DNA from: Halalkalibacter krulwichiae
GTDB lineage: Bacteria; Bacillota; Bacilli; Bacillales; Bacillaceae_D
Length of the DNA: 64,000 nucleotides
Assembly (NCBI RefSeq): GCF_002109385.1
Contig: NZ_CP020814.1
Location: 684,001 to 748,000, forward strand
Reading direction: 5' to 3'
A program made the translations under genes and the position numbers. A model generated the notes under the pieces. The model saw only the letters and a list, made by a program, of their open reading frames with translations, ran no database searches and was not told where the DNA came from. How positions within the stretch are numbered: the first letter of the stretch is position 1; each line of letters opens with the position of its first letter. Below are positions 1-64,000 of the stretch, piece by piece.

Positions 1-90
1 AGTGACATTGCAAGACTTGGACTTCGTGCTGTAGCAGCTGGAATGCTAGCATCGCTATTAAGTGCTTCTATTGCAGGTATGTTCTTTTAG
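1..90 (+). CDS. nupC: C-terminal end of NupC-type nucleoside transporter (partial)
   Basis: The window opens inside a reading frame that ends at a TAG at 88-90. The 29 visible residues include the stretch ARLGLRAVAAGMLASLL and finish IAGMFF. This is how concentrative nucleoside transporters (CNT/NupC family, inner-membrane cation-coupled nucleoside importers) end in Bacillus. Its position directly before pdp matches the nupC-pdp order known from B. subtilis, so it probably imports the pyrimidine nucleosides that pdp cleaves. Only the last membrane helix can be seen, so the family call rests on the tail plus context. Confidence 0.8.
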   Translation, partial: SDIARLGLRAVAAGMLASLLSASIAGMFF

Positions 91-152
91 AGATAACAGT
101 AGATGATGTCAATAAATTAAAATAATATGTTCACTTTAAAGGATGATATAAG

Positions 153-1457
153 ATGAGAATGGTAGATATTATCGAGAAGAAGCGAGATGGACACGAGCTC
201 TCAAAAGAAGAAATTTACTTTGTAGTGAAAGACTATACAAAAGGTGAAATTCCAGATTATCAAATGTCTGCATTAGCAATGGCAATTTATTTCAAAGACA
301 TGACAACAACTGAAAGAGTGCATTTAACGATGGCGATGGTAGAATCGGGTGACCAAATTGATCTATCAGATATTAATGGGATAAAAGTAGATAAGCATAG
401 TACAGGTGGAGTTGGTGATACGACTACTTTAATCTTAGCACCTTTAGTTGCAGCGGTCGGTGTTCCGGTTGCAAAAATGTCAGGACGAGGCCTTGGACAT
501 ACGGGAGGAACAATCGATAAGCTTGAATCAATTGATGGATTTAAAGTAGAGATCGATAGCGAGACCTTTAACCGTCTAGTAAATGAGAATAAAATTGCAG
601 TTGTTGGCCAAAGCGGGAATTTAACACCAGCAGACAAAAAGCTTTACGGCTTACGTGATGTAACTGCAACGGTGAATTCGATCCCATTAATTGCAAGTTC
701 AATTATGAGTAAAAAAATAGCTTCTGGTGCTGATGCAATTGTTTTAGATGTTAAAACGGGATCAGGTGCTTTCATGAAGGATTTAGAAGAAGCGAAAGCG
801 TTAGCTGAAGCAATGGTTCAAATTGGAAAAGGCTCAGGTAGAAATACAATTGCAGTTATTTCTGATATGAGCCAACCACTTGGATTTGCAATTGGAAATG
901 CTCTCGAGGTTAAAGAAGCAATTGATACATTAAAAGGTGAAGGGCCAGCAGATCTTCATGAACTATGTTTAACATTAGGTAGTCAAATGGTTTATTTATC
1001 AGGTGTAGCTTCTTCTATTGAAGAAGGTCGAACAATGTTAGAAGAAGCGATTACAACTGGTAAAGCTTTAGAAACATTCAAAACCTTTATTTCCGCACAA
1101 GGTGGAGATGCTTCGGTTGTAGATAACCCAACGAAATTACCGACTGCTGCCTATACATTTGAAATTGAAGCAAAAGAAGATGGGTATGTTTCTGAAATTG
1201 TGGCAGACGAGATAGGAATTGCCGCGAGTATTTTAGGAGCAGGACGTACAACAAAAGAATCCACGATCGACCTAGCAGTTGGGTTAGTGTTGAATAAAAA
1301 AGTAGGAGATAAGGTTCACAAAGGAGAATCGCTCGTTACTGTATATAGCAATCATGAGTCCGTTGCTAGTGTGGTGGAGAGAATTGATCGCTCTTATCAC
1401 ATCGTAAAAAATAAGGTTGAATCCAAGCCATTAGTTTATGACATTATATATGGCTAA
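153..1457 (+). CDS. pdp: Pyrimidine-nucleoside phosphorylase
   Basis: This cytoplasmic enzyme splits uridine, deoxyuridine or thymidine with phosphate into base plus (deoxy)ribose 1-phosphate. The 434-residue product has the usual family length. The phosphate-binding signature KHSTGGVGD is at residues 81-89, followed by the [10 protein letters not shown] segment and the SxKxASGA region of the thymidine/pyrimidine phosphorylase family. The C-terminal domain is complete. It starts at ATG 153 behind AAAGGATG, 62 nt after the transporter, and a terminator follows at 1466. Expression with nupC is inferred. The phosphopentose product feeds deoB and deoC downstream. Confidence 0.96.
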
Positions 1458-1465
1458 TTCATAAA

Positions 1466-1495
1466 TAGGGTCCAAAACTAGGACCCTAGTTTTTC
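1466..1495 (+). terminator. Intrinsic terminator after pdp
   Basis: TAGGGTCC (1466-1473) and GGACCCTA (1481-1488) pair perfectly around a 7-nt loop and are followed by GTTTTTC. It separates nupC-pdp from the XapX/deoB unit. Confidence 0.85.
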
Positions 1496-1554
1496 AATCA
1501 TAGAGGTTGGACGTCTAACGACAATGAGGATTTATAGAAAGAAGGAGAATAAAT

Positions 1555-1728
1555 ATGAAAGAAGTTATCTTAAGTTTATTTGCAGGAATTATTATTGGGA
1601 TCGTTTTTAAATTTTTGAAGTTGCCTTTACCGGCACCACCAGTCCTAGCAGGTGTAATTGGAATTGTGGGTGTTTATTCAGGTGGATTAATTGCTGATTG
1701 GTTGTTTAAAACATTTTTTAACGCTTAA
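1555..1728 (+). CDS. XapX domain membrane protein
   Basis: A 57-residue protein beginning MKEVILSLFAGIIIGI, with two hydrophobic stretches (about residues 4-18 and 30-50) joined by the proline-rich turn LPLPAPPVLAGV. This pattern is typical of the XapX family, small two-helix membrane proteins often found beside nucleoside-salvage genes. The family has no established function; transport or a membrane-associated helper role in nucleoside uptake is only a guess. A GAAGGAG ribosome binding site precedes ATG 1555, and deoB follows 30 nt later, so the two are probably co-transcribed. Confidence 0.8.
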   Translation: MKEVILSLFAGIIIGIVFKFLKLPLPAPPVLAGVIGIVGVYSGGLIADWLFKTFFNA

Positions 1729-1758
1729 ATACGACTGTATAGAAGGAGTGTGATAGGT

Positions 1759-2934
1759 ATGAAATTTAAACGTGTTTTCTTAATAGTATTAGATTCGGTA
1801 GGAATCGGTGAGTCTCTTGATGCAGATCGATATAATGATCAAGGTGCTGATACATTAGGGCATATTGCCGAAGCTAGAAGAGGTCTTGCGATGCCTGTCA
1901 TGGGGAAATTGGGACTTAGTAACATACGTGATATTGAGGGGATACTGCCAGCAGCTAATCCGTTATCCTATTTTACGAAAATGCAGGAAGCCTCAGCCGG
2001 AAAAGACACGATGACAGGTCATTGGGAATTAATGGGGCTGCATATTGATACACCTTTTCGAACGTTTCCGAATGGTTTCCCTGAGGAGCTAATCAAACAA
2101 ATTGAAGAAAAAACAGGGAGAAAGGTGATCGGCAACAAGCCGGCATCAGGTACGGAGATTATTGAAGAGCTTGGACAGAGACATGTTGAGACAGGTGACT
2201 TAATCGTTTATACGTCAGCAGATTCAGTCTTACAAATATGTGCTCATGAAGAAGTAATTCCATTAAAAGAGTTATACGACATTTGTAAATACGTTCGAGA
2301 ATTAACGAAAGCACCTGAGTATATGATCGGTCGTGTGATTGCTCGCCCATTTATTGGAGAAAAGGGAAGTTTTCAGCGAACCCCTAACCGTCATGATTAT
2401 GCATTGAAACCTTTTGATCGAACAGTGATGAATGAGTTGCAAGATTCAGGATATGATGTCATTTCAATTGGAAAGATTTCTGATATTTATGATGGAGAAG
2501 GTGTTACAAAATCACTTAGAACGATTTCTAATATGGATGGAATGGATAAGCTGCTGGAGACACTAGACGAAGACTTTCAAGGGCTTAGCTTCTTAAATTT
2601 AGTAGACTTTGATGCAATTTACGGACATCGTCGCGATCCGCTTGGATATGGGGATGCATTAGAAGAATTTGATCAAAGACTTCCTGAAGTGCTTCAAAAA
2701 TTAAATGAAGAAGATCTTCTTATTATCACAGCCGATCATGGGAATGATCCTGTTCATCATGGAACCGATCATACTAGGGAATATGTTCCATTACTCGTTC
2801 ATTATCAAGGAATAGAAAAGGGGGAGCAGCTCCCAATTAGAGAAACATTTGCAGATGTTGGTGCGACAATTGCGGAGAATTTCAAAGTGAAGATGCCGAA
2901 ATTTGGTAACAGCTTTTTAAAGGACATTTTATAA
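1759..2934 (+). CDS. deoB: Phosphopentomutase
   Basis: Converts (deoxy)ribose 1-phosphate to (deoxy)ribose 5-phosphate, linking nucleoside phosphorolysis to deoC and the pentose phosphate pathway. The 391-residue product has alkaline-phosphatase-superfamily metal sites: DSVGIGE near the N-terminus, [11 protein letters not shown] in the middle and TADHGND near the C-terminus; [10 protein letters not shown] carries the phosphorylated threonine region. ATG 1759 is preferred over the in-frame GTG at 1750 because AGAAGGAG (1741-1748) sits 10 nt before it. pupG begins 18 nt downstream, a pairing also seen in B. subtilis (drm-pupG). Confidence 0.96.
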
Positions 2935-2952
2935 AAGGGATAGGTGAGAACG

Positions 2953-4182
<1,230 letters not shown>

Positions 4183-4218
4183 ATAATAGATTGAAAAGAT
4201 ACAAAAGGTGGTTTTAAA

Positions 4219-4896
4219 ATGGATATAAATTTGGCGAAGATGATTGACCATACATTACTAAAAGCAGAAACAAGAAGGGAACAAATTGTAACAGCTTGTG
4301 AAGAGGCGATAAAATATAACTTTTATTCTGTATGCTTGAATCCAACGTGGATAGAAGAAGCGTCTAATTTACTTAAAAATAAAGATGTTAAAGTATGTAC
4401 GGTAATAGGATTTCCTCTAGGAGCAGCAACAACAGCGGTAAAAGCATTTGAAACAAGAGATGCTGTTGATAAGGGTGCAGACGAAGTTGATATGGTTATT
4501 AATGTTGCAAAACTTAAAGATGGGGATTATGTTGCTGTGGAGAAAGATATAAGAGCTGTTGTAGAAGCGGCAAAGGGCAAAGCTCTTGTAAAGGTCATTA
4601 TTGAAACAAGTCTGTTAACCGACGATGAAAAACGAAAAGCATGCCAGTTGGCAGTAAAAGCAGGTGCAGATTTTGTGAAAACATCGACCGGATTTTCAAC
4701 TGGTGGAGCTACGGCAACAGATATTCAACTAATGAGAGAAGCGGTAGGTCCAGGTATTGGAGTAAAAGCATCAGGGGGAGTTCGAGACAAGAAAACAGCA
4801 GTAGAAATGGTTGCAGCAGGAGCAACACGAATTGGAGCAAGTGCAGGTGTGGCAATCGTTTCGGGAGAAGAAACAAGCGAAGGAATTGATTATTAA
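4219..4896 (+). CDS. deoC: Deoxyribose-phosphate aldolase
   Basis: Cleaves 2-deoxyribose 5-phosphate to acetaldehyde and glyceraldehyde 3-phosphate, the last step of deoxynucleoside degradation. The 225-residue TIM barrel carries the Schiff-base lysine in FVKTSTGF (about residues 153-160), the conserved KVIIETSLL strand and the phosphate-binding end [14 protein letters not shown]. An AAAGGTGG site precedes ATG 4219, which lies 36 nt after cdd. A terminator at 4943 closes the salvage operon. Confidence 0.97.
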
Positions 4897-4942
4897 GTAT
4901 TTAAGGAATAATTGAAAATCAATTTTTAAATCCGTACCAATT

Positions 4943-4970
4943 ACGCTTTCCAATAGGAAGGCGTTTTATT
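4943..4970 (+). terminator. Terminator of the nucleoside salvage operon
   Basis: ACGCTTTCC (4943-4951) pairs with GGAAGGCGT (4956-4964), with one G-U pair, around loop AATA and is followed by TTTATT. Confidence 0.8.
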
Positions 4971-5094
4971 GATTTAGATGAGTAATTCTTTTTATTAATA
5001 GTAGGTTTCTAAGTGCTAAAACATAAAAACTATGATTAAATTAGAATACATTAACAATTATGTAAAAGCTATGAAATGATAAAGGCGGTAATGT

Positions 5095-5667
5095 ATGATG
5101 AAGAAAGTTATCTCAGTTTTTATGATAGTGGTAATCTTAATAATTGGCACTTTTTTATTTAGTAAAGGTGAAGGGAATACAGAAGAAGCCGATTTAAATG
5201 AAACATTAATTGAAGAGGAACAACGTGAATTCGGTGTAGTCGAAGAAGAATTGAATGAAGTCACGGATAGTATCTATTCAGAGGTTTCAAAGATCGTTAA
5301 TGGGGTTCATGACGTTCTAAATAAAATTACTGGCTTTGATTCACATGAACGGTATATTGATCCTGACAGTGAATTCTGGGATAGTGCTGTTTCACGTATG
5401 GAAACACAAATCAGAGCAATTGAACGGACGATTGAATTCGCAGAAGGAGATGTAAAAGCAGATCTAGAAGACTTTGTGAAAATTACTAAAATAGCTATAG
5501 CGAATCACGATCACCAGGCGCTCATATACTCACATAGAATTATTCATGATGTTGATACGATGTATAATGGATTAAACAAAAAAGTTTTTAATGCTGCTCG
5601 ATTATCGAATCGAAATGAAGAAACAAGTACTATCATTCAATCTATTATTGACGAAGCTAGTTTGTAA
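5095..5667 (+). CDS. Membrane-anchored extracytoplasmic protein of unknown function
   Basis: I do not recognise a family. The 190-residue product has a single N-terminal hydrophobic segment (about residues 3-22, KVISVFMIVVILIIGTFLF) after two lysines, without a lipobox or clear cleavage site, so it is probably anchored with the rest outside. Residues 28-60 are very acidic, and the remainder is predicted helical with many charged residues, including a RIIHDVDTMYNGL segment that would suit a helical bundle. AAAGGCGG precedes ATG 5095. It is a single gene between the deoC terminator and the sortase gene, on the same strand. It lacks an LPxTG-like motif and so is not an evident sortase substrate. 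Confidence 0.65.
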   Translation: MMKKVISVFMIVVILIIGTFLFSKGEGNTEEADLNETLIEEEQREFGVVEEELNEVTDSIYSEVSKIVNGVHDVLNKITGFDSHERYIDPDSEFWDSAVSRMETQIRAIERTIEFAEGDVKADLEDFVKITKIAIANHDHQALIYSHRIIHDVDTMYNGLNKKVFNAARLSNRNEETSTIIQSIIDEASL

Positions 5668-5819
5668 CTATCTGAACGATTATCCTAGTATAAGTGTTAT
5701 GTAACTTGGCTTATTTAAAAAGTTAGTAAGGAGAGAGTTAAGAAGAAATAGACAAATATAGAAAAACGAAGAAATGTATAGATTATATCAAAATAGAAAG
5801 ATCTGAAGGGGCGGTCTAG

Positions 5820-6386
5820 GTGAAACTTATAGCTCGAATAATAATTTTAGTAGGTATTGGTTTCTTGGCATATGGCGGGTATGAACTCTATCAATCCTCT
5901 AGTAAACAAAATCAATCAATGGCGGAAGCTAAGCAGATGCTTGAGAAAGCACAACCTGGTCAAATGTCAGCTGACGATATGGTTATTAAAGACGGTGATG
6001 TAATTGGTACTTTGTATATCCCTCGATTGGAAAAAGAAATACCTATTATTTCAGGAACGGATGAAGAAGAATTAAGTCGAGGAGTTGGGCACTACACATC
6101 AACCGTTCTTCCGGGGCAAAGCGATCAAATTTTATTATCGGGTCACCGCGACACGGTTTTTCGTAATTTTGGACAGCTAGAAAATGGAGATGAATTTATT
6201 GTGCATATGCCGTATGGTTCTTTTACTTACGAAATGTTTGAATCAAAAGTAGTGGATGCCAATGATCGTACTGTTATTCGATCAACAGCACCAAATGAAA
6301 TCCTTACCCTATCAACATGCTACCCTTTTCATCTAGTAGGAGCCGCACCAGACCGTTATATTATCTATGCAAAGCCAGTTTATTAA
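5820..6386 (+). CDS. Class D sortase
   Basis: A membrane-bound cysteine transpeptidase that attaches secreted proteins to the cell wall. The 188-residue protein has one N-terminal transmembrane helix (about residues 4-22), a linker, then the sortase barrel with catalytic His in LSGHRDTVFRNFG and catalytic Cys in TLSTCYPF; the downstream Arg in APDRYI completes the usual triad. TLSTC and the short C-terminus fit class D of the Bacillales. The start is GTG 5820 behind AAGGGGCGG. No LPxTG-type substrate gene is adjacent, so its target lies elsewhere. Confidence 0.9.
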   Translation: MKLIARIIILVGIGFLAYGGYELYQSSSKQNQSMAEAKQMLEKAQPGQMSADDMVIKDGDVIGTLYIPRLEKEIPIISGTDEEELSRGVGHYTSTVLPGQSDQILLSGHRDTVFRNFGQLENGDEFIVHMPYGSFTYEMFESKVVDANDRTVIRSTAPNEILTLSTCYPFHLVGAAPDRYIIYAKPVY

Positions 6387-6449
6387 GAAAAATCCCATTT
6401 GCGCAGAAATAGGTCAACCTTCTGTTCCCTATCAAATCATACAAAATAA

Positions 6450-6490
6450 AAATACAGACGGAGATTGAGATGTTCCGCCTGTATTTAGTT
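6450..6490. terminator. Terminator between sortase and mobA (convergent)
   Basis: AAATACAGACGGA (6450-6462) pairs with TCCGCCTGTATTT (6474-6486) with one mismatch around an 11-nt loop. It can serve the sortase gene and, read from the other strand, mobA. Confidence 0.75.
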
Positions 6491-6639
6491 TGTCATAATG
6501 TTTGAGTAGATATGGTAGTTGCCGAAAAATATAAAACGAACCTTTAGAATCGCTTCTTGGACATGAACGATTTGTCTGTGAGGTAAATAACTTTCTTTTT
6601 GGCTATTTTTTGTTAACATGTTTAAGTAACTGCATAATA

Positions 6640-7215
6640 CTATCTTTGCTCGTTCTCCCAGTCTATCTGGTAGTTTATATTTATGAAATCTTTCTGATCT
6701 TCTGGAAAGGAAAGAGATTTTGTCTTTACCTTTTGTAAAAGTGGTTTCATACTTTTTTCACCTTTAGAAAGCAGATCTTTGGCAACGTGATAGCAACGTT
6801 TATGATATAGAGCTAAGAGTGGTTGTAATCTGTCACCACTAACTGGAATAATTGCATCAACTTCTGAACGAGATATTTGATTGAGTAATGTATTAACGAA
6901 TTCTTTTGACACAAAAGGAATATCTGCTGCAAGGACGAATAGCCAATCAGCATGATTAATCTCTTCAAATGCATAAGATAGCGCATATAGTGGACCTTTG
7001 TGCTGTTCCTTTTCAAGCAAGACTTCGGCTTGAAGAGGTTGGAAATGGGATGCTATTGATTCATTTGTCACAATGTAGACAGGTGACACGCCGCTAGTCA
7101 CTAGTGCATTTACACTATGTTGATAAAAGGGGACACCGTTATATTGCTCAAACATCTTTGGTTTTCCATACCGTGAAGATTGGCCTCCTGCTAATACGAC
7201 ACCTGAAATCTTCAT
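6640..7215 (-). CDS. mobA: Molybdenum cofactor guanylyltransferase
   Basis: Transfers GMP from GTP to molybdopterin cofactor, giving the MGD form used by formate dehydrogenases of the DMSO-reductase family, such as the one at 14822. The 191-residue product opens with the nucleotidyltransferase signature VVLAGGQSSRYGKPKM and contains the metal-binding AADIPFV. ATG 7215 overlaps the end of moaB by 4 nt (7212-7215), so the pair is translationally coupled. The unit is divergent from moaA. Confidence 0.93.
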   Translation of the reverse strand: MKISGVVLAGGQSSRYGKPKMFEQYNGVPFYQHSVNALVTSGVSPVYIVTNESIASHFQPLQAEVLLEKEQHKGPLYALSYAFEEINHADWLFVLAADIPFVSKEFVNTLLNQISRSEVDAIIPVSGDRLQPLLALYHKRCYHVAKDLLSKGEKSMKPLLQKVKTKSLSFPEDQKDFININYQIDWENEQR

Positions 7216-7706
7216 TTTTTCACCAGTTCCGCGGCAAAGTGAGGAAGAGTTGGTAAAATTAATTTTTCAAGCGCTAATGTAACGGCATTTGTTGAACCAG
7301 GTAGAGCATAGATGGCTGTTGCTCCGATACTTCCAGCAACAGCACGGCTAAATAAAGCTTTTGGGCCGACTTCCTCATAACTGAGCATGCGGAAAAGTTC
7401 ACCAAATCCGTCCATTTGTTTATCTAGAAGTTCGGTTACGGCTTCATATGTAACATCTCGTGGAGAGAAACCAGTACCACCATTTAGAATAATTGCTTCG
7501 ATTCTAGGGTTATCTACCCAACTTTTGATGGAATTTTGAATCTCACCAATTTCATCTTTTTTTATTTGATAATCAATAATGCTGTAATCTTTCGTTTCAA
7601 GTAACCTTTTAATCGTTTGTCCACTACGGTCATCTTCAAAATTTCTCGTGTCAGAAATCGTCAGCAACGCAATATTTACACTTTTGGAATCATTTATATG
7701 ATGCAT
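7212..7706 (-). CDS. moaB: MoaB/MogA-family molybdopterin adenylyltransferase
   Basis: MoaB/MogA proteins bind and adenylylate molybdopterin before molybdenum insertion. The 164-residue length fits. Visible family motifs are LTISDTR near the N-terminus, LNGGTGFSPRDVTYEA (substrate-binding TGxxxRD) and LPGSTNAVTLALEKLI near the end. It is the first gene of a minus-strand pair with mobA and is divergent from moaA across a 132-bp gap with no evident hairpin. In B. subtilis this type of protein is called MoaB although its activity is MogA-like. Confidence 0.92.
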   Translation of the reverse strand: MHHINDSKSVNIALLTISDTRNFEDDRSGQTIKRLLETKDYSIIDYQIKKDEIGEIQNSIKSWVDNPRIEAIILNGGTGFSPRDVTYEAVTELLDKQMDGFGELFRMLSYEEVGPKALFSRAVAGSIGATAIYALPGSTNAVTLALEKLILPTLPHFAAELVKK

Positions 7707-7838
7707 ACTATTAATTCACCCTTCTTTTTTGTGTTAGAATGATTAATTATATCTAATAGTAACAGTTTTTTTTAAGTAGAACCAATATTCGTAAATACAT
7801 CTAGATGAGTGTGGAGATAAGTTGATGAAGGGATGTGA

Positions 7839-8855
7839 ATGGAAATGAACGAAATAACAGATCATTACTTGCGTCCATTGCAAGATTTGCGAATATCGAT
7901 TATGGACAAGTGTAATTTCCGCTGTTCCTATTGCATGCCTGCAGATGTATTCGGCGAAGATTATGTTTTTATGAGAGAAGAAGAATTGCTCTCTTTTGAT
8001 GAGATAGAAAGAATGGTAACTCAATTTACAACTTTGGGGGTAAAGAAAGTTCGACTGACTGGCGGCGAGCCTTTGTTAAGAAAGAATGTTTCCACTCTTG
8101 TGGAAAAGTTGGCTGCCATTAAAGAGATTGGGGATATTGCTCTTACGACAAATGGTGTTCATTTGGTGAAACAAGCACGAGCTTTAAAAAAGGCTGGGCT
8201 GATGCGAGTAAATATTAGTTTAGATGCCCTAGATACAACGATCTTTCAAGAAATGAATGGTCGAAAAGTATCTTCAGCTGTAGTGTTAAAAGGCATTGAT
8301 GCAGCACTAGAAGCTGGTCTTCATGTGAAGATCAATATGGTTGTAAAAAAAGGAGTTAATGAAGGCGAAGTAGTTAAGTTAGCGTCTTATTGCAAAGACA
8401 AAGGCATTACTCTTCGTTTTATCGAGTTTATGGATGTTGGTCAAACAAATGGCTGGAACTATTCACAAGTTGTTACGAAGAAAGAGCTGTTGGAAAAAAT
8501 TTCTACAATTGCTCCGCTTGAACAAGTGAAAAGAGATTATCTTGGTGAGGTAGCTGACCGATATCGATATAAAGGAACGAACACAGAAATTGGCATTATT
8601 TCTTCTGTATCTGATACCTTTTGTGGAAGTTGTACGAGAGCCCGGATTTCTGCAGATGGGAAAATGTACACATGTTTGTTTGCGGAAGAAGGGTTTGACT
8701 TACGTGCTTTAGTTAGGTCAGGTGCATCTGATCTTGAAATTAGAGCAACCATTGAAAACATTTGGCGTAAGAGAACGGATAAGTATTCTGAAGAAAGAAC
8801 AGAACAAACGGTCAGAAAAAGAAAGAAAATTGAAATGTCTTATATTGGTGGATAG
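7839..8855 (+). CDS. moaA: GTP 3',8-cyclase
   Basis: A radical-SAM enzyme that performs the first step of molybdopterin synthesis, rearranging GTP to 3',8-cyclo-GTP. The 338-residue product has the N-terminal SAM-cluster motif CNFRCSYCM (about residues 26-34), the [10 protein letters not shown] segment, the C-terminal GTP-site cluster Cys in [11 protein letters not shown] and CLF, and the essential Gly-Gly tail (SYIGG). Starts at ATG 7839 or ATG 7845 are both possible; AAGGGA at 7828-7833 lies before both. A strong terminator follows at 8889. The partner moaC is not in this window. Confidence 0.96.
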
Positions 8856-8888
8856 ATTTAGTACTACAGTAGGATAGTCAATGTTCTG

Positions 8889-8935
8889 AGGTTGTCTCAA
8901 AAGGTCAAAGGACGATCTTTTGTGACAACCTTTTT
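8889..8935 (+). terminator. Terminator after moaA
   Basis: AGGTTGTC at 8889-8896 pairs with GACAACCT around an inner stem AAAAGGTC/GATCTTTT and is followed by five T. Part of its arm (GTCTCAAA-GGTC) resembles the hairpin after prkA at 34726. Confidence 0.88.
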
Positions 8936-8977
8936 AAGCTGTTAGATCATAAAAGAATGCTTAAGTGGAGGGATAAC

Positions 8978-10270
8978 ATGGTTGAAAGAAGAAAACCAAT
9001 TTCAGTTGAAGATGCAGTAGCAAAGGTCAGTGCTAATTCGGTAATCAAGCAAAAAGAAACCATTGCGATTGAGGAGGCTTATGGAAGGTTTCTAGCTGAA
9101 GATTTAATCGCTTCGCATGATGTTCCAGCATTTGACCGTTCCCCCTATGATGGTTTTGCAATTCGTGCAGAAGATACGAGCCGAGCATCTGCAAATCATC
9201 CAGTATGCTTAGATGTAGTAGGGGCCATTGGAGCGGGGTTTGTATTTGAAGAAGAAGTCCAGGCTTTACAAGCAGTTCGTATCATGACAGGTGCTCCTAT
9301 CCCAAAAGGTTGTAATGCAGTTGTGATGCTTGAATTAACAAAAGAGGTTACTAGTGAGAATGGTCAGCAGCAGATTCAAATTAAGCGTTCCTTTAATCAG
9401 GGAGATAACATTTCTAGGCAAGGAGAAGACACACAAAAAGGAACGATTCTAGTTGAAAAAGGGACTCAAATTAATCCAGGAATTGTTGCTTTATTAGCTA
9501 CGTTTGGATATGCACAGGTAGAAGTAGCAATAAAGCCAAAAGTAGGAGTTATTGCAACTGGATCTGAACTGTTAAACGTCGAAGAACCTCTTGCTCCAGG
9601 CAAAATTCGTAATAGTAATGCTCATATGATTATGGCGCAGATTGCTAGAGCAGGGGGAGAAGCTATTTATTACGGTAAACTAAATGATGACTTTGATGAA
9701 TGCCTTGTTGCAACGAAAAAAGCTCTCACTGAGGTAGATATGCTCATTACGACAGGTGGTGTTTCAGTTGGTGATTTTGATTATGTTCCAGCAATATTAA
9801 ACGAGCTAGGTGCTAATGTACTGTTTAATAAAGTCGCTATGAGACCGGGAAGTGTCACAACCGTTGCTAATTTAGGAGAGAAAATGATCTATGGACTATC
9901 TGGTAATCCATCAGCTTGTTATGTTGGCTTTGAACTTTTTGTTAGGCCAATGGTCCGTAAATCATTATATAGTCATCTTCCTCATTTAAGAAAAGCCCAA
10001 GCGACTCTTGGTGTGGACTTCCCGAAGCCTAATCCTTTTATGAGGTTAGTAAGGTCTAAGGTAGATTTCATAGATGGCCAATTAGTTGCCTCGCCATCGG
10101 GTGTTGATAAGTCGGGGATTGTTAGCTCTTTAGGAGGAGCAGACTGTTTCATGGTGTTGCCAGGTGGCACAAGAGGGTACGAAAAGGGCATGACAATTGA
10201 TGTGCTTTTGTTAGAAGATACTCAAGGAAGTGAGTGGCCGTGGAGCAATATTGTCGCATCTTACAAGTAG
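8978..10270 (+). CDS. moeA: Molybdopterin molybdenumtransferase
   Basis: Inserts molybdate into adenylylated molybdopterin to make active Moco. The 430-residue product has the MoeA domain order: N-terminal SVEDA region, FDRSPYDGFAIRAEDT, the RIMTGAPIPKGCNAVV loop, then the MoCF domain with TGSEL, TTGGVSVGDFDYV and GLSGNPSACYVGFELFVRP. GGAGG (8967-8971) fixes ATG 8978; an upstream in-frame ATG at 8957 lacks a ribosome binding site. It heads a tight moeA-mobB-moaE-moaD operon in which successive genes touch or overlap. Confidence 0.95.
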   Translation: MVERRKPISVEDAVAKVSANSVIKQKETIAIEEAYGRFLAEDLIASHDVPAFDRSPYDGFAIRAEDTSRASANHPVCLDVVGAIGAGFVFEEEVQALQAVRIMTGAPIPKGCNAVVMLELTKEVTSENGQQQIQIKRSFNQGDNISRQGEDTQKGTILVEKGTQINPGIVALLATFGYAQVEVAIKPKVGVIATGSELLNVEEPLAPGKIRNSNAHMIMAQIARAGGEAIYYGKLNDDFDECLVATKKALTEVDMLITTGGVSVGDFDYVPAILNELGANVLFNKVAMRPGSVTTVANLGEKMIYGLSGNPSACYVGFELFVRPMVRKSLYSHLPHLRKAQATLGVDFPKPNPFMRLVRSKVDFIDGQLVASPSGVDKSGIVSSLGGADCFMVLPGGTRGYEKGMTIDVLLLEDTQGSEWPWSNIVASYK

Positions 10271-10752
10271 TCGGTTATCAGAATAGCGGGAAAACTACAT
10301 TGATGGAAAAGGTAATAAAGGAATGCACCTCTTTAGGGTGGGATACCGCTACAATTAAACACCATGGTCATCATACGTCTCTAAAAAAAGAAATTGTCTT
10401 AAAAGATAGTGAGAGGCATGAGCAAGCTGGGGCTAGTATGACAGCGGTAGAAGGTGGAGGAGCGTTACAACTCCATATTAAAAATCAAACATGGTCGTTA
10501 AAAAAGCTCATTTTGTTGTATCAACATTTTTCTCCTGATGTCATTCTCGTAGAAGGCTTTAAAAAAGAGTCCTATCCTAAAGTAGTTCTAATAAGGGGAA
10601 TAGAAGATGTAAAATTATTAGAGAAGTTAGAGAATATTGTTTGTGTCATCACTTGGAAGCCTGTTCAGCTTGAAACGAGACATTATCCCATCTATAATTT
10701 AGATGATTCTTCGGATTACCTTAACTATATAATACAGAAATTGAGTGATTAA
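10240..10752 (+). CDS. mobB: Molybdopterin-guanine dinucleotide biosynthesis protein B
   Basis: A GTP-binding P-loop protein that assists MobA in MGD assembly. The product of about 170 residues opens RILQVVGYQNSGKTTLMEKV, with the Walker A motif GYQNSGKTT, followed by TIKHHGHH, TAVEGGGALQ and LVEGFKKESYPKVV, all standard for MobB. The start is a GTG inside the moeA end; I choose 10240 because AAGGAAG (10224-10230) is 9 nt before it, while GTG 10234 would be only 3 nt away. The overlap with moeA implies coupling. Confidence 0.9.
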   Translation: MEQYCRILQVVGYQNSGKTTLMEKVIKECTSLGWDTATIKHHGHHTSLKKEIVLKDSERHEQAGASMTAVEGGGALQLHIKNQTWSLKKLILLYQHFSPDVILVEGFKKESYPKVVLIRGIEDVKLLEKLENIVCVITWKPVQLETRHYPIYNLDDSSDYLNYIIQKLSD

Positions 10753-10753
10753 C

Positions 10754-11227
10754 ATGGTTCAACTATTTGAGATTCAAGAGACCCCATTAGTTCTAGATGA
10801 GGTTGTCCAAAAAGTAGTTCGTAGAGAGTGTGGGGCTATTGCTACTTTCATCGGGACCGTAAGAGAGTTAACACACGGGAAACGAACATTGAAGCTTGAA
10901 TATCAAGCTTACAAGCCGATGGCAATTAAAATGCTTGAACAAATTGGTAAAGAAGTTGAAGAAAAATGGCCAGGAGCAACGGTTGCTATAACTCATCGAG
11001 TTGGGACATTAGATATTACGGATATTGCCGTTATTATTGCCGTATCTACTCCACATCGTAAGGCGGCATATGAAGCGAATGAATATGCTATGGAGCGTAT
11101 TAAACAAATTGTTCCAATTTGGAAGAAGGAATTTTGGGAAGATGGGACAAAATGGATTGGCGATCAACTTGAGAAAACTCCTTATCCAGAAGGTGTACCG
11201 AATTTGGGAGGGAAGAAAAATGATTAA
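10754..11227 (+). CDS. moaE: Molybdopterin synthase catalytic subunit
   Basis: Large subunit of the MoaD2-MoaE2 complex that adds two sulfurs to cyclic pyranopterin monophosphate. The 157-residue product has AIATFIGTVRE near the N-terminus, AITHRVGTL, VSTPHRKAAYEANEYAMERIKQ and VPIWKKEFWEDG with the conserved catalytic lysines. ATG 10754 lies 1 nt after the mobB stop, so translation is probably coupled. The last 8 nt overlap moaD. Confidence 0.95.
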   Translation: MVQLFEIQETPLVLDEVVQKVVRRECGAIATFIGTVRELTHGKRTLKLEYQAYKPMAIKMLEQIGKEVEEKWPGATVAITHRVGTLDITDIAVIIAVSTPHRKAAYEANEYAMERIKQIVPIWKKEFWEDGTKWIGDQLEKTPYPEGVPNLGGKKND

Positions 11228-11456
11228 CATTTTACTATTTGCCGAACTTCAGGAAGAGGCAGGGGTTAATGAAATAAACGTCGAAAAAGCAGGTGTGACA
11301 GTAAGTGCGCTAAAGGATTGGCTAATAAAAGAATTTAAGCTTACATCTTTAAATGATACGATGATGATTGCGATTAATGAAAGCTATGCAAATGAATCCG
11401 ATGTTTTAAAAGACGGTGATACAGTTGCATTTATTCCTCCCGTGAGCGGAGGATGA
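11220..11456 (+). CDS. moaD: Molybdopterin synthase sulfur carrier subunit
   Basis: A ubiquitin-like carrier of 78 residues whose C-terminal Gly-Gly (PPVSGG) becomes the thiocarboxylate that donates sulfur in the MoaD-MoaE complex. The NILLFAELQEEAG start and DGDTVAFIPPVSGG end are typical. ATG 11220 overlaps the moaE stop by 8 nt, with GGGAGGGAAG just upstream. The adenylating partner MoeB is not in the window. A terminator at 11465 ends the operon. Confidence 0.95.
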   Translation: MINILLFAELQEEAGVNEINVEKAGVTVSALKDWLIKEFKLTSLNDTMMIAINESYANESDVLKDGDTVAFIPPVSGG

Positions 11457-11464
11457 GAATAACA

Positions 11465-11495
11465 AATCCCCTTACCAATAGGTGAGGGGATTATT
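11465..11495. terminator. Bidirectional terminator between moaD and the fdhD unit
   Basis: AATCCCCTTACC (11465-11476) pairs with GGTGAGGGGATT (11481-11492) around loop AATA with one mismatch. T-rich sequence follows on the plus strand. It sits between convergent transcription units. Confidence 0.85.
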
Positions 11496-11499
11496 TAAA

Positions 11500-11742
11500 T
11501 TAGACTAACTTGTTAAGTTGTTGATTTCTATTTTCTTTCTCTTCGGTTGACGCTAGGTCATATTTTTTTAATAAATGAAATAATTCATTTAACAGACTTT
11601 GCGATCGTGGTTGTGTTAGAAATTTCTCACAGCGCTTGTATAGGTCAGCTGGAAGAAAATCCTTTTGTGATTCAAGTTTCCTTTGCACATCCTCTAAAGG
11701 GTGATCAATTTTACAATGACTCAAAGTAATCTCTCCTTTCAT
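11500..11742 (-). CDS. Small protein of unknown function coupled to fdhD
   Basis: An 80-residue soluble, charged protein (MKGEITLSHCKIDHPLEDV start) that I cannot assign. It is predicted mostly helical, with two Cys (residues 10 and 38). Its ATG (11740-11742) overlaps the fdhD stop by one base in a TGATG arrangement, so it is translated with fdhD and probably acts in the same formate dehydrogenase/Moco context. A good GGAGAG ribosome binding site lies within the fdhD end. No homology to a named family is claimed. Confidence 0.6.
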   Translation of the reverse strand: MKGEITLSHCKIDHPLEDVQRKLESQKDFLPADLYKRCEKFLTQPRSQSLLNELFHLLKKYDLASTEEKENRNQQLNKLV

Positions 11743-12533
11743 CAGTTGAGAACGATTCGTTCGGGATGAGAATAAATATTAAATGATTGCCCGCGAATAA
11801 ATCCTACTGCTGTAATATTAAGATCTTCGGCGAGTTTAATCGCGAGGTCTGTTGGTGCCGACTTCGATAAGACGACCCCGACACCGATCTTTGCAGCTTT
11901 TGTTAAAATTTCAGACGAGATCCTTCCGCTGAATACAAGTATCTTATCTTTAACAGGGATCCCATTTAAAAGAGAGTAGCCATATAACTTGTCTAAAGCA
12001 TTATGTCTACCAATGTCAGAACGACTTACAATCAGTTGTTCTGCTGTACAAAGTGCAGCATTGTGAACGCCACCAGTATTCTTAAATACAATGCTATCAT
12101 TTTGCATTTTTTTCATCAACTCAATGCATTGTTTGGCAGTAAGAGTAGTTTTGACCATGGAAGTTTTTGCCGTTCGTACATCATTCTGAAAATAAAACTG
12201 TCTACTTTTCCCACAACAGGAGCCTATGAATCTTTTTGAAAAATCTTGTTGGTTTCTTACTTCTTTTTTGTGCAATTCAATATAAGCAAATCCACAGTCT
12301 GCATCAATTTTCATTTCTTTAATTTCTTTTTTAAAACGGATGACGCCTTCAGAAGCTAAGAAGCCGATAACCATTTCATCAAGGTTTTCTGGGCTGCATA
12401 CCATTGTGGCGAACTCTTCATTATTTATATAAATAGTTAAAGGGAACTCAATGACAATCTCATCTTCAGTTTCAACAAGTTGCTCAAGCTGATACTTATA
12501 AATAGATCTATTAATGCTTAAACTTTCTTCCAT
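11742..12533 (-). CDS. fdhD: Formate dehydrogenase accessory sulfurtransferase FdhD
   Basis: FdhD carries sulfur from a cysteine desulfurase to the Mo-bis-MGD cofactor of formate dehydrogenase, and is required for activity. The 263-residue protein shows the family features GFLASEGVI, NTGGVHNAALC, SRSDIGRHNALDKL, FSGRISSEILTKAA and SKSAPTDLAIKLAE. The sulfur-carrying loop reads GSCCGKS rather than the CxxC loop of the E. coli protein. I choose ATG 12533 because GGAAGGGAG lies about 8 nt upstream, giving the N-terminus MEESLSINRS; an upstream ATG at 12584 has no clear site. The substrate enzyme is probably the dehydrogenase at 14822. Confidence 0.94.
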   Translation of the reverse strand: MEESLSINRSIYKYQLEQLVETEDEIVIEFPLTIYINNEEFATMVCSPENLDEMVIGFLASEGVIRFKKEIKEMKIDADCGFAYIELHKKEVRNQQDFSKRFIGSCCGKSRQFYFQNDVRTAKTSMVKTTLTAKQCIELMKKMQNDSIVFKNTGGVHNAALCTAEQLIVSRSDIGRHNALDKLYGYSLLNGIPVKDKILVFSGRISSEILTKAAKIGVGVVLSKSAPTDLAIKLAEDLNITAVGFIRGQSFNIYSHPERIVLN

Positions 12534-12782
12534 TAGTAAGTCTCCCTTCCGGTTCAATGCTTTAAATATAAACATAGATTTCATTTAGTGACAAGTAAGT
12601 AAGATCACAATAACTAATAGAAAAATATAAAAGTTTTGGCTGAAGTAACTATATAAATATATTGAAAAAATGTGAAAAACACGTTATGATTTATGTGTAT
12701 TCATAAATTTGTAACATTTAAAGATATGAGATAGCGAACCTGTCATCAGTTTTAATTGTTACAAGTCTGTAAGCGATTTCTA

Positions 12783-12895
12783 TTGGTATGAAAGTAGCGT
12801 AACCTGCTTGAGACTAATCGTCGCAGCTTTTTTGAGAGATACTTATGCATTCTTTGTGTGAGGATGACTCTTAAGAAAGTAGCGACGTTTTTTTT
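12783..12895 (+). promoter_or_regulatory. Candidate antitermination leader RNA of the formate/oxalate transporter gene
   Basis: The 335-bp gap between fdhD and the transporter gene holds a structured leader. ATTGG (12783-12787) can pair with CTAAT (12814-12818), enclosing GTAG/CTGC with loop CGTAAC. The motif AGCG..ACCTGC...AGACTAA (12796-12817) recurs in the leader of the formate dehydrogenase gene (14629-14649). GAAAGTAGCG occurs at 12790-12799 and again at 12875-12884 in the right arm of the terminator, so the first copy can capture the left terminator arm. I recognise no known riboswitch class here. The rest of the gap (12585-12780) is A+T-rich without clear features. Confidence 0.6.
12819..12895 (+). 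terminator. Leader terminator immediately before the transporter gene
   Basis: CGTCGC (12819-12824) and the following CTTTTTTGAGAG pair with CTCTTAAGAAAG and GCGACG (12882-12887), leaving a loop of about 29 nt; eight T follow (12888-12895). It lies only 25 nt before the start codon, which is the layout of an attenuator rather than the end of fdhD, which runs the other way. Confidence 0.75.
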
Positions 12896-12919
12896 GTGGG
12901 GAAAAAGAGGAGTGAGAAA

Positions 12920-14173
12920 ATGGGGAAAGTAAAGAATCGCTGGTTGATTGCATTATCAGCAGTCGGCATTCATATTTCAATTGGCTCTGTCTATGCGTGG
13001 AGTGTTTTTACAAATCCGATGATGGAGCAGTTTGGATGGGAACTAAGTTCCGTTTCTTTTACATTTAGTATTGCGATATTATTTTTAGGTCTTTCTGCAG
13101 CTTTTATGGGACATTTTGTTGAGAAATATGGACCGCGTAGGTCGGGGATTGTTGCCGCAATTTTCTTTGGAATTGGTTTGATTGGTTCTGGGGTTGCTGT
13201 TTCACTTGAGTCGATTTGGTTATTATATTTCACTTATGGAGTGTTAGGAGGCATTGGAACGGGAGTTGGTTATATTACACCGGTTTCAACTTTAATTAAA
13301 TGGTTCCCAGACCGCCGAGGGCTTGCAACTGGCCTTGCGATTATGGGGTTTGGCTTTGCTGCCATGATAGCTAGCCCGATTATGGCAAATTTAATTGGGT
13401 CTGTTGGCATATCTAATACATTTTATATTTTAGGTACTATATACTTTATCATAATGATTAGTTCTGCCTTATACATTGAGAGGCCACCAGCAGGATACAT
13501 GGAAAACATTCAAACATCAACTGGTAAAAAAGTTGTTAGCGATCTGTCGCAATTAACAGCGAACGAAGCTGTTAAGACTAGACGTTTTTGGTATTTATGG
13601 ATCATGCTCTTTATTAATATTACTTGTGGAATTGCTATATTGTCAGTGGCTTCACCAATGGCGCAAGAGATCGCAGGTTTATCTGCAGCGGCAGCAGCTA
13701 CCATGGTAGGGATCATGGGCGTGTTTAACGGCCTAGGCAGAATTGGTTGGGCATCGATTTCGGACTATATTGGGAGAGCGAATGTTTACACTGCCTTCTT
13801 TGCAATTCAGATCGGATCATTTTTCTTATTGCCAAGCATTACGCACGCCATAATGTTCCAAGTAGTGTTGTTCTTAATCTTGACTTGTTATGGAGGTGGA
13901 TTTGCATCGGTACCAGCTTATATAGGAGATCTGTTTGGAACAAAACAATTAGGTGCTATTCACGGGTATATTCTAACCGCATGGGCAGCCGCTGGTCTAG
14001 CAGGTCCAATTATTGCATCATGGGTACGTGAAACAACTGATAGTTATGCAGGCACACTTTACATCTTTGGCTTTATGTTTATCGCTGCTTTAATTGTTTC
14101 TCTTCTCATTCGCATTGACATTAAACAGTTAAAGCAAGCTAACGAAAATAAAGAAAAAGCAATGGCGAGTTAA
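12920..14173 (+). CDS. OFA-family (oxalate/formate antiporter family) MFS transporter
   Basis: A 12-helix major facilitator, 417 residues, of the oxalate:formate antiporter family. The N-terminal helix reads HISIGSVYAWSVFTNPM, the loop after helix 2 FVEKYGPRRSG, and helix 4/5 GIGTGVGYITPVSTLIKWFPDRRGLATG, all typical of OFA proteins. The second half has WASISDYIGRANVY and the GAIHGYILTAWAAAGLAGP helix. GAGGAG (12907-12912) places the start at ATG 12920. Sitting between fdhD and the formate dehydrogenase gene, it probably moves formate or a related carboxylate; substrates in this family vary, so the cargo is inferred from context. Confidence 0.88.
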   Translation: MGKVKNRWLIALSAVGIHISIGSVYAWSVFTNPMMEQFGWELSSVSFTFSIAILFLGLSAAFMGHFVEKYGPRRSGIVAAIFFGIGLIGSGVAVSLESIWLLYFTYGVLGGIGTGVGYITPVSTLIKWFPDRRGLATGLAIMGFGFAAMIASPIMANLIGSVGISNTFYILGTIYFIIMISSALYIERPPAGYMENIQTSTGKKVVSDLSQLTANEAVKTRRFWYLWIMLFINITCGIAILSVASPMAQEIAGLSAAAAATMVGIMGVFNGLGRIGWASISDYIGRANVYTAFFAIQIGSFFLLPSITHAIMFQVVLFLILTCYGGGFASVPAYIGDLFGTKQLGAIHGYILTAWAAAGLAGPIIASWVRETTDSYAGTLYIFGFMFIAALIVSLLIRIDIKQLKQANENKEKAMAS

Positions 14174-14241
14174 AGATTTGACTTTTGTTGTTCCTCCATC
14201 TACTCTTTAAAGGAATAAGAAGTAAGTGAGGGTAAACAAAG

Positions 14242-14607
14242 ATGAATAAATATGAGGCGGAATTTAGCAATCTTGTACGCTCATTTCGAAAGAAGCATAT
14301 GGGTAAAGGCCCGAGTAAGGTAAGTACAACTTTCTGCAAAAACTGGGCTATTTGTGAAATGGAAGGGAATTTATCACCTGTTGAAAAATTTATTGCAACA
14401 GCTGATGAAGGAAAGCAAATGCTTCGTGCAGCACGAACAGAGATGGTGAAAGACATGTATCGAAAAAATCCTCCAGCTGAGATGGAGGAGTTCTTACAGT
14501 GCAAGTTCCTAGATCTGTTTGTTGATATTGATCTTGAACGTGATTTTGGGATGTCCATTTTTGTTTTTGATGAAGACATCGAGGCCAAATTCTCTATCAA
14601 AAAGTAA
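14242..14607 (+). CDS. MpsC-domain (DUF2294) protein
   Basis: A 121-residue soluble protein of the DUF2294 family, named MpsC after the membrane-potential-generating system of staphylococci. Recognisable segments are NLVRSFRKKHMGKGPSKV near the N-terminus, the LSPVEKFIATADEGKQMLRAART stretch and a C-terminal DLFVDIDLERDFGMSIFVF. Its molecular function is poorly known. It lies between the transporter and the formate dehydrogenase, 68 nt after the former, and a terminator-bearing leader separates it from the latter. A link to formate oxidation or inorganic-carbon handling is inference from position only. Confidence 0.78.
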   Translation: MNKYEAEFSNLVRSFRKKHMGKGPSKVSTTFCKNWAICEMEGNLSPVEKFIATADEGKQMLRAARTEMVKDMYRKNPPAEMEEFLQCKFLDLFVDIDLERDFGMSIFVFDEDIEAKFSIKK

Positions 14608-14611
14608 TAGC

Positions 14612-14698
14612 TGGTTCTGGCACTTAGCAGCGACCCTGCCAAAGACTAAACCACCGGATAATCCTTATTTTGTGTTGGGGATAAACGGTGGTTTTTTT
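14612..14698 (+). promoter_or_regulatory. Candidate antitermination leader RNA of the formate dehydrogenase gene
   Basis: TGGTT (14612-14616) can pair with AACCA (14649-14653), enclosing GCAG/CTGC with loop CGACC. The motif AGCG.ACCCTGC...AGACTAA (14629-14649) matches the leader of the transporter gene at about 17 of 21 positions. The 3' strand of the outer stem overlaps the left arm of the terminator starting at 14648, so the two structures exclude each other. The family is not recognised. Confidence 0.58.
14648..14698 (+). terminator. Leader terminator upstream of the formate dehydrogenase gene
   Basis: AAACCACCG (14648-14656) pairs with CGGTGGTTT (14686-14694), with inner TAATCC/GGGGATA pairing, and runs into seven T. 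It could end mpsC transcripts, or act as a regulated attenuator for the dehydrogenase gene 124 nt downstream. Confidence 0.8.
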
Positions 14699-14821
14699 AA
14701 TGGAACATATATTTTTTGGAAATTGAAATACAAGTGAATTGTACTTCCGTCTTATATTTTCAACATGAATATTTTAGGGAAAACATAGATATGAAAAGAA
14801 ATGAACAAGGAGTGACTTATC

Positions 14822-17182
14822 ATGGGGAAAACAAAACACACTGGACCTATTAAATTGCCTAGCACACCAGCTCCTAAACATTGGGTAAGTAAGGTTCCGT
14901 TTGGACTTGGAAAAGTGAAGCCGAAACATATTAGAGAAACTATGAAAGTGGTTTGGAATAATAAAGATAATCTAAACTATGCAAAAAATATTATTACAAA
15001 GGGTGTTTGTGATGGATGTGCGCTTGGGGTAGCAGGTCTGTATGATCAAACTCTTGCAGGACCCCATGTCTGTACGACACGCTTAAATGTGTTACGTTTA
15101 AATACAATGCCAGCGATGAAAGAAGAAATTGTTCATGCTGATATTGATGAACTTCGTAAATATACAAGTGCAGAGCTACGGGAGCTAGGCCGTGTTCCAT
15201 ATCCATTGATTCGTAGACCAGGAGAGCGAAGATTCTCTCGAATTGAATGGGATGATGCGATGGAAATGATCGCGAATAAAATGAAGAAGTTAGATCCTAA
15301 AAACTACGGATTCTTTTTAACTTCACGTGGGATTACGAATGAATCTTATTATGTTGCAGCGAAAGTTGCTCGTTTTCTTGGAACTAATAATATTGATAAT
15401 GCTTCTCGTATTTGTCACTCTCCATCTAAAACTGCGCTGAAACGTTCTGTTGGAATTGGAGCATCAAGCTGTAACTATAAAGATTGGATTGGTTCGGATG
15501 TCATCGTATTCTGGGGCTCTGTAGCGGCTAATAACCAACCGGTATCAACGAAATACATGTACGCAGCTAAACGTAAAGGAACAAAAATTATCTGTATTAA
15601 CCCTTACCGTGAGCCTGCAATGGAAAACTACTGGATTCCATCTGTAGGGGAATCAGCCTTGTTTGGAACGAAACTAGCTGATGATTTCTACCAAGTTAAT
15701 ATTGGTGGAGATATTGCTTTCATGCATGGAATTATGAAGCACTGGTTCGAAATGGAAGAAACCAAACCAGGATCTGCTGTTGATCATCAATTTGTAAAAG
15801 AGCACGTTAATGGCTATGAGGAGTTAAAAGCAAAAGTACAGGAGCAGTCTTGGGATGACATTGTTCAATCTGCGGGAGTATCAAAAGAGAGAATCGGTGA
15901 ATTAGCAGAGTTATTAGCGAATAGCAAATCAGGTGTATTTGTATGGTCGTTAGGGTTAACGATGCATACATTCGCGTCAGATAATATTTCACAAGTGGCC
16001 AATCTTGCATTACTACGTGGATTTTTAGGTCGTGAACACTGTGGTGTGATGCCGATCCGTGGACATTCAAGTGTTCAAGGAAGTGGAGAAATGGGGGCTG
16101 ATCCATTTGTATTACCTGGTGGAGACTTTGAACCTAACAACATTGAGCGCATGGAGAAGCTATGGAACTTTAACATTCCTAAATGGCAAGGAGATGTACT
16201 AGGAGTTTCTCTTGAAAACTGCTTATTACCGGATGATCATGAACGTAAAATTAAGATGTATTATTTATCAGGTGGTAACTTCTTAGAAACAATGCCAGAT
16301 CCACAATTTGTAGAGAAGGCATTATCAGAACTCGATATTCGCGTTCATCAAGATATTATTTTCAATACTTCGACACTGGTAGATGCAAAGGAAGCTGTAA
16401 TTGTTCTACCTGCTAAAACGAGGTATGAACAAGACGGGGGCGGAACGTCTACTTCAACTGAGCGAATGGTATATTTCTCACCGAAGATCGAAGGGAATAA
16501 ACAAATTGTTGAAGAAGCACGATCAGAATGGCAAATCTATATTGATCTTGCCAAACGTGTCAAGCCTGAAGAAGCTCATTTAGTAGAATTTAAAGATGGT
16601 CAAGCGATTCGTGACGAGATTGCTCTAGCCAATCCAAATTATGATGGAATTCAACACTTGAAGAAACAAGGAGATGTTTTCCAGTGGGGTGGAGCATGGC
16701 TCTGTGAAGATGGTATTTGTCCAACGCCAGACGGCAAAGGGAACTTAATTCCTGTTGATATTCCTGATTTAAATAAAGTGGCTGGAGATTTCTACGTCAC
16801 AACAAGACGTGGCAAGCAATTCAACTCGATGGTATATAGTGAGCATGACCCATTTAATGAAGCGGACCGTTATGATGTTTTAATGAATGCAGAAGATGCC
16901 AAAGATTTGAGCATTACAGAACGTGAATTAGTTGTAGTTTATAACCAACATGGTGTATTCACTGGTAAAGCTAAATTTGTCGATATTGCAAGAGGAAACT
17001 TAGAGGTTCATTTCCCAGAAGGAAACTTTTTGCTTCCAAAAGGTGTTTATGAGAAACTCGCTAAGATTCCTAGCTATAACGTTGCGGTAAAAGTAGAAAA
17101 GGCTGAACGATTTAATGCACGTAAAGATACTCAGTATTTAGAGAAACGTATTGAAGATTTAGAGATGTCAGCTGAAGGTTAA
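14822..17182 (+). CDS. FdhF/YdeP-family molybdopterin oxidoreductase (formate dehydrogenase-like)
   Basis: A 786-residue Mo-bis-MGD enzyme of the DMSO-reductase superfamily. The N-terminus has GVCDGCALGVAGLYD with closely spaced Cys, then RPGERRFSRIEWDDAMEMIA, the cofactor-binding DNASRICHSPS, GSDVIVFWGSVAANNQP and INPYREP, a mid region GVMPIRGHSSVQGSGEMG, and the C-terminal molydopterin dinucleotide-binding domain from about residue 650 (FYVTTRRGKQFNSM). It lacks the N-terminal ferredoxin-like domains of large Bacillus formate dehydrogenases and no electron-transfer subunit is adjacent. The formate call rests on the neighbouring fdhD, OFA transporter and MGD genes. ATG 14822 follows AAGGAGTGA. 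Confidence 0.87.
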   Translation: MGKTKHTGPIKLPSTPAPKHWVSKVPFGLGKVKPKHIRETMKVVWNNKDNLNYAKNIITKGVCDGCALGVAGLYDQTLAGPHVCTTRLNVLRLNTMPAMKEEIVHADIDELRKYTSAELRELGRVPYPLIRRPGERRFSRIEWDDAMEMIANKMKKLDPKNYGFFLTSRGITNESYYVAAKVARFLGTNNIDNASRICHSPSKTALKRSVGIGASSCNYKDWIGSDVIVFWGSVAANNQPVSTKYMYAAKRKGTKIICINPYREPAMENYWIPSVGESALFGTKLADDFYQVNIGGDIAFMHGIMKHWFEMEETKPGSAVDHQFVKEHVNGYEELKAKVQEQSWDDIVQSAGVSKERIGELAELLANSKSGVFVWSLGLTMHTFASDNISQVANLALLRGFLGREHCGVMPIRGHSSVQGSGEMGADPFVLPGGDFEPNNIERMEKLWNFNIPKWQGDVLGVSLENCLLPDDHERKIKMYYLSGGNFLETMPDPQFVEKALSELDIRVHQDIIFNTSTLVDAKEAVIVLPAKTRYEQDGGGTSTSTERMVYFSPKIEGNKQIVEEARSEWQIYIDLAKRVKPEEAHLVEFKDGQAIRDEIALANPNYDGIQHLKKQGDVFQWGGAWLCEDGICPTPDGKGNLIPVDIPDLNKVAGDFYVTTRRGKQFNSMVYSEHDPFNEADRYDVLMNAEDAKDLSITERELVVVYNQHGVFTGKAKFVDIARGNLEVHFPEGNFLLPKGVYEKLAKIPSYNVAVKVEKAERFNARKDTQYLEKRIEDLEMSAEG

Positions 17183-17191
17183 AAATAGTGA

Positions 17192-17231
17192 AAAGAAACA
17201 CTGCAATCTCCTGTGATTGCAGTGTTTCTTT
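17192..17231 (+). terminator. Terminator after the formate dehydrogenase gene
   Basis: AAAGAAACACTGCAATC (17192-17208) is perfectly complementary to 17215-17231 around a 6-nt loop. Confidence 0.88.
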
Positions 17232-17402
17232 AGCTTGAGATAAGCCAGTCCCATATATTCAAGCTTGCCGATTCGATTAGTATATTAGTCGATTGATAGA
17301 GGAATCTCAAAATCTCAATAATTTCTAATGTCGTACGAACTCTGTTTTGACAGCACGAATGAAAGTTGCTTTAATAAACAAATAGTGGAAGGAGATGAGG
17401 AT

Positions 17403-17960
17403 ATGACACAACATCATTTCATCAATCAGAAGATTTTTCCTGCGGCTAGGTCATTGAAGGAGTTTGAAAAATTACTCAAGAGTAAATTTGATGTGATTAT
17501 TTTATTGAATAGTCATGTTAGTCAGCTTAAAAGTCTAATGAGAATGGCGAATCATGCTGGTAAAAAGGTACTTCTACATGCAGATCTTGTACAAGGATTA
17601 AAAACGGATGAATATGCAGCTCAATTTTTGTGTCAGGAAATTAAACCAGCTGGAATTATCTCTACTAGAAAAAATGTCGTACTCACAGCCAAAAAAAATT
17701 CAATTATTGCTGTTCAACGCCTATTTTTACTAGATTCAATTGCTTTAGAAACAAGTTACAAATTACTAGAAACTACGAAACCTGATTATATTGAGGTGCT
17801 GCCAGGAGTGATGCCTCACATTATTAAAGAGGTATATGAACGGACTAAAATTCCGATCATTGCAGGAGGATTAATTAGGGGAAAGATTGAAGTATTAAAT
17901 GCACTGGAAGCAGGGGCTATTGGGGTAACAACGTCTAGGCGTGAATTATGGGATCTCTAA
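17403..17960 (+). CDS. glpP: Glycerol uptake operon antiterminator
   Basis: GlpP binds leader RNAs of glp genes in the presence of glycerol 3-phosphate and prevents termination. The 185-residue TIM-barrel-like protein has VLLHADLVQGLKTDEYAAQFLCQ, PAGIISTRKNVVLTAKK, QRLFLLDSIAL and the phosphate-binding end PIIAGGLIRGKIEV. AAGGAG (17389-17394) sets ATG 17403; an in-frame ATG at 17328 has no site. Targets with a shared motif are visible before glpF (18043) and glpD (21001). Confidence 0.94.
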   Translation: MTQHHFINQKIFPAARSLKEFEKLLKSKFDVIILLNSHVSQLKSLMRMANHAGKKVLLHADLVQGLKTDEYAAQFLCQEIKPAGIISTRKNVVLTAKKNSIIAVQRLFLLDSIALETSYKLLETTKPDYIEVLPGVMPHIIKEVYERTKIPIIAGGLIRGKIEVLNALEAGAIGVTTSRRELWDL

Positions 17961-17989
17961 ATGACTAAGAAAAAAGGTAGAAGGTGTAA

Positions 17990-18018
17990 TTGACACCGTT
18001 TTCATATTGTGTTTTAAT
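17990..18018 (+). promoter_or_regulatory. Sigma-A-type promoter of glpFK
   Basis: TTGACA (17990-17995), 17-nt spacer, TTTAAT (18013-18018). It gives a leader of about 110 nt that contains the antiterminator/terminator. Confidence 0.7.
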
Positions 18019-18042
18019 AGACTACAAGTTAATAGTTTGTGA

Positions 18043-18108
18043 CGGAGATTTGGAGACGAGCATATTTGCCTATTTTTATATAGTAGGTTTATTTGCTCGT
18101 CTTTTTTT
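18043..18108 (+). promoter_or_regulatory. GlpP-dependent antiterminator/terminator of glpFK
   Basis: CGGAGATTTGGAGA (18043-18056) precedes and overlaps a hairpin with arms GACGAGCA (18055-18062) and TGCTCGTC (18094-18101), followed by seven T. The same CGGAGATNNGGAGA motif lies before glpD. This is the arrangement known from B. subtilis glp leaders. Confidence 0.82.
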
Positions 18109-18136
18109 GTTGCAAAAAGAGAGGTAGGGGTTGTAG

Positions 18137-20484
<2,348 letters not shown>

Positions 20485-20504
20485 CATTGAATAGTAATAT
20501 AGAG

Positions 20505-20538
20505 AGAAGGTGACTGCTAGGCAGCCTCCTTCTTTTTA
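20505..20538 (+). terminator. Terminator after glpK
   Basis: AGAAGG and CTGC (20505-20517) pair with GCAG and CCTTCT (20521-20533) and are followed by T5. It lies at the 3' end of the convergent thioredoxin-like gene. Confidence 0.8.
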
Positions 20539-20856
20539 GTTATTTTCATAAATCCTCGTTATTTTCGACTTGAAGTCTTCTAAGTGTACAAATCTAGCTT
20601 CTCGCAAAACTTCTTTCCCGTTAACATGAAAAACTAAAACTGGTGCAGTAAATGCCATAAGGTAACCTGCAATCTCAGGAATCTTTTCACCATTAACTAG
20701 GAGAGATTGTATTCGCGGAAATTCCTTTAATACTTCCTCAACCTGAGGAAGGAGTGTGTGACATACTGTTCAATTGGGCAAATAGATGTAAATGAAACTT
20801 AATTCATTATTCTTTATAAACTCTTTAACTTCTTCAAGTGACTGAGCTTGCTTCAT
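20536..20856 (-). CDS. Thioredoxin-like protein with in-frame UGA at the first redox Cys (candidate selenoprotein)
   Basis: Read through one TGA (20772-20770, codon 29), the frame from ATG 20856 gives a 106-residue thioredoxin-fold protein. It starts MKQAQSLEEVKEFI, has a hydrophobic strand FIYIYLPN, then [TGA]TVCHTLLPQVEEVLKEF, the cis-Pro segment FTAPVLVFHVNGKEVLREARFVHLEDF and a normal end. Related Bacillus proteins carry PNC.VCH here, so the TGA replaces the N-terminal Cys of CxxC exactly, as Sec does in UxxC thioredoxin-like selenoproteins. No other stop or frame break is present. The alternative is a nonsense mutation in a Cys codon. It is divergent from glpD; the GGAAAGGG site is about 11 nt from the ATG. 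Confidence 0.7.
20733..20751 (-). promoter_or_regulatory. Candidate bacterial SECIS hairpin
   Basis: On the minus strand CTTCCTC, loop AGGTT, GAGGAAG form a perfect 7-bp hairpin. The loop begins 26 nt after the TGA, within the distance described for bacterial SECIS elements, and has G as its second base, as in the E. coli fdhF loop AGGUCU. Confidence 0.5.
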
Positions 20857-20973
20857 GAAGCGGCACACCCTTTCCTTTCTTATAAGTATACACTGTCTTT
20901 CTTCTTATAATCGTCTGTTGAAGATAAAATGAATTTACACAATATATCCCTTTATAAAAGCTTAACTATAAGT

Positions 20974-20979
20974 TATAAT
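20974..20979 (+). promoter_or_regulatory. -10 element upstream of glpD
   Basis: A perfect TATAAT at 20974-20979, 22 nt before the antiterminator motif. No good -35 hexamer is seen at the usual spacing, so the promoter is only partly supported. Confidence 0.45.
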
Positions 20980-21000
20980 GATGGTAAGTTAATATTTGGT

Positions 21001-21075
21001 CGGAGATCAGGAGAAGACCACAACACTCTTTTTAGCAATTATGTTATTAAGAGATGTTGTGGTCTTCTTTTTTTT
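21001..21075 (+). promoter_or_regulatory. GlpP-dependent antiterminator/terminator of glpD
   Basis: CGGAGATCAGGAGA (21001-21014) overlaps the left arm GAAGACCACAACA (21013-21025) of a perfect hairpin whose right arm is at 21055-21067, followed by eight T. The motif matches the glpFK leader except for the two central bases. Confidence 0.85.
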
Positions 21076-21104
21076 CTATTATGACCAATTAAAGAGGAGA
21101 GATT

Positions 21105-22780
21105 ATGATGGGGAATTTTTCAAGTGATAATCGTCAAGCGATTTTAGAAGATATGAGTGAAAAAACGTTAGACCTACTTGTTATCGGAGGTGGAATTACA
21201 GGTGCTGGAATTGCACTAGATGCAAAAGTGAGAGGGTTGGGTACGGGTTTGATTGAAATGCAAGACTTTGCTTCTGGGACATCGAGCCGTTCGACCAAAT
21301 TGGTTCATGGAGGATTACGATATTTAAAGCAGTTTGAGGTGAAGCTTGTAGCGGAAGTGGGCAAAGAACGAGCAATTGTTTATGAAAATGCACCACATGT
21401 AACGACGCCTGAGTGGATGTTACTGCCTTTAATTAAAGGTGGTACATTTGGCAAATTCACAACTTCAATAGGGTTGAAAGTGTATGATTATTTAGCAGGA
21501 GTAAGAAAGCATGAAAGAAGGAAAATGCTATCGAAGAAGACTGTCTTAAGTAAGGAGCCACTTATACGTAAAGAAGGTTTAAAGGGTGGTGGAATCTATG
21601 TAGAGTATCGAACCGATGATGCTCGATTGACGCTTGAGGTATTAAAAGAAGCTGTGAATCGGGGGCGAAAGCAGTCAATTATGCACAAGCAGTCGGCTTT
21701 ATATACCGGGATGGAAAAGTTGTGGCGGTTAAGGTAAAGGATGTTTTGTCTGGTACTGTTTATGAGATTTATGCAAAGAAAATTGTTAATGCTGCAGGAC
21801 CTTGGGTTGATACATTAAGAGAACAAGATGGCTCTAAAAAAGGAAAGTTTCTGCATTTAACAAAAGGTGTTCATTTAGTTGTTGATCAAAATCGTTTTCC
21901 TTTGAAGCAAGCGGTATACTTTGATACAGAAAAAGATGGACGCATGGTCTTTGCGATTCCTAGAGATGGGAAAACTTACGTAGGTACAACCGATACGTTT
22001 TATAAGGACGATCTTGTGAATCCTCGTATGACAAAAGAAGATCGAGATTACATCATTGCTGCTATTAACTATATGTTTCCTCAAGTGCAGTTAACAGCAG
22101 AAGATATCGAGTCTAGTTGGAGTGGGTTACGTCCTCTCATTCATGAGGAAGGGAAAAGTGCTTCGGAGATTTCAAGAAAAGATGAAATCTTCTTCTCAGA
22201 TAGTGGCTTAATTTCTATTGCCGGTGGAAAACTAACTGGTTACAGGAAAATGGCTGAAAGAATTGTTGATATTGTCGCAAAGCAGTTAGGCAACAATCAA
22301 CCTTGTACAACCGATTCAATTAAGTTGTCCGGAGGCGAAGTTGGTGGTTCTGTAAAGTATGAGTCTTTTGTAACGCGTAAGGCACTTGAGGGAGTAAAGT
22401 TAGGTCTTGAAAAACAAGAGGCAGAAAAAGTTATAAGACTTTACGGATCCAACATAGATTCTGTGTATCGATTCATAAGAGAAGACAAAGGAGAAGCAGA
22501 ACAATATCAGCTTCCACCTTTATTGTTAGCTCAGTTAAAGTATGGGATGGAGCATGAGATGGTGACAACGCCTAGTGACTTTTTTAATCGAAGAACATCA
22601 GCGATCTTTTTTAACATTGCTTGGGTATTGAAGTGGAAAGATGCTGTTATTCACTATATGGCTAATATGAAAAAATGGTCAAGTGAAGTAAAAAAGCGTC
22701 ATGAAAATAATTTAAATAATGAGCTTCAATGGGCTCAAAGTCCTTTAGAGGAAGAACGCCCTGAGAGTAGAGTCGGATAA
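21105..22780 (+). pseudogene. glpD: Glycerol-3-phosphate dehydrogenase, frame broken at a G run
   Basis: FAD-dependent, membrane-associated oxidation of glycerol 3-phosphate to dihydroxyacetone phosphate, feeding electrons to quinone. The first part (from ATG 21105 behind AGAGGAGAG) has the FAD fold [17 protein letters not shown] and [15 protein letters not shown]. The frame fails at GGGGG 21661-21665, and one extra G restores [15 protein letters not shown] and continues into IVNAAGPWVD, GTTDTFYKDD and the normal C-terminal domain. The repaired length is 558 residues, as in B. subtilis. All sequence on both sides is well conserved, so a missing base in the read or assembly is the simplest reading; a real mutation would abolish aerobic glycerol use. 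Confidence 0.9.
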
Positions 22781-22831
22781 AGAAGAGATGGTTCTTTGAG
22801 TTAAGAATATCATAACAAATCATGGTAATGT

Positions 22832-22837
22832 TATAAT
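22832..22837 (+). promoter_or_regulatory. -10 element upstream of ferritin
   Basis: TATAAT 38 nt before the ferritin start. The region at -35 is weak, so this is a partial promoter call. Confidence 0.35.
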
Positions 22838-22869
22838 ATAGTTAGACTTTATAAAAAAGGGTGATGAGT

Positions 22870-23376
22870 ATGCTAAGTGATGAACTAGTTAAAGGGCTTA
22901 ATGATCAAATGAATTATGAATTTTATGCGGCACATTCTTATTTAGCAATGGCAGCCTATTGCTCTGCAGAAAGTTATGATGGCTTTGCGAATTTCTTCTT
23001 AGTTCAAGCTGAAGAGGAACGGTTTCATGCAATGAAGTTCTATAACTTTATCAATGCATTAGGTGAGAGAGCAAAGATTCAAGCACTGCCAGAGCCTAAT
23101 AATAGCTTTTCTTCTATTCTTGATGCATATGAGAAAGCATTGGTACAAGAGAAAGAAGTTACGAAAAAGATTTATCACTTATCTGACTTGGCTCTTGATG
23201 CAAGAGAGCATGCAACCATCAATTTTTTAAAGTGGTTTATCGATGAGCAGGTTGAAGAAGAAGATCTATTTGATAGCATTATTCAGAAGTTAAAACGAAT
23301 TGAAAATGACAGCAATGCCTTTTTTATGCTTGATGATGAATTTTCTAAACGGTCATTTACACCTGAAGCAGAATAA
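22870..23376 (+). CDS. Bacterial ferritin
   Basis: A non-haem ferritin of 168 residues that stores iron as ferric mineral in a 24-mer shell. The N-terminal helix reads LNDQMNYEFYAAHSYLAMAAYC, giving the first ferroxidase Glu; QAEEERFHAMKFYNF gives the ExxH pair and EHATINFLKWFIDEQVEEE further ligands. I take ATG 22870, because AAGGGTGAT before it mimics the anti-Shine-Dalgarno complement; earlier GTG/ATG codons overlap that site. The gene is single, with a strong terminator. Confidence 0.93.
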   Translation: MLSDELVKGLNDQMNYEFYAAHSYLAMAAYCSAESYDGFANFFLVQAEEERFHAMKFYNFINALGERAKIQALPEPNNSFSSILDAYEKALVQEKEVTKKIYHLSDLALDAREHATINFLKWFIDEQVEEEDLFDSIIQKLKRIENDSNAFFMLDDEFSKRSFTPEAE

Positions 23377-23383
23377 TAAAAAA

Positions 23384-23427
23384 AGTGGATCATTTGTGAG
23401 CAATCTCATAATGGTCCATTTTTTTTT
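23384..23427 (+). terminator. Terminator after ferritin
   Basis: TGGATCATT (23386-23394) pairs with AATGGTCCA (23410-23418) with one G-U pair, followed by nine T. Confidence 0.85.
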
Positions 23428-23586
23428 GCTGTGTTATAAAAGGTAATTTTATTGCTAATGTTTAACGAAGCTTAAAGCAACAACCTCCGGAAAGGATTGT
23501 TTCATTTGTGCCTAAGGAAAAACAGTTTTTTTAGATAAATAATTAGTGGTGTTCGTTGCATATAGATTCTTAAGAGGGGGGATACG

Positions 23587-24195
23587 ATGAACATTTCACA
23601 ATTGCCAGCTGATATTATCTCCAGGCATATCGTATCAAATCGTTTAGATGTTTATTATCCACAGCTTCATCGATTGAAAGATTATACAGTACAAATGATG
23701 TTGAATGAGCGAATAAAAAAGCAAGTCATGACTATGATGAAAAAGCAGGGTTACAAAGAGAATCCTCAAACAACTATAACCGGAGGATATGAAATTAAGA
23801 CTAATCAACGAGATATTGTAAGCCTTACCAATAGTCATTATTCTTATTCTGGTGGAGCGCATGGTGTTACCCTCTTAAAGTCTTTGACGATGAATATAAA
23901 GAACGGTTTCGTCTATTCATTAAAAGATTTATTTAAGCCAAGTACTGATTATAAGAATAGGCTCAACTTTTTAATAAACGAACAAATTAAAGAACGTGAA
24001 TTGCCATTAATTGCTCCTTTTGAAGGCGTTTCATCCAACCAATATTATTATATTTCGGATAAAGCGCTTATTATTTACTTTCAACTATATGAATTGCTTC
24101 CTTATGCATGGGGATTTCCCTATTTTGTTATATCCGTATATGACATTCAAGACTTATTAATAGAGGATGGTGCACTCGGAAGAATGGTTTATTAA
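23587..24195 (+). CDS. DUF3298/DUF4163-type protein
   Basis: A 202-residue protein whose middle contains DIVSLTNSHYSYSGGAHGVT, the GGAHG signature of DUF3298, a domain usually paired with DUF4163 in secreted or sigma-factor-associated proteins of Bacillus (for example the RsiV region). The later half has a ISDKALIIYFQLYELLPYAWGFP segment typical of the domain. There is no N-terminal signal peptide or transmembrane helix, unlike many relatives, so it appears cytoplasmic. It starts at ATG 23587 behind AGAGGGGGGA. Role unknown. Confidence 0.75.
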   Translation: MNISQLPADIISRHIVSNRLDVYYPQLHRLKDYTVQMMLNERIKKQVMTMMKKQGYKENPQTTITGGYEIKTNQRDIVSLTNSHYSYSGGAHGVTLLKSLTMNIKNGFVYSLKDLFKPSTDYKNRLNFLINEQIKERELPLIAPFEGVSSNQYYYISDKALIIYFQLYELLPYAWGFPYFVISVYDIQDLLIEDGALGRMVY

Positions 24196-24220
24196 CTAAG
24201 AGGTTTAGGCGATATAGGGA

Positions 24221-24253
24221 AAGAGGTCAAACCTTGTTAGGTTTGACCTCTTT
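24221..24253. terminator. Bidirectional terminator between the DUF3298 gene and dps
   Basis: AAGAGGTCAAACC (24221-24233) and its perfect complement at 24240-24252 enclose a 6-nt loop. T-rich flanks occur on both strands. Confidence 0.85.
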
Positions 24254-24274
24254 CTAACTTTCCGTTAGGAAGCT

Positions 24275-24715
24275 TTATTTTAAGAATGAACGTAGCATCC
24301 AATTATGCTTTTCTAAAGATTGATGAATAGCTAATAGCATGTCCGCTGTTGTTTCGTCGCCTAAAGAATCAGCTGCTTCCATTCCATCTTTTAACTCATC
24401 GATAATTGTATTGAAATCTTCTACTAGTTCTCCAACCATAGATTCAGCGTCTTGGCTGCCTGTAGCTTCTTGGATGGATGAAGTTTCTAGAAATTCTTTC
24501 ATAGTAGCAACAGGATGCCCTTTTAGAGCTAATAATCGTTCCGCTAATTCATCAATATGGGTAGACGCTTCATTGTATAATTCTTCAAATTTGTCATGTA
24601 ATGTAAAGAATGCCGGCCCTTTGACATACCAATGGTAGTTGTGTAATTTAACAAAAAGTACACTCCAGTTTGCAATTTGCTTGTTTAAGATTGTAGAAAC
24701 TTTTTCTTGGCTCAT
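24275..24715 (-). CDS. dps: Dps-family DNA-binding ferritin-like protein
   Basis: A 146-residue mini-ferritin that oxidises and stores iron in a dodecamer and protects DNA under oxidative stress. The ferroxidase motif at the subunit interface is complete: [27 protein letters not shown] gives His, His, Asp and Glu. The C-terminus [16 protein letters not shown] is typical. A strong TGAGGAGGTTATGAT site lies before ATG 24715. It is a single gene; the 122-bp upstream gap shows only a weak PerR-like sequence. It sits close to ferritin, making a small iron-storage cluster. Confidence 0.95.
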
Positions 24716-24837
24716 ATCATAACCTCCTCAAATTCGCTTCACTTTACTTTTACCCATTTCATGAAAATTATAAACCATTTTTTTCATTTTCTTATAATTA
24801 AAGTTGGTAAAGTCTGTGAAAATGGCTGAGGTTTCCT

Positions 24838-25506
24838 TTAAGTGACAATAGTAAAAGTGGAAGTTCCGCCATGAACCTGTGTAAACATATTAGCAGCTGC
24901 TTGAAGGAGTTTATTTGCTTCATCTACATTCATCTCTGGTCGTAAATAGAATATATGTACGGCAGAGGTTGTCTGAGTCGTTACTTTTGTTCGATCTGAA
25001 TCGACAATTGGACTACCGAAGGCCCCTTCGTTGTCAGCAACAATTAGCTTTCCGCTCATATCATTATTTCGACCATTAACACCTAAATAAGAGTCGCTTT
25101 CTTTTCCTAATCGTAATGAAATGTTCCCACTAATATGATCGCGATCATAAATCCCCATTGGAATACAATACTGCAAAGAAAAGAATGTATTTAAATCAAC
25201 GGCAGAATGGACAAGCGGTAAGGAGTTACCTTTTTTAATTCGTCTAAAAAGTGATTCTTGAGAAGGGCGGTATCTCCCTGGATTCATATTAAGCGTTTTG
25301 AATATGTTTCTCCATTCTGCAATTCCTTTATAATCAATGAGCTCTTTAGTTTCTAATTCAAATCTTAATGTTTCTTGAAAAAACTGTAAACGTCCTTTTA
25401 ACATTTGAGGTGAATCACTAATCACGATATGATTGTATAAGATTACTCCTAATTTAAACGTTGGAAGTTTAGAGGAGATGGATTGATCAATAATTACGTT
25501 TACCAT
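24838..25506 (-). CDS. B3/B4 tRNA-binding domain protein
   Basis: A 222-residue protein of the B3/4 domain family (the editing-like domain also found in phenylalanyl-tRNA synthetase beta). Recognisable parts are WRNIFKTLNMNPGRYRPSQESLFRRI, LPLVHSAVDLNTFFSLQY, the PMGIYDRDHISG stretch and TTSAVHIFYLRPEM. Free-standing members may edit mischarged tRNA or act on a small molecule; the activity is not established. The start is ATG 25506 with TAGGAGG 8 nt upstream. It is divergent from queG. Confidence 0.82.
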   Translation of the reverse strand: MVNVIIDQSISSKLPTFKLGVILYNHIVISDSPQMLKGRLQFFQETLRFELETKELIDYKGIAEWRNIFKTLNMNPGRYRPSQESLFRRIKKGNSLPLVHSAVDLNTFFSLQYCIPMGIYDRDHISGNISLRLGKESDSYLGVNGRNNDMSGKLIVADNEGAFGSPIVDSDRTKVTTQTTSAVHIFYLRPEMNVDEANKLLQAAANMFTQVHGGTSTFTIVT

Positions 25507-25581
25507 ATATAGGCCTCCTAGCATGTATTGCTTTACATTTTAGCATAAGGGAGGAAAAGGGAGAAGAAAGGTGATTGACCA

Positions 25582-26721
25582 ATGACACTTGCCCAATTAA
25601 AGGATGAGCTTATTGCATATAGTAAAACAATAGGAGTCGATAAAATTGGTTTTGCATCTGCAGATCCATTTGCCGAATTAAAAAATCGACTACTAACTCA
25701 GCAACAGCTTGGGTATCAATCTGGTTTTGAAGAATCCGATATTGAAAAGAGAGTTTATCCTGAGAAGTTGCTTCAAGGTGCAAGAACCATAATATCGATC
25801 GCTCTTGCATATCCATCTAAGATGTCTAACTCACCTAGAAATACGAAAGAAGAACGGAGAGGGATATTCTGTCGTGCCTCGTGGGGAAAAGACTATCACG
25901 ATATTTTAAGAGATAGATTGAAGAAACTTGAAATTTTTCTCAAGGAACGTGCTCCAGAAGCGAAGACCATTTCAATGGTTGATACAGGAGAGCTTTCAGA
26001 CCGTGCTGTTGCAGAACGAGCCGGAATTGGCTGGAGTGGCAAGAACTGCGCCACTATAACTCCAGAATTCGGTAGTTATGTTTATTTAGGAGAGTTAGTA
26101 ACGACTCTTCCCTTTGAACCTGATACACCAATGATAGAACAATGCGGGTCTTGTACGAAATGTATTGATGCTTGTCCAACTGGAGCCCTCGTTCAAGGTG
26201 GCCAGTTAGATTCAAATAAATGCATTGCTTTCTTAACACAAACAAAAGATTTTCTTCCAGACCAATATCGAAAAAAGTTAGGAAATCGACTATATGGTTG
26301 TGATACATGTCAGCAAGTATGTCCTGAGAATAAAGGAAAAGATTTTCATAACCACCCGGAGATGGAACCAGATCCCGAGATTGCTAAGCCCAAACTAATC
26401 CCTCTTCTTACAATAAGTAATCGTGAGTTTAAAGAGAGGTTTGGACACATTTCTGGTTCATGGCGTGGGAAAAAGCCAATTCAAAGAAATGCAATCATTG
26501 CCCTTGCTCATTTCAAAGATCAGCAAGCTTTGCCTATTTTAGCGGATCTCCTAAAGAAAGATCCTCGCCCCGTTATAAGAGGAACGGCTGCCTGGGCTAT
26601 AGGTGTAATAGGGAGCATCGAAGAGAAAAGGCTGCTTGATGAAGTGAAAAACACCGAAAAAGACGATAAAGTGCTACGAGAGATCGATAAAGGACTAAAT
26701 ATAATGGAATATAAGGAATAG
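25582..26721 (+). CDS. queG: Epoxyqueuosine reductase
   Basis: A cobalamin- and iron-sulfur-dependent enzyme that reduces epoxyqueuosine to queuosine in tRNA (position 34). The 379-residue product has VDTGELSDRAVAERAGIGWSG for the B12/active site region, two 4Fe-4S motifs (CGSCTKCIDACP and CDTCQQVCP) and a C-terminal HEAT-like repeat domain from about residue 290 (RNAIIALAHFKD, RGTAAWAIGVIG). It starts at ATG 25582. Ogt follows 71 nt later. Confidence 0.96.
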   Translation: MTLAQLKDELIAYSKTIGVDKIGFASADPFAELKNRLLTQQQLGYQSGFEESDIEKRVYPEKLLQGARTIISIALAYPSKMSNSPRNTKEERRGIFCRASWGKDYHDILRDRLKKLEIFLKERAPEAKTISMVDTGELSDRAVAERAGIGWSGKNCATITPEFGSYVYLGELVTTLPFEPDTPMIEQCGSCTKCIDACPTGALVQGGQLDSNKCIAFLTQTKDFLPDQYRKKLGNRLYGCDTCQQVCPENKGKDFHNHPEMEPDPEIAKPKLIPLLTISNREFKERFGHISGSWRGKKPIQRNAIIALAHFKDQQALPILADLLKKDPRPVIRGTAAWAIGVIGSIEEKRLLDEVKNTEKDDKVLREIDKGLNIMEYKE

Positions 26722-26792
26722 TCGTCTAGCACAAAACTGGTTTAATAATGTAAGATGAGGAATAGATTGGACAATCGGAAGGAAGGGATTAG

Positions 26793-27323
26793 ATGACAAC
26801 GCAAATACCTCATTATGTCACAGAAATGAATAGTCCCCTAGGTGCTCTTACGATCGTTGCAACAGATAAAGGCGTTTGTCATATTCATTTTGGCGAATTA
26901 ACTAAATGTATGGCAACTTTAAAAGCCTGGCTAACAAAACAAGGCAGAAAAGGCGATCTTATTCCCTGTGAGAATACTTTAAAGCCTATCTGTGAGCAGT
27001 TACAACAATACTTCTCAGGTGAGAGAACAAGATTTAGTGTTCCACTTGATTTGTGTGGAACTGAATTCCAAAAGAAAGTTTGGAATACGTTAAGCGAAAT
27101 TGAATATGGTGAAACGAAATCATACAAAGAAATTGCCCAAAAAGTAGGTGCTCCTAAAGCAGTTCGTGCGATAGGTGGAGCCAATAACCAAAATCCAGTC
27201 CCTATTATTATCCCATGTCATCGTGTGATAGGGAGTAACGGAAATATGGTTGGATATGGTGGAGGGCTTGATAAAAAAGAACTTCTGTTAAGTTTAGAAG
27301 GTGCAATTGAAAAAATATCGTAA
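26793..27323 (+). CDS. ogt: Methylated-DNA-[protein]-cysteine S-methyltransferase
   Basis: A suicide repair enzyme that takes methyl groups from O6-methylguanine in DNA. The 176-residue protein has the helix-turn-helix segment TKSYKEIAQKVGAPKAVRAIGGANNQNP and the active-site Cys in IIIPCHRVIG, followed by GGGLDKKELLLSLEG. A short N-terminal domain precedes it, as in Ogt rather than the Ada C-terminal domain alone. GAAGGAAGGG precedes ATG 26793. A terminator follows directly. Confidence 0.95.
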   Translation: MTTQIPHYVTEMNSPLGALTIVATDKGVCHIHFGELTKCMATLKAWLTKQGRKGDLIPCENTLKPICEQLQQYFSGERTRFSVPLDLCGTEFQKKVWNTLSEIEYGETKSYKEIAQKVGAPKAVRAIGGANNQNPVPIIIPCHRVIGSNGNMVGYGGGLDKKELLLSLEGAIEKIS

Positions 27324-27326
27324 GAA

Positions 27327-27359
27327 GAGTGAGCGAGTGAGCGCATCACTCCTTTTTTT
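27327..27359 (+). terminator. Terminator after ogt
   Basis: GAGTGAGCG (27327-27335) pairs with CGCATCACTC (27342-27351) with one bulge and is followed by a run of seven T. Confidence 0.75.
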
Positions 27360-27491
27360 ATTTGTAAGGACTGCTTCTTCTAGAGATATTGTCGTTGATT
27401 GATGTAACTCCAGACCCTTTCTCTGCTTAGATTAGGATTACTAAAAATACCTAGGAAAGCATAGGTTTTTTAGTGGAAGGGGAAGTGATCT

Positions 27492-28367
27492 ATGAAGAAA
27501 AACATAGTAAAACAATTACATGATCTTATTGAGAAACGAAATAGACAATATGTTGAAGAAAGCAGAGACGAAAAGGATGAAGTGGTTGAACGAAAAATTA
27601 GAATGCATAGGAAGAGAGGAGCTGAAATTGTTAAAGCGCGTGTAGAAGGAGATATTTTACGTAGTTCACGTATAGGCGATGAGCTTGTAGTCGATTATGG
27701 TCTACACTCTGAGTTTCTTATACAATTACATGATCAGTTGTACATTGAAGAACTAAGAGAAGGGAGGAGAGCTTCTTTTAAGAATGATGAACTAACATTG
27801 GATCAAGCTCATCACCATTATGAGGAAGAGAAACAAGCGTTAAAGTCACCAAGACAAAATATAGAGCACCGAAGTCAAGCTCTAAGAGCTTATAATCGAA
27901 GAGACGCGGTTAGATATGCAGAGCGTTGGTGGGATGATTATAATCCAGAATATAGGAAATTCACCGATAACTGTACCAATTTTATTTCTCAGTGTCTAAG
28001 TGCGGGTGGTGCGCAAATGGCTTGGCACTCAGATAGAGCAAAGGGTTGGTGGTATAGTGGTGACAATTGGAGTTTAAGTTGGGCAGTGGCTCATTCGTTT
28101 AGATGGTATTTAAGTGGTGCGAAAACTGGTTTCCGCGGTGAGGAAAGACAAAGTGCCTTGGAACTTGTACCAGGAGATATTATTTGCTATGACTTTGATG
28201 GTGATGGACGTTGGCAACATACAACCATCGTAGTCGCTAAAGATGCAAACGGGGAGCCGTTAGTGAATGCACAAACGGCTAATAGTAGAATGCGCTATTG
28301 GAAATATGAAGATTCAACAGCTTGGACCCCGAATATCAAATATAAGTTCTTTCATATAATAAATTAA
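27492..28367 (+). CDS. Amidase_6 domain protein (putative cell-wall amidase)
   Basis: A 291-residue protein with a highly charged N-terminal half (about residues 1-130, many Arg, Lys and Glu) and a C-terminal Amidase_6 domain: DAVRYAERWWDDYNPEYRKF, the catalytic-Cys segment DNCTNFISQCLSAGG, WWYSGDNWSLSW, the LVPGDIICYDFDGDG segment and the catalytic His in WQHTTIVV. The family resembles NlpC/P60-type cysteine peptidases acting on peptidoglycan. No signal peptide is visible, so it may act in the mother cell or spore, or leave by another route. It starts at ATG 27492 behind GAAGGGGAAGTG. Confidence 0.82.
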   Translation: MKKNIVKQLHDLIEKRNRQYVEESRDEKDEVVERKIRMHRKRGAEIVKARVEGDILRSSRIGDELVVDYGLHSEFLIQLHDQLYIEELREGRRASFKNDELTLDQAHHHYEEEKQALKSPRQNIEHRSQALRAYNRRDAVRYAERWWDDYNPEYRKFTDNCTNFISQCLSAGGAQMAWHSDRAKGWWYSGDNWSLSWAVAHSFRWYLSGAKTGFRGEERQSALELVPGDIICYDFDGDGRWQHTTIVVAKDANGEPLVNAQTANSRMRYWKYEDSTAWTPNIKYKFFHIIN

Positions 28368-28372
28368 AAATG

Positions 28373-28456
28373 AGGAATGCTTTAATAAAGTTTGTCATGA
28401 AATGCTTAAGAGAGCAATTTATGTGAACGAGCTGAATTAGAGCATTCCTTCTTTAC
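28373..28456 (+). terminator. Possible long hairpin terminator after the amidase gene
   Basis: AGGAATGCT (28373-28381) pairs with AGCATTCCT (28441-28449) around a long partly structured loop, followed by TCTTT. The stem is good but the loop is large. Confidence 0.5.
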
Positions 28457-28556
28457 GTTTCTTCTTTTCCTAAGAGGTGTTATAATGGATTTTGTCGTAT
28501 TATAGGTAGGATGTAATAGCAAGAACAAAGTATGAGAGAAATTGAGGTGTATGCAC

Positions 28557-29030
28557 GTGGGTTTACATATCGTGCTTTATCAACCAGAAATTCCAGCGAA
28601 TACAGGAAATATCGCTCGAACATGTGCGGGGACTAATACAACTTTGCACTTAATTCGTCCTCTAGGCTTTTCTACTGATGATAAAATGTTAAAGCGAGCT
28701 GGTTGTGATTATTGGCCAAGTGTTACTATTAAGTATTATGACTCAATGGACGAGCTTTTCACATCATATCCAAATGGTGAGTTTTATTTTATTGAAACGT
28801 TTGGAACAAAGAACTATAGTGAATTTGATTATTCTAACAATGATCTAGATCATTTCTTTGTATTTGGGAAAGAAACAACTGGAATACCAAAGGAGATTGT
28901 TGAAAAGCGGATTGATCGTTGTTTTCGGATTCCTCAAACAGATAAGATTCGCTCATTGAATTTATCTAATACAGCAGCAATCGTCATTTATGAAGCGATT
29001 CGCCAACAAGGCTTTCAAAATTTATCATAA
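28557..29030 (+). CDS. trmL: tRNA (cytidine/uridine-34-2'-O)-methyltransferase
   Basis: A SPOUT-class enzyme that methylates the wobble ribose of certain leucine tRNAs. The 157-residue protein has the minimal TrmL length. It shows HIVLYQPEIPANTGNIARTC, LIRPLGFSTDDKMLKRAG, the knot segment FVFGKETTGIPKEIVE and RIPQTDKIRSLNLSNTAAIVIYE. GTG 28557 is chosen because GAGGTG (28544-28549) lies 7 nt upstream and the N-terminus then aligns with B. subtilis CspR. A strong terminator follows. Confidence 0.95.
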   Translation: MGLHIVLYQPEIPANTGNIARTCAGTNTTLHLIRPLGFSTDDKMLKRAGCDYWPSVTIKYYDSMDELFTSYPNGEFYFIETFGTKNYSEFDYSNNDLDHFFVFGKETTGIPKEIVEKRIDRCFRIPQTDKIRSLNLSNTAAIVIYEAIRQQGFQNLS

Positions 29031-29034
29031 TGTA

Positions 29035-29070
29035 AAAATCGACCAGACTCATAAGAGCTTGGTCGATTTT
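29035..29070. terminator. Terminator after trmL
   Basis: AAAATCGACCA (29035-29045) is perfectly complementary to TGGTCGATTTT (29060-29070) around a 14-nt loop. It also sits at the 3' end of the minus-strand small gene. Confidence 0.85.
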
Positions 29071-29089
29071 CAAAAAAATAAAGAGGTTG

Positions 29090-29179
29090 TTAGTTCTTGT
29101 GCGGATTGTCTTCATAGCCTGCAGTGAAAATAGCAGTCAAGAAAACAATACTAACACCAAGGATGAGTAATGTACCCAT
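29090..29179 (-). CDS. 29-residue single-pass membrane microprotein
   Basis: A short frame with a near-ideal AAGGAGGAA ribosome binding site 5 nt before its ATG (29179-29177). The product starts MGTLLILGVSIVFLTAIF, one hydrophobic helix (residues 2-20), and ends with a short hydrophilic tail GYEDNPHKN, so probably N-out or N-in single-pass. Such proteins often stabilise larger membrane complexes, but I do not recognise this one and no partner gene is adjacent. The terminator at 29035 bounds its 3' end, and it is divergent from the YufK-like gene. Confidence 0.6.
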   Translation of the reverse strand: MGTLLILGVSIVFLTAIFTAGYEDNPHKN

Positions 29180-29326
29180 TTAAATTCCTCCTTGTCACAA
29201 ATCATAAATTTATTATAAAGCAATTCTCTTCAGAAAGAAATGGGAAGAAGAGATTTGTATCTGATTAGTCATATTTCCACTGTGAAGGAGTTCGCTTCTA
29301 GTAATAAGTAGATAGGAGAAATATCT

Positions 29327-29884
29327 ATGTCAAATCGCTATATCACAAGCCATTTTCCTCTAATATCTATTCTTCTCTATAGTTTGGCGTTTGCTATTTT
29401 TTCTCAAGGATTTATTTTAACACAATTGGTCGACCTAGGGATCTACAATGGAATGCTTGAATTTATTTCAGAGAGTGGCATAAAAATAACAATACTTTTT
29501 TTAATGCAATTATTTTTCTTTATGGTGTTTTCAGCGTTAAAATTAATTGCCGATACAATGATTGAGCTATCAATGCTCTTTTTTTCAAAGGATGAAGAAG
29601 GCAATGAATTAAATAAAGTGAGAGCAGGATCATGGATCTTTCTCGCCTCAAGTATTATTGCTCTTTTTCTTGCCCAGTATCTCTTGGTGCTAGTCGTTGT
29701 GTTTGTTATAGCGACCTTGGCGTACTTTATCTTCCTTGTATATAAGATCAGCGATACTTTGACTTTAGCTGGTTTAATAGGGTTTATCTTCTTTCAAATC
29801 ATCTTTTGGAGCGTTTTTATCTTAGCTATTGTTCTTGCGATGGTAAAACTTTATAACAGCTTTATGGCTAGTTTGCCATTTTAG
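29327..29884 (+). CDS. YufK-family (DUF5366) integral membrane protein
   Basis: A 185-residue membrane protein with about five hydrophobic segments (near residues 9-30, 52-75, 98-118, 120-142 and 150-175). The conserved central stretch FFFMVFSALKLIADTMIELSMLFFSKDEEG and the tail VKLYNSFMASLPF resemble B. subtilis YufK as I recall it. The function of that family is unknown. It starts at ATG 29327 behind TAGGAG. It is a single gene with a terminator. Confidence 0.72.
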   Translation: MSNRYITSHFPLISILLYSLAFAIFSQGFILTQLVDLGIYNGMLEFISESGIKITILFLMQLFFFMVFSALKLIADTMIELSMLFFSKDEEGNELNKVRAGSWIFLASSIIALFLAQYLLVLVVVFVIATLAYFIFLVYKISDTLTLAGLIGFIFFQIIFWSVFILAIVLAMVKLYNSFMASLPF

Positions 29885-29896
29885 CTAACGTGATCA

Positions 29897-29925
29897 GGAT
29901 GAAACCATTGGTTTCATCCTTTTTG
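29897..29925 (+). terminator. Terminator after the YufK-like gene
   Basis: AGGATGAAACCA and TGGTTTCATCCT (29897-29920) form a near-loopless perfect palindrome followed by T5. Confidence 0.85.
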
Positions 29926-30049
29926 AATATACAAATGATACATTCTTATTCTAAAGCCTTTTTTTGAAAGTTTGAGGACAAGCGCCAATTCAAAGTACAT
30001 GCAATTATCATATCTTACTATTAAACGACAAATAGGGAGTGATAGTAGA

Positions 30050-30700
30050 ATGGGAAAAAAGAAACACCATAAAAAAAAGGTAAAGGATCTTGGGAATATT
30101 AGTATAAATCAAGTTGTTAAAGTAAATTGTGGATGTAGTTCGAGAAAGAAAGTTGAAACGAAAGACAAAGAAGACAAAAGAGGAAAAGTTTGTAAGTGTA
30201 GTGGCTTTGTAAATGGAGAGTTTATCGTTGCTAATATATGTCCTGGTTGTAAACTTGATGGGAGTTTTGTTACGTTCACGTTTGACGAAGTTAACTTTAC
30301 AGCTACAAGCATAAGTAAACCGGAATGTTTTACAATACAAAATGAAACCTATTTATCTACTTCTGGATTAGGAGTAGTTCAATTCAACGGAGAAATGTTT
30401 GACGTATTTTATACTTTTTCATTATCAGACTTACCCTCTGAGCCGGAAATAGCTTCTCTAATACTGACAGGTACGGATTCAACAGGCAATACTTTTCTCT
30501 TTGGGATCTTAGAAGAGATCTTTGGTGATGATTTATTGAATGTGACTCCTTGCCATGGTTCTAATTGCTCTTCTAAACATAGTCGTCCATCACACTATAA
30601 AATGACAAGAAGCTTTAAAAGAAATACAACAAATAAACCATGCGCGAGAATGGTTATTAGTCAGGGTGGGCAAATTGAAGAGTTTGATTTAACGAAATAG
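30050..30700 (+). CDS. Lys/Cys-rich protein of unknown function
   Basis: A 216-residue soluble protein I cannot assign. The N-terminus is very basic (MGKKKHHKKKVKD), followed by a cysteine cluster: CGCSSRKK near residue 25, KVCKCSG near 47 and NICPGCK near 62. A beta-rich middle follows (about 70-170), then PCHGSNCSSKHSRPSHYKM near the C-terminus. The CxC, CxC and CxxC pairs suggest metal binding or disulfide cross-linking; the composition would suit a spore-coat or exosporium protein, but nothing proves it. ATG 30050 has GGGAGTGAT upstream. It is a single gene with its own terminator. Confidence 0.6.
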   Translation: MGKKKHHKKKVKDLGNISINQVVKVNCGCSSRKKVETKDKEDKRGKVCKCSGFVNGEFIVANICPGCKLDGSFVTFTFDEVNFTATSISKPECFTIQNETYLSTSGLGVVQFNGEMFDVFYTFSLSDLPSEPEIASLILTGTDSTGNTFLFGILEEIFGDDLLNVTPCHGSNCSSKHSRPSHYKMTRSFKRNTTNKPCARMVISQGGQIEEFDLTK

Positions 30701-30701
30701 A

Positions 30702-30735
30702 CAAAAGGCAAGCCGGCGAAAAGGCTTGCCTTTTG
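30702..30735. terminator. Bidirectional terminator between convergent genes
   Basis: CAAAAGGCAAGCC (30702-30714) is perfectly complementary to GGCTTGCCTTTTG (30723-30735) around an 8-nt loop. It serves the Cys-rich gene and the PBP gene. Confidence 0.85.
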
Positions 30736-30745
30736 AATTAAATAC

Positions 30746-32638
30746 CTAGTTCATTAACTCTCTCCAAATTTCCAAATGTGGGGCTCGATCAGAAATATGA
30801 GCAATACTCGACCATTTATCTTTTCCGACCCAAACGCCGGTTGTGTATTGATCGGTTAGGCCAACAAACCATAGATCAAAGTAATCGCTTGAAGTACCTG
30901 TTTTTCCACCTGAATAAGGTGTGTTGACTTGAGCCCTTCTAGCAGTACCAGTTGTCATAACTTCAGCTAATAACTTTCTCATTTTGTCATTTGTTTGTTT
31001 ACTCCATACCTCTATTTCTTTTTGGTCCCAACTATAAAGCAGATTTCCTTCTTTGTCCGTTACTTGTTTGATTCCATATGCTTTGTGGTAGGAACCCTCA
31101 TGGGCGAAAGTGGTATAAGCTCTTGTAAGTTCTAGAGGGGTTACTCCATACGTAAAGCCTCCTAATCCAGAAGCGAGTCGGTGTTCATCAGAATCAACTT
31201 TTGCGAAAGCAAACGGTTCTAGATAGGAAAAAGCAGTGTCAATTCCAACTCTGTCCATAATACGAACAGCAGGGGTGTTATAGGAATGTTTTAGAGCGGT
31301 TGAAAGTGGGACCACTCCGTATTGACCGCCTCCATAATTTTGTGGACAGTACGGTTTACCGTTCTCTTCTATACATAAGTTATCTGCATTGATCGTACTT
31401 TGAATAGGAACTTGATATTCTTCTAAATATGGTGCATACACAAGCAATGGTTTAATTGCAGAAGCGGGTTGCCGATACATTTGAAATCCGCGATGGAAAT
31501 CAAATTTTTGATACTCTTTTCCTCCTGTTAAGGCAATGAGTTCATTCGTTTGATGATCAATGACTACAGCAGAAGATTGAATATCATGCTCTGGTACGTG
31601 ACGATGAATGGCTTTAATAGCTAAGTTTTGAACAAATGGGTCCAGTGTTGTTTCGATGTGGATACCTTGTTGAAGTAGATCCTGGACACGTTCATTCAAC
31701 GATTGCTCAATAAGACGTTTTTCATCGTCTGAATTTGTGCTGTTGAACTTGTGATTGAACCCTTCGCTTTCGCCAATTAAGTCAATAAATTCTTGATGAA
31801 TGTATGTGACATAATCAGAATGTAAATCAATTTTTTGTCTGACAGTCAAAGTAACATTTTCCATAAGAGCTGCTTCGTATTGTTCTTCTGAAATAAAGGT
31901 TAACTCTAACATTTTTTGTAAGATCCAAGCTTGTCTTAAAGAAGTACGATCACTATGCTTAATTGGGTCATAATGGCTTGGGTTGTTAGGAACAGCACTT
32001 AAAAATGCAGCTTCAGCAAGTGTTAAACGTTCACTTGGTTTGTTAAAATAATATCTACTAGCAGCTTCAATGCCATAAACCCCATTACTGAAATAAACGG
32101 AATTTAAATAAAGCTCTATAATCTCTTGTTTTGAGTAATTTTTTTCAATTTCATGAGCGTATAGAATTTCACTCATTTTGCGGTTATAGGATTGTTCATG
32201 GGTAAGAAAAAGATTACGTGCAAGTTGCTGGGTCATCGTACTAGCGCCTTCTTCAATATTTTCATGTTTAGCATTAGAAGCAATTGCTCTTACAATGGCT
32301 ATAGCATCATATCCTTTATGTTCAAAGAAGCGTTGATCTTCCGTAGCGATGAAGGCATCAATGACTAATGCCGGAAGTTCATCATAAGGCAGATACACTC
32401 GATTTTCGTCTCGGAAAATTTCGCTAATTACATCTCCATTACGATCTAGCATGAGACTGTTGCTTGAAAGAGTAATGTCTCTTACATTAACATGGTCATC
32501 TATAACATCTGATAAAGTTCTGATGTTTTTTACCTCTGCACTTACTTCGATAATTAAAAAGATATAAACTACAAATATAAGGCCAATAATTGTCCAACCT
32601 GTTGAAGATTTCATCATTTCACACACTCTTTTCGACAT
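30746..32638 (-). CDS. Class A penicillin-binding protein (PBP1A family)
   Basis: A bifunctional peptidoglycan synthase of 630 residues. After a short cytoplasmic tail and one transmembrane helix (about residues 14-33) comes the glycosyltransferase domain with the catalytic-Glu motif ATEDQRFFEHKG, GASTMTQQLARNLFL and EIIELYLNSVYF. The transpeptidase domain has the active Ser in QPASAIKP, then SYNTPA and KTGTSSDY. The length and layout resemble sporulation-associated PbpF/PbpG of B. subtilis, but I cannot tell which. No strong ribosome binding site precedes ATG 32638; ATG 32617 or 32614 are alternatives. It is divergent from prkA. Confidence 0.92.
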   Translation of the reverse strand: MSKRVCEMMKSSTGWTIIGLIFVVYIFLIIEVSAEVKNIRTLSDVIDDHVNVRDITLSSNSLMLDRNGDVISEIFRDENRVYLPYDELPALVIDAFIATEDQRFFEHKGYDAIAIVRAIASNAKHENIEEGASTMTQQLARNLFLTHEQSYNRKMSEILYAHEIEKNYSKQEIIELYLNSVYFSNGVYGIEAASRYYFNKPSERLTLAEAAFLSAVPNNPSHYDPIKHSDRTSLRQAWILQKMLELTFISEEQYEAALMENVTLTVRQKIDLHSDYVTYIHQEFIDLIGESEGFNHKFNSTNSDDEKRLIEQSLNERVQDLLQQGIHIETTLDPFVQNLAIKAIHRHVPEHDIQSSAVVIDHQTNELIALTGGKEYQKFDFHRGFQMYRQPASAIKPLLVYAPYLEEYQVPIQSTINADNLCIEENGKPYCPQNYGGGQYGVVPLSTALKHSYNTPAVRIMDRVGIDTAFSYLEPFAFAKVDSDEHRLASGLGGFTYGVTPLELTRAYTTFAHEGSYHKAYGIKQVTDKEGNLLYSWDQKEIEVWSKQTNDKMRKLLAEVMTTGTARRAQVNTPYSGGKTGTSSDYFDLWFVGLTDQYTTGVWVGKDKWSSIAHISDRAPHLEIWRELMN

Positions 32639-32799
32639 TTACTACACGTATTGTACCATTAAAAAATTTTTTTAGGTTATGGAAACAGTAAGGAAAGTCA
32701 AATTGTGAGGAAGAAATCAAAAAGTGATGCATGTTCACTTTCCTTTTTGCATATGGTTTATTAATCTCGCTCTTGACCACGAGGATGGAGGTACCTTAC

Positions 32800-34695
32800 A
32801 TGACTATATTAAAAAAGATTGAGCATTTCAGAGAAGAAGAGGAACGTTTAAAGTGGGAAGGAACATTTGCTGACTATTTAGACCTGTTGAAGGAGAAGCC
32901 GTGGGTTGCCCAAACTGCTCACTCCCGTGTTTATAATATGATTAAAGATGCTGGAGTTGAAGAAGTAAACGGTAAAAAAGAGTATACGTTTTTTAAAGAT
33001 CAACTTTATGGTGTGGAAGAGTCGCTTGAGAAGCTAGTAGAGGAATATTTCCACTCTGCAGCAAAGAGATTGGATGTAAGAAAACGGATCTTATTATTAA
33101 TGGGACCCGTTAGTGGTGGTAAATCAACACTTGTCACAATGTTAAAACGTGGGCTAGAGCAGTATTCAAGAACAGAAAATGGGGCTGTTTTTGCCATTAA
33201 AGGCTGCCCAATGCATGAAGACCCTCTTCACTTAATACCGAACCACCTTCGCAAAGATTTCTATGAAGAGTATGGAATTAAGATTGAAGGTAATCTATCA
33301 CCGTTAAATATGATGCGGGTAGAAGAGGAATATGGTGGAAGAATTGAAGATGTTATCGTTGAGCGAATTTTCTTTTCTGAAGATAAGCGCACGGGGATTG
33401 GAACGTTTAGTCCTTCTGATCCGAAGTCTCAAGATATTGCCGATTTAACTGGAAGTATTGACTTTTCGACAATTGCTGAGTATGGTTCTGAGTCAGATCC
33501 AAGAGCGTATCGATTTGATGGTGAGTTAAATAAGGCGAATAGAGGGATGATGGAGTTTCAGGAAATGTTAAAGTGTGATGAAAAGTTCCTTTGGCATTTA
33601 CTCTCGCTTACACAGGAAGGGAATTTTAAAGCGGGCCGTTTTGCTTTAATTAGTGCAGATGAGTTAATTGTCGCTCATACGAATGAATCAGAGTATAAAT
33701 CTTTTATTGCTAATAAGAAAAATGAAGCTTTACATTCACGGATTATAGTGATGAAAGTCCCTTATAATTTGAAGGTTAGTGAAGAAGAAAGAATTTATAA
33801 GAAGATGATTGAAGAGAGTGATCTAGCTCATGTTCATATTGCTCCACATGCTTTAAAGGTTGCCGCCATCTTTACCATTTTAACAAGATTAAAAGAACCG
33901 AAGAAACAAGGAATTGATCTTTTAAAGAAAATGCGTCTTTACAATGGCGAAAGTGTAGAAGGCTTTAACTCACAAGATTTAGCTGAATTAAAGGTTGAAG
34001 ATCCGGATGAAGGAATGAGTGGAATTGACCCACGTTACGTGATTAACCGTATTTCTTCAGCGATTATTAGAAAGCAGCTCACGTCTATCAATGCACTTGA
34101 TGTGCTTCGGTCTATTAAAGAAGGATTAAGTGAACATGCTTCTATTACGAAAGAAGATCGTGAGCGTTATATGGACTTTATTGCAGTTGCAAGAAAAGAA
34201 TATGATACGATTGCTAAGAAAGAAGTACAGAAAGCTTTTGTCTACTCTTATGATGAGTCTGCTAAAACATTGATGGATAACTATCTTGATAATGTTGAAG
34301 CTTATTGTAATAAGAATAAGCTTCGTGATCCTCTAACGGGTGAAGAGATGACTCCAGATGAAAAACTAATGCGTTCAATTGAAGAACAAATTGGTATTTC
34401 TGAAAATGCTAAGAAGGCTTTTCGTGAAGAGATCTTAATTCGTATTTCGGCTTATGCAAGAAAAGGAAAGAAATTTGATTACAATTCGCATGAGAGGTTA
34501 AGGGAAGCGATTCAGAAGAAACTATTTGCGGATCTAAAAGATATCGTGAAAATCACTACTTCAACAAAGACTCCTGATGAGTCACAGTTAAAGAAAGTCA
34601 ATGAAGTTATTGCGAGATTAATTGATGAACATGGGTATAACTCAACATCTGCTAATGAGCTTCTTCGTTATGTTGGAAGTCTACTAAATAGGTAA
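32800..34695 (+). CDS. prkA: PrkA sporulation-associated AAA+ protein kinase/protease
   Basis: A 631-residue protein, exactly the length of B. subtilis PrkA, which is needed for efficient sporulation through sigma-K-related regulation. The AAA+ domain has Walker A GPVSGGKST (about residues 101-109) and the family segments AIKGCPMHEDPLHLIP and ALISADELIVAHTNESEY; the C-terminal third is the PrkA domain (from about 400, PRYVINRISSAIIRKQ). GGAGG (32787-32791) gives ATG 32800. In many bacilli prkA and yhbH are neighbours; here a signal peptidase gene lies between them. Confidence 0.96.
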   Translation: MTILKKIEHFREEEERLKWEGTFADYLDLLKEKPWVAQTAHSRVYNMIKDAGVEEVNGKKEYTFFKDQLYGVEESLEKLVEEYFHSAAKRLDVRKRILLLMGPVSGGKSTLVTMLKRGLEQYSRTENGAVFAIKGCPMHEDPLHLIPNHLRKDFYEEYGIKIEGNLSPLNMMRVEEEYGGRIEDVIVERIFFSEDKRTGIGTFSPSDPKSQDIADLTGSIDFSTIAEYGSESDPRAYRFDGELNKANRGMMEFQEMLKCDEKFLWHLLSLTQEGNFKAGRFALISADELIVAHTNESEYKSFIANKKNEALHSRIIVMKVPYNLKVSEEERIYKKMIEESDLAHVHIAPHALKVAAIFTILTRLKEPKKQGIDLLKKMRLYNGESVEGFNSQDLAELKVEDPDEGMSGIDPRYVINRISSAIIRKQLTSINALDVLRSIKEGLSEHASITKEDRERYMDFIAVARKEYDTIAKKEVQKAFVYSYDESAKTLMDNYLDNVEAYCNKNKLRDPLTGEEMTPDEKLMRSIEEQIGISENAKKAFREEILIRISAYARKGKKFDYNSHERLREAIQKKLFADLKDIVKITTSTKTPDESQLKKVNEVIARLIDEHGYNSTSANELLRYVGSLLNR

Positions 34696-34725
34696 ACGAA
34701 AACAGACAGTTTCAAAAGTCTGTTC

Positions 34726-34775
34726 GGGAGCGTCTCAAATGGTCAATATCAGACCTTTGAGACGCTCCCTTTATT
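34726..34775 (+). terminator. Strong terminator after prkA
   Basis: GGGAGCGTCTCAAATGGTC (34726-34744) pairs almost perfectly with the segment ending at 34769 around a 7-nt loop, followed by TTTATTT. A smaller hairpin (ACAGAC/GTCTGT) precedes it at 34702-34722. Confidence 0.85.
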
Positions 34776-34877
34776 TAAGTGCCATGACTAATGGAAACAT
34801 GTTACAATGATTGAAAGATAGAAGTGTCTCTTATTGATGAGATATCTGTACTATTTTTAGTCGGAGGGTAAAAAAAC

Positions 34878-35417
34878 GTGAAAGAGAATAGTAAAGTTGT
34901 GTGGTGGGAATGGGTTAAAATATTCCTCATTGCCTTTACTTTTGCGACCGTTATACGAATGTTTTTATTTACGAGTTATGAAGTACAAGGCGAATCAATG
35001 ATGCCTAATGTATTTGATGGAGAGCGATTCATTGTAAATAAGATTGGTTATGAATTTAAAGAGCCCGAACGATTTGATTTAGTTGTTTTTCATGCAAATG
35101 AACAAGACGATTATATTAAACGCGTGATCGGGTTACCAGGAGATACAGTTTATTATAAAGATGATATTTTGTATATTAATAATGAGGCGATTGACGAGCC
35201 ATTTCTACAAGAAAAGATTGAAGAGTATAAATGGGGACCGTATACTCCTAACTTTGCTTTTCCAATGACTATCCCAGAAGGATTTGTTTTTGTCCTAGGT
35301 GACAATCGTCAAAATAGTCTTGATAGTAGAAGGTTTGGGCCGATTTCTTATGAACAAATAGTTGGCAAAGTTGATTTGCGTTTTTGGCCTCTGAATGAAG
35401 CAGGTGTTATTCAATAA
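34878..35417 (+). CDS. lepB: Signal peptidase I
   Basis: Membrane serine-lysine protease that removes signal peptides from secreted pre-proteins. The 179-residue Gram-positive-type enzyme has one N-terminal transmembrane helix (about residues 11-30), the catalytic Ser in QGESMMPN, the general-base Lys in DYIKRVIGLPGD, and the box E motif LGDNRQNSLDSRRFG. It starts at GTG 34878 with CGGAGGGT upstream. Transcribed on its own between prkA and yhbH. Confidence 0.96.
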   Translation: MKENSKVVWWEWVKIFLIAFTFATVIRMFLFTSYEVQGESMMPNVFDGERFIVNKIGYEFKEPERFDLVVFHANEQDDYIKRVIGLPGDTVYYKDDILYINNEAIDEPFLQEKIEEYKWGPYTPNFAFPMTIPEGFVFVLGDNRQNSLDSRRFGPISYEQIVGKVDLRFWPLNEAGVIQ

Positions 35418-35428
35418 TAAGATGAGGG

Positions 35429-35459
35429 GATTGTCGTACTTTTTCGGCGATCTTTTTTT
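35429..35459 (+). terminator. Terminator after lepB
   Basis: GATTGTCG (35429-35436) pairs with CGGCGATC (35445-35452) through two G-U pairs, followed by seven T. Confidence 0.65.
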
Positions 35460-35707
35460 GTTTTTTAAAGAACTTTCTATTAAGATTTATTATTTTGCTT
35501 GTCCAATTTATGAAATCAGAAGATTTGTCAGAATTTATTAGCAACTCTCCTCCCTGTCTGCATAGGATAAAGTAAGCCACTTTATTAAAAGCTTACTTCT
35601 CTACCGCGACTCGAGACCATCTTATGCTAGTAAACTGAATTATGTGAATGTATTTACGTGAAAACTTTGAATAGGTGTTGGATAAGAAATAAAGGGAGGG
35701 GAATCAC

Positions 35708-36877
35708 ATGGCGAACAATAATCAACGTCAATTTGTCGTGTCACAAGAAAACTGGTCTCTTCATCGAAAAGGACATCAAGACCAGCGACGTCATCAAGAA
35801 AAGGTTCAAGAAGCAATCAAAAGAAACTTGCCAGATCTTGTCAGCGAAGAGAATATTGTCATGTCGAATGGTCGAGATGTGATTCGGATTCCAATTCGTT
35901 CTTTAGACGAATACAAAATTCGTTATAACTATGATAAAACGAAACATGTAGGCCAAGGCCAGGGGGACAGTAAGGTAGGCGATGTAGTTGCAAGAGACCC
36001 GAACGCAAAGAAACAACAAGGCCCTGGGAAAGGGCAAGGGGCAGGAGACCAAGCAGGAGAGGATTATTCGGAGGCGGAAGTTTCGATTATGGAGCTTCAA
36101 GAAATGCTTTTCCAAGAATTAGAGTTACCTAATCTCCAGAAGAAAGAAGAAGATGAAATTATTATTGAAGATATTGATTTCAATGATATTCGTAAAAAAG
36201 GTTTAATGGGGAATATTGATAAGCGTAGAACGATCTTATCTGCTATTAAAAGAAATGCGCTTGAAGGAAGACCAGGATTAATTCCAATTTATAATGATGA
36301 TCTTCGTTTTAAAACGTGGAATGAAGTGACCAAACCAGAATCGAAAGCAGTCGTTATTGCTATGATGGATACAAGTGGCTCAATGGGACGTTGGGAAAAA
36401 TATATGGCGCGCAGCTTTTTCTTTTGGATGACACGTTTCTTAAGAACAAAGTATGAAACAGTTGATATTGAGTTTATTGCACACCATACAGAAGCAAAAG
36501 TCGTATCTGAAGAAGACTTTTTCTCTAAAGGTGAGAGTGGAGGGACTATTTGTTCTTCTGCTTATCGAAAAGCTTTAGAAGTAATCGATAACAAGTATGA
36601 TCCTAAACGATACAATATTTACCCATTCCATTTTTCTGATGGAGATAACTTAACATCTGATAACGCGCGTTGCTTAAAGTTAGTCGAGCAACTCATGGAT
36701 GTTTCGAGTATGTTTGGCTATGGTGAAGTGAATCAATACAGTCGCCATTCGACATTAATGAGTGCTTATAAAAACATTGATGATATTCGCTTCCGTCATT
36801 ACATCCTGAAGGAAAAAGGCGATGTCTATCATGCGATGAAGACATTCTTTAAGAAGGAAGAAGAAGCTTTGGCTTAA
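35708..36877 (+). CDS. yhbH: Sporulation protein YhbH (DUF444)
   Basis: A 389-residue protein of the YeaH/YhbH family, linked to sporulation in Bacillus and functioning with PrkA-type kinases. The N-terminus has [22 protein letters not shown]; a low-complexity Gly/Gln linker (about residues 85-115, [14 protein letters not shown]) follows; the C-terminal von Willebrand A-like domain has [41 protein letters not shown] and [14 protein letters not shown], so a metal-ion-dependent adhesion site is plausible. GGGAGGGG precedes ATG 35708. The 290-bp upstream gap holds the lepB terminator and no feature I can name. Confidence 0.95.
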
Positions 36878-36896
36878 GAACTAACAAATAAAATAC

Positions 36897-36928
36897 AGGG
36901 ATGGATCAAAGTTGATCTGTCCTTTTTT
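36897..36928 (+). terminator. Terminator after yhbH
   Basis: AGGGATGGATCAA pairs with TTGATCTGTCCTT (36897-36922 region) via G-U pairs and a short loop, followed by six T. Confidence 0.7.
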
Positions 36929-37124
36929 CTTTTATTCGTAATCTTCTATGCGTTTGGATCTTTCTAAATGAATTGGTTCAAAACAATCTTTTAAAAAAGA
37001 TCTATCATGGAGACTTCACAGTTTTGTTCGAACAAAAAAGTTTGATAAACTAAAAAGTAGGGAAACTTGTTAACAATTATTATGACATTAATAATTTGAA
37101 TAGAAATGAAAGGAATTTTGTACG

Positions 37125-37478
37125 ATGCTAAAGAGATATAATCGTAATGAACCTTTTAGGTATGAATTTGGGAAGCCTATTCGCTGCGAAGTGCTCGTTA
37201 TGAATGAACCAGAACGTGTATATGATGCAGAGGTAATAAATATGAGTCCTAAAGGGGTGCAACTTTATATAAACAAGAATGTACTTGAAAGTGATCGTGT
37301 CAAAGCTATAAAAATCAAAGTTCAACTAAATTCAAATCTGTTACTTTTAGCGGGTGAGATTGTTTGGAGAAAAAATTACTTGAAAGGTCTTTTGTATGGA
37401 GTATCTTTAGAAAAAGGAGATACCGAACAAATCATTATTGAAGAACTGAAAAAGTACAGTAAAAGCGAAGGGAAATAA
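37125..37478 (+). CDS. PilZ domain protein
   Basis: A 117-residue single-domain protein with beta-barrel pattern and the PilZ motif NMSPKGVQLYI (N-x-S-x-x-G, about residues 40-50). An Arg-containing N-terminal segment (KRYNRNEPFRYEFGKPIRCEV) could supply the RxxxR-like c-di-GMP contact, though it is not an exact match. It may be a c-di-GMP receptor or a degenerate member. It starts at ATG 37125 with AAAGGAA upstream. The 247-bp gap before it is A+T-rich beyond the yhbH terminator. Own terminator follows. Confidence 0.78.
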   Translation: MLKRYNRNEPFRYEFGKPIRCEVLVMNEPERVYDAEVINMSPKGVQLYINKNVLESDRVKAIKIKVQLNSNLLLLAGEIVWRKNYLKGLLYGVSLEKGDTEQIIIEELKKYSKSEGK

Positions 37479-37499
37479 TAAGAATGTCCATTATTAACA

Positions 37500-37527
37500 C
37501 TCTATCCACTAAGGTAGAGGTTTTTTT
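37500..37527 (+). terminator. Terminator after the PilZ gene
   Basis: CTCTATCC (37500-37507) pairs with GGTAGAG (37513-37519) around ACTAA, with seven T following. Confidence 0.8.
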
Positions 37528-37615
37528 ATGTTCTTAATAGAGCCATTTTCTCATTGTAAAAAATGCCTATTCCTGTAATGATATAATAGTAGTACATTAG
37601 AGTCGGGGTGGAATC

Positions 37616-39874
37616 ATGCAGCTAACAAAGAGTGAAAGATATACGGTGAGTTTAGTCCTGTTAGGTGGAGGAGGATTGTTTTTATTAGTTTTTCTCCAAG
37701 GGTTATATGCAGGGACATTTGAGGTGCAGAATCACCTAGTTCTACATACATTATTAGAATTAATCAGTATTGCTGTTTCCGTTTCCATTTTCATTTATGG
37801 TTGGTTAACCTATCCTTTTACTCAATCGAGAGTATTGCTATTTTTCGCTTTAACTTTTTTAATGGTTGCCATTTTTGATGTTCTTCACACTTTTATTTTT
37901 CCGGGAATGCCTTTTTTTCCTGATGAAAATACACAGGCGACAATTTGGTTGTGGATGCTAGCGAGGTTAACCGAATCTATTGCCTTTATTGTAGGTCTTT
38001 ATTTATTAAAGAAAAGTAAGGCGTTAAGTAGGAAGTATCAGAAGTATACATGGTTAATGCTTTTTAGTTTTGTACCACTGATCAGTTCCTATTTCATAAT
38101 TGTTTACGCTGAATATTTACCAATATTAATAACAAATGAAGGAACAACACTAGTAAAAAAAGCGTTAGAATTAGCTGTTGTCATTGTCCACTTAGGGGCA
38201 ATTATTTTTATTTGGCGTGATTATAAAAGAAACAAAAGTATCTTTTTATTAAATTTAATGAGAGCTTGCTTCTTCCTAATCTTTTGTGGGGTTACTATGG
38301 TGTTGTATTTAACAATTGAAGATCTTACACACCTTGCTGGTCATGTATATAAAGTGGTAGGATACTTCTTTATTATGAAAGCCTTTTATTATGCCACTAT
38401 AAAGTTGCCTCTTGAACATAAAAAGCAGACAGAAGAGAAACTGCAAGACATCGAAAGCGAATTAGAATCGCTTTTTAAAAATACCGATGATGCTATTTTT
38501 ATCTATAATTTAAATGATAAAGTGTTGGTAAGGAGGAATCCTGCTTTTACAAAGATGTTCGGTTATGATGAGCATGAACCATTGACAGTGAATGAACTTA
38601 TCCCTGAAGAACGAAACGAAGAATTTTTCCAATTAATTGAAGTGCTAAAGAGCGGAAAATCAATTATTGATTATAAGACTGTTCGTCAAGATAAAAAGAA
38701 AAGGCTAATTGATGTTAGTATGACTGTTTCTCCAATAAAAAGATTTGAGGGTGAAATACTATGCGCTTCCATTTTGCGAAATATTACAGAACAAACTAAA
38801 GCGCAAAAGGCTCTTCAAGAAGCGAGACAAGAGCTTCAAGAAACAATAGCGCAACATCACGGCATTATTTACAAATTCAAAAAAATAGACAATGAATTTA
38901 TTATTACTTTAATTGATGGGAAACTACTCTCCGAGAATAATATTTTACCAGGTAAATTAATAGGGAAACCAATTGACATTTTATATAATGACTATGAAGC
39001 TGAGAGGTTATCTACATATAATGAAAGAGCTTGGCAAGGTGAGAAATTAGAATATCAATTTGAGCTTCCTTCAGATGACTTAATCTTTTTAGCAACTCTC
39101 GAACCGATCACACGAAATGGAGAGATTGTTGAAGTACTTGGAAATGTAATAGATATTACAACACTAATCAAAACGGAAGAACTACTTCGAAGAACGGAGA
39201 AACTATCAGTAGTAGGTGAACTTGCTGCAGGATTTGCTCATGAAATTAGAAACCCTTTAACGACGATTAAGGGATTCATTCAACTAATCGAAAAGGAAAA
39301 AAATGAGAAGAATGCAGAATATATTAACATTATGTTAAATGAAATCGATCGCCTTGAAATGATCACGAATGAATTTATGGTTGTTGCAAAGCCGCAAGTG
39401 ATTAATTATCAAATGGAGTGTGTACAAGCTTTTATCAAAGATGTTACCCAGTTTCTTCAGCCGCAAGCGCTTTTAAAAAATGTAGAAATGAAACTAGTTG
39501 TTGATCAAGAAATTCCGCATATCTATTTTGATCGAAATCAAATGAGGCAAGTACTTATAAATCTCTATAAGAATTCAATGGAAGCAATGAAAAGTGGTGG
39601 TATGATTACAACACATGTAACAATTGTAGAGCAATTTGTATCAATTGCCATTGCAGACGAAGGAGCAGGCATTCCTGAGAACTTAATTCCACGGTTAGGA
39701 GAACCTTTTTATACGTTAAAAGAAAAGGGTACAGGCTTAGGGTTAATGGTTAGCAAAAAAATTATAGATACTCATCAAGGGAGTTTGTTAATAAAAAGTG
39801 AATTAAATGTCGGAACAACGATGACAATTATGTTACCGATAAATCGAAAAGCAACGGAGGTTAACGATGATTAG
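37616..39874 (+). CDS. MASE3-PAS-PAS sensor histidine kinase
   Basis: A 752-residue membrane kinase. Residues 1-265 hold about seven hydrophobic helices with the MASE3 pattern (DVLHTFIFPGMPFF). PAS domains follow at about 280-390 (LFKNTDDAIFIYN) and 410-520. The HisKA domain has the phosphoacceptor His in GFAHEIRNPLTTIKGFI (about residue 541). HATPase_c shows the N box NLYKNSMEAM (about 648) and the G boxes DEGAGIP and GTGLGLMV. No response regulator is adjacent and the catalytic region is KinA/KinE-like, so input to the sporulation phosphorelay is likely. The start is ATG 37616 behind GGGGTGG. Its last 8 nt overlap the next gene. Confidence 0.92.
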   Translation: MQLTKSERYTVSLVLLGGGGLFLLVFLQGLYAGTFEVQNHLVLHTLLELISIAVSVSIFIYGWLTYPFTQSRVLLFFALTFLMVAIFDVLHTFIFPGMPFFPDENTQATIWLWMLARLTESIAFIVGLYLLKKSKALSRKYQKYTWLMLFSFVPLISSYFIIVYAEYLPILITNEGTTLVKKALELAVVIVHLGAIIFIWRDYKRNKSIFLLNLMRACFFLIFCGVTMVLYLTIEDLTHLAGHVYKVVGYFFIMKAFYYATIKLPLEHKKQTEEKLQDIESELESLFKNTDDAIFIYNLNDKVLVRRNPAFTKMFGYDEHEPLTVNELIPEERNEEFFQLIEVLKSGKSIIDYKTVRQDKKKRLIDVSMTVSPIKRFEGEILCASILRNITEQTKAQKALQEARQELQETIAQHHGIIYKFKKIDNEFIITLIDGKLLSENNILPGKLIGKPIDILYNDYEAERLSTYNERAWQGEKLEYQFELPSDDLIFLATLEPITRNGEIVEVLGNVIDITTLIKTEELLRRTEKLSVVGELAAGFAHEIRNPLTTIKGFIQLIEKEKNEKNAEYINIMLNEIDRLEMITNEFMVVAKPQVINYQMECVQAFIKDVTQFLQPQALLKNVEMKLVVDQEIPHIYFDRNQMRQVLINLYKNSMEAMKSGGMITTHVTIVEQFVSIAIADEGAGIPENLIPRLGEPFYTLKEKGTGLGLMVSKKIIDTHQGSLLIKSELNVGTTMTIMLPINRKATEVNDD

Positions 39875-40862
39875 ATTTGCAGTCATTGGAACAAACTGGA
39901 TCACTGAAAATTTTATTAAAGCAGCAAGGAAAGTAGAAGGCTTTGAGTTAACGGCTGTTTATTCAAGGACAAAAGAAAGAGGGCAATTATTTGCAGACCA
40001 ATATAATGCGCCTTTTGTCTATACAAGTTTAGAAGAAGTAGCGACAAGTAGTGAAGTAGATGCCGTATACATAGCGAGTCCTAATTCCCATCATGCAAAT
40101 CAAGCGATTTTGATGATGAATAATGGTAAGCATGTCCTTTGTGAGAAGCCACTTGCTTCTAATACAGCCGAAGTAGAGAGAATGATTACCTGTGCAAAGG
40201 AAAATGACGTACTATTAATGGAAGCATTAAAGACAACGTTTGTTCCAAATTTTAATGAAATCAAAAAACATATCAAGAAAATTGGAACGGTTAGGCGATA
40301 TGTTTCTAGCTATTGTCAATACTCTTCACGATATGATCGTTATAAAGCTGGTGAACAGCTAAATACATTTGATCCTCAATTTTCTAATGGTGCTCTAATG
40401 GATTTAGGCGTGTATTGTGTATATCCTTTAGTTGCTCTATTTGGAGAACCTAAGCAAGTTCTTGGGCAATCGTACATGCTAGAATCGGGGGTTGATGGTG
40501 AAGGAAGTTTACTATTGAAATATGATCAGATGGAAGCTGTAATCATGTACTCGAAAATTTCAAACTCTTATCTTCCTTCAGAGATACAAGGTGAGGAAGG
40601 AAGTATTCTGATCGATCATATGAATCCGCCTAAGGGACTGAAGATTCAATATCGTAATGGTACGTCTGAGCAAATTAGTTTGCCTCAAGATGAACATTCA
40701 ATGTTGTATGAAATAGAGGAATTTATTTCATTAGTAAAGAATAATGAAAAGGAATCAAATATTAATACTTATGAGAATTCACTCATAACTGCTCGCATTT
40801 TAGAAGAGGCTAGAATGAAAATGAACATTGTTTATCCAGCAGATCGAGCCAATAAAGATTAA
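39867..40862 (+). CDS. Gfo/Idh/MocA-family oxidoreductase
   Basis: A 331-residue NAD(P)-dependent oxidoreductase. The Rossmann half begins FAVIGTNWITENFI (a variant of GxGxxG), with AVYIASPNSHHANQAI and the family motif HVLCEKPLA with catalytic Lys. The C-terminal half has GALMDLGVYCVYPLVALFG and GSILIDHMNPP. Substrate unknown; relatives act on sugars, inositols or amino sugars. ATG 39867 overlaps the kinase end by 8 nt (CGGAGG just before), so the two are translated together, an odd pairing for a kinase. Confidence 0.9.
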   Translation: MIRFAVIGTNWITENFIKAARKVEGFELTAVYSRTKERGQLFADQYNAPFVYTSLEEVATSSEVDAVYIASPNSHHANQAILMMNNGKHVLCEKPLASNTAEVERMITCAKENDVLLMEALKTTFVPNFNEIKKHIKKIGTVRRYVSSYCQYSSRYDRYKAGEQLNTFDPQFSNGALMDLGVYCVYPLVALFGEPKQVLGQSYMLESGVDGEGSLLLKYDQMEAVIMYSKISNSYLPSEIQGEEGSILIDHMNPPKGLKIQYRNGTSEQISLPQDEHSMLYEIEEFISLVKNNEKESNINTYENSLITARILEEARMKMNIVYPADRANKD

Positions 40863-40879
40863 TTACTGAAGCATTTTTT

Positions 40880-40935
40880 AGAGGAGGATAATTTTTAAAA
40901 GAGTAACTAACTTTTTTGAAATTATTCTCTTTTTC
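40880..40935 (+). terminator. Terminator after the oxidoreductase gene
   Basis: GAGGATAATTTT pairs with AAATTATTCTC with one mismatch in 40884-40929, followed by TTTTTC. The remaining 165 nt to the next gene show nothing notable. Confidence 0.65.
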
Positions 40936-41103
40936 TATAGTCTAGAAAAGGCATGGTGATTGTTTAGAATACTAGAGCATATATTTATATTGAGCACCTT
41001 TAGTGTAATTTACATGAACTGATGACGTCGGGAACTTTTAGATACTTAGCGAATTGTATAAGAATCTGATAGCCTTTCTAAATAAGAAAAGGAGGGATTT
41101 GCG

Positions 41104-42021
41104 TTGGTTGAAAAGCTTACCAAGAACTTCTTTCTCTACTTATCAAAAAGCAAAGTACTGAATAAAGGTGCAAAGCGATGGGGATTACGATTGGGAGCTT
41201 CTCAAGTCGTTGCTGGAGTTTCTATAGAGAGCGTCATCAAATCTGTAAAAGAGCTCAATGACAAAGGATTAGTCTGTACGGTTGATCATTTAGGAGAATT
41301 TGTATTTAAGAAAGAAGAAGCAGTGCAGGCAACAACCGTTTGTGTGGATACACTTGAAGCAATTTCGGAAGCCGGTGTCAAATGTAATTTATCTGTAAAG
41401 TTAACCCAGCTTGGGTTAGATATCGATAAAAGGCTCTGTTTGGACAATATGAATCGTATATTAGATACGGCAAGACGGACAAATAATTTTGTGAGAATTG
41501 ATATGGAAGACTATACCCATTACCATCAAACTCTAGAAATGCTTAAAGAGCTTCGTAGAAAGTATAATAATGTTGGAACTGTCATACAAGCTTATCTATA
41601 TAGTGCTAAAGATGATTTGGAAAAATTAAAGGGGATTCCATTGCGCCTTGTGAAAGGCGCTTATAAGGAATCTGCTAAAGTGGCCTTTCAAGATAAGAAG
41701 AAAATTGATGCTAACTATATGAAGATTATTAAGCAACATTTATTAACAGGAAGCTATACGGCTATTGCGACACATGATCACAGAATCATAGAACAAGTAA
41801 AAGAGTTTTGCCATCAGAACAACATTCCTCGCAATCAATTCGAATTCCAAATGTTATACGGGTTTCGGAAGGAGTTACAAGAAGAGATTGCACGGCAAGG
41901 ATATACAATGAGGGTGTATGTACCTTTTGGGAAAGACTGGTATGGGTATTTTATGAGGAGATTAGCAGAAAGACCACAGAATGTTTCGTTTGCTCTAAAA
42001 GGATTTCTTTCAAGAAAGTAG
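41104..42021 (+). CDS. putB: Proline dehydrogenase
   Basis: FAD-dependent oxidation of proline to pyrroline 5-carboxylate at the membrane, entering electrons into the respiratory chain. The 305-residue monofunctional form is complete. Motifs include VTVDHLGE-like [77 protein letters not shown] and the end [26 protein letters not shown] start (41104) follows GGAGGG. It shares a bidirectional terminator with arginase downstream and, with it, points to amino-acid catabolism. Confidence 0.95.
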
Positions 42022-42030
42022 AATGATCAT

Positions 42031-42064
42031 GAAAAAAGTTGTAACGATTGTTACGACTTTTTTC
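42031..42064 (+). terminator. Terminator after proline dehydrogenase
   Basis: GAAAAAAGTTGTAAC (42031-42045) is complementary to GTTACGACTTTTTTC (42050-42064), one mismatch, around a 4-nt loop. Confidence 0.8.
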
Positions 42065-42115
42065 AAAATATGTATACGTACAAAGACGTTGTAGTTAACC
42101 GGAAGGGGATACGTT

Positions 42116-43021
42116 ATGAATAAACATACTAAAGTTTCAGTTGTAGGAGTCCCGATGGATTTAGGACAAGTTCGTCGTGGAGTTGATATGGGACCTAGTG
42201 CAATGCGATATGCAGGATTAATTGAGGGAATCAAAGAATTAGGTTTTGATGTAGTAGATTATGGAGATATTACGATTCATCGTTCTTCGAATGGGAGTAA
42301 GCAAGAGCAGAACTTGAAGAACTTACAGGAAGTAATTAAAACAAGTGAGGAACTATGTAGAGATCTTGACCAAATTCTTTCAAAAGGAGGTTTCCCGCTT
42401 GTTTTAGGTGGTGACCATAGCATGAGTATCGGATCAATTGCAGGGATAAGTAAGCATTATAAGAATTTAGGTGTCATCTGGTATGATGCACATACCGACT
42501 TAAATACAGCAGACACGTCACCATCTGGTAATATTCATGGAATGCCACTAGCAATTAATTTAGGCTTAGGACATCCACTGTTGACTGAAATTGGAGGATA
42601 TTCACCTAAGGTTAAGAGAGAGAATATCGTTATTATCGGGGCAAGATCGATTGATGAAGGTGAGAGGGAATTAATTAAACAAGAAGGTATAAAAGTTTTT
42701 ACAATGCATGAAATTGATCGTAAAGGAATGACAGCTGTCATGGAAGAAGCAATCTCCTACTTGAAAGATCGAACAGATGGTGTTCACTTAAGTCTTGATC
42801 TAGATGCTTTAGACCCTGTCGATGCACCAGGTGTAGGGACACCGGTATTGGGGGGAGTTACATATCGTGAAAGTCATTTAGCAATGGAGATGTTAGCTGA
42901 GTCAGGGATGATAACATCAGCAGAGTTTGTTGAAGTGAACCCCATTTTGGACAATAAAAATCAAACCGCTGACATCGCTGTAGAATTAGTGGCTTCTCTA
43001 CTAGGAAAAAAATTAATTTAA
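42116..43021 (+). CDS. rocF: Arginase
   Basis: Mn-dependent hydrolysis of arginine to ornithine and urea. The 301-residue product has all ureohydrolase metal motifs: [31 protein letters not shown] and the [22 protein letters not shown] block. GGAAGGGG precedes ATG 42116. No RocR/sigma-54 type promoter was visible upstream. The membrane-protein gene that follows 41 nt later may be co-transcribed. Confidence 0.96.
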
Positions 43022-43062
43022 GTGTATAATTATGTTTCTTGTAAAGTGGAGGAGGTTTTATT

Positions 43063-44439
43063 TTGACAGGAAAAAACAGACAAAAGGTAAATACATCAGC
43101 GCAGAATAGGACTATCGCTAATTATTTACGATTCATTATTCCTTCCTTAGTGGGAGTATTTTTATTCATGGTTCCTTTAAAGGTGAACGGTGATATAACG
43201 ATTCCTGTTGCCTTTTTGGCAAAACAAGTTGAAGGATTGTTACTACATGCTTTGCCGACAGTAATGACAGTCATTTTACTAATAGTAGCATTATTAACTG
43301 CATGGATGACTTTACTAAAGCCTTCTTTCATAGAAGATAAGCCTTTCATGAAAAGTCTTTTTCAAGTCCATCCATCATGGCTTTTCATTCGAATTCTAGG
43401 ATTTATATTTGCGGTAATGACATTGCTTAAATTAGGTCCAGAGTGGGTCTGGTCAGGCGATACAGGTGGGCTTTTATTATTTGAATTGATACCATTATTG
43501 TTTACCATCTTTCTCTTTGCGGGATTATTCTTACCTTTGTTATTAAACTATGGGTTGCTTGAATTCTTCGGTGTCATGCTTAATAAGGTTATGAGGCCAG
43601 TATTCACGTTGCCAGGTCGTTCTTCCATTGATTGCTTAGCTTCTTGGATGGGAGATGGAACAATAGGTGTTCTGCTTACAAATAAACAATACGAAGAAGG
43701 TTTTTATACAAAACGAGAGGCCGCTGTTATAGGGACAACTTTCTCTGTTGTATCCATTACCTTTAGTATCGTCATTTTAACATATATGAATTTAGAACAT
43801 TTATTTATCCAATATTATTTAACGATAGTATTAGCGGGTTTTGTCGCTGCTGTTATTTGTCCGCGGATTCCTCCTTTATCGAGAAAGCCAAATACTTATA
43901 TCGTTGAAGGCAAACAAACGGAAACCAATGATTTAGGAGAGCTAAACTTGTTTCAATATGGTTTGAAGTTAGCGGTACGACGTGCGAGTGCAAATACAGG
44001 GGTTGCTAGTACTGTTAAAGGCGGAGTAAAAAATGTTTTCGATATGTGGTTTGGTGTTATCCCAGTTGTAATGGCTTTAGGTACCCTTGCTTTAGTCGCA
44101 GCTGAGCATACAATCATATTCGAGGTGTTAGGAGCACCATTTGTGCCAATCTTATCTGTTTTGCAAGTACCTGAAGCAGCACAGGCAGCGCAAACAATGG
44201 TAGTAGGATTTGCAGATATGTTTTTACCAGCTGTTATTGGCAGCGGAATCGAAAGTGATTTTACTAGATTTGTGATTGCTTGTGTTTCTGTAACTCAGTT
44301 AATATATATGTCAGAGGTAGGAGGGTTACTGCTTGCTTCTAAACTTCCGGTTACATTCCTCGATTTAGTAATCATATTTTTAGAGCGAACAATTATTACA
44401 CTCCCAATTATCGTGTTAATGGCTCATATTATTTTTTAA
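43063..44439 (+). CDS. YjiH-family membrane protein (nucleoside-recognition GATE domain)
   Basis: A 458-residue polytopic membrane protein with about ten hydrophobic helices. The N-terminal quarter has LRFIIPSLVGVFLFMVPLK; the centre has the Gate-domain pattern GRSSIDCLASWMGDGTIGVLLTNKQYEEGFYTKREAAVIGT in pieces; the C-terminus has GFADMFLPAVIGSGI and SEVGGLLLASKLP. YjiH proteins are uncharacterised and often lie beside arginine or histidine degradation genes; an amino-acid or catabolite transport role is inferred from rocF. The start is TTG 43063 with GTGGAGGAGG upstream. Confidence 0.82.
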   Translation: MTGKNRQKVNTSAQNRTIANYLRFIIPSLVGVFLFMVPLKVNGDITIPVAFLAKQVEGLLLHALPTVMTVILLIVALLTAWMTLLKPSFIEDKPFMKSLFQVHPSWLFIRILGFIFAVMTLLKLGPEWVWSGDTGGLLLFELIPLLFTIFLFAGLFLPLLLNYGLLEFFGVMLNKVMRPVFTLPGRSSIDCLASWMGDGTIGVLLTNKQYEEGFYTKREAAVIGTTFSVVSITFSIVILTYMNLEHLFIQYYLTIVLAGFVAAVICPRIPPLSRKPNTYIVEGKQTETNDLGELNLFQYGLKLAVRRASANTGVASTVKGGVKNVFDMWFGVIPVVMALGTLALVAAEHTIIFEVLGAPFVPILSVLQVPEAAQAAQTMVVGFADMFLPAVIGSGIESDFTRFVIACVSVTQLIYMSEVGGLLLASKLPVTFLDLVIIFLERTIITLPIIVLMAHIIF

Positions 44440-44453
44440 AAGAGGTATTTTCA

Positions 44454-44490
44454 AAAGGCAAACATTGTCATTTTGGAAATGCCTTTATTG
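44454..44490 (+). terminator. Possible terminator after yjiH
   Basis: AAAGGCA (44454-44460) pairs with TGCCTTT (44480-44486) around a 19-nt loop, followed by ATTG. The stem is short. Confidence 0.4.
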
Positions 44491-44579
44491 ATAAGGGGTT
44501 TTAGCATGAATGCATCTTGCCTTATTCAAATTGTTCATGTACGATTTTGATTAGATGACTTGACATAAGGGGTACTCAG

Positions 44580-45023
44580 ATGGCTTATGATAAATATATA
44601 TTAGCAGAATCCGTAGGTTATAAAATTACAAACACGGCTAGGTTAGTTACTAACAGGCTAAATAACAATTTCAAGCAAAATGATTTACCGGTAACGAATG
44701 AACAATGGGCCATTATGATACGGTTATGGGAAGAAGATGGTCTAACACAAAATCGCCTCGCTTCTCTAACGAATAAAGATTCAGCTAGTGTTTCTAGGCT
44801 AATTAACAATATGATAAAAAGAGATCTCGTAACTCGCATTCCTCATCCTGTCGATAAAAGAACCAATTTAATTTTCTTAACAAATGCCGGAAAAAGTTTA
44901 CAAGTAGCAATGATTGAACAGGCCCAAAAGACAGTAGAACAGATATCACAGAATATAAGTGATGAGGATATGAAGACATTTTTAAAAGTTTTATATCAAA
45001 TAGATGAAAATTTATCAGATTAA
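44580..45023 (+). CDS. MarR-family transcriptional regulator
   Basis: A 147-residue winged-helix repressor. Helix-turn-helix segment LTQNRLASLTNKDSASVSRLINNMIKRDLVTRI (about residues 55-87) and the wing RIPHPVDKRTNLIFLT are standard MarR. N- and C-terminal helices form the dimer interface. ATG 44580 follows AAGGGG. The gene is directly upstream of a siderophore importer, in the same direction, with a terminator and two identical palindromic sites in between (45097, 45180), so it is likely to regulate that importer or itself. Confidence 0.9.
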   Translation: MAYDKYILAESVGYKITNTARLVTNRLNNNFKQNDLPVTNEQWAIMIRLWEEDGLTQNRLASLTNKDSASVSRLINNMIKRDLVTRIPHPVDKRTNLIFLTNAGKSLQVAMIEQAQKTVEQISQNISDEDMKTFLKVLYQIDENLSD

Positions 45024-45028
45024 TCAAC

Positions 45029-45066
45029 AAAGCACTTATTCTAATTGAGAATGAAGTGCTTTTTGT
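45029..45066 (+). terminator. Terminator after the marR gene
   Basis: AAAGCACTTATTCT (45029-45042) pairs with the complement ending at 45063 around AATT, followed by a T-rich run. Confidence 0.85.
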
Positions 45067-45096
45067 TTTATTGATACGGAATGCTATTGGTCCTTT

Positions 45097-45113
45097 GTTG
45101 TTTAAACAATTAT
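45097..45113 (+). promoter_or_regulatory. Palindromic operator, copy 1
   Basis: GTTGTTTAAACAATTAT, with the perfect 12-bp palindrome TTGTTTAAACAA at 45098-45109. The same 17 nt recur at 45180, so it is a probable regulator-binding site. Confidence 0.65.
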
Positions 45114-45179
45114 ATTGAATGTATATTTATATTGTAATATTTGACTTGCATGCCTTAAAAAATCTTTTTCGGAAATATA

Positions 45180-45196
45180 GTTGTTTAAACAATTAT
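45180..45196 (+). promoter_or_regulatory. Palindromic operator, copy 2
   Basis: An identical 17-nt copy of the site at 45097, 83 bp downstream of it and 15 bp upstream of the -35 hexamer of the importer promoter. A MarR-type dimer is the likely ligand because marR is adjacent. Confidence 0.65.
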
Positions 45197-45210
45197 TTAA
45201 TTAGATAGTA

Positions 45211-45265
45211 TTGACAATCATTATCGACTAGCTTTAAAATGAAATTAGAGCGATAATCATTATCA
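45211..45265 (+). promoter_or_regulatory. Fur-regulated promoter of the siderophore importer
   Basis: TTGACA (45211-45216), 18-nt spacer, TAAAAT (45235-45240). A Fur-box-like GACAATCATTATCGA (45213-45227) overlaps the -35, and a better one, CGATAATCATTATCA (45251-45265), lies just downstream of the start of transcription. Both resemble the 7-1-7 Fur consensus TGATAATNATTATCA. Confidence 0.8.
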
Positions 45266-45378
45266 ATTTAATTGCTCTATTCTTTTGTTTCTTATTGAAT
45301 ATGATTATCATTTACGCTATTTATGAGGCTTATAGGAAACGAGATAAATCTGTAGAGATAGAAAGAGTAGGCCCAGTT

Positions 45379-46332
45379 ATGCGAAAACGTTATCTAGTCA
45401 TTATTTTGATTCTTTTATCAATTGCTTCTTTGTTCATAGGAGTGAGAGATATATCACCCTTGGATATTTTTCGGTTAAGCGAAGAGCAAATTCAAACACT
45501 TTTGATTGTTCGATTTCCAAGACTTATAAGCATTATTATTGCCGGAGTTGGGATGAGTGTCTGTGGTCTAATCATGCAGCAACTGACAAGAAATCGATTT
45601 GTTTCTCCAACAACTGCTGGTACATTAGATTCTGCTAGGCTCGGAATCTTAGTATCTTTGATCCTATTTACTTCTGCTAGCCCCCTTCAAAAAATGCTTG
45701 TTGCTTTTGCTTTTGCATTAATAGGGACGTTTATTTTCATGAAGATATTGGAGCGAATTAAATTCAAAGATACGATTTTTATTCCGCTTGTTGGTCTTAT
45801 GTTCGGGAACATTGTTAGCTCAATTACAACTTTTTTCGCCTACCGTTTTGACTTAATTCAAAACATGTCTGCATGGCTACAAGGAAACTTTGCTGGAATT
45901 GTACGAGGAAGTTATGAACTTTTATACATAAGTATTCCCGTATTATTAATTGCCTATTTCTTTGCTAATCGCTTCACTGTTGCTGGAATGGGTGAAGAAT
46001 TTTCAGTGAATCTTGGATTGAATTATAAACAGGTTGTGAATATTGGGTTAATTATTGTTGCATTAATAACATCCGTTGTTGTATTAACCGTAGGGATGAT
46101 TCCATTCCTTGGATTAATTATTCCGAATATCGTTACGATTTATAAAGGTGATAATTTAAGAGAAAATCTTCCGTATACAGCCCTTTTAGGAGCAATATTT
46201 GTTCTGTTCTGTGATATTTTAGGGCGTTTAATTATATATCCTTATGAGATAGCGATTGGTCTCACTGTTGGAGTTATTGGTAGCGGTATTTTTCTTTATT
46301 TATTGTTAAGGAGAAAACGTTATGGGTTTTAA
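45379..46332 (+). CDS. yclN: Iron-siderophore ABC transporter permease, YclN type
   Basis: First of two FecCD-family permeases of an importer close to the petrobactin transporter YclNOPQ. The 317-residue protein has nine or so helices and family segments RFPRLISIIIAGVGMSVCGLIMQ, RNRFVSPTTAGTLDSARLGI and the ATPase-contact loop GEEFSVNLGLNYKQV, with GMIPFLGLIIPNIV. ATG 45379 gives an N-terminus and length equal to YclN; a TTG at 45295 could extend it by 28 residues but has no ribosome binding site. It overlaps yclO by 11 nt. Confidence 0.9.
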   Translation: MRKRYLVIILILLSIASLFIGVRDISPLDIFRLSEEQIQTLLIVRFPRLISIIIAGVGMSVCGLIMQQLTRNRFVSPTTAGTLDSARLGILVSLILFTSASPLQKMLVAFAFALIGTFIFMKILERIKFKDTIFIPLVGLMFGNIVSSITTFFAYRFDLIQNMSAWLQGNFAGIVRGSYELLYISIPVLLIAYFFANRFTVAGMGEEFSVNLGLNYKQVVNIGLIIVALITSVVVLTVGMIPFLGLIIPNIVTIYKGDNLRENLPYTALLGAIFVLFCDILGRLIIYPYEIAIGLTVGVIGSGIFLYLLLRRKRYGF

Positions 46333-47272
46333 AGGGAAGTTAATATCGTTACTCGTTATAGCAGTTGGACTGACTGTTCTATATATGACGGTTGGGGCAA
46401 ATGGTAACTGGGAATATGTCCTGCCAAGAAGAGGATATAAAATCGCAGCAATTATCTTAACTGGAGCAGCAATTGCATTTTCAACTATGGTGTTTCAAAC
46501 AATCACCAATAACCGAATATTAACACCTAGTATTATAGGTTTAGATTCCCTATATATGTTAATTCAAACATTTATTATTTTCACTTTTGGATCATTGAGC
46601 ATTGTGATGGTAAATAAGCATTTAAATTTTGCTGTATCTGTAGGGTTAATGATTTTATTTGCCGGTGTGTTCTTTAAACTACTTTTCAAAAGAGAAGGAA
46701 GTAACATTTACTTCTTATTATTAATAGGATTGATTTTTGGTACTTTATTCGGGAGTTTAACGACTTTTATGCAAGTTCTTATTGACCCGAATGAATTTCT
46801 AACGGTACAAAATCGTATGTTTGCAAGCTTCAATAACGTTAATACAGACATATTAGGAGCTTCATTGATTCTCATGATTCTCTTAACTCTATTCTTTTAT
46901 AAAGATTTAAAGTATTTAGATGTATTAGCTCTTGGGAAAGAGCATGCGGTGAACCTAGGTGTCGATTATGACAAAGTGGTGAGAAGATTACTCGTTGTCG
47001 TTGCCATTCTTGTATCAATTGCGACAGCATTAGTTGGACCAATTACGTTCCTTGGCTTGCTTGTAGCGAATGTAGCTCATGAATTTATGAAGACGTATAA
47101 ACATAATTATCTTATCGTCGGCGCTATTTTAATTAGTGTTATAGCTCTAGTTGGTGGACAGTTACTTGTAGAGAGAGTGTTTGCTTTTTCAACACCACTA
47201 AGTGTCATCATTAATTTCGTCGGTGGTGTGTACTTCTTATATCTTTTATTAAAGGAGACGAGAAAATGGTAG
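46322..47272 (+). CDS. yclO: Iron-siderophore ABC transporter permease, YclO type
   Basis: Second permease, 316 residues, FecCD family. Features are YVLPRRGYKIAAIILTGAAIAFSTMVFQTITNNRILTPSIIGLDSLY in pieces, the coupling loop KEHAVNLGVDYDKVV and VGPITFLGLLVANVAH. The ATG (46322) lies inside the yclN end behind AAGGAG and the stop overlaps yclP by 7 nt, so yclN-O-P are translationally coupled. It forms a heterodimer with YclN in the membrane. Confidence 0.92.
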   Translation: MGFKGKLISLLVIAVGLTVLYMTVGANGNWEYVLPRRGYKIAAIILTGAAIAFSTMVFQTITNNRILTPSIIGLDSLYMLIQTFIIFTFGSLSIVMVNKHLNFAVSVGLMILFAGVFFKLLFKREGSNIYFLLLIGLIFGTLFGSLTTFMQVLIDPNEFLTVQNRMFASFNNVNTDILGASLILMILLTLFFYKDLKYLDVLALGKEHAVNLGVDYDKVVRRLLVVVAILVSIATALVGPITFLGLLVANVAHEFMKTYKHNYLIVGAILISVIALVGGQLLVERVFAFSTPLSVIINFVGGVYFLYLLLKETRKW

Positions 47273-48024
47273 AAGTGATTAATGTTACAAAGCAATACGC
47301 ATCTAAAAGTGTCGTGGAGAATGTCTCGGTTAAAATTAATAAAGGGAAAATAACTTCATTCATTGGACCGAATGGAGCTGGAAAAAGTACATTACTATCT
47401 ATTGTTAGTCGATTGATTGCTAAAGATTCTGGTGAAGTTAAGATTGATGACATTGATATAAGCCAAACAAAAAGCAGTGAATTAGCTAAGAAAATTTCAA
47501 TTTTAAAACAATCTAATCATTTATCTATTCGTTTATCAGTAAGAGATTTAGTATCATTTGGTCGTTTCCCTTATTCGCAAGGCAATTTAACAAAAGAAGA
47601 TATTAAACATGTAGATGAAGCCATCCGTTATATGGAACTTGAAGATATTCAAGATAAGTTTCTTGATCAATTAAGTGGTGGACAAAGACAACGGGCTCAT
47701 ATTGCAATGGTTATAGCTCAAGATACAGAATATGTTCTTTTAGATGAACCATTAAATAATTTAGATATGAAGCATTCTGTTCAAATTATGAAAGTTCTTA
47801 GAAGAATGGTTGATGAGTTAGGAAAAACGGTTGTCATCGTTTTACATGATATTAATTTCGCTTCCTGTTATTCAGATTTTATCGTTGCGTTAAAAGATGG
47901 AAAGATTGTAAAGGAAGGACCAGCACAAGAAATTATCACGCATGACGTTTTAAAAAAGATTTATGACATGGATATCCCAATTAACTGTGTTGGAGATAAA
48001 AAGATTTGTGTTTACTTTGCCTAG
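47266..48024 (+). CDS. yclP: Iron-siderophore ABC transporter ATP-binding protein, YclP type
   Basis: A 252-residue ATPase that powers the YclN/YclO permeases. Walker A GPNGAGKST (about residues 33-41), Q-loop KQSNHLS, signature LSGGQRQR, Walker B YVLLDEP and the switch His in IVLHDINFA are all present. AAAGGAGA precedes ATG 47266, inside the yclO end. The binding-protein gene follows after a 225-bp gap with its own Fur-like site. Confidence 0.95.
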   Translation: MVEVINVTKQYASKSVVENVSVKINKGKITSFIGPNGAGKSTLLSIVSRLIAKDSGEVKIDDIDISQTKSSELAKKISILKQSNHLSIRLSVRDLVSFGRFPYSQGNLTKEDIKHVDEAIRYMELEDIQDKFLDQLSGGQRQRAHIAMVIAQDTEYVLLDEPLNNLDMKHSVQIMKVLRRMVDELGKTVVIVLHDINFASCYSDFIVALKDGKIVKEGPAQEIITHDVLKKIYDMDIPINCVGDKKICVYFA

Positions 48025-48090
48025 ATTAAACGATGTGATTAAAAATCCCTTTGTTGGGGGAAGGTCATCTCTTTAATAAATAGTTTTATA

Positions 48091-48142
48091 GAGGCTGGGA
48101 CTTAACAGTTTTATTAAAAACAAGCTGTTTTGTCCCGGCTTC
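48091..48142 (+). terminator. GAGGCTGGGAC-type hairpin between yclP and yclQ
   Basis: GAGGCTGGGAC (48091-48101) pairs with GTCCCGGCTTC (48132-48142) through G-U pairs, with inner AACAG/CTGTT. No T run follows directly. Hairpins beginning GAGGCTGGGAC recur between genes in many Firmicutes. It may lower yclNOP read-through or protect the transcript end. Confidence 0.55.
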
Positions 48143-48177
48143 TAACAATGGGATCATCTCTTTTTTTTGTTTGATCA

Positions 48178-48192
48178 TGATAATCTTTCTCA
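48178..48192 (+). promoter_or_regulatory. Fur-box-like site upstream of yclQ
   Basis: TGATAATCTTTCTCA matches 12 of the 14 defined positions of TGATAATNATTATCA. It lies 57 nt before yclQ and suggests separate iron control of the binding protein. Confidence 0.55.
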
Positions 48193-48249
48193 TGATGATT
48201 GTCCTGTTGTAAGTCTACTTTAATCAAAATTATAGGAGTGAATTAAGAA

Positions 48250-49236
48250 ATGAAGAAGTCATTGTTATTCGTTCTAATGACAGGATTGTTAGCATTATTT
48301 ATCGCAGCATGTAGTTCAGAGACAAGCACAGAGCCTGAAAATGGAACTCAAGAAGAGCCAGCAGCTGAAGCTGAGACTGTAAATGAAGAAGACGCAGAGA
48401 TAACAGTAACTCATCAATTCGGTGAAACTGTTGTTCCAAAGAATCCTGAAAGTGTTGTTGTTTTTGATTTAGGTGTTCTTGATGTGTTAGAAACTCTAGA
48501 AGTAGATGCTGTAACAGGTATTGGTGAACCAAGCGGTGGACTTCCTGAGTATTTAGCTGCATTCGGAGGAGAATATGAAGGAGCTGGCACATTGCATGAG
48601 CCTGATTTCGAGAAAGTTTATGATCTCCAACCAGACTTAATTATTATTTCTGGTCGTGCTCAAGAAGCGTATGATGAGTTAAGTGAAATTGCACCAACTT
48701 TATTTATGGCTGTTGATACAGCAAATTATATTGAGTCAATGACTGATAATGTTACTCTTCTGGCTGAGATTTTCGGCAAGGAAGCAGAGGCTGAAGAAGA
48801 ACTTGCTCAAATTAGTGAATCACTTGATTCATTACAAGAAGAAGCTTCTACAAACGATACTGAAGGTTTAATCATCTTAGCAAATGATGGTTCAATTAGT
48901 GCGTATGGTCCTGGTTCAAGATTTGGAATTCTTCATAATGAATTTGGAGTAAAAGCAGTTGATGAGAATATTGAAGTCTCTAATCACGGACAAAATATTT
49001 CTTTTGAATATATTGCTGAGAAAAACCCAGAATATTTGTTTGTAGTTGATAGAGGGGCTATTGTTGGTGGCGAATCATCTGCTCAACAAACAATTGAAAA
49101 TGAAGTAGTTAAAACAACGCAAGCTTATGAAAGTGGAAACATTATTTACTTAGATCCTGTCTACTGGTACATCACAAGTGGTGGTTTAACATCAACAGTT
49201 GGGATGATTGATGAAGTTAGTGCAGCATTACAATAA
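48250..49236 (+). CDS. yclQ: Siderophore-binding lipoprotein, YclQ type
   Basis: Extracytoplasmic receptor of the importer, 328 residues, periplasmic-binding-protein class III (FepB/FhuD-like). The signal peptide MKKSLLFVLMTGLLALFIAAC ends in a lipobox (FIAAC, Cys 21), followed by an acidic Ser/Thr/Glu linker (22-50). The fold shows VVFDLGVLDVLETL, LIIISGRAQEAYDEL and the end SGGLTSTVGMIDEV. Position and similarity to B. subtilis YclQ suggest petrobactin or a related catecholate ligand, which is inferred. TAGGAGTGA precedes ATG 48250. Confidence 0.9.
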   Translation: MKKSLLFVLMTGLLALFIAACSSETSTEPENGTQEEPAAEAETVNEEDAEITVTHQFGETVVPKNPESVVVFDLGVLDVLETLEVDAVTGIGEPSGGLPEYLAAFGGEYEGAGTLHEPDFEKVYDLQPDLIIISGRAQEAYDELSEIAPTLFMAVDTANYIESMTDNVTLLAEIFGKEAEAEEELAQISESLDSLQEEASTNDTEGLIILANDGSISAYGPGSRFGILHNEFGVKAVDENIEVSNHGQNISFEYIAEKNPEYLFVVDRGAIVGGESSAQQTIENEVVKTTQAYESGNIIYLDPVYWYITSGGLTSTVGMIDEVSAALQ

Positions 49237-49293
49237 TAACCGAGACTAGGTTATCAAATAACACATAGAGGGACAATAATGTGTTCTTCCTTT

Positions 49294-49323
49294 GAGGTCA
49301 TCGCAATGCGATGGCCTCTTTAG
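49294..49323 (+). terminator. Terminator after yclQ
   Basis: GAGGTCATCGC (49294-49304) pairs with GCGATGGCCTC (49308-49318), one G-U pair, followed by TTTAG. Confidence 0.75.
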
Positions 49324-49428
49324 TTGGATCTATTCCACGTGAATCCTTATGAATGGAGCTCAAACTTTCATTCATGAGACAAATCTTGTAAACTTATTAT
49401 AGATTATCAAATAAGTGGAGGTATAAAA

Positions 49429-50169
49429 GTGGAACATAATACGGTTACTGATTTAATAAAAAGTCATCGATCTATTAGATCTTTTACGGAAGAAGATATT
49501 GCTGAATGGAAAGTAAATGAGATTGTGGATTCTGGACGATGGGCTCCTACTTCACATCATGTTCAAGCTTACAGTATTCTTGTTATAAAAGACAAAGAAA
49601 TGAAAAAGAAGCTTGCTACATTAGCTGGTAATCAAACTTATGTAGAAACATGTCCTGTTTTTTACGTAATATGTGCTGATTACTATCGCTTGAAAATGGC
49701 AAGTGATATGCATGAGCAGCCTTTTGAAATAGGAGAACAAGAGCAAGTCATAGTTGGTGCGGTTGATGCTGCTCTCGTTGCACAAAATATGTTGCTAGCA
49801 GCCAGATCAATGGGACTTGGTGGCGTCATGATTGGCGGGATTCGTAATGAGCCCCAAGCGGTTTCGGAAGTGTTAAATCTACCAGAGTTTACATTTCCAG
49901 TTATGGGCTTGTGTGTTGGTTACCCGAATCAGGATCCGGCTCAAAAGCCTCGGTTACCGAAAGCGGCGGCAATTCATTATGAAAATTATGATCAAAGCAA
50001 AATAGAAAAGGCGCTCACTGAATATGATCAAATAATGGAACAGTATTATTATGAGCGAACAAATGGAAAACGGTCTGATAAATGGACTAGGCAAATGGCG
50101 GAGTTTACTTCAACAGCAAAACGCCCACAAGTAGGAAACTTTATAAAAAAACAAGGGTTCTTAAAATAA
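49429..50169 (+). CDS. NfsA/NfrA-type NADPH FMN nitroreductase
   Basis: A 246-residue flavin reductase that uses NADPH to reduce nitroaromatics, quinones or free FMN. It shows the FMN-binding start HRSIRSFTEEDI, GRWAPTSHHVQAYSI, AALVAQNMLLAARSMGLGGVMIGGIRN and GLCVGYPNQDPAQKPRLP, with the C-terminal extension of the NfsA/Frp class. It starts at GTG 49429 behind GTGGAGG. Placed after the siderophore importer, it could be a ferric reductase helper, but that is inferred. Confidence 0.9.
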   Translation: MEHNTVTDLIKSHRSIRSFTEEDIAEWKVNEIVDSGRWAPTSHHVQAYSILVIKDKEMKKKLATLAGNQTYVETCPVFYVICADYYRLKMASDMHEQPFEIGEQEQVIVGAVDAALVAQNMLLAARSMGLGGVMIGGIRNEPQAVSEVLNLPEFTFPVMGLCVGYPNQDPAQKPRLPKAAAIHYENYDQSKIEKALTEYDQIMEQYYYERTNGKRSDKWTRQMAEFTSTAKRPQVGNFIKKQGFLK

Positions 50170-50260
50170 GAAGCTTTACTTGACAGAAGTGATGTCATCA
50201 TCTAAGCTGTGAAAATAATAGGTGGATTTAGTACGAGAATTCTGAAAAGAGAGAATAGTC

Positions 50261-50297
50261 AAAGAGTCTATTTCTAATTAGAAATGGCTCTTTTTTA
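50261..50297 (+). terminator. Terminator after the nitroreductase gene
   Basis: AAAGAGTCTATTTC pairs with GAAATGGCTCTTT (50261-50293) with one G-U pair around TAATTA, followed by T. Confidence 0.8.
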
Positions 50298-50302
50298 AGG
50301 TA

Positions 50303-50362
50303 CTGTAATGAGTTACCGAAGAAACTAAGTAACGATCCTTACAGATAGCTTTTCGGTTTTCT
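50303..50362 (+). promoter_or_regulatory. Candidate attenuator leader of the aminotransferase gene
   Basis: CTGTAA (50303-50308) pairs with TTACAG (50339-50344) and encloses GTTAC/GTAAC (50312-50316 with 50329-50333). In competition, ACCGAA (50315-50320) pairs with TTCGGT (50352-50357), extended by AA-CT/AGCTT, and is followed by TTTCTT. The two structures share bases and cannot coexist. The gene starts 30 nt later. It lacks the core of an S-box. Confidence 0.4.
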
Positions 50363-50391
50363 TATATAAGACAAGAAGGTGGCCAGTAAAA

Positions 50392-51579
50392 GTGAAAACA
50401 TTTAAACAATCGGATGCTTTAGAGCGTCTGCCAGAACAATTCTTTTCAAACCTTGTAAATAAAGTAATGAAAATAAAGGAAATGCATAATGATGTGATTA
50501 ATTTAGGTCAAGGAAACCCTGATCAACCTACTCCTAAAGGTATTGTAGATAAACTTGAACAGTCAGCAAGTAATCCACACTATCATAAATACCCTCCGTT
50601 TGCCGGGTTTCCGTTTTTAAAAAAAGCTGTTGCAGATTATTATCAAAGGGAATATGGAGTAGAGGTTGATCCAGATACCGAGGTTGCCGTTCTAGCAGGG
50701 ACAAAAACAGGGTTAGTTGAAATAAGCCAATGCTTTCTAAACAAAGGAGATATAGCTTTAGTTCCAGATCCAGGTTATCCTGATTACTGGTCTGGAATTG
50801 CTTTAGCTGGCGCTAAGATGCATGCGATGCCGCTTTTGGAAGAAAATCATTTTCATCCTGACTTTTCGATAATTGATGAGAATACATGGCAAGAAGCTAA
50901 ATTAATGTTCTTAAATTATCCTAATAACCCGACAGGAGCAGTTGCAACGCCAGAACTCTTTAAGGAAGCAATTGAAGTTGCAAATAAATATGATGTTTGT
51001 GTGGTCCATGATTTTGCTTATGGAGCGATTGGCTTTGATGGTAAAAAACCTCTTAGCTTTCTTCAAACTCCTGGAGCGAAAGAAGTTGGTGTTGAGATGT
51101 TAACACTTTCTAAGACGTATAATATGGCTGGATGGAGAGTTGGTTTCGTTGTAGGAAATCCAAGTGTTGTTAAGGCAATAGAACTTATTCAAGATCATTA
51201 TTATTGCTCTATATTTGGTGGAATTCAAGAAGCGGCTGCTTATGCTCTTTCAACGGACCAATCAAATGTTGAACAATTGATCAAAATGTATGAAAAACGT
51301 CGAAATACACTCGTAGAGGCAGCTAAAAAGATAGGATGGAATGTCAACGCACCAAAGGGGTCTTTCTTTGCTTGGTTCCCTGTACCAAAAGGCTATGCTT
51401 CAGCAGAATTTGCAGATTTATTACTTGAAGAAGCACGAGTTGTAGTAGCTCCAGGTATCGGGTTTGGTGATCATGGAGAAGGGTATGTTCGAATTGCTTT
51501 GTTAAGCGATGATGATATTTTGAAGGAAGCGATCAATCGTATTGGGAAACTAGAACCTTTTACTCAAACCCACAAATAA
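50392..51579 (+). CDS. MtnE-like pyridoxal-phosphate aminotransferase
   Basis: A 395-residue class I aminotransferase closely resembling B. subtilis MtnE, which converts ketomethiobutyrate to methionine in the salvage pathway. Motifs: VINLGQGNPDQPTP, VPDPGYPDYWSG, LNYPNNPTGA, VVHDFAYGAIGFDG and the cofactor Lys in TLSKTYNMAGWRVGF. C-terminal Arg in EGYVRIALL binds carboxylate. No other mtn gene is nearby, so the in vivo substrate is uncertain and I give no symbol. Start GTG 50392 behind GAAGGTGG. Confidence 0.85.
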   Translation: MKTFKQSDALERLPEQFFSNLVNKVMKIKEMHNDVINLGQGNPDQPTPKGIVDKLEQSASNPHYHKYPPFAGFPFLKKAVADYYQREYGVEVDPDTEVAVLAGTKTGLVEISQCFLNKGDIALVPDPGYPDYWSGIALAGAKMHAMPLLEENHFHPDFSIIDENTWQEAKLMFLNYPNNPTGAVATPELFKEAIEVANKYDVCVVHDFAYGAIGFDGKKPLSFLQTPGAKEVGVEMLTLSKTYNMAGWRVGFVVGNPSVVKAIELIQDHYYCSIFGGIQEAAAYALSTDQSNVEQLIKMYEKRRNTLVEAAKKIGWNVNAPKGSFFAWFPVPKGYASAEFADLLLEEARVVVAPGIGFGDHGEGYVRIALLSDDDILKEAINRIGKLEPFTQTHK

Positions 51580-51655
51580 TTATTAGGTATAGGACAATCG
51601 TTTTTCAACATATGAACATATTGAGTCCTAATTTGTTTGAATGGGGGGAAAACGA

Positions 51656-52552
51656 TTGATTTTACGTCTTGATCGGTTACTTATTGATTTACCGAAGCCT
51701 GAACATCCTGATGCAAATGCGGCTGCAGCAGTTCAAGAATTACTTGGCGGTAAATTTGGCGAGATGTCGACATTAAATAATTATATGTATCAGTCTTTTA
51801 ATTTTCGAAGTAAAAAGAAGTTGAAGCCATTTTATGATTTAATTGCAAGTATTACAGCTGAGGAATTTGGTCATGTTGAGCTTGTAGCTAACACAATTAA
51901 TCATATGATTGAAGGAACAACTTTCCCTGGTGACCCTGACATTACACCAATGCAAAACGCGAAGGATAAGAGAATCACTCGACACTTTATTGAAACTGCG
52001 CAAGCGTCATATCCAATGAATTCAATGGGAGCTCCTTGGACTGGAGAAAATGTATTTAATAGTGGGAATCTAATATTAGATTTACTCCATAATTTCTTTC
52101 TTGAATGTGGAGCTAGAACACATAAGATGAGAGTTTATGAGATGACTGATAATCCGGTAGCAAGAGAAATGATAGGTTATCTTCTCGTTCGTGGTGGTGT
52201 ACATGTCGTTGCTTACGCAAAGGCACTTGAAGTCGCTACAGGAGTAGATATGACAAAGATGGTACCAATACCATCTTTAGAAAACAAAGCATTTGATTAT
52301 GCACGAAAATTTGAAGATCAAGGTATTCATCGGAAGCTATATACCTTTAGTCCGACCGATTATCAAGATATTGATAAAATTTGGAAGGGAGTGCACCCTG
52401 AAGACGGGCAGCCGGTAGAAGTCGTTCGGGGAGCGCCTCAAGGGGCTCCAATGCCAGACTATCCTGAAATACCTGAAGAGTTTGCACCAGGAATTTCTCA
52501 TGACGATTTCTTAGAAATTGCGAAAAGACTACAGCGATCTGCAGGAATTTAG
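51656..52552 (+). CDS. Manganese catalase
   Basis: Dimanganese catalase that dismutates hydrogen peroxide; 298 residues, soluble hexamer. Metal-ligand helices are visible: ELLGGKFGEMSTLNNYMYQSFNF (Glu), SITAEEFGHVELVANTINHM (Glu, His), FLECGARTHKMRVYEMTDNPVAREMIGYLLVRGGVHVVAYAKAL (Glu, Glu, His) in pieces. The Pro-rich C-terminus PQGAPMPDYPEIPEE is typical. GGGGGG (51643-51648) favours TTG 51656 over ATG 51641. Together with dps and ferritin it indicates peroxide and iron defence. Confidence 0.93.
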   Translation: MILRLDRLLIDLPKPEHPDANAAAAVQELLGGKFGEMSTLNNYMYQSFNFRSKKKLKPFYDLIASITAEEFGHVELVANTINHMIEGTTFPGDPDITPMQNAKDKRITRHFIETAQASYPMNSMGAPWTGENVFNSGNLILDLLHNFFLECGARTHKMRVYEMTDNPVAREMIGYLLVRGGVHVVAYAKALEVATGVDMTKMVPIPSLENKAFDYARKFEDQGIHRKLYTFSPTDYQDIDKIWKGVHPEDGQPVEVVRGAPQGAPMPDYPEIPEEFAPGISHDDFLEIAKRLQRSAGI

Positions 52553-52574
52553 TAATTTCATTCTAGTTTGATTG

Positions 52575-52607
52575 AAAGATGAAGCGAAGAGGCTTCATCT
52601 TTTTTTC
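52575..52607 (+). terminator. Terminator after the manganese catalase gene
   Basis: AAAGATGAAGC (52575-52585) pairs perfectly with GCTTCATCTTT (52592-52602) around GAAGAG, with further T. Confidence 0.88.
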
Positions 52608-52645
52608 TACAAATTATCTAGGCAACGATGGAAGGGGAATGGCTT

Positions 52646-53403
52646 TTGATAAAAATATATGCTCATAGAGGATATTCAGACAAATACCCTGAAAATACTA
52701 TGGTTGCTTTTCAAGCAGCAGTTGACTACGGAGCCGATGGCATTGAATTTGATGTGCAACTAACGAAAGACAATGTACCAGTTGTCATTCATGATTTAAC
52801 TGTTGATCGCACAACGACAGGCTCTGGTAGAGTTAGAGACTTAACAGTAAGGGAATTGAAAGAGTTTAGCGCAGGGGCTTGGTTTGGGGAGCGATTTGAC
52901 TCGCAGAAAATCTCAACTCTTGAAGAGGTACTAGCATGGGCAATGGGGAATTCTATCATGTTAAATATTGAACTCAAAGGAGTAGTTACAGATAGAGAAG
53001 AAATGATAGCCGCGATTCTCTCTATTTTGAAGAAATTCGACTGTGAAGATCGGCTTATTCTATCATCCTTTGACCATCCAACCATTCAAAGTCTCACAGA
53101 AGAGGCTCCTCTAATAGAAATGGCAATTATTGTAGCTTCTGCTTTATTTAAACCAGAGGAATATTTGAGAAGACTTAAGATTAGAGGTTATCATTTTTCG
53201 CATATTAGTTTAAGAGAAGAAGAGATAAGGGAATGATTTATAATGGTTTTCGTTTAAGGCCTTATACAGTGAATGAGGATCAGTTAATTAAACAGTTTAT
53301 TAATAGTGGTTGTGATGCTCTATTCACTGATAAAGTAGAGAGAGCTGTTAAGATTAGAAATCGGTGGATCAAAAATAGAAGTTTTGTTAGAAGGAAAGAT
53401 TGA
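52646..53403 (+). pseudogene. Glycerophosphodiester phosphodiesterase, frame broken near the C-terminus
   Basis: GDPD/UgpQ-type enzyme hydrolysing glycerophosphodiesters to glycerol 3-phosphate and alcohol. The N-terminal part has the catalytic AHRGYSDKYPENT, GIEFDVQLTKDNVPVVIHD and LNIELKG. The frame stops at 53234-53236 after GGGAA; adding one A there continues as MIYNGFRLRPYTVNEDQLIK and GCDALFTDKVERAVKIRN, matching the usual C-terminus, to the TGA at 53401. Repaired length is about 252 residues. Start TTG 52646 follows GGAAGGGG. Cause is a one-base loss, real or technical. Confidence 0.85.
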
Positions 53404-53487
53404 AAAGAGTCTGCTATACTGTCTTTTTATAATGGCTATTTTCAAATGCCTCATGCTTAATTAATGATCCAATGTTAGCAATAAGTA

Positions 53488-53537
53488 AAAAGGGATTCGG
53501 AGTACTAATTTCAACTGTTCTCCGAATCCCTCTTTTT
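53488..53537. terminator. Bidirectional terminator between GDPD and glgP
   Basis: AAAAAGGGATTCGGAG (53487-53502) pairs with CTCCGAATCCC and T's (53520-53537). On the minus strand it ends the glycogen operon beside the glgP stop. Confidence 0.85.
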
Positions 53538-55980
53538 AGTTAATAATTAGGTTTCCAATTTTGGTAGGTTTAATTTGCCATATTTCCTCAGCGTATTCTT
53601 GAATAGTGCGGTCGCTTGAAAAGTTACCGGAATAGGCAATATTAATAATGCTTTTTTGTAACCAATCAGATTGTTGTTGATAAGTTTCTTGCACATTATT
53701 TTGTGCTTCTGTGTAATTGTCGAAATCTCTTAAGACGAAATACTCGTCGTTATTGTATAAAAGAGAATAAAAGATATCTTTAAATTCAACATCATCATCT
53801 GAGAAGTGCTGATTAACAAGTAAATCCATTACATTTCTTAACCGCCTGTCATTATTATAATAATCACGAGCCCGATACTCACCAGCTTGTTGATAACGGA
53901 ATACTTCGTCTGATGTTAAGCCGAATGTGAAAATATTCTCATCTCCAACAAGTTCTCTAATTTCTACATTTGCACCATCTAGTGTTCCGATTGTAAGAGC
54001 ACCGTTCATCATTAGTTTCATGTTACCTGTTCCAGAAGCTTCTTTGCTGGCAGTTGAAATTTGTTCGCTTAAATCGGCTGCTGGAATAATACGTTCTGCT
54101 AAACTTACAGAGTAATTTTCAAGAAATACAACTTTGATTTTCTTACTGACTTGAGGGTGGTGGTTTATTTTTTCTGCAACGGCGTTAATGAGTTTAATAA
54201 CTTGTTTTGCAAAGAAATAACCAGGTGCAGCTTTTGCACCAAAAATAAATGTTCTAGGCGTTAACTCCAAATATGGATCTTCAATGCAGCGATTGTAGAG
54301 ATGAATAACATGAAATAAATTAAGTAATTGCCGTTTGTAGCCATGTAGCCGTTTGATGTGAACATCAACGATTGAATGGTCGTCAATTGTAATATCATAG
54401 TGTCTCTTAATAAAAGAAGCCAACTTAAGTTTATTATCATGCTTTACTTTGGCTATTGCTTGTTGAAAAGAAGCATCTTCGGCAAATGGAAGTAATTTTG
54501 TTAATTCATTTGGAGTTCGAATCCAATTAGTACCAATTGCTTCTGAGATTACATTGGCTAACTCAGGGTTTACATTTAATAACCAGCGTCTGTGGGTGAT
54601 TCCATTTGTTTTGTTGTTAAAACGTTCTGGAAATACAGTATAAAAGGGTTTCATTACGCGATCTTTTAGTATATTTGTATGTAACTTCGCAACCCCATTA
54701 ATACTAAAGCTTCCAACCATAGCTAAGTGAGACATGTGTACGTGTTCGTAAGAGATGATCGCCATTTCAGAAATCTTCTCCCGTAACTTTGGATAATCAT
54801 ACCAAAGCATTTTACAGAAACGCTCATTGATTTCATGGATGATTAAATAAAGCCTTGGAAATAAGGTCTTGATCATTTCTTCAGGCCATTTTTCTAAAGC
54901 TTCACTTAATGTAGTATGGTTTGTGTATGCAACCGTCTTTTCAGTGATGGCCCAAGCTTCATCCCACCCGAGTTTCTCTTCATCAATTAACAATCTCATT
55001 AATTCAGGTACGACAAGGCTCGGGTGTGTATCATTAATTTGTACGACAACGTGCTCTGACAGTTGAGCTAAGGGCTTATTTCGTTTCTTAAATCGTTGTA
55101 AGATGCTTTGGAGACCTGCAGACACTAAGAAATACTGTTGTTTTAACCTTAGTATTTTTCCTTCATAGTAGGAGTCATCCGGATAGAGAAATTCAGAAAT
55201 TTTTTCAATTGATCTTTTGTAGTCGAGATAGTGATAATAATCATGTCCGCGACTTGAGTGGAAGTGAAAGGAATTCGTAGTTGATTCAGCACTCCATAGT
55301 CTGAGTGTATTGACTGTATTATTATCGTATCCGACAATAGGTACGTCGTAAGGAACTGCCAGTACTCGTTCATAATCTTGGTGATGGAAGTGGAGGTGAC
55401 CGTTTTCCATTGTTGTCTCAACAGTCCCTCCAAAACGAACTTCAATGGCTTTGTCACCTCGTTTTGTCTCCCACATATATTCATCTTTTAACCAATTGTC
55501 TGGTAACTCGACTTGATACCCATTCACAACCTTTTGTTGAAACAAGCCATATTTATAGCGAATTCCCATTCCGTATCCAGGTAACTGAAGGGAGGCTAAA
55601 GAATCTAAAAAGCAGGCGGCAAGTCTTCCAAGACCACCATTCCCAAGACCGGCATCATGTTCTTCTCTGAATACTTCTTCAGGATCAAAGCCAAGAGAAG
55701 TTAAGGTATCTTTATATAGGTCTAATAACCCCATATTTAGGAGGTTCGATTCAATTAACCTTCCTAGTAAAAATTCCATAGAGAAGTAATAAACTTGTTT
55801 ACTCTCATTTTCATCGTATGTTTCTTGAGTCATTCTCCAATTAGCATTGATCGATTCTTTCATTGTGAGACAAATTGACTGAAACATTTCTTTGGTCGTA
55901 GCATCTTCTAAACTTTTACCGAATGACGAGGTGAGTTTCTCGCGTAACATCTGACTTAGCTGTTCTACTGTCATTGCCAT
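53536..55980 (-). CDS. glgP: Glycogen phosphorylase
   Basis: Releases glucose 1-phosphate from glycogen non-reducing ends; 814 residues with PLP cofactor. Motifs: GNGGLGRLAACFLDSLASL (glycogen-binding/active site), YKYGLFQQKVVNGYQVELPDNWL, TNHTTLSEALEKWPEEM, RLHGYKRQLLNL and the PLP-Lys segment EASGTGNMKLMMNGALTIGTLDGANVEI. GAGGAGG lies 6 nt before ATG 55980, so the ATG at 55995 is not needed. It is the last gene of glgCDAP; its first 65 nt overlap the glgA end. Confidence 0.96.
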   Translation of the reverse strand: MAMTVEQLSQMLREKLTSSFGKSLEDATTKEMFQSICLTMKESINANWRMTQETYDENESKQVYYFSMEFLLGRLIESNLLNMGLLDLYKDTLTSLGFDPEEVFREEHDAGLGNGGLGRLAACFLDSLASLQLPGYGMGIRYKYGLFQQKVVNGYQVELPDNWLKDEYMWETKRGDKAIEVRFGGTVETTMENGHLHFHHQDYERVLAVPYDVPIVGYDNNTVNTLRLWSAESTTNSFHFHSSRGHDYYHYLDYKRSIEKISEFLYPDDSYYEGKILRLKQQYFLVSAGLQSILQRFKKRNKPLAQLSEHVVVQINDTHPSLVVPELMRLLIDEEKLGWDEAWAITEKTVAYTNHTTLSEALEKWPEEMIKTLFPRLYLIIHEINERFCKMLWYDYPKLREKISEMAIISYEHVHMSHLAMVGSFSINGVAKLHTNILKDRVMKPFYTVFPERFNNKTNGITHRRWLLNVNPELANVISEAIGTNWIRTPNELTKLLPFAEDASFQQAIAKVKHDNKLKLASFIKRHYDITIDDHSIVDVHIKRLHGYKRQLLNLFHVIHLYNRCIEDPYLELTPRTFIFGAKAAPGYFFAKQVIKLINAVAEKINHHPQVSKKIKVVFLENYSVSLAERIIPAADLSEQISTASKEASGTGNMKLMMNGALTIGTLDGANVEIRELVGDENIFTFGLTSDEVFRYQQAGEYRARDYYNNDRRLRNVMDLLVNQHFSDDDVEFKDIFYSLLYNNDEYFVLRDFDNYTEAQNNVQETYQQQSDWLQKSIINIAYSGNFSSDRTIQEYAEEIWQIKPTKIGNLIIN

Positions 55981-57412
55981 AGTGTTCCTCCTCATATTTG
56001 GGGTTCAGTAGTTTCTTATAAATGTTCTCATATTTTGCGGCCGAATGTTCCCAGTTCAATTTGCTTTTGTAAACATTTTTTAAGATTTGATTCCAATGCT
56101 TTGGTTGGTGATATAAGTGAATCGCATAACGAATCGTATTTAAAAAGTCGTCTGCATTATAATTCGTGAAAGAAAAGCCATTTCCTTCTCCAGTGTATTC
56201 ATTGTATGGTTTGATTGTATCTTTTAGCCCTCCTGTTTCCCTTACAATCGGTACACTCTCATAACGAAGCGCGATTAATTGGCTTAGTCCACAAGGCTCA
56301 AACCGTGAAGGCATTAGGAAAAAATCAGAAGCGGCATACAACCTTCTTGCCAGTCCTTCTTGAAAAACATTCATAAAACGACAAGTATTTGGGTAACGGT
56401 TAGAAATATCCTGGAAATGATCTTCGAACCCTGTTTCTCCAGTCCCCATAATAACTACCTGAACCGACTCAGTTGTTAACAATTCATCAATGATATGAAC
56501 GAGTAAGGGGAGTCCCTTTTCTTCAACTAGACGGCTAATTACTACAAACATTGGGATTTCTTTTGAAACAGTAAGGTCCAACTCTTGTTGCATAATTCGT
56601 TTATTTTCCTTTTTGCGGCCATAGTGCTTTTTATAAGGGATAGAAACATACAAGTCTGATTCTGGATTATAGATTTCTTCATCAATTCCGTTAACGATCC
56701 CAGTTAAACTCGTTTGTCGTTCGTGAAGAAAGGTTTCTAATCCTTCGCCATAATAAGGGTCTAGTATCTCATTTGCATAGGTTGGACTTACTGTTGTAAC
56801 CCAGTCAGCGTGTACGAGAGCTGATTTCATAAAATTAATGGTGCCATTAAACTCTAACCCTCCAAGATGGATCTGGTCTAAATGGAGCAACTCATCAAAG
56901 ATAGTCAATGGGAAGATGCCTTGATATTTCAAATTATGGATTGTAAATACGGTTTTTACGTTTCTCTGAACAGCACCGGCTTTTATATAGGTTGGAATTA
57001 ATGCAGTTTGCCAGTCATGGCAATGGATTAAATCTGGTTCAAGGTTTAAACGGTCTAATGCTTCAAAAAAGGCATGAGTAAAGAAGGCATAACGTTCTGC
57101 ATCATCCATTTCTCCATACATTTGCATTCTGTCAAAATAGTATTCATTATCAATAAAGTAATAGGTAACTTCCTCAGTTTCATATGCCAAAATACCACAA
57201 TATTGCTTTCTCCATCTAACATAAACATCAAATGAGCAGATGAATTTCAATTTAGACTGTATTTCATCTGGAAGATTACGATGTTTTGGTAAAACAACAG
57301 TAAGTGTATGGTCGTTATTTGCAAGAGCTTTTGGGAGGGCAGCAACTACATCTGCTAACCCTCCTGTTTTAAAATATGGTGCACACTCTGAAGCAGCCAT
57401 TACGATATTCAT
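55916..57412 (-). CDS. glgA: Glycogen synthase
   Basis: ADP-glucose-dependent glucosyltransferase, GT5 family, elongating glycogen chains. The 498-residue product has the start AASECAPYFKTGGLADVVAALPKAL (KxGGLADV), IHCHDWQTALIP, TIHNLKYQG, TTVSPTYANEI, VSRLVEEKGLPLL and the C-terminal PSRFEPCGLSQLIALRYES with RETGGLKDT. The last 27 or so residues (NPKYEEEHYG...) run past the usual end and overlap glgP by 65 nt; this tail may be genuine or the result of a lost stop. ATG 57412, with AGAAGGAG upstream. Confidence 0.95.
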   Translation of the reverse strand: MNIVMAASECAPYFKTGGLADVVAALPKALANNDHTLTVVLPKHRNLPDEIQSKLKFICSFDVYVRWRKQYCGILAYETEEVTYYFIDNEYYFDRMQMYGEMDDAERYAFFTHAFFEALDRLNLEPDLIHCHDWQTALIPTYIKAGAVQRNVKTVFTIHNLKYQGIFPLTIFDELLHLDQIHLGGLEFNGTINFMKSALVHADWVTTVSPTYANEILDPYYGEGLETFLHERQTSLTGIVNGIDEEIYNPESDLYVSIPYKKHYGRKKENKRIMQQELDLTVSKEIPMFVVISRLVEEKGLPLLVHIIDELLTTESVQVVIMGTGETGFEDHFQDISNRYPNTCRFMNVFQEGLARRLYAASDFFLMPSRFEPCGLSQLIALRYESVPIVRETGGLKDTIKPYNEYTGEGNGFSFTNYNADDFLNTIRYAIHLYHQPKHWNQILKNVYKSKLNWEHSAAKYENIYKKLLNPKYEEEHYGNDSRTAKSDVTRETHLVIR

Positions 57413-57436
57413 AAGCAGAACTCCTTCTCTAGTAAA

Positions 57437-58543
57437 TTACATTACTTTTCTTTTGGCAAAAACATAAGGGTTTTCGGGGGCTCCAATAAACGTTCGCTTT
57501 GGAGAAATAACAATGTCTTTATCTAATATGACATTTTCTAGAATTGTTCCTTCTTGAATTTCACAGCGTTGCATGATAATGCTGTTTCGGACAACTGCAT
57601 TTTTATGGACATGAACACCGCGGAACAGAATACTATTTTCGACAGTTCCTTCAATAACACATCCATTAGCCAACAAGGAGTTACTTGTTTGTGCTGTTTT
57701 CATATACTTTGTAGGGGGTTCGTCTTTAGGTTTTGTATAGATTGGTTTACGGTTTAAGAAGAGCTGGGTGTAAACATCTATGTCTAGTAAAGAAATACTG
57801 TGTTTATAATAACTTTCAATGGAATTAATAACGGCTAAATACCCCTTATATTCGTATGTCTTAACGGAAAGGGTATTAAGGTTGGCTATAATGCCATCAA
57901 TTAATAAATTCTCCTTTTGGCGTGCGATGCAATAGTCTACAAGTTCTAGTAGAAGAGACTTTTTGATAATATACATATCCATAAATAAGTTTGGGTTGTT
58001 TACATCAGTTGTTAGATTGGTTACTTCGCCTTTAGTATTGATTTCGAGCTTCTTTTCTAGAGCGTGCTCAGTTTCCAATGTATTAATGGGTTGGTAGATT
58101 GCTGTAACATCTGCTCCAGAACGGAGATGTTCCTGAAATACTTTCTCATAATTAATGTTACATATATGATGTGTACCCGTAATTAGAACATAATCTGCTA
58201 TGCCGCGGTCAAAGAAATCACGATTATTATGAAAATGCTGTAATTCGCCTCTGGATAAATCTGTAGGATCATTCCAATCTGGGGGGAGAATAAACAATCC
58301 TCCTCGTTTACGATCTAGGTCCCATGCTTTGCCGTTTCCTAAGTGATCCATTAAAGAACGGTATTTTTCCCTTGTAAATACAGCTATATCCCGAATTTGA
58401 GAATTAACCATGTTTGAAAGGGCAAAATCAATTAATCGGTATCGACCGGCAAACGGTACGGCAGCTCCACAACGGAAATACGTAAGTTCTTTCAATAAAT
58501 TTTGTTCACTATCTAAATGTATGACGCCCATCAATCTTTCCAT
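57437..58543 (-). CDS. glgD: GlgD, glucose-1-phosphate adenylyltransferase regulatory subunit
   Basis: A 368-residue homologue of GlgC that forms a hetero-oligomer with it in Bacillus. It retains the N-terminal fold (GVIHLDSEQNLLKELTYFRCGAAVPFAGRYRLIDFALSN) in pieces, but the nucleotide-binding GGxGxRL loop is replaced, as in other GlgD proteins, so it is modulatory rather than catalytic. A C-terminal left-handed beta helix is present (NSILFRGVHVHKNAVVRNSIIMQRCEI). It lies 31 nt after glgC and 24 nt before glgA in the same operon. Confidence 0.94.
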   Translation of the reverse strand: MERLMGVIHLDSEQNLLKELTYFRCGAAVPFAGRYRLIDFALSNMVNSQIRDIAVFTREKYRSLMDHLGNGKAWDLDRKRGGLFILPPDWNDPTDLSRGELQHFHNNRDFFDRGIADYVLITGTHHICNINYEKVFQEHLRSGADVTAIYQPINTLETEHALEKKLEINTKGEVTNLTTDVNNPNLFMDMYIIKKSLLLELVDYCIARQKENLLIDGIIANLNTLSVKTYEYKGYLAVINSIESYYKHSISLLDIDVYTQLFLNRKPIYTKPKDEPPTKYMKTAQTSNSLLANGCVIEGTVENSILFRGVHVHKNAVVRNSIIMQRCEIQEGTILENVILDKDIVISPKRTFIGAPENPYVFAKRKVM

Positions 58544-58574
58544 TTACTTCTTCCTCTCACTATATAATTTGTTA

Positions 58575-59723
58575 TTAAATAGAAACCTGCTTTTTTAGAG
58601 GAGTATCTTTATCAATGACAAGGATTTCGTCTTCTGATGAGGAAATCTCAGTATTGTCCGGTATCGTAACTCCTTCAGCAACAATAACTTTATTCAATTT
58701 CACATTCTGGCCAATTTTAGCATTTGGCATGATTACAGATTGCTCTATAACACTCTCGCAGCCGATTCCTACTTGATGAAAAATAATTGATTGAGAAATG
58801 CTGCCGTAAATTAAGCAACCTTCGCTAATAAGAGAGTTTGTGATTTTAGCATAGGGTGAAATATATTGAGGTGATTGACAAGCATTTACTGAATAAATAC
58901 GCCAATTATATTCGTGGAGTTTGAGAGAAGGTTGTTTGGCGAGTAAATCCATATTAGCCTCCCAAAAGCTTTCTACTGTACCAACATCTTTCCAATATCC
59001 TGAAAAGGGATAAGCGAAAAGCCTTCTTTCATCTTGTAACATAGCAGGAATAATATCTTTTCCAAAATCATGACTAGATTCTAGTTGTTGTGCATCTTCA
59101 ATTAAATATTCTTTTAAAACAGACCAGTTAAATATATAAATACCCATAGAAGCAAGATTGCTTTGAGGGTTAGAAGGCTTTTCTTCAAATTCAGTAATAT
59201 GTCCACTGTCTGTTGCGTTCATAATTCCAAAACGGTTGGCTTCATTCCAAGGGACTTCTATGACTGAGATGGTAGCCTCTGCACCACGTTCTTTGTGATA
59301 ATCAAGCATTAAACTATAATCCATCTTATAAATATGATCTCCTGATAAGATTAAGACATGTTCAGGGTCATACTGGTCAATGAAATGTCGATTTTGATAA
59401 ATAGCATCAGCTGTTCCGGCATACCATGAGCCGCCTCTTTTCTCAACAAACGGAGGAAGGCAAGTTAAACCACCGCTATGTCGATCTAAGTCCCAAGGAG
59501 TTCCAATCCCTAAGTGTGAATTTAGGGCAAGTGGTTCATATTGGGTAAGCACTCCAACTGTTTCAATTCCTGAATTTATGCAGTTGCTTAAAGGGAAATC
59601 AATTATTCGATACTTCCCTCCAAAGTATACAGCAGGCTTGGCTAATTTTTTTGTTAGATTCCCTAGTCTCTTCCCTTCTCCGCCCGCAAGCAGCATAGCG
59701 ACACATTCTTTACCTTTATTCAT
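58575..59723 (-). CDS. glgC: Glucose-1-phosphate adenylyltransferase
   Basis: Makes ADP-glucose from glucose 1-phosphate and ATP, the committed step of glycogen synthesis; 382 residues. The catalytic loop [22 protein letters not shown] is intact, with [38 protein letters not shown] and FEEKPSNP. The C-terminal beta helix has INTDEI-like [13 protein letters not shown]. It heads the minus-strand operon; no glgB (branching enzyme) precedes it, unlike glgBCDAP of B. subtilis. The divergent gap to the CheX fragment is about 170 bp. Confidence 0.96.
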
Positions 59724-59892
59724 ATTATTTACAGCCCCTGTCTAATTAGGTTTAAAAAATAAAAGAGAGCCCTTTTGGACTGAATCGTCTGATGTAGGAG
59801 CAGCTCCCTTACGTGGTCATGCCACTTTATTGATAACAGTCTATGCTTACAGGAGAGTAACATTCCTAAGAAATTGCCTTTCTAACTAATTC

Positions 59893-60225
59893 GTGTCTGT
59901 GAGTAAGAGATATTTTGATAGGACTAGAACAACAAAGCTCATTGGGACAATCATGGGTGGAATGGAAATTAATCAAATTGATGAATTAGGTTGGAGTGCT
60001 GTTCAAGAATTTGGGAATTGGATTGCTAGAACAACCGCTACTGAGTTATCAAAACTAGCATGTATCATTGATGTCACAACTCCAGTAGTAAGTGAAGGTG
60101 AATCTCGACTTCATTGTGGCAACCCATTTATCACCGTTCCGTTAGATTCAGAAATTGGAACAATAAATGTACATACTTCAATTCAGTATCAATGTAGTTT
60201 TCTTTGCAAAAGTGTGTTCATTTAA
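59893..60225 (+). pseudogene. CheX-domain fragment, N-terminus missing
   Basis: The 110-residue frame from GTG 59893 has the second half of a CheX/CheC-like phosphatase domain: TKLIGTIMGGMEINQIDELGWSAVQEFGNWIARTTATELSK in pieces, with the conserved MGG, ELGxSAxxExGN pattern, followed by IIDVTTPVVSEGES and IPL-like TVPLDSEIGTINVHTSI. The first 50 or so residues of the family are not found in any plus-strand frame between glgC and here, and the C-terminus ends in an unrelated SFLCKSVFI. It has no clear ribosome binding site. Probably a remnant; a chemotaxis role is unlikely. Confidence 0.65.
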
Positions 60226-60274
60226 GCTGAAAACGGGTAAACTTCTTGAATGAAAGGGTAAAGGAGATGGTTAC

Positions 60275-61816
60275 ATGTCTAAGAAGATAGATATTTCTAA
60301 GTTTGAAAAAAAGATGATTATTCGTAACATCGAAGAGAAGGACTTTGATGCAATCATAGAAATGCAAAAAATATGTTTTCCTAATATGGAGCCTTGGGAA
60401 CGGGAGCATTTACAAAGTCACCATGATATTTTTCCAGAAGGACAATTTTGTGTTGAATTTGATGGGGAGATTATAGGTTCTTGCGCCAGTTTAATTATAA
60501 ACTTTGATGAGTATGATGACCAGCATACATGGGATGAAATAACAGACAATGGATATATAACAAACCATGATTATGAGGGTTACAATCTATATGGAATAGA
60601 GGTAATGGTACACCCTGAATATCGTCGAATGAAGATCGGGCATAGATTGTACGAAGCTAGAAAGGATTTGGCACGTCAATTTAATTTAAAGAGTATCATT
60701 ATCGGAGGCAGAATACCTAACTATTATAAGTACGCCAAGGAAATGACACCGCGCCGCTATGTGGAAGAAGTGACTATGCATAATATATATGATCCAGTTC
60801 TTACTTTTCAGGTGATGAATGGATTCACTTTAAAGCGGATAAATCCAAATTACTTGGATGATGACCGTGCTTCGCTTAAATATGCAACGTTAATGGAATG
60901 GAATAATATTGATTACCGTCCAACAGTACCTAAACGTCAATTTAAGACCTCGTTTCCTGTCCGCATTACTACGATCCAGTATGCAATGAAGAAGATTTCC
61001 TCTTTTGAAGATTTTGCTGTCCAATGTGAATATTATACGGACGTAGCAGCAAGCTATCAGTCAGATTTCGCTGTGTTCCCTGAGATATTTACATTGCAAC
61101 TATTATCTTTTTTACCGGAGAAAAGTCCAAGTCTAGCAATTAGGCGTTTGACTGAATTTACTGAGGATTATATTGAGTTGTTTACAAGCTTAGCTGTTAA
61201 ATACAATGTCAATATAATCGGAGGATCGCACTTTGTAGAAGAGGAAGGGAAAATCTATAATATTGCCTACTTATTTAGAAGAGATGGTACGATTGAAAAG
61301 CAGTACAAACTTCATATTACTCCAAATGAACGCAAATTTTGGGGAATTTCAGGTGGCGATCATGTAAATGTATTTGATACAGACTGTGGAAAGATTGCCA
61401 TACAAATATGCTACGATATTGAGTTCCCTGAATTGGCGAGAATAGCGGTAGATAGAGGAGCAAACATAATCTTTACGCCATTCTGTACAGATGATAGGCA
61501 AGGTTATTTAAGAGTCAGGTATTGTTCCCAAGCTCGTGCAATAGAAAATCAGGTTTACACTGTTTTATCTGGAACAGTAGGGAATTTAACAGATGTAGAA
61601 AATATGGATATTCAATATGCGCAATCAGGGATATTCAGTCCGTCTGATTTTACATTTGCTCGAGATGGAATAGTGGGAGAATGTCAGGCTAATATTGAGA
61701 CGGTTGTTGTTGGAGATGTCGATTTGGAGAGTTTGCGACGTAACCGTAGAGCAGGAAGTGTGAATCAATTACGCGATCGTAGACACGATATTTACCAAAT
61801 CAATTACAAGCAGTAA
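60275..61816 (+). CDS. yhcX: GNAT acetyltransferase fused to carbon-nitrogen hydrolase
   Basis: A 513-residue two-domain protein like B. subtilis YhcX. Residues 10-170 form a GNAT N-acetyltransferase (IEVMVHPEYRRMKIGHRLYEARKDLA is the acetyl-CoA loop). Residues 225-505 form a nitrilase-family hydrolase with Glu in FAVFPEIFTL, Lys in QYKLHITPNE and Cys in IQICYDIEFPE. Both catalytic sets are complete. YhcX has been linked to auxin-type nitrile or amide conversion, but the substrate here is unproven. It starts at ATG 60275 behind AAAGGAG. Confidence 0.94.
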   Translation: MSKKIDISKFEKKMIIRNIEEKDFDAIIEMQKICFPNMEPWEREHLQSHHDIFPEGQFCVEFDGEIIGSCASLIINFDEYDDQHTWDEITDNGYITNHDYEGYNLYGIEVMVHPEYRRMKIGHRLYEARKDLARQFNLKSIIIGGRIPNYYKYAKEMTPRRYVEEVTMHNIYDPVLTFQVMNGFTLKRINPNYLDDDRASLKYATLMEWNNIDYRPTVPKRQFKTSFPVRITTIQYAMKKISSFEDFAVQCEYYTDVAASYQSDFAVFPEIFTLQLLSFLPEKSPSLAIRRLTEFTEDYIELFTSLAVKYNVNIIGGSHFVEEEGKIYNIAYLFRRDGTIEKQYKLHITPNERKFWGISGGDHVNVFDTDCGKIAIQICYDIEFPELARIAVDRGANIIFTPFCTDDRQGYLRVRYCSQARAIENQVYTVLSGTVGNLTDVENMDIQYAQSGIFSPSDFTFARDGIVGECQANIETVVVGDVDLESLRRNRRAGSVNQLRDRRHDIYQINYKQ

Positions 61817-61824
61817 TTCCAGAC

Positions 61825-61877
61825 GTTTACCTCCTCATTAGTTTGGCAAAGCTGATGATGTAAAAGAGGAGGCAAAC
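61825..61877 (+). promoter_or_regulatory. Hairpin sequestering the ribosome binding site of the FixH-like gene
   Basis: GTTTACCTCCTC (61825-61836) pairs with GAGGAGGCAAAC (61866-61877) at 11 of 12 positions, and inside it CATTAGTTT pairs with AAAGCTGATG using G-U pairs. The right arm holds the GAGGAGG ribosome binding site and ends one base before the ATG at 61878. Confidence 0.6.
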
Positions 61878-62402
61878 ATGATGAGACTGGAACAACAGAA
61901 TTCGTTAACCCGATCATTGCTTATGATTGCCATTGTATACTGTGTAAGTAGTATTATATTCTTTACTATTGCCATATTTGATAAAGAGGAGTTAGAAACA
62001 GATTGGTCGATATCTCTTGTTGACTCAGGTTCAATTTGGACTGGAGATGCAGTAGATTTTCACTTATACCTAGAAGATGAGCAGGGGAACCCTATTAACG
62101 AAGCAAACATGAAAGCGGTCTTTGATCGACCAGGTACGGTCCACCAAATTGAGAAAAGATTTAGTCGGTTAGAAAATGGGCTATATGAGACGGAAATTAT
62201 CTTTTCAGTACCAGGTACATGGATTGCGATGGTTGAGAGTTCTAAAAATGATAAGATCTATCGAAATCAGCTGTTATTTGAAGTGCAGGGTACGATTGTA
62301 TCGGATGTTGATCGTGACCCAAAGGATCTATTCCATTTAGAACAACCGTTGCCTCAAGATTTACAATTTGAAATAGAACGAATTCAAAATGTAAACCGTT
62401 AA
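61878..62402 (+). CDS. FixH/YtkA-like membrane-anchored protein
   Basis: A 174-residue protein with one N-terminal transmembrane helix (about residues 14-35, LLMIAIVYCVSSIIFFTIAIF) and an extracytoplasmic beta-sandwich: DWSISLVDSGSIWTGDAVDFHLYLEDEQGNPI followed by a VFSVPGTWIAMVESSKND end, a pattern shared with FixH and YtkA-like domains (copper or oxidase-assembly associated). This assignment is from pattern only. ATG 61878 is preceded by GAGGAGG, which is buried in a hairpin. No respiratory genes are adjacent. Confidence 0.65.
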   Translation: MMRLEQQNSLTRSLLMIAIVYCVSSIIFFTIAIFDKEELETDWSISLVDSGSIWTGDAVDFHLYLEDEQGNPINEANMKAVFDRPGTVHQIEKRFSRLENGLYETEIIFSVPGTWIAMVESSKNDKIYRNQLLFEVQGTIVSDVDRDPKDLFHLEQPLPQDLQFEIERIQNVNR

Positions 62403-62543
62403 CGAGATAAAAATTCTTTATATCAATACAGGTGTTAAAGAACTTTTTGTGTCTCAAGGTTCCTGAAGTAGCTGCAGAACAATGCCGCAAAGCCTGGCAC
62501 GAGAAGCTTAACGTACGAGGTTGTCATATAATATATTGCATAG

Positions 62544-62590
62544 AAGTCACTGGGGATAGGTGGAAACCGCACCTTTTTCAGTGGCTTTTA
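62544..62590 (+). terminator. Terminator after the FixH-like gene
   Basis: AAGTCACTG (62544-62552) pairs with CAGTGGCTT (62579-62587), with an inner GGTG/CACC, followed by T's. The 277-bp gap before pgcA shows only this hairpin. Confidence 0.7.
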
Positions 62591-62679
62591 TGTCTTCTTT
62601 TTTTGTGTGAAAAAAGGAAATCGCAGCAATGCCTAGAATGATATAATATATCTTTTTAGAGACAACAGGAGGAGATAAG

Positions 62680-64000
62680 ATGAGTTGGAAGGAAGTTTAC
62701 AACAAATGGGCTAGCTTTTCTGCATTAGAAGCAGAGTGGAAGGAAGAGTTAGAAAATCGAAAAGGTAATGACACTGAATTAGAAGATTGCTTTTATAAAG
62801 ATTTGGAATTTGGGACAGGTGGCATGCGAGGGGAAATTGGCCCTGGTCCAAACCGAATGAATACATATACGATTCGTCGTGCAGCAGAGGGACTTGCGCG
62901 TTTTCTAAATAACAAAGGGATTGAAACAAAAGAACGTGGAGTGGCCATCGCCTTTGATTCACGTCATAAATCTAGAGAATTTGCATTAGAGTGTGCCTTA
63001 ACGTTAGGCAATCATGGGATCCGTTCGTATTTGTTTCATGATTTGCGTCCTACTCCAGAACTGTCGTTCGCAGTGAGATATTTGAATGCATCTGCTGGAA
63101 TTGTTATTACAGCGAGTCATAATCCACCAGAATACAATGGGTTTAAGGTGTATGGGGAGGATGGAGGACAATTACCACCTGGCCCTGCGGAGGAATTAAT
63201 TAACTTTGTTAATGAAGTTGAAGATGAACTTCTCATAGAAGTAGCTGATGAATTAGAGCTTAAAGGAAATCGAACATTAAAAATCGTATCTGATGAAATT
63301 GATGAAGCGTACAATAATGAATTAAAAAGTATTCTTATTCAAAAAGAAGTAATTGAGCAGCATGGTAAAGATGTTAAAATTGTTTTCACTCCTTTACATG
63401 GAGCGGCAAATATTCCAGTAAGACGTGTTTTAGAAACGAGTGGCTTTACAGAAGTTACGGTCGTACTGGAACAAGAGTTACCAGATCCTAATTTTTCAAC
63501 CGTTAAATCTCCTAATCCAGAAGAGCATGCAGCATTCTTATTAGCAATTGAGGAAGGGAATAAGATAGATGCTGACGTACTCTTGGCAACAGACCCTGAT
63601 GGCGATCGGGTTGGAGTTGCAGTGAAAAACCCTTCTGGTGAATATGTCGTTTTAACAGGAAATCAGACAGGTGCATTAATGCTTGATTATATTCTCTCCC
63701 AGAAAAAGGAACAAAACATACTACCTGAAAATGGAGTTGTTCTGAAGACAATTGTAACATCAGAAATTGGTCGGGCAGTAGCCGAACATTACAATTTAAC
63801 TACTGTTGATACATTAACTGGATTTAAATTTATCGGAGAAAAGATTAAGCAATATGAACAAACAGGGGAGCACAGTTTCCTATTTGGATATGAAGAAAGC
63901 TATGGCTATTTAATCGGTGATTTTGTTCGAGATAAGGATGCAGTTCAAGCTTGTTTATTAGCTGCTGAGTTGGCTGCATATTATAAATCACGCAAAATGA
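62680..64000 (+). CDS. pgcA: Phosphoglucomutase/phosphomannomutase (partial, runs off the window)
   Basis: Interconverts glucose 6-phosphate and glucose 1-phosphate, the substrate of GlgC and of UDP-glucose synthesis. The visible 440 residues start [17 protein letters not shown] and include [17 protein letters not shown], the phosphoserine loop [15 protein letters not shown], the Mg-binding [14 protein letters not shown] and the substrate loop [20 protein letters not shown] precedes ATG 62680. The C-terminal phosphate-binding domain lies past the window edge. Proximity to the glycogen operon suits a shared pathway. Confidence 0.95.

Follow-up and report, generated by a model that had tools for sequence, protein, structure and literature searches.

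An in-frame UGA, very probably read as selenocysteine, in a thioredoxin-like gene of Halalkalibacter krulwichiae and its relatives among Bacilli

The locus and its product

The window analyzed here is a stretch of 64,000 nucleotides of the Halalkalibacter krulwichiae genome (contig NZ_CP020814.1, positions 684,001 to 748,000), and all window coordinates are counted from its first letter. A small thioredoxin-like gene lies on the minus strand, with glpK ending toward it and glpD starting away from it. The following features were assigned at the locus:

20536 to 20856, minus strand: thioredoxin-like selenoprotein gene, as predicted from its translation, Pfam PF00085, an alignment and an AlphaFold2 model with Cys in place of Sec
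20770 to 20772, minus strand: UGA codon, probably specifying selenocysteine, from its shared codon position in all 26 TGA genes read, the window's included
20733 to 20751, minus strand: bSECIS-like hairpin CUUCCUCA-GGU-UGAGGAAG, from inverted repeat I3, a fold of -10.4 kcal/mol, the pairing compared between 26 TGA genes and 26 Cys genes, and a model test
20857 to 20880, minus strand: leader with a purine-rich stretch GGAAAGGG, a possible ribosome-binding site 11 nt ahead of the ATG, found by eye
20500 to 20538, no strand assigned: inverted repeat I1, located where glpK and the thioredoxin-like gene converge (18-nt arms, 78% complementary, 3-nt gap), which at a guess could be a two-way terminator

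Read from position 20856 down to 20536, the frame extends from ATG to TAA with one internal TGA at codon 29, in the context PN-U-TVCH. Re-translation confirmed the claim of the first-pass annotation that a single in-frame TGA, at 20770-20772, occupies the place of the first Cys of a CxxC motif. The translated product has 106 residues with Sec at position 29, and its UxxC motif is U29-T-V-C32. With Cys substituted for Sec, the protein scored 24.6 bits against Pfam Thioredoxin (PF00085), barely above the cut-off of 23.5. An AlphaFold2 model of the same Cys version, built from 17 aligned sequences, reached a pLDDT of 95.2 and a pTM of 0.88, and in this model residue 29 immediately precedes a helix spanning residues 30-43. 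The active site of thioredoxins is located just ahead of such a helix. The best 50 PDB rows returned by Foldseek were titled as thioredoxins or as designs based on this fold, with TM scores (query) of 0.79-0.91, and Pro72 was unchanged in all 17 rows of the alignment. The profile match, the fold, the UxxC/CxxC motif and the conserved Pro place the protein in the thioredoxin superfamily (PF00085). Its score of 26.6 bits against TIGR01068, the equivalog model of classical TrxA with a curated cut-off of 96.8, leaves it outside that group, and none of the NCBIfam selenoprotein models matched it. Another protein of the same genome matches PF00085 strongly, at 108.8 bits.

Orthologues with TGA or Cys at codon 29

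A total of 26 TGA genes (the window's included) and 26 other relatives were read. The TGA was always found at the same codon, where the other relatives carried TGC or TGT, and the in-frame UGA is hence aligned with the Cys of homologues. The 26 Cys genes are those that were fetched, a subset of the carriers; G095, in which the motif was not found, and G033 were left out of the reading. A survey of 397 genomes of the order identified the family in 175 at an E value of 1e-14, with exactly one TGA in at least 16, while a survey of 398 genomes of the class identified it in 163 at 1e-20 and added at least six further TGA genomes, all from one other family. The TGA carriers within the window's order belong to seven genera in five families, the window's own included, and those outside the order to three genera in one other family of the class. 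TGA orthologues sharing 58-60% identity were found in four named genomes, namely Cytobacillus oceanisediminis, Bacillus sp. J33, Pseudomonas sp. ISL-84 and Mesobacillus zeae. The gene in the Pseudomonas record (L025) is near-identical to the Cytobacillus oceanisediminis one, and the organism name of this record looks wrong.

A family tree of 46 rows shows three label changes, has 5 of 42 inner branches starred and is compatible with more than one number of Sec gains and losses; three metagenome proteins with W at the position in question were scored as Sec by inference. One orthologue, L088 (G349:C1:454476-454787), has a UxxG motif, that is, the UGA and hairpin are retained and the second Cys is replaced by Gly. 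Since this gene lacks the second Cys, a one-selenol mechanism may be possible.

A hairpin following the UGA

In the window gene the stem of the hairpin begins 18 nt after the UGA and the apical loop 26 nt after it. Comparison of the TGA genes yielded the consensus CUUCCUC-AGGUN-GAGGAAG, preceded by an 18-nt spacer past the UGA. All seven stem pairs are formed in 24 of the 26 TGA genes and six of the seven in the other two (G275 and L024, with synonymous-recoding p values of 0.21-0.22). None of the 26 Cys genes forms all seven pairs; six pairs were observed in one (G492) and five in two. The stem codons are almost invariant among the 26 TGA genes (CTT in 24, CCT in 25, GAG in 25 and CAG in 26), whereas those of the Cys genes are unconstrained; the valine codon in the loop and the leucine codon preceding the stem vary among the TGA genes. 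In G729 a two-sided change in the stem, from U-A to G-C, also replaces Glu by Ala in the protein. The six TGA genes read from the later class search possess the hairpin in every case. No selA match was obtained in the genome of the Cys gene with six of seven pairs, L119 (G492:C67:43822-44133), which is perhaps a former Sec gene that reverted to Cys.

When the folding energies were compared with those of synonymously recoded sequences, the mean z was -2.34 for 20 TGA genes versus 0.04 for 20 Cys genes, and the window gene alone gave a p value of 0.04. Against dinucleotide shuffles the energy of the window hairpin is ordinary (z of -0.49, with 55 of 200 shuffles as good). Because this hairpin is not unusually stable by itself, the case for a selenoprotein rests on the comparison of genes. 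The published bSECIS model (PMC13188914, legend of Fig. 2) describes a loop of 3-9 nt on a stem of 4-16 bp, a G in the first two loop positions, a distance of 16-37 nt from the UGA and a minimum free energy of at most -7.5. The window hairpin falls within all of these ranges, having an 8-bp stem, the loop GGU, a spacing of 26 nt and an energy of -9.4 as a stem-loop or -10.4 as folded. Hairpins within the model and with a perfect stem were found in 24 of the 26 TGA genes, the remaining two having one mismatch, and in none of the 26 Cys genes. A simplified form of the model is satisfied by 17 of the 2571 TGA triplets on both strands of the window, and 12 of these 17 hairpins, that of the thioredoxin-like gene included, are at least this stable. 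An Rfam search at the locus returned no SECIS match and just two matches in all, both far under their cut-offs. It is the 25 other genes, with TGA at the same codon and an accompanying SECIS-like hairpin, that lift the TGA beyond chance or a read error.

Selenocysteine genes and gene neighbourhood

The genome to which the window belongs measures 4.61 Mb in one contig and encodes a tRNA-Sec (57.7 bits, cut-off 47; ARAGORN also calls SeC(tca)), SelB (355 bits, cut-off 242) and SelD (412 bits, cut-off 125). The selD gene has an in-frame UGA (KAG-U-GCK) and a SECIS-like hairpin of its own, and selA is present in two frames, split by a frameshift in the assembly that we take for an assembly error. 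The glycerol antiterminator GlpP shares 90% identity over 88% with its counterpart in Halalkalibacter alkalisediminis, which agrees with a Halalkalibacter or a closely related organism as the source of the window. Among the genes inspected, the thioredoxin-like gene and selD were the ones found to contain UGA. The molybdopterin oxidoreductase family has five matches in the genome, and none of their matched frames contains a stop. One FdhF/YdeP family oxidoreductase is encoded within the window at 14822-17182, 3.4 kb from the selenoprotein gene (824 bits against 582), and has a Cys (RICHS) instead of Sec, at what is presumably the Sec position of other formate dehydrogenases.

Across the order, selA is present in 181 of 397 genomes. 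Every one of the 16 TGA carriers has it, compared with 65 of the 159 other carriers (Fisher p = 1.8e-6, a value that overstates independence because the genomes are related); "other carriers" denotes those in which TGA was not shown, part of which were read as Cys. The stop status is unlisted for 26 carrier genomes, as counted from the table, and dropping those left 55 of 133 other carriers with selA (p = 2.6e-6, with the same reservation). For selB, 21 of the 22 TGA genomes tested were positive. The search for tRNA-Sec covered the window's genome and the six TGA genomes of the class, and five of these six have selA, selB and tRNA-Sec. In the sixth, G464, none of the three was found, the tRNA search having scored 150 of 204 first-look candidates. 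The G464 copy, L110 (G464:C1:313887-314198), has TGA, an intact frame and the hairpin, and lies in a one-contig genome; our reading is that of a selenoprotein gene that outlived lost machinery or was gained without it.

In the nine g67 genomes that contain the gene, one end of selB lies 1.4-2.9 kb from the gene start on the same contig, and in the class genomes G714, G721 and G737 the gene is located approximately 19-23 kb from selA. None of 11 neighbours of the window copy was matched by tblastn (1e-8) in the regions flanking 24 other loci, and comparison of the gene neighbourhoods yielded no functional pointer. In 14 of the 24 loci (L089-L099 and L023-L025) the UGA gene has a divergently oriented methyltransferase gene immediately upstream. 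For the L090 methyltransferase the top match was Methyltransf_25; TehB scored 29.1 bits against 20.4, and no NCBIfam model exceeded its cut-off. Tellurite and selenite are substrates of TehB-type enzymes, and such an activity would make a selenium link of the adjoining methyltransferase possible.

Interpretation and alternative explanations

By computation, the gene has a UGA followed by a conserved hairpin, the genome has the Sec genes, and the product has a predicted thioredoxin fold. In our assessment the locus is very probably an intact selenoprotein gene of the thioredoxin superfamily, in which the UGA at codon 29 is read as Sec through SelB and the hairpin. Actual insertion of Sec at this codon is what we infer from the sequences: SelB, loaded with Sec-tRNA(Sec) and docked on the hairpin 19-37 nt past the UGA, would insert Sec instead of allowing termination. 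The resulting protein would fold like a thioredoxin, its active site, Sec29-x-x-Cys32, sitting where a helix begins. By analogy, drawing on the fold, the motif and general Sec chemistry, it may work like a UxxC thioredoxin-type oxidoreductase, in which the catalytic cycle would start with attack of the Sec selenolate on a disulfide or on a substrate of the peroxide type, continue with resolution of the intermediate by Cys32, and close with recycling of the enzyme through a small-thiol system or one resembling thioredoxin reductase; the substrate and electron donor proposed here are speculative. The first-pass annotation had offered a selenoprotein as one of two readings, and the outcome favors it: selA (frameshift-split), selB, selC and selD all turned up in the genome, the orthologues exchange TGA with TGC or TGT exactly at the codon 29 position, and the TGA orthologues are without any other stop in the matched frame, where many further stops would have pointed to a decaying gene.

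The other reading, that a Cys codon became a stop in a gene that is decaying and has so far escaped further damage, is in our view improbable. A single step leads from TGC or TGT to TGA, a TGA copy exists in G464, where Sec genes were not found, and selA is split in the window's own genome, all of which would accord with decay. Set against this, the TGA is common to 26 genes from six families, and constraint on the stem codons is seen among the TGA genes but is absent from their Cys counterparts. Purifying selection also acts past the TGA, as pN/pS there ranged from 0 to 0.16 across all 11 close pairs. Ahead of the UGA, two close pairs with few changes gave 0.43 and 0.63, and comparison of the window gene with L023 and L026 gave 0.22-0.42, values that are saturated.

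An erroneous base call hiding a true TGC or TGT is far less probable still. Besides selA, which lies elsewhere in the genome, the frames of glpD (two overlapping frames, at window positions 21105-21737 and 21722-22780) and of a molybdopterin gene are split, which suggests an unpolished assembly. The splits in glpD and selA are probably assembly frameshifts, though, and splits of this kind are frameshifts rather than substitutions; moreover, TGA stands at this codon in other genomes, and the window gene possesses the full hairpin, as its TGA relatives do and none of the 26 Cys relatives does.

It is very hard to credit that the UGA is a real stop followed by a shorter protein from a downstream start, which is how databases list several relatives. 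In the protein search, 13 of 19 matches (P0007-P0013 and P0015-P0020) were pieces of 65-76 residues starting past the TGA position, with Cytobacillus oceanisediminis, Mesobacillus and Bacillus massilinigeriensis among the source organisms, and L023-L025 have a TTG six codons past the UGA. Such a product would lack both Sec29 and Cys32, the part ahead of the UGA is conserved as well, and in the window gene ATG, GTG and TTG are all absent in frame from the first 37 codons past the UGA. Near-cognate readthrough of the UGA as Trp or Cys, to which the W at the Sec position of three database proteins (P0002, P0003 and P0006; probably the gene caller's choice of code) could be taken to point, is likewise highly implausible given the set of Sec genes, a hairpin within the bSECIS model, and the Cys rather than Trp codons of the 26 other relatives.

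Relation to known selenoproteins and significance

Sec-containing thioredoxins (Trx, PF00085, UxxC) are listed in the available portions of PMC13188914, PMC9312934 and PMC1794560, whose years include 2006, 2022 and 2026. As far as these portions show, they resemble the window protein in belonging to the Trx family, in having Sec as the first residue of the CxxC motif and in having a bSECIS downstream; the window protein differs in its U-T-V-C-H sequence and in scoring far below the TIGR01068 cut-off. No member from the genera in which we found the TGA gene is named among the Sec-Trx listed there. The table of the 2006 paper, in its accessible part, gives three selenoproteins for Bacillales without their names, so an earlier sighting of the subfamily among these three is possible. 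The literature listings searched, in which subscription papers were thinly represented, contained no report of the subfamily as a selenoprotein. On account of this result and of the lack of an NCBIfam selenoprotein match, we call the subfamily new, within the limits of those sources, inside the known Sec-Trx kind. The initial proposal of a new selenoprotein of a Bacillaceae lineage holds in part: it stands at the level of the subfamily, while the range is wider than that lineage and the UxxC thioredoxin kind is already known.

The Cys relatives from Bacillales, annotated as "thioredoxin family protein" or "thiol reductase thioredoxin", are members of the same subfamily; P0022 of Bacillus sp. 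FJAT-45037 and P0026 of Sutcliffiella cohnii share 50% and 49% identity with the window protein across 97% of its length. They differ in having Cys for Sec, and the Cys genes read are without the full hairpin. The nearest solved relative by sequence is PDB 4euy, an "Uncharacterized protein" (profile E of 6.2e-29) that is also a Cys form, with CxxC instead of a Sec motif; it was absent among the best 50 Foldseek rows, and its entry line gives no function.

A small thioredoxin-like protein, and not formate dehydrogenase, might be a main reason why some of these Bacilli keep the Sec system. We regard this as an unlikely though conceivable reading, suggested by the five molybdopterin matches without a stop, by the thioredoxin-like gene and selD as the UGA genes found, and by the nearby selB in the nine g67 genomes.

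The present findings add a probable selenoprotein subfamily across Bacilli, members of which are often listed in protein databases as shortened pieces that start past the UGA. Its UxxC and CxxC proteins constitute a natural and compact set with a very clear SECIS, which makes them well suited to a comparison of Sec and Cys chemistry, and G464, with a UGA and a hairpin in a genome where Sec genes were not found, offers a natural test of the loss of the machinery.
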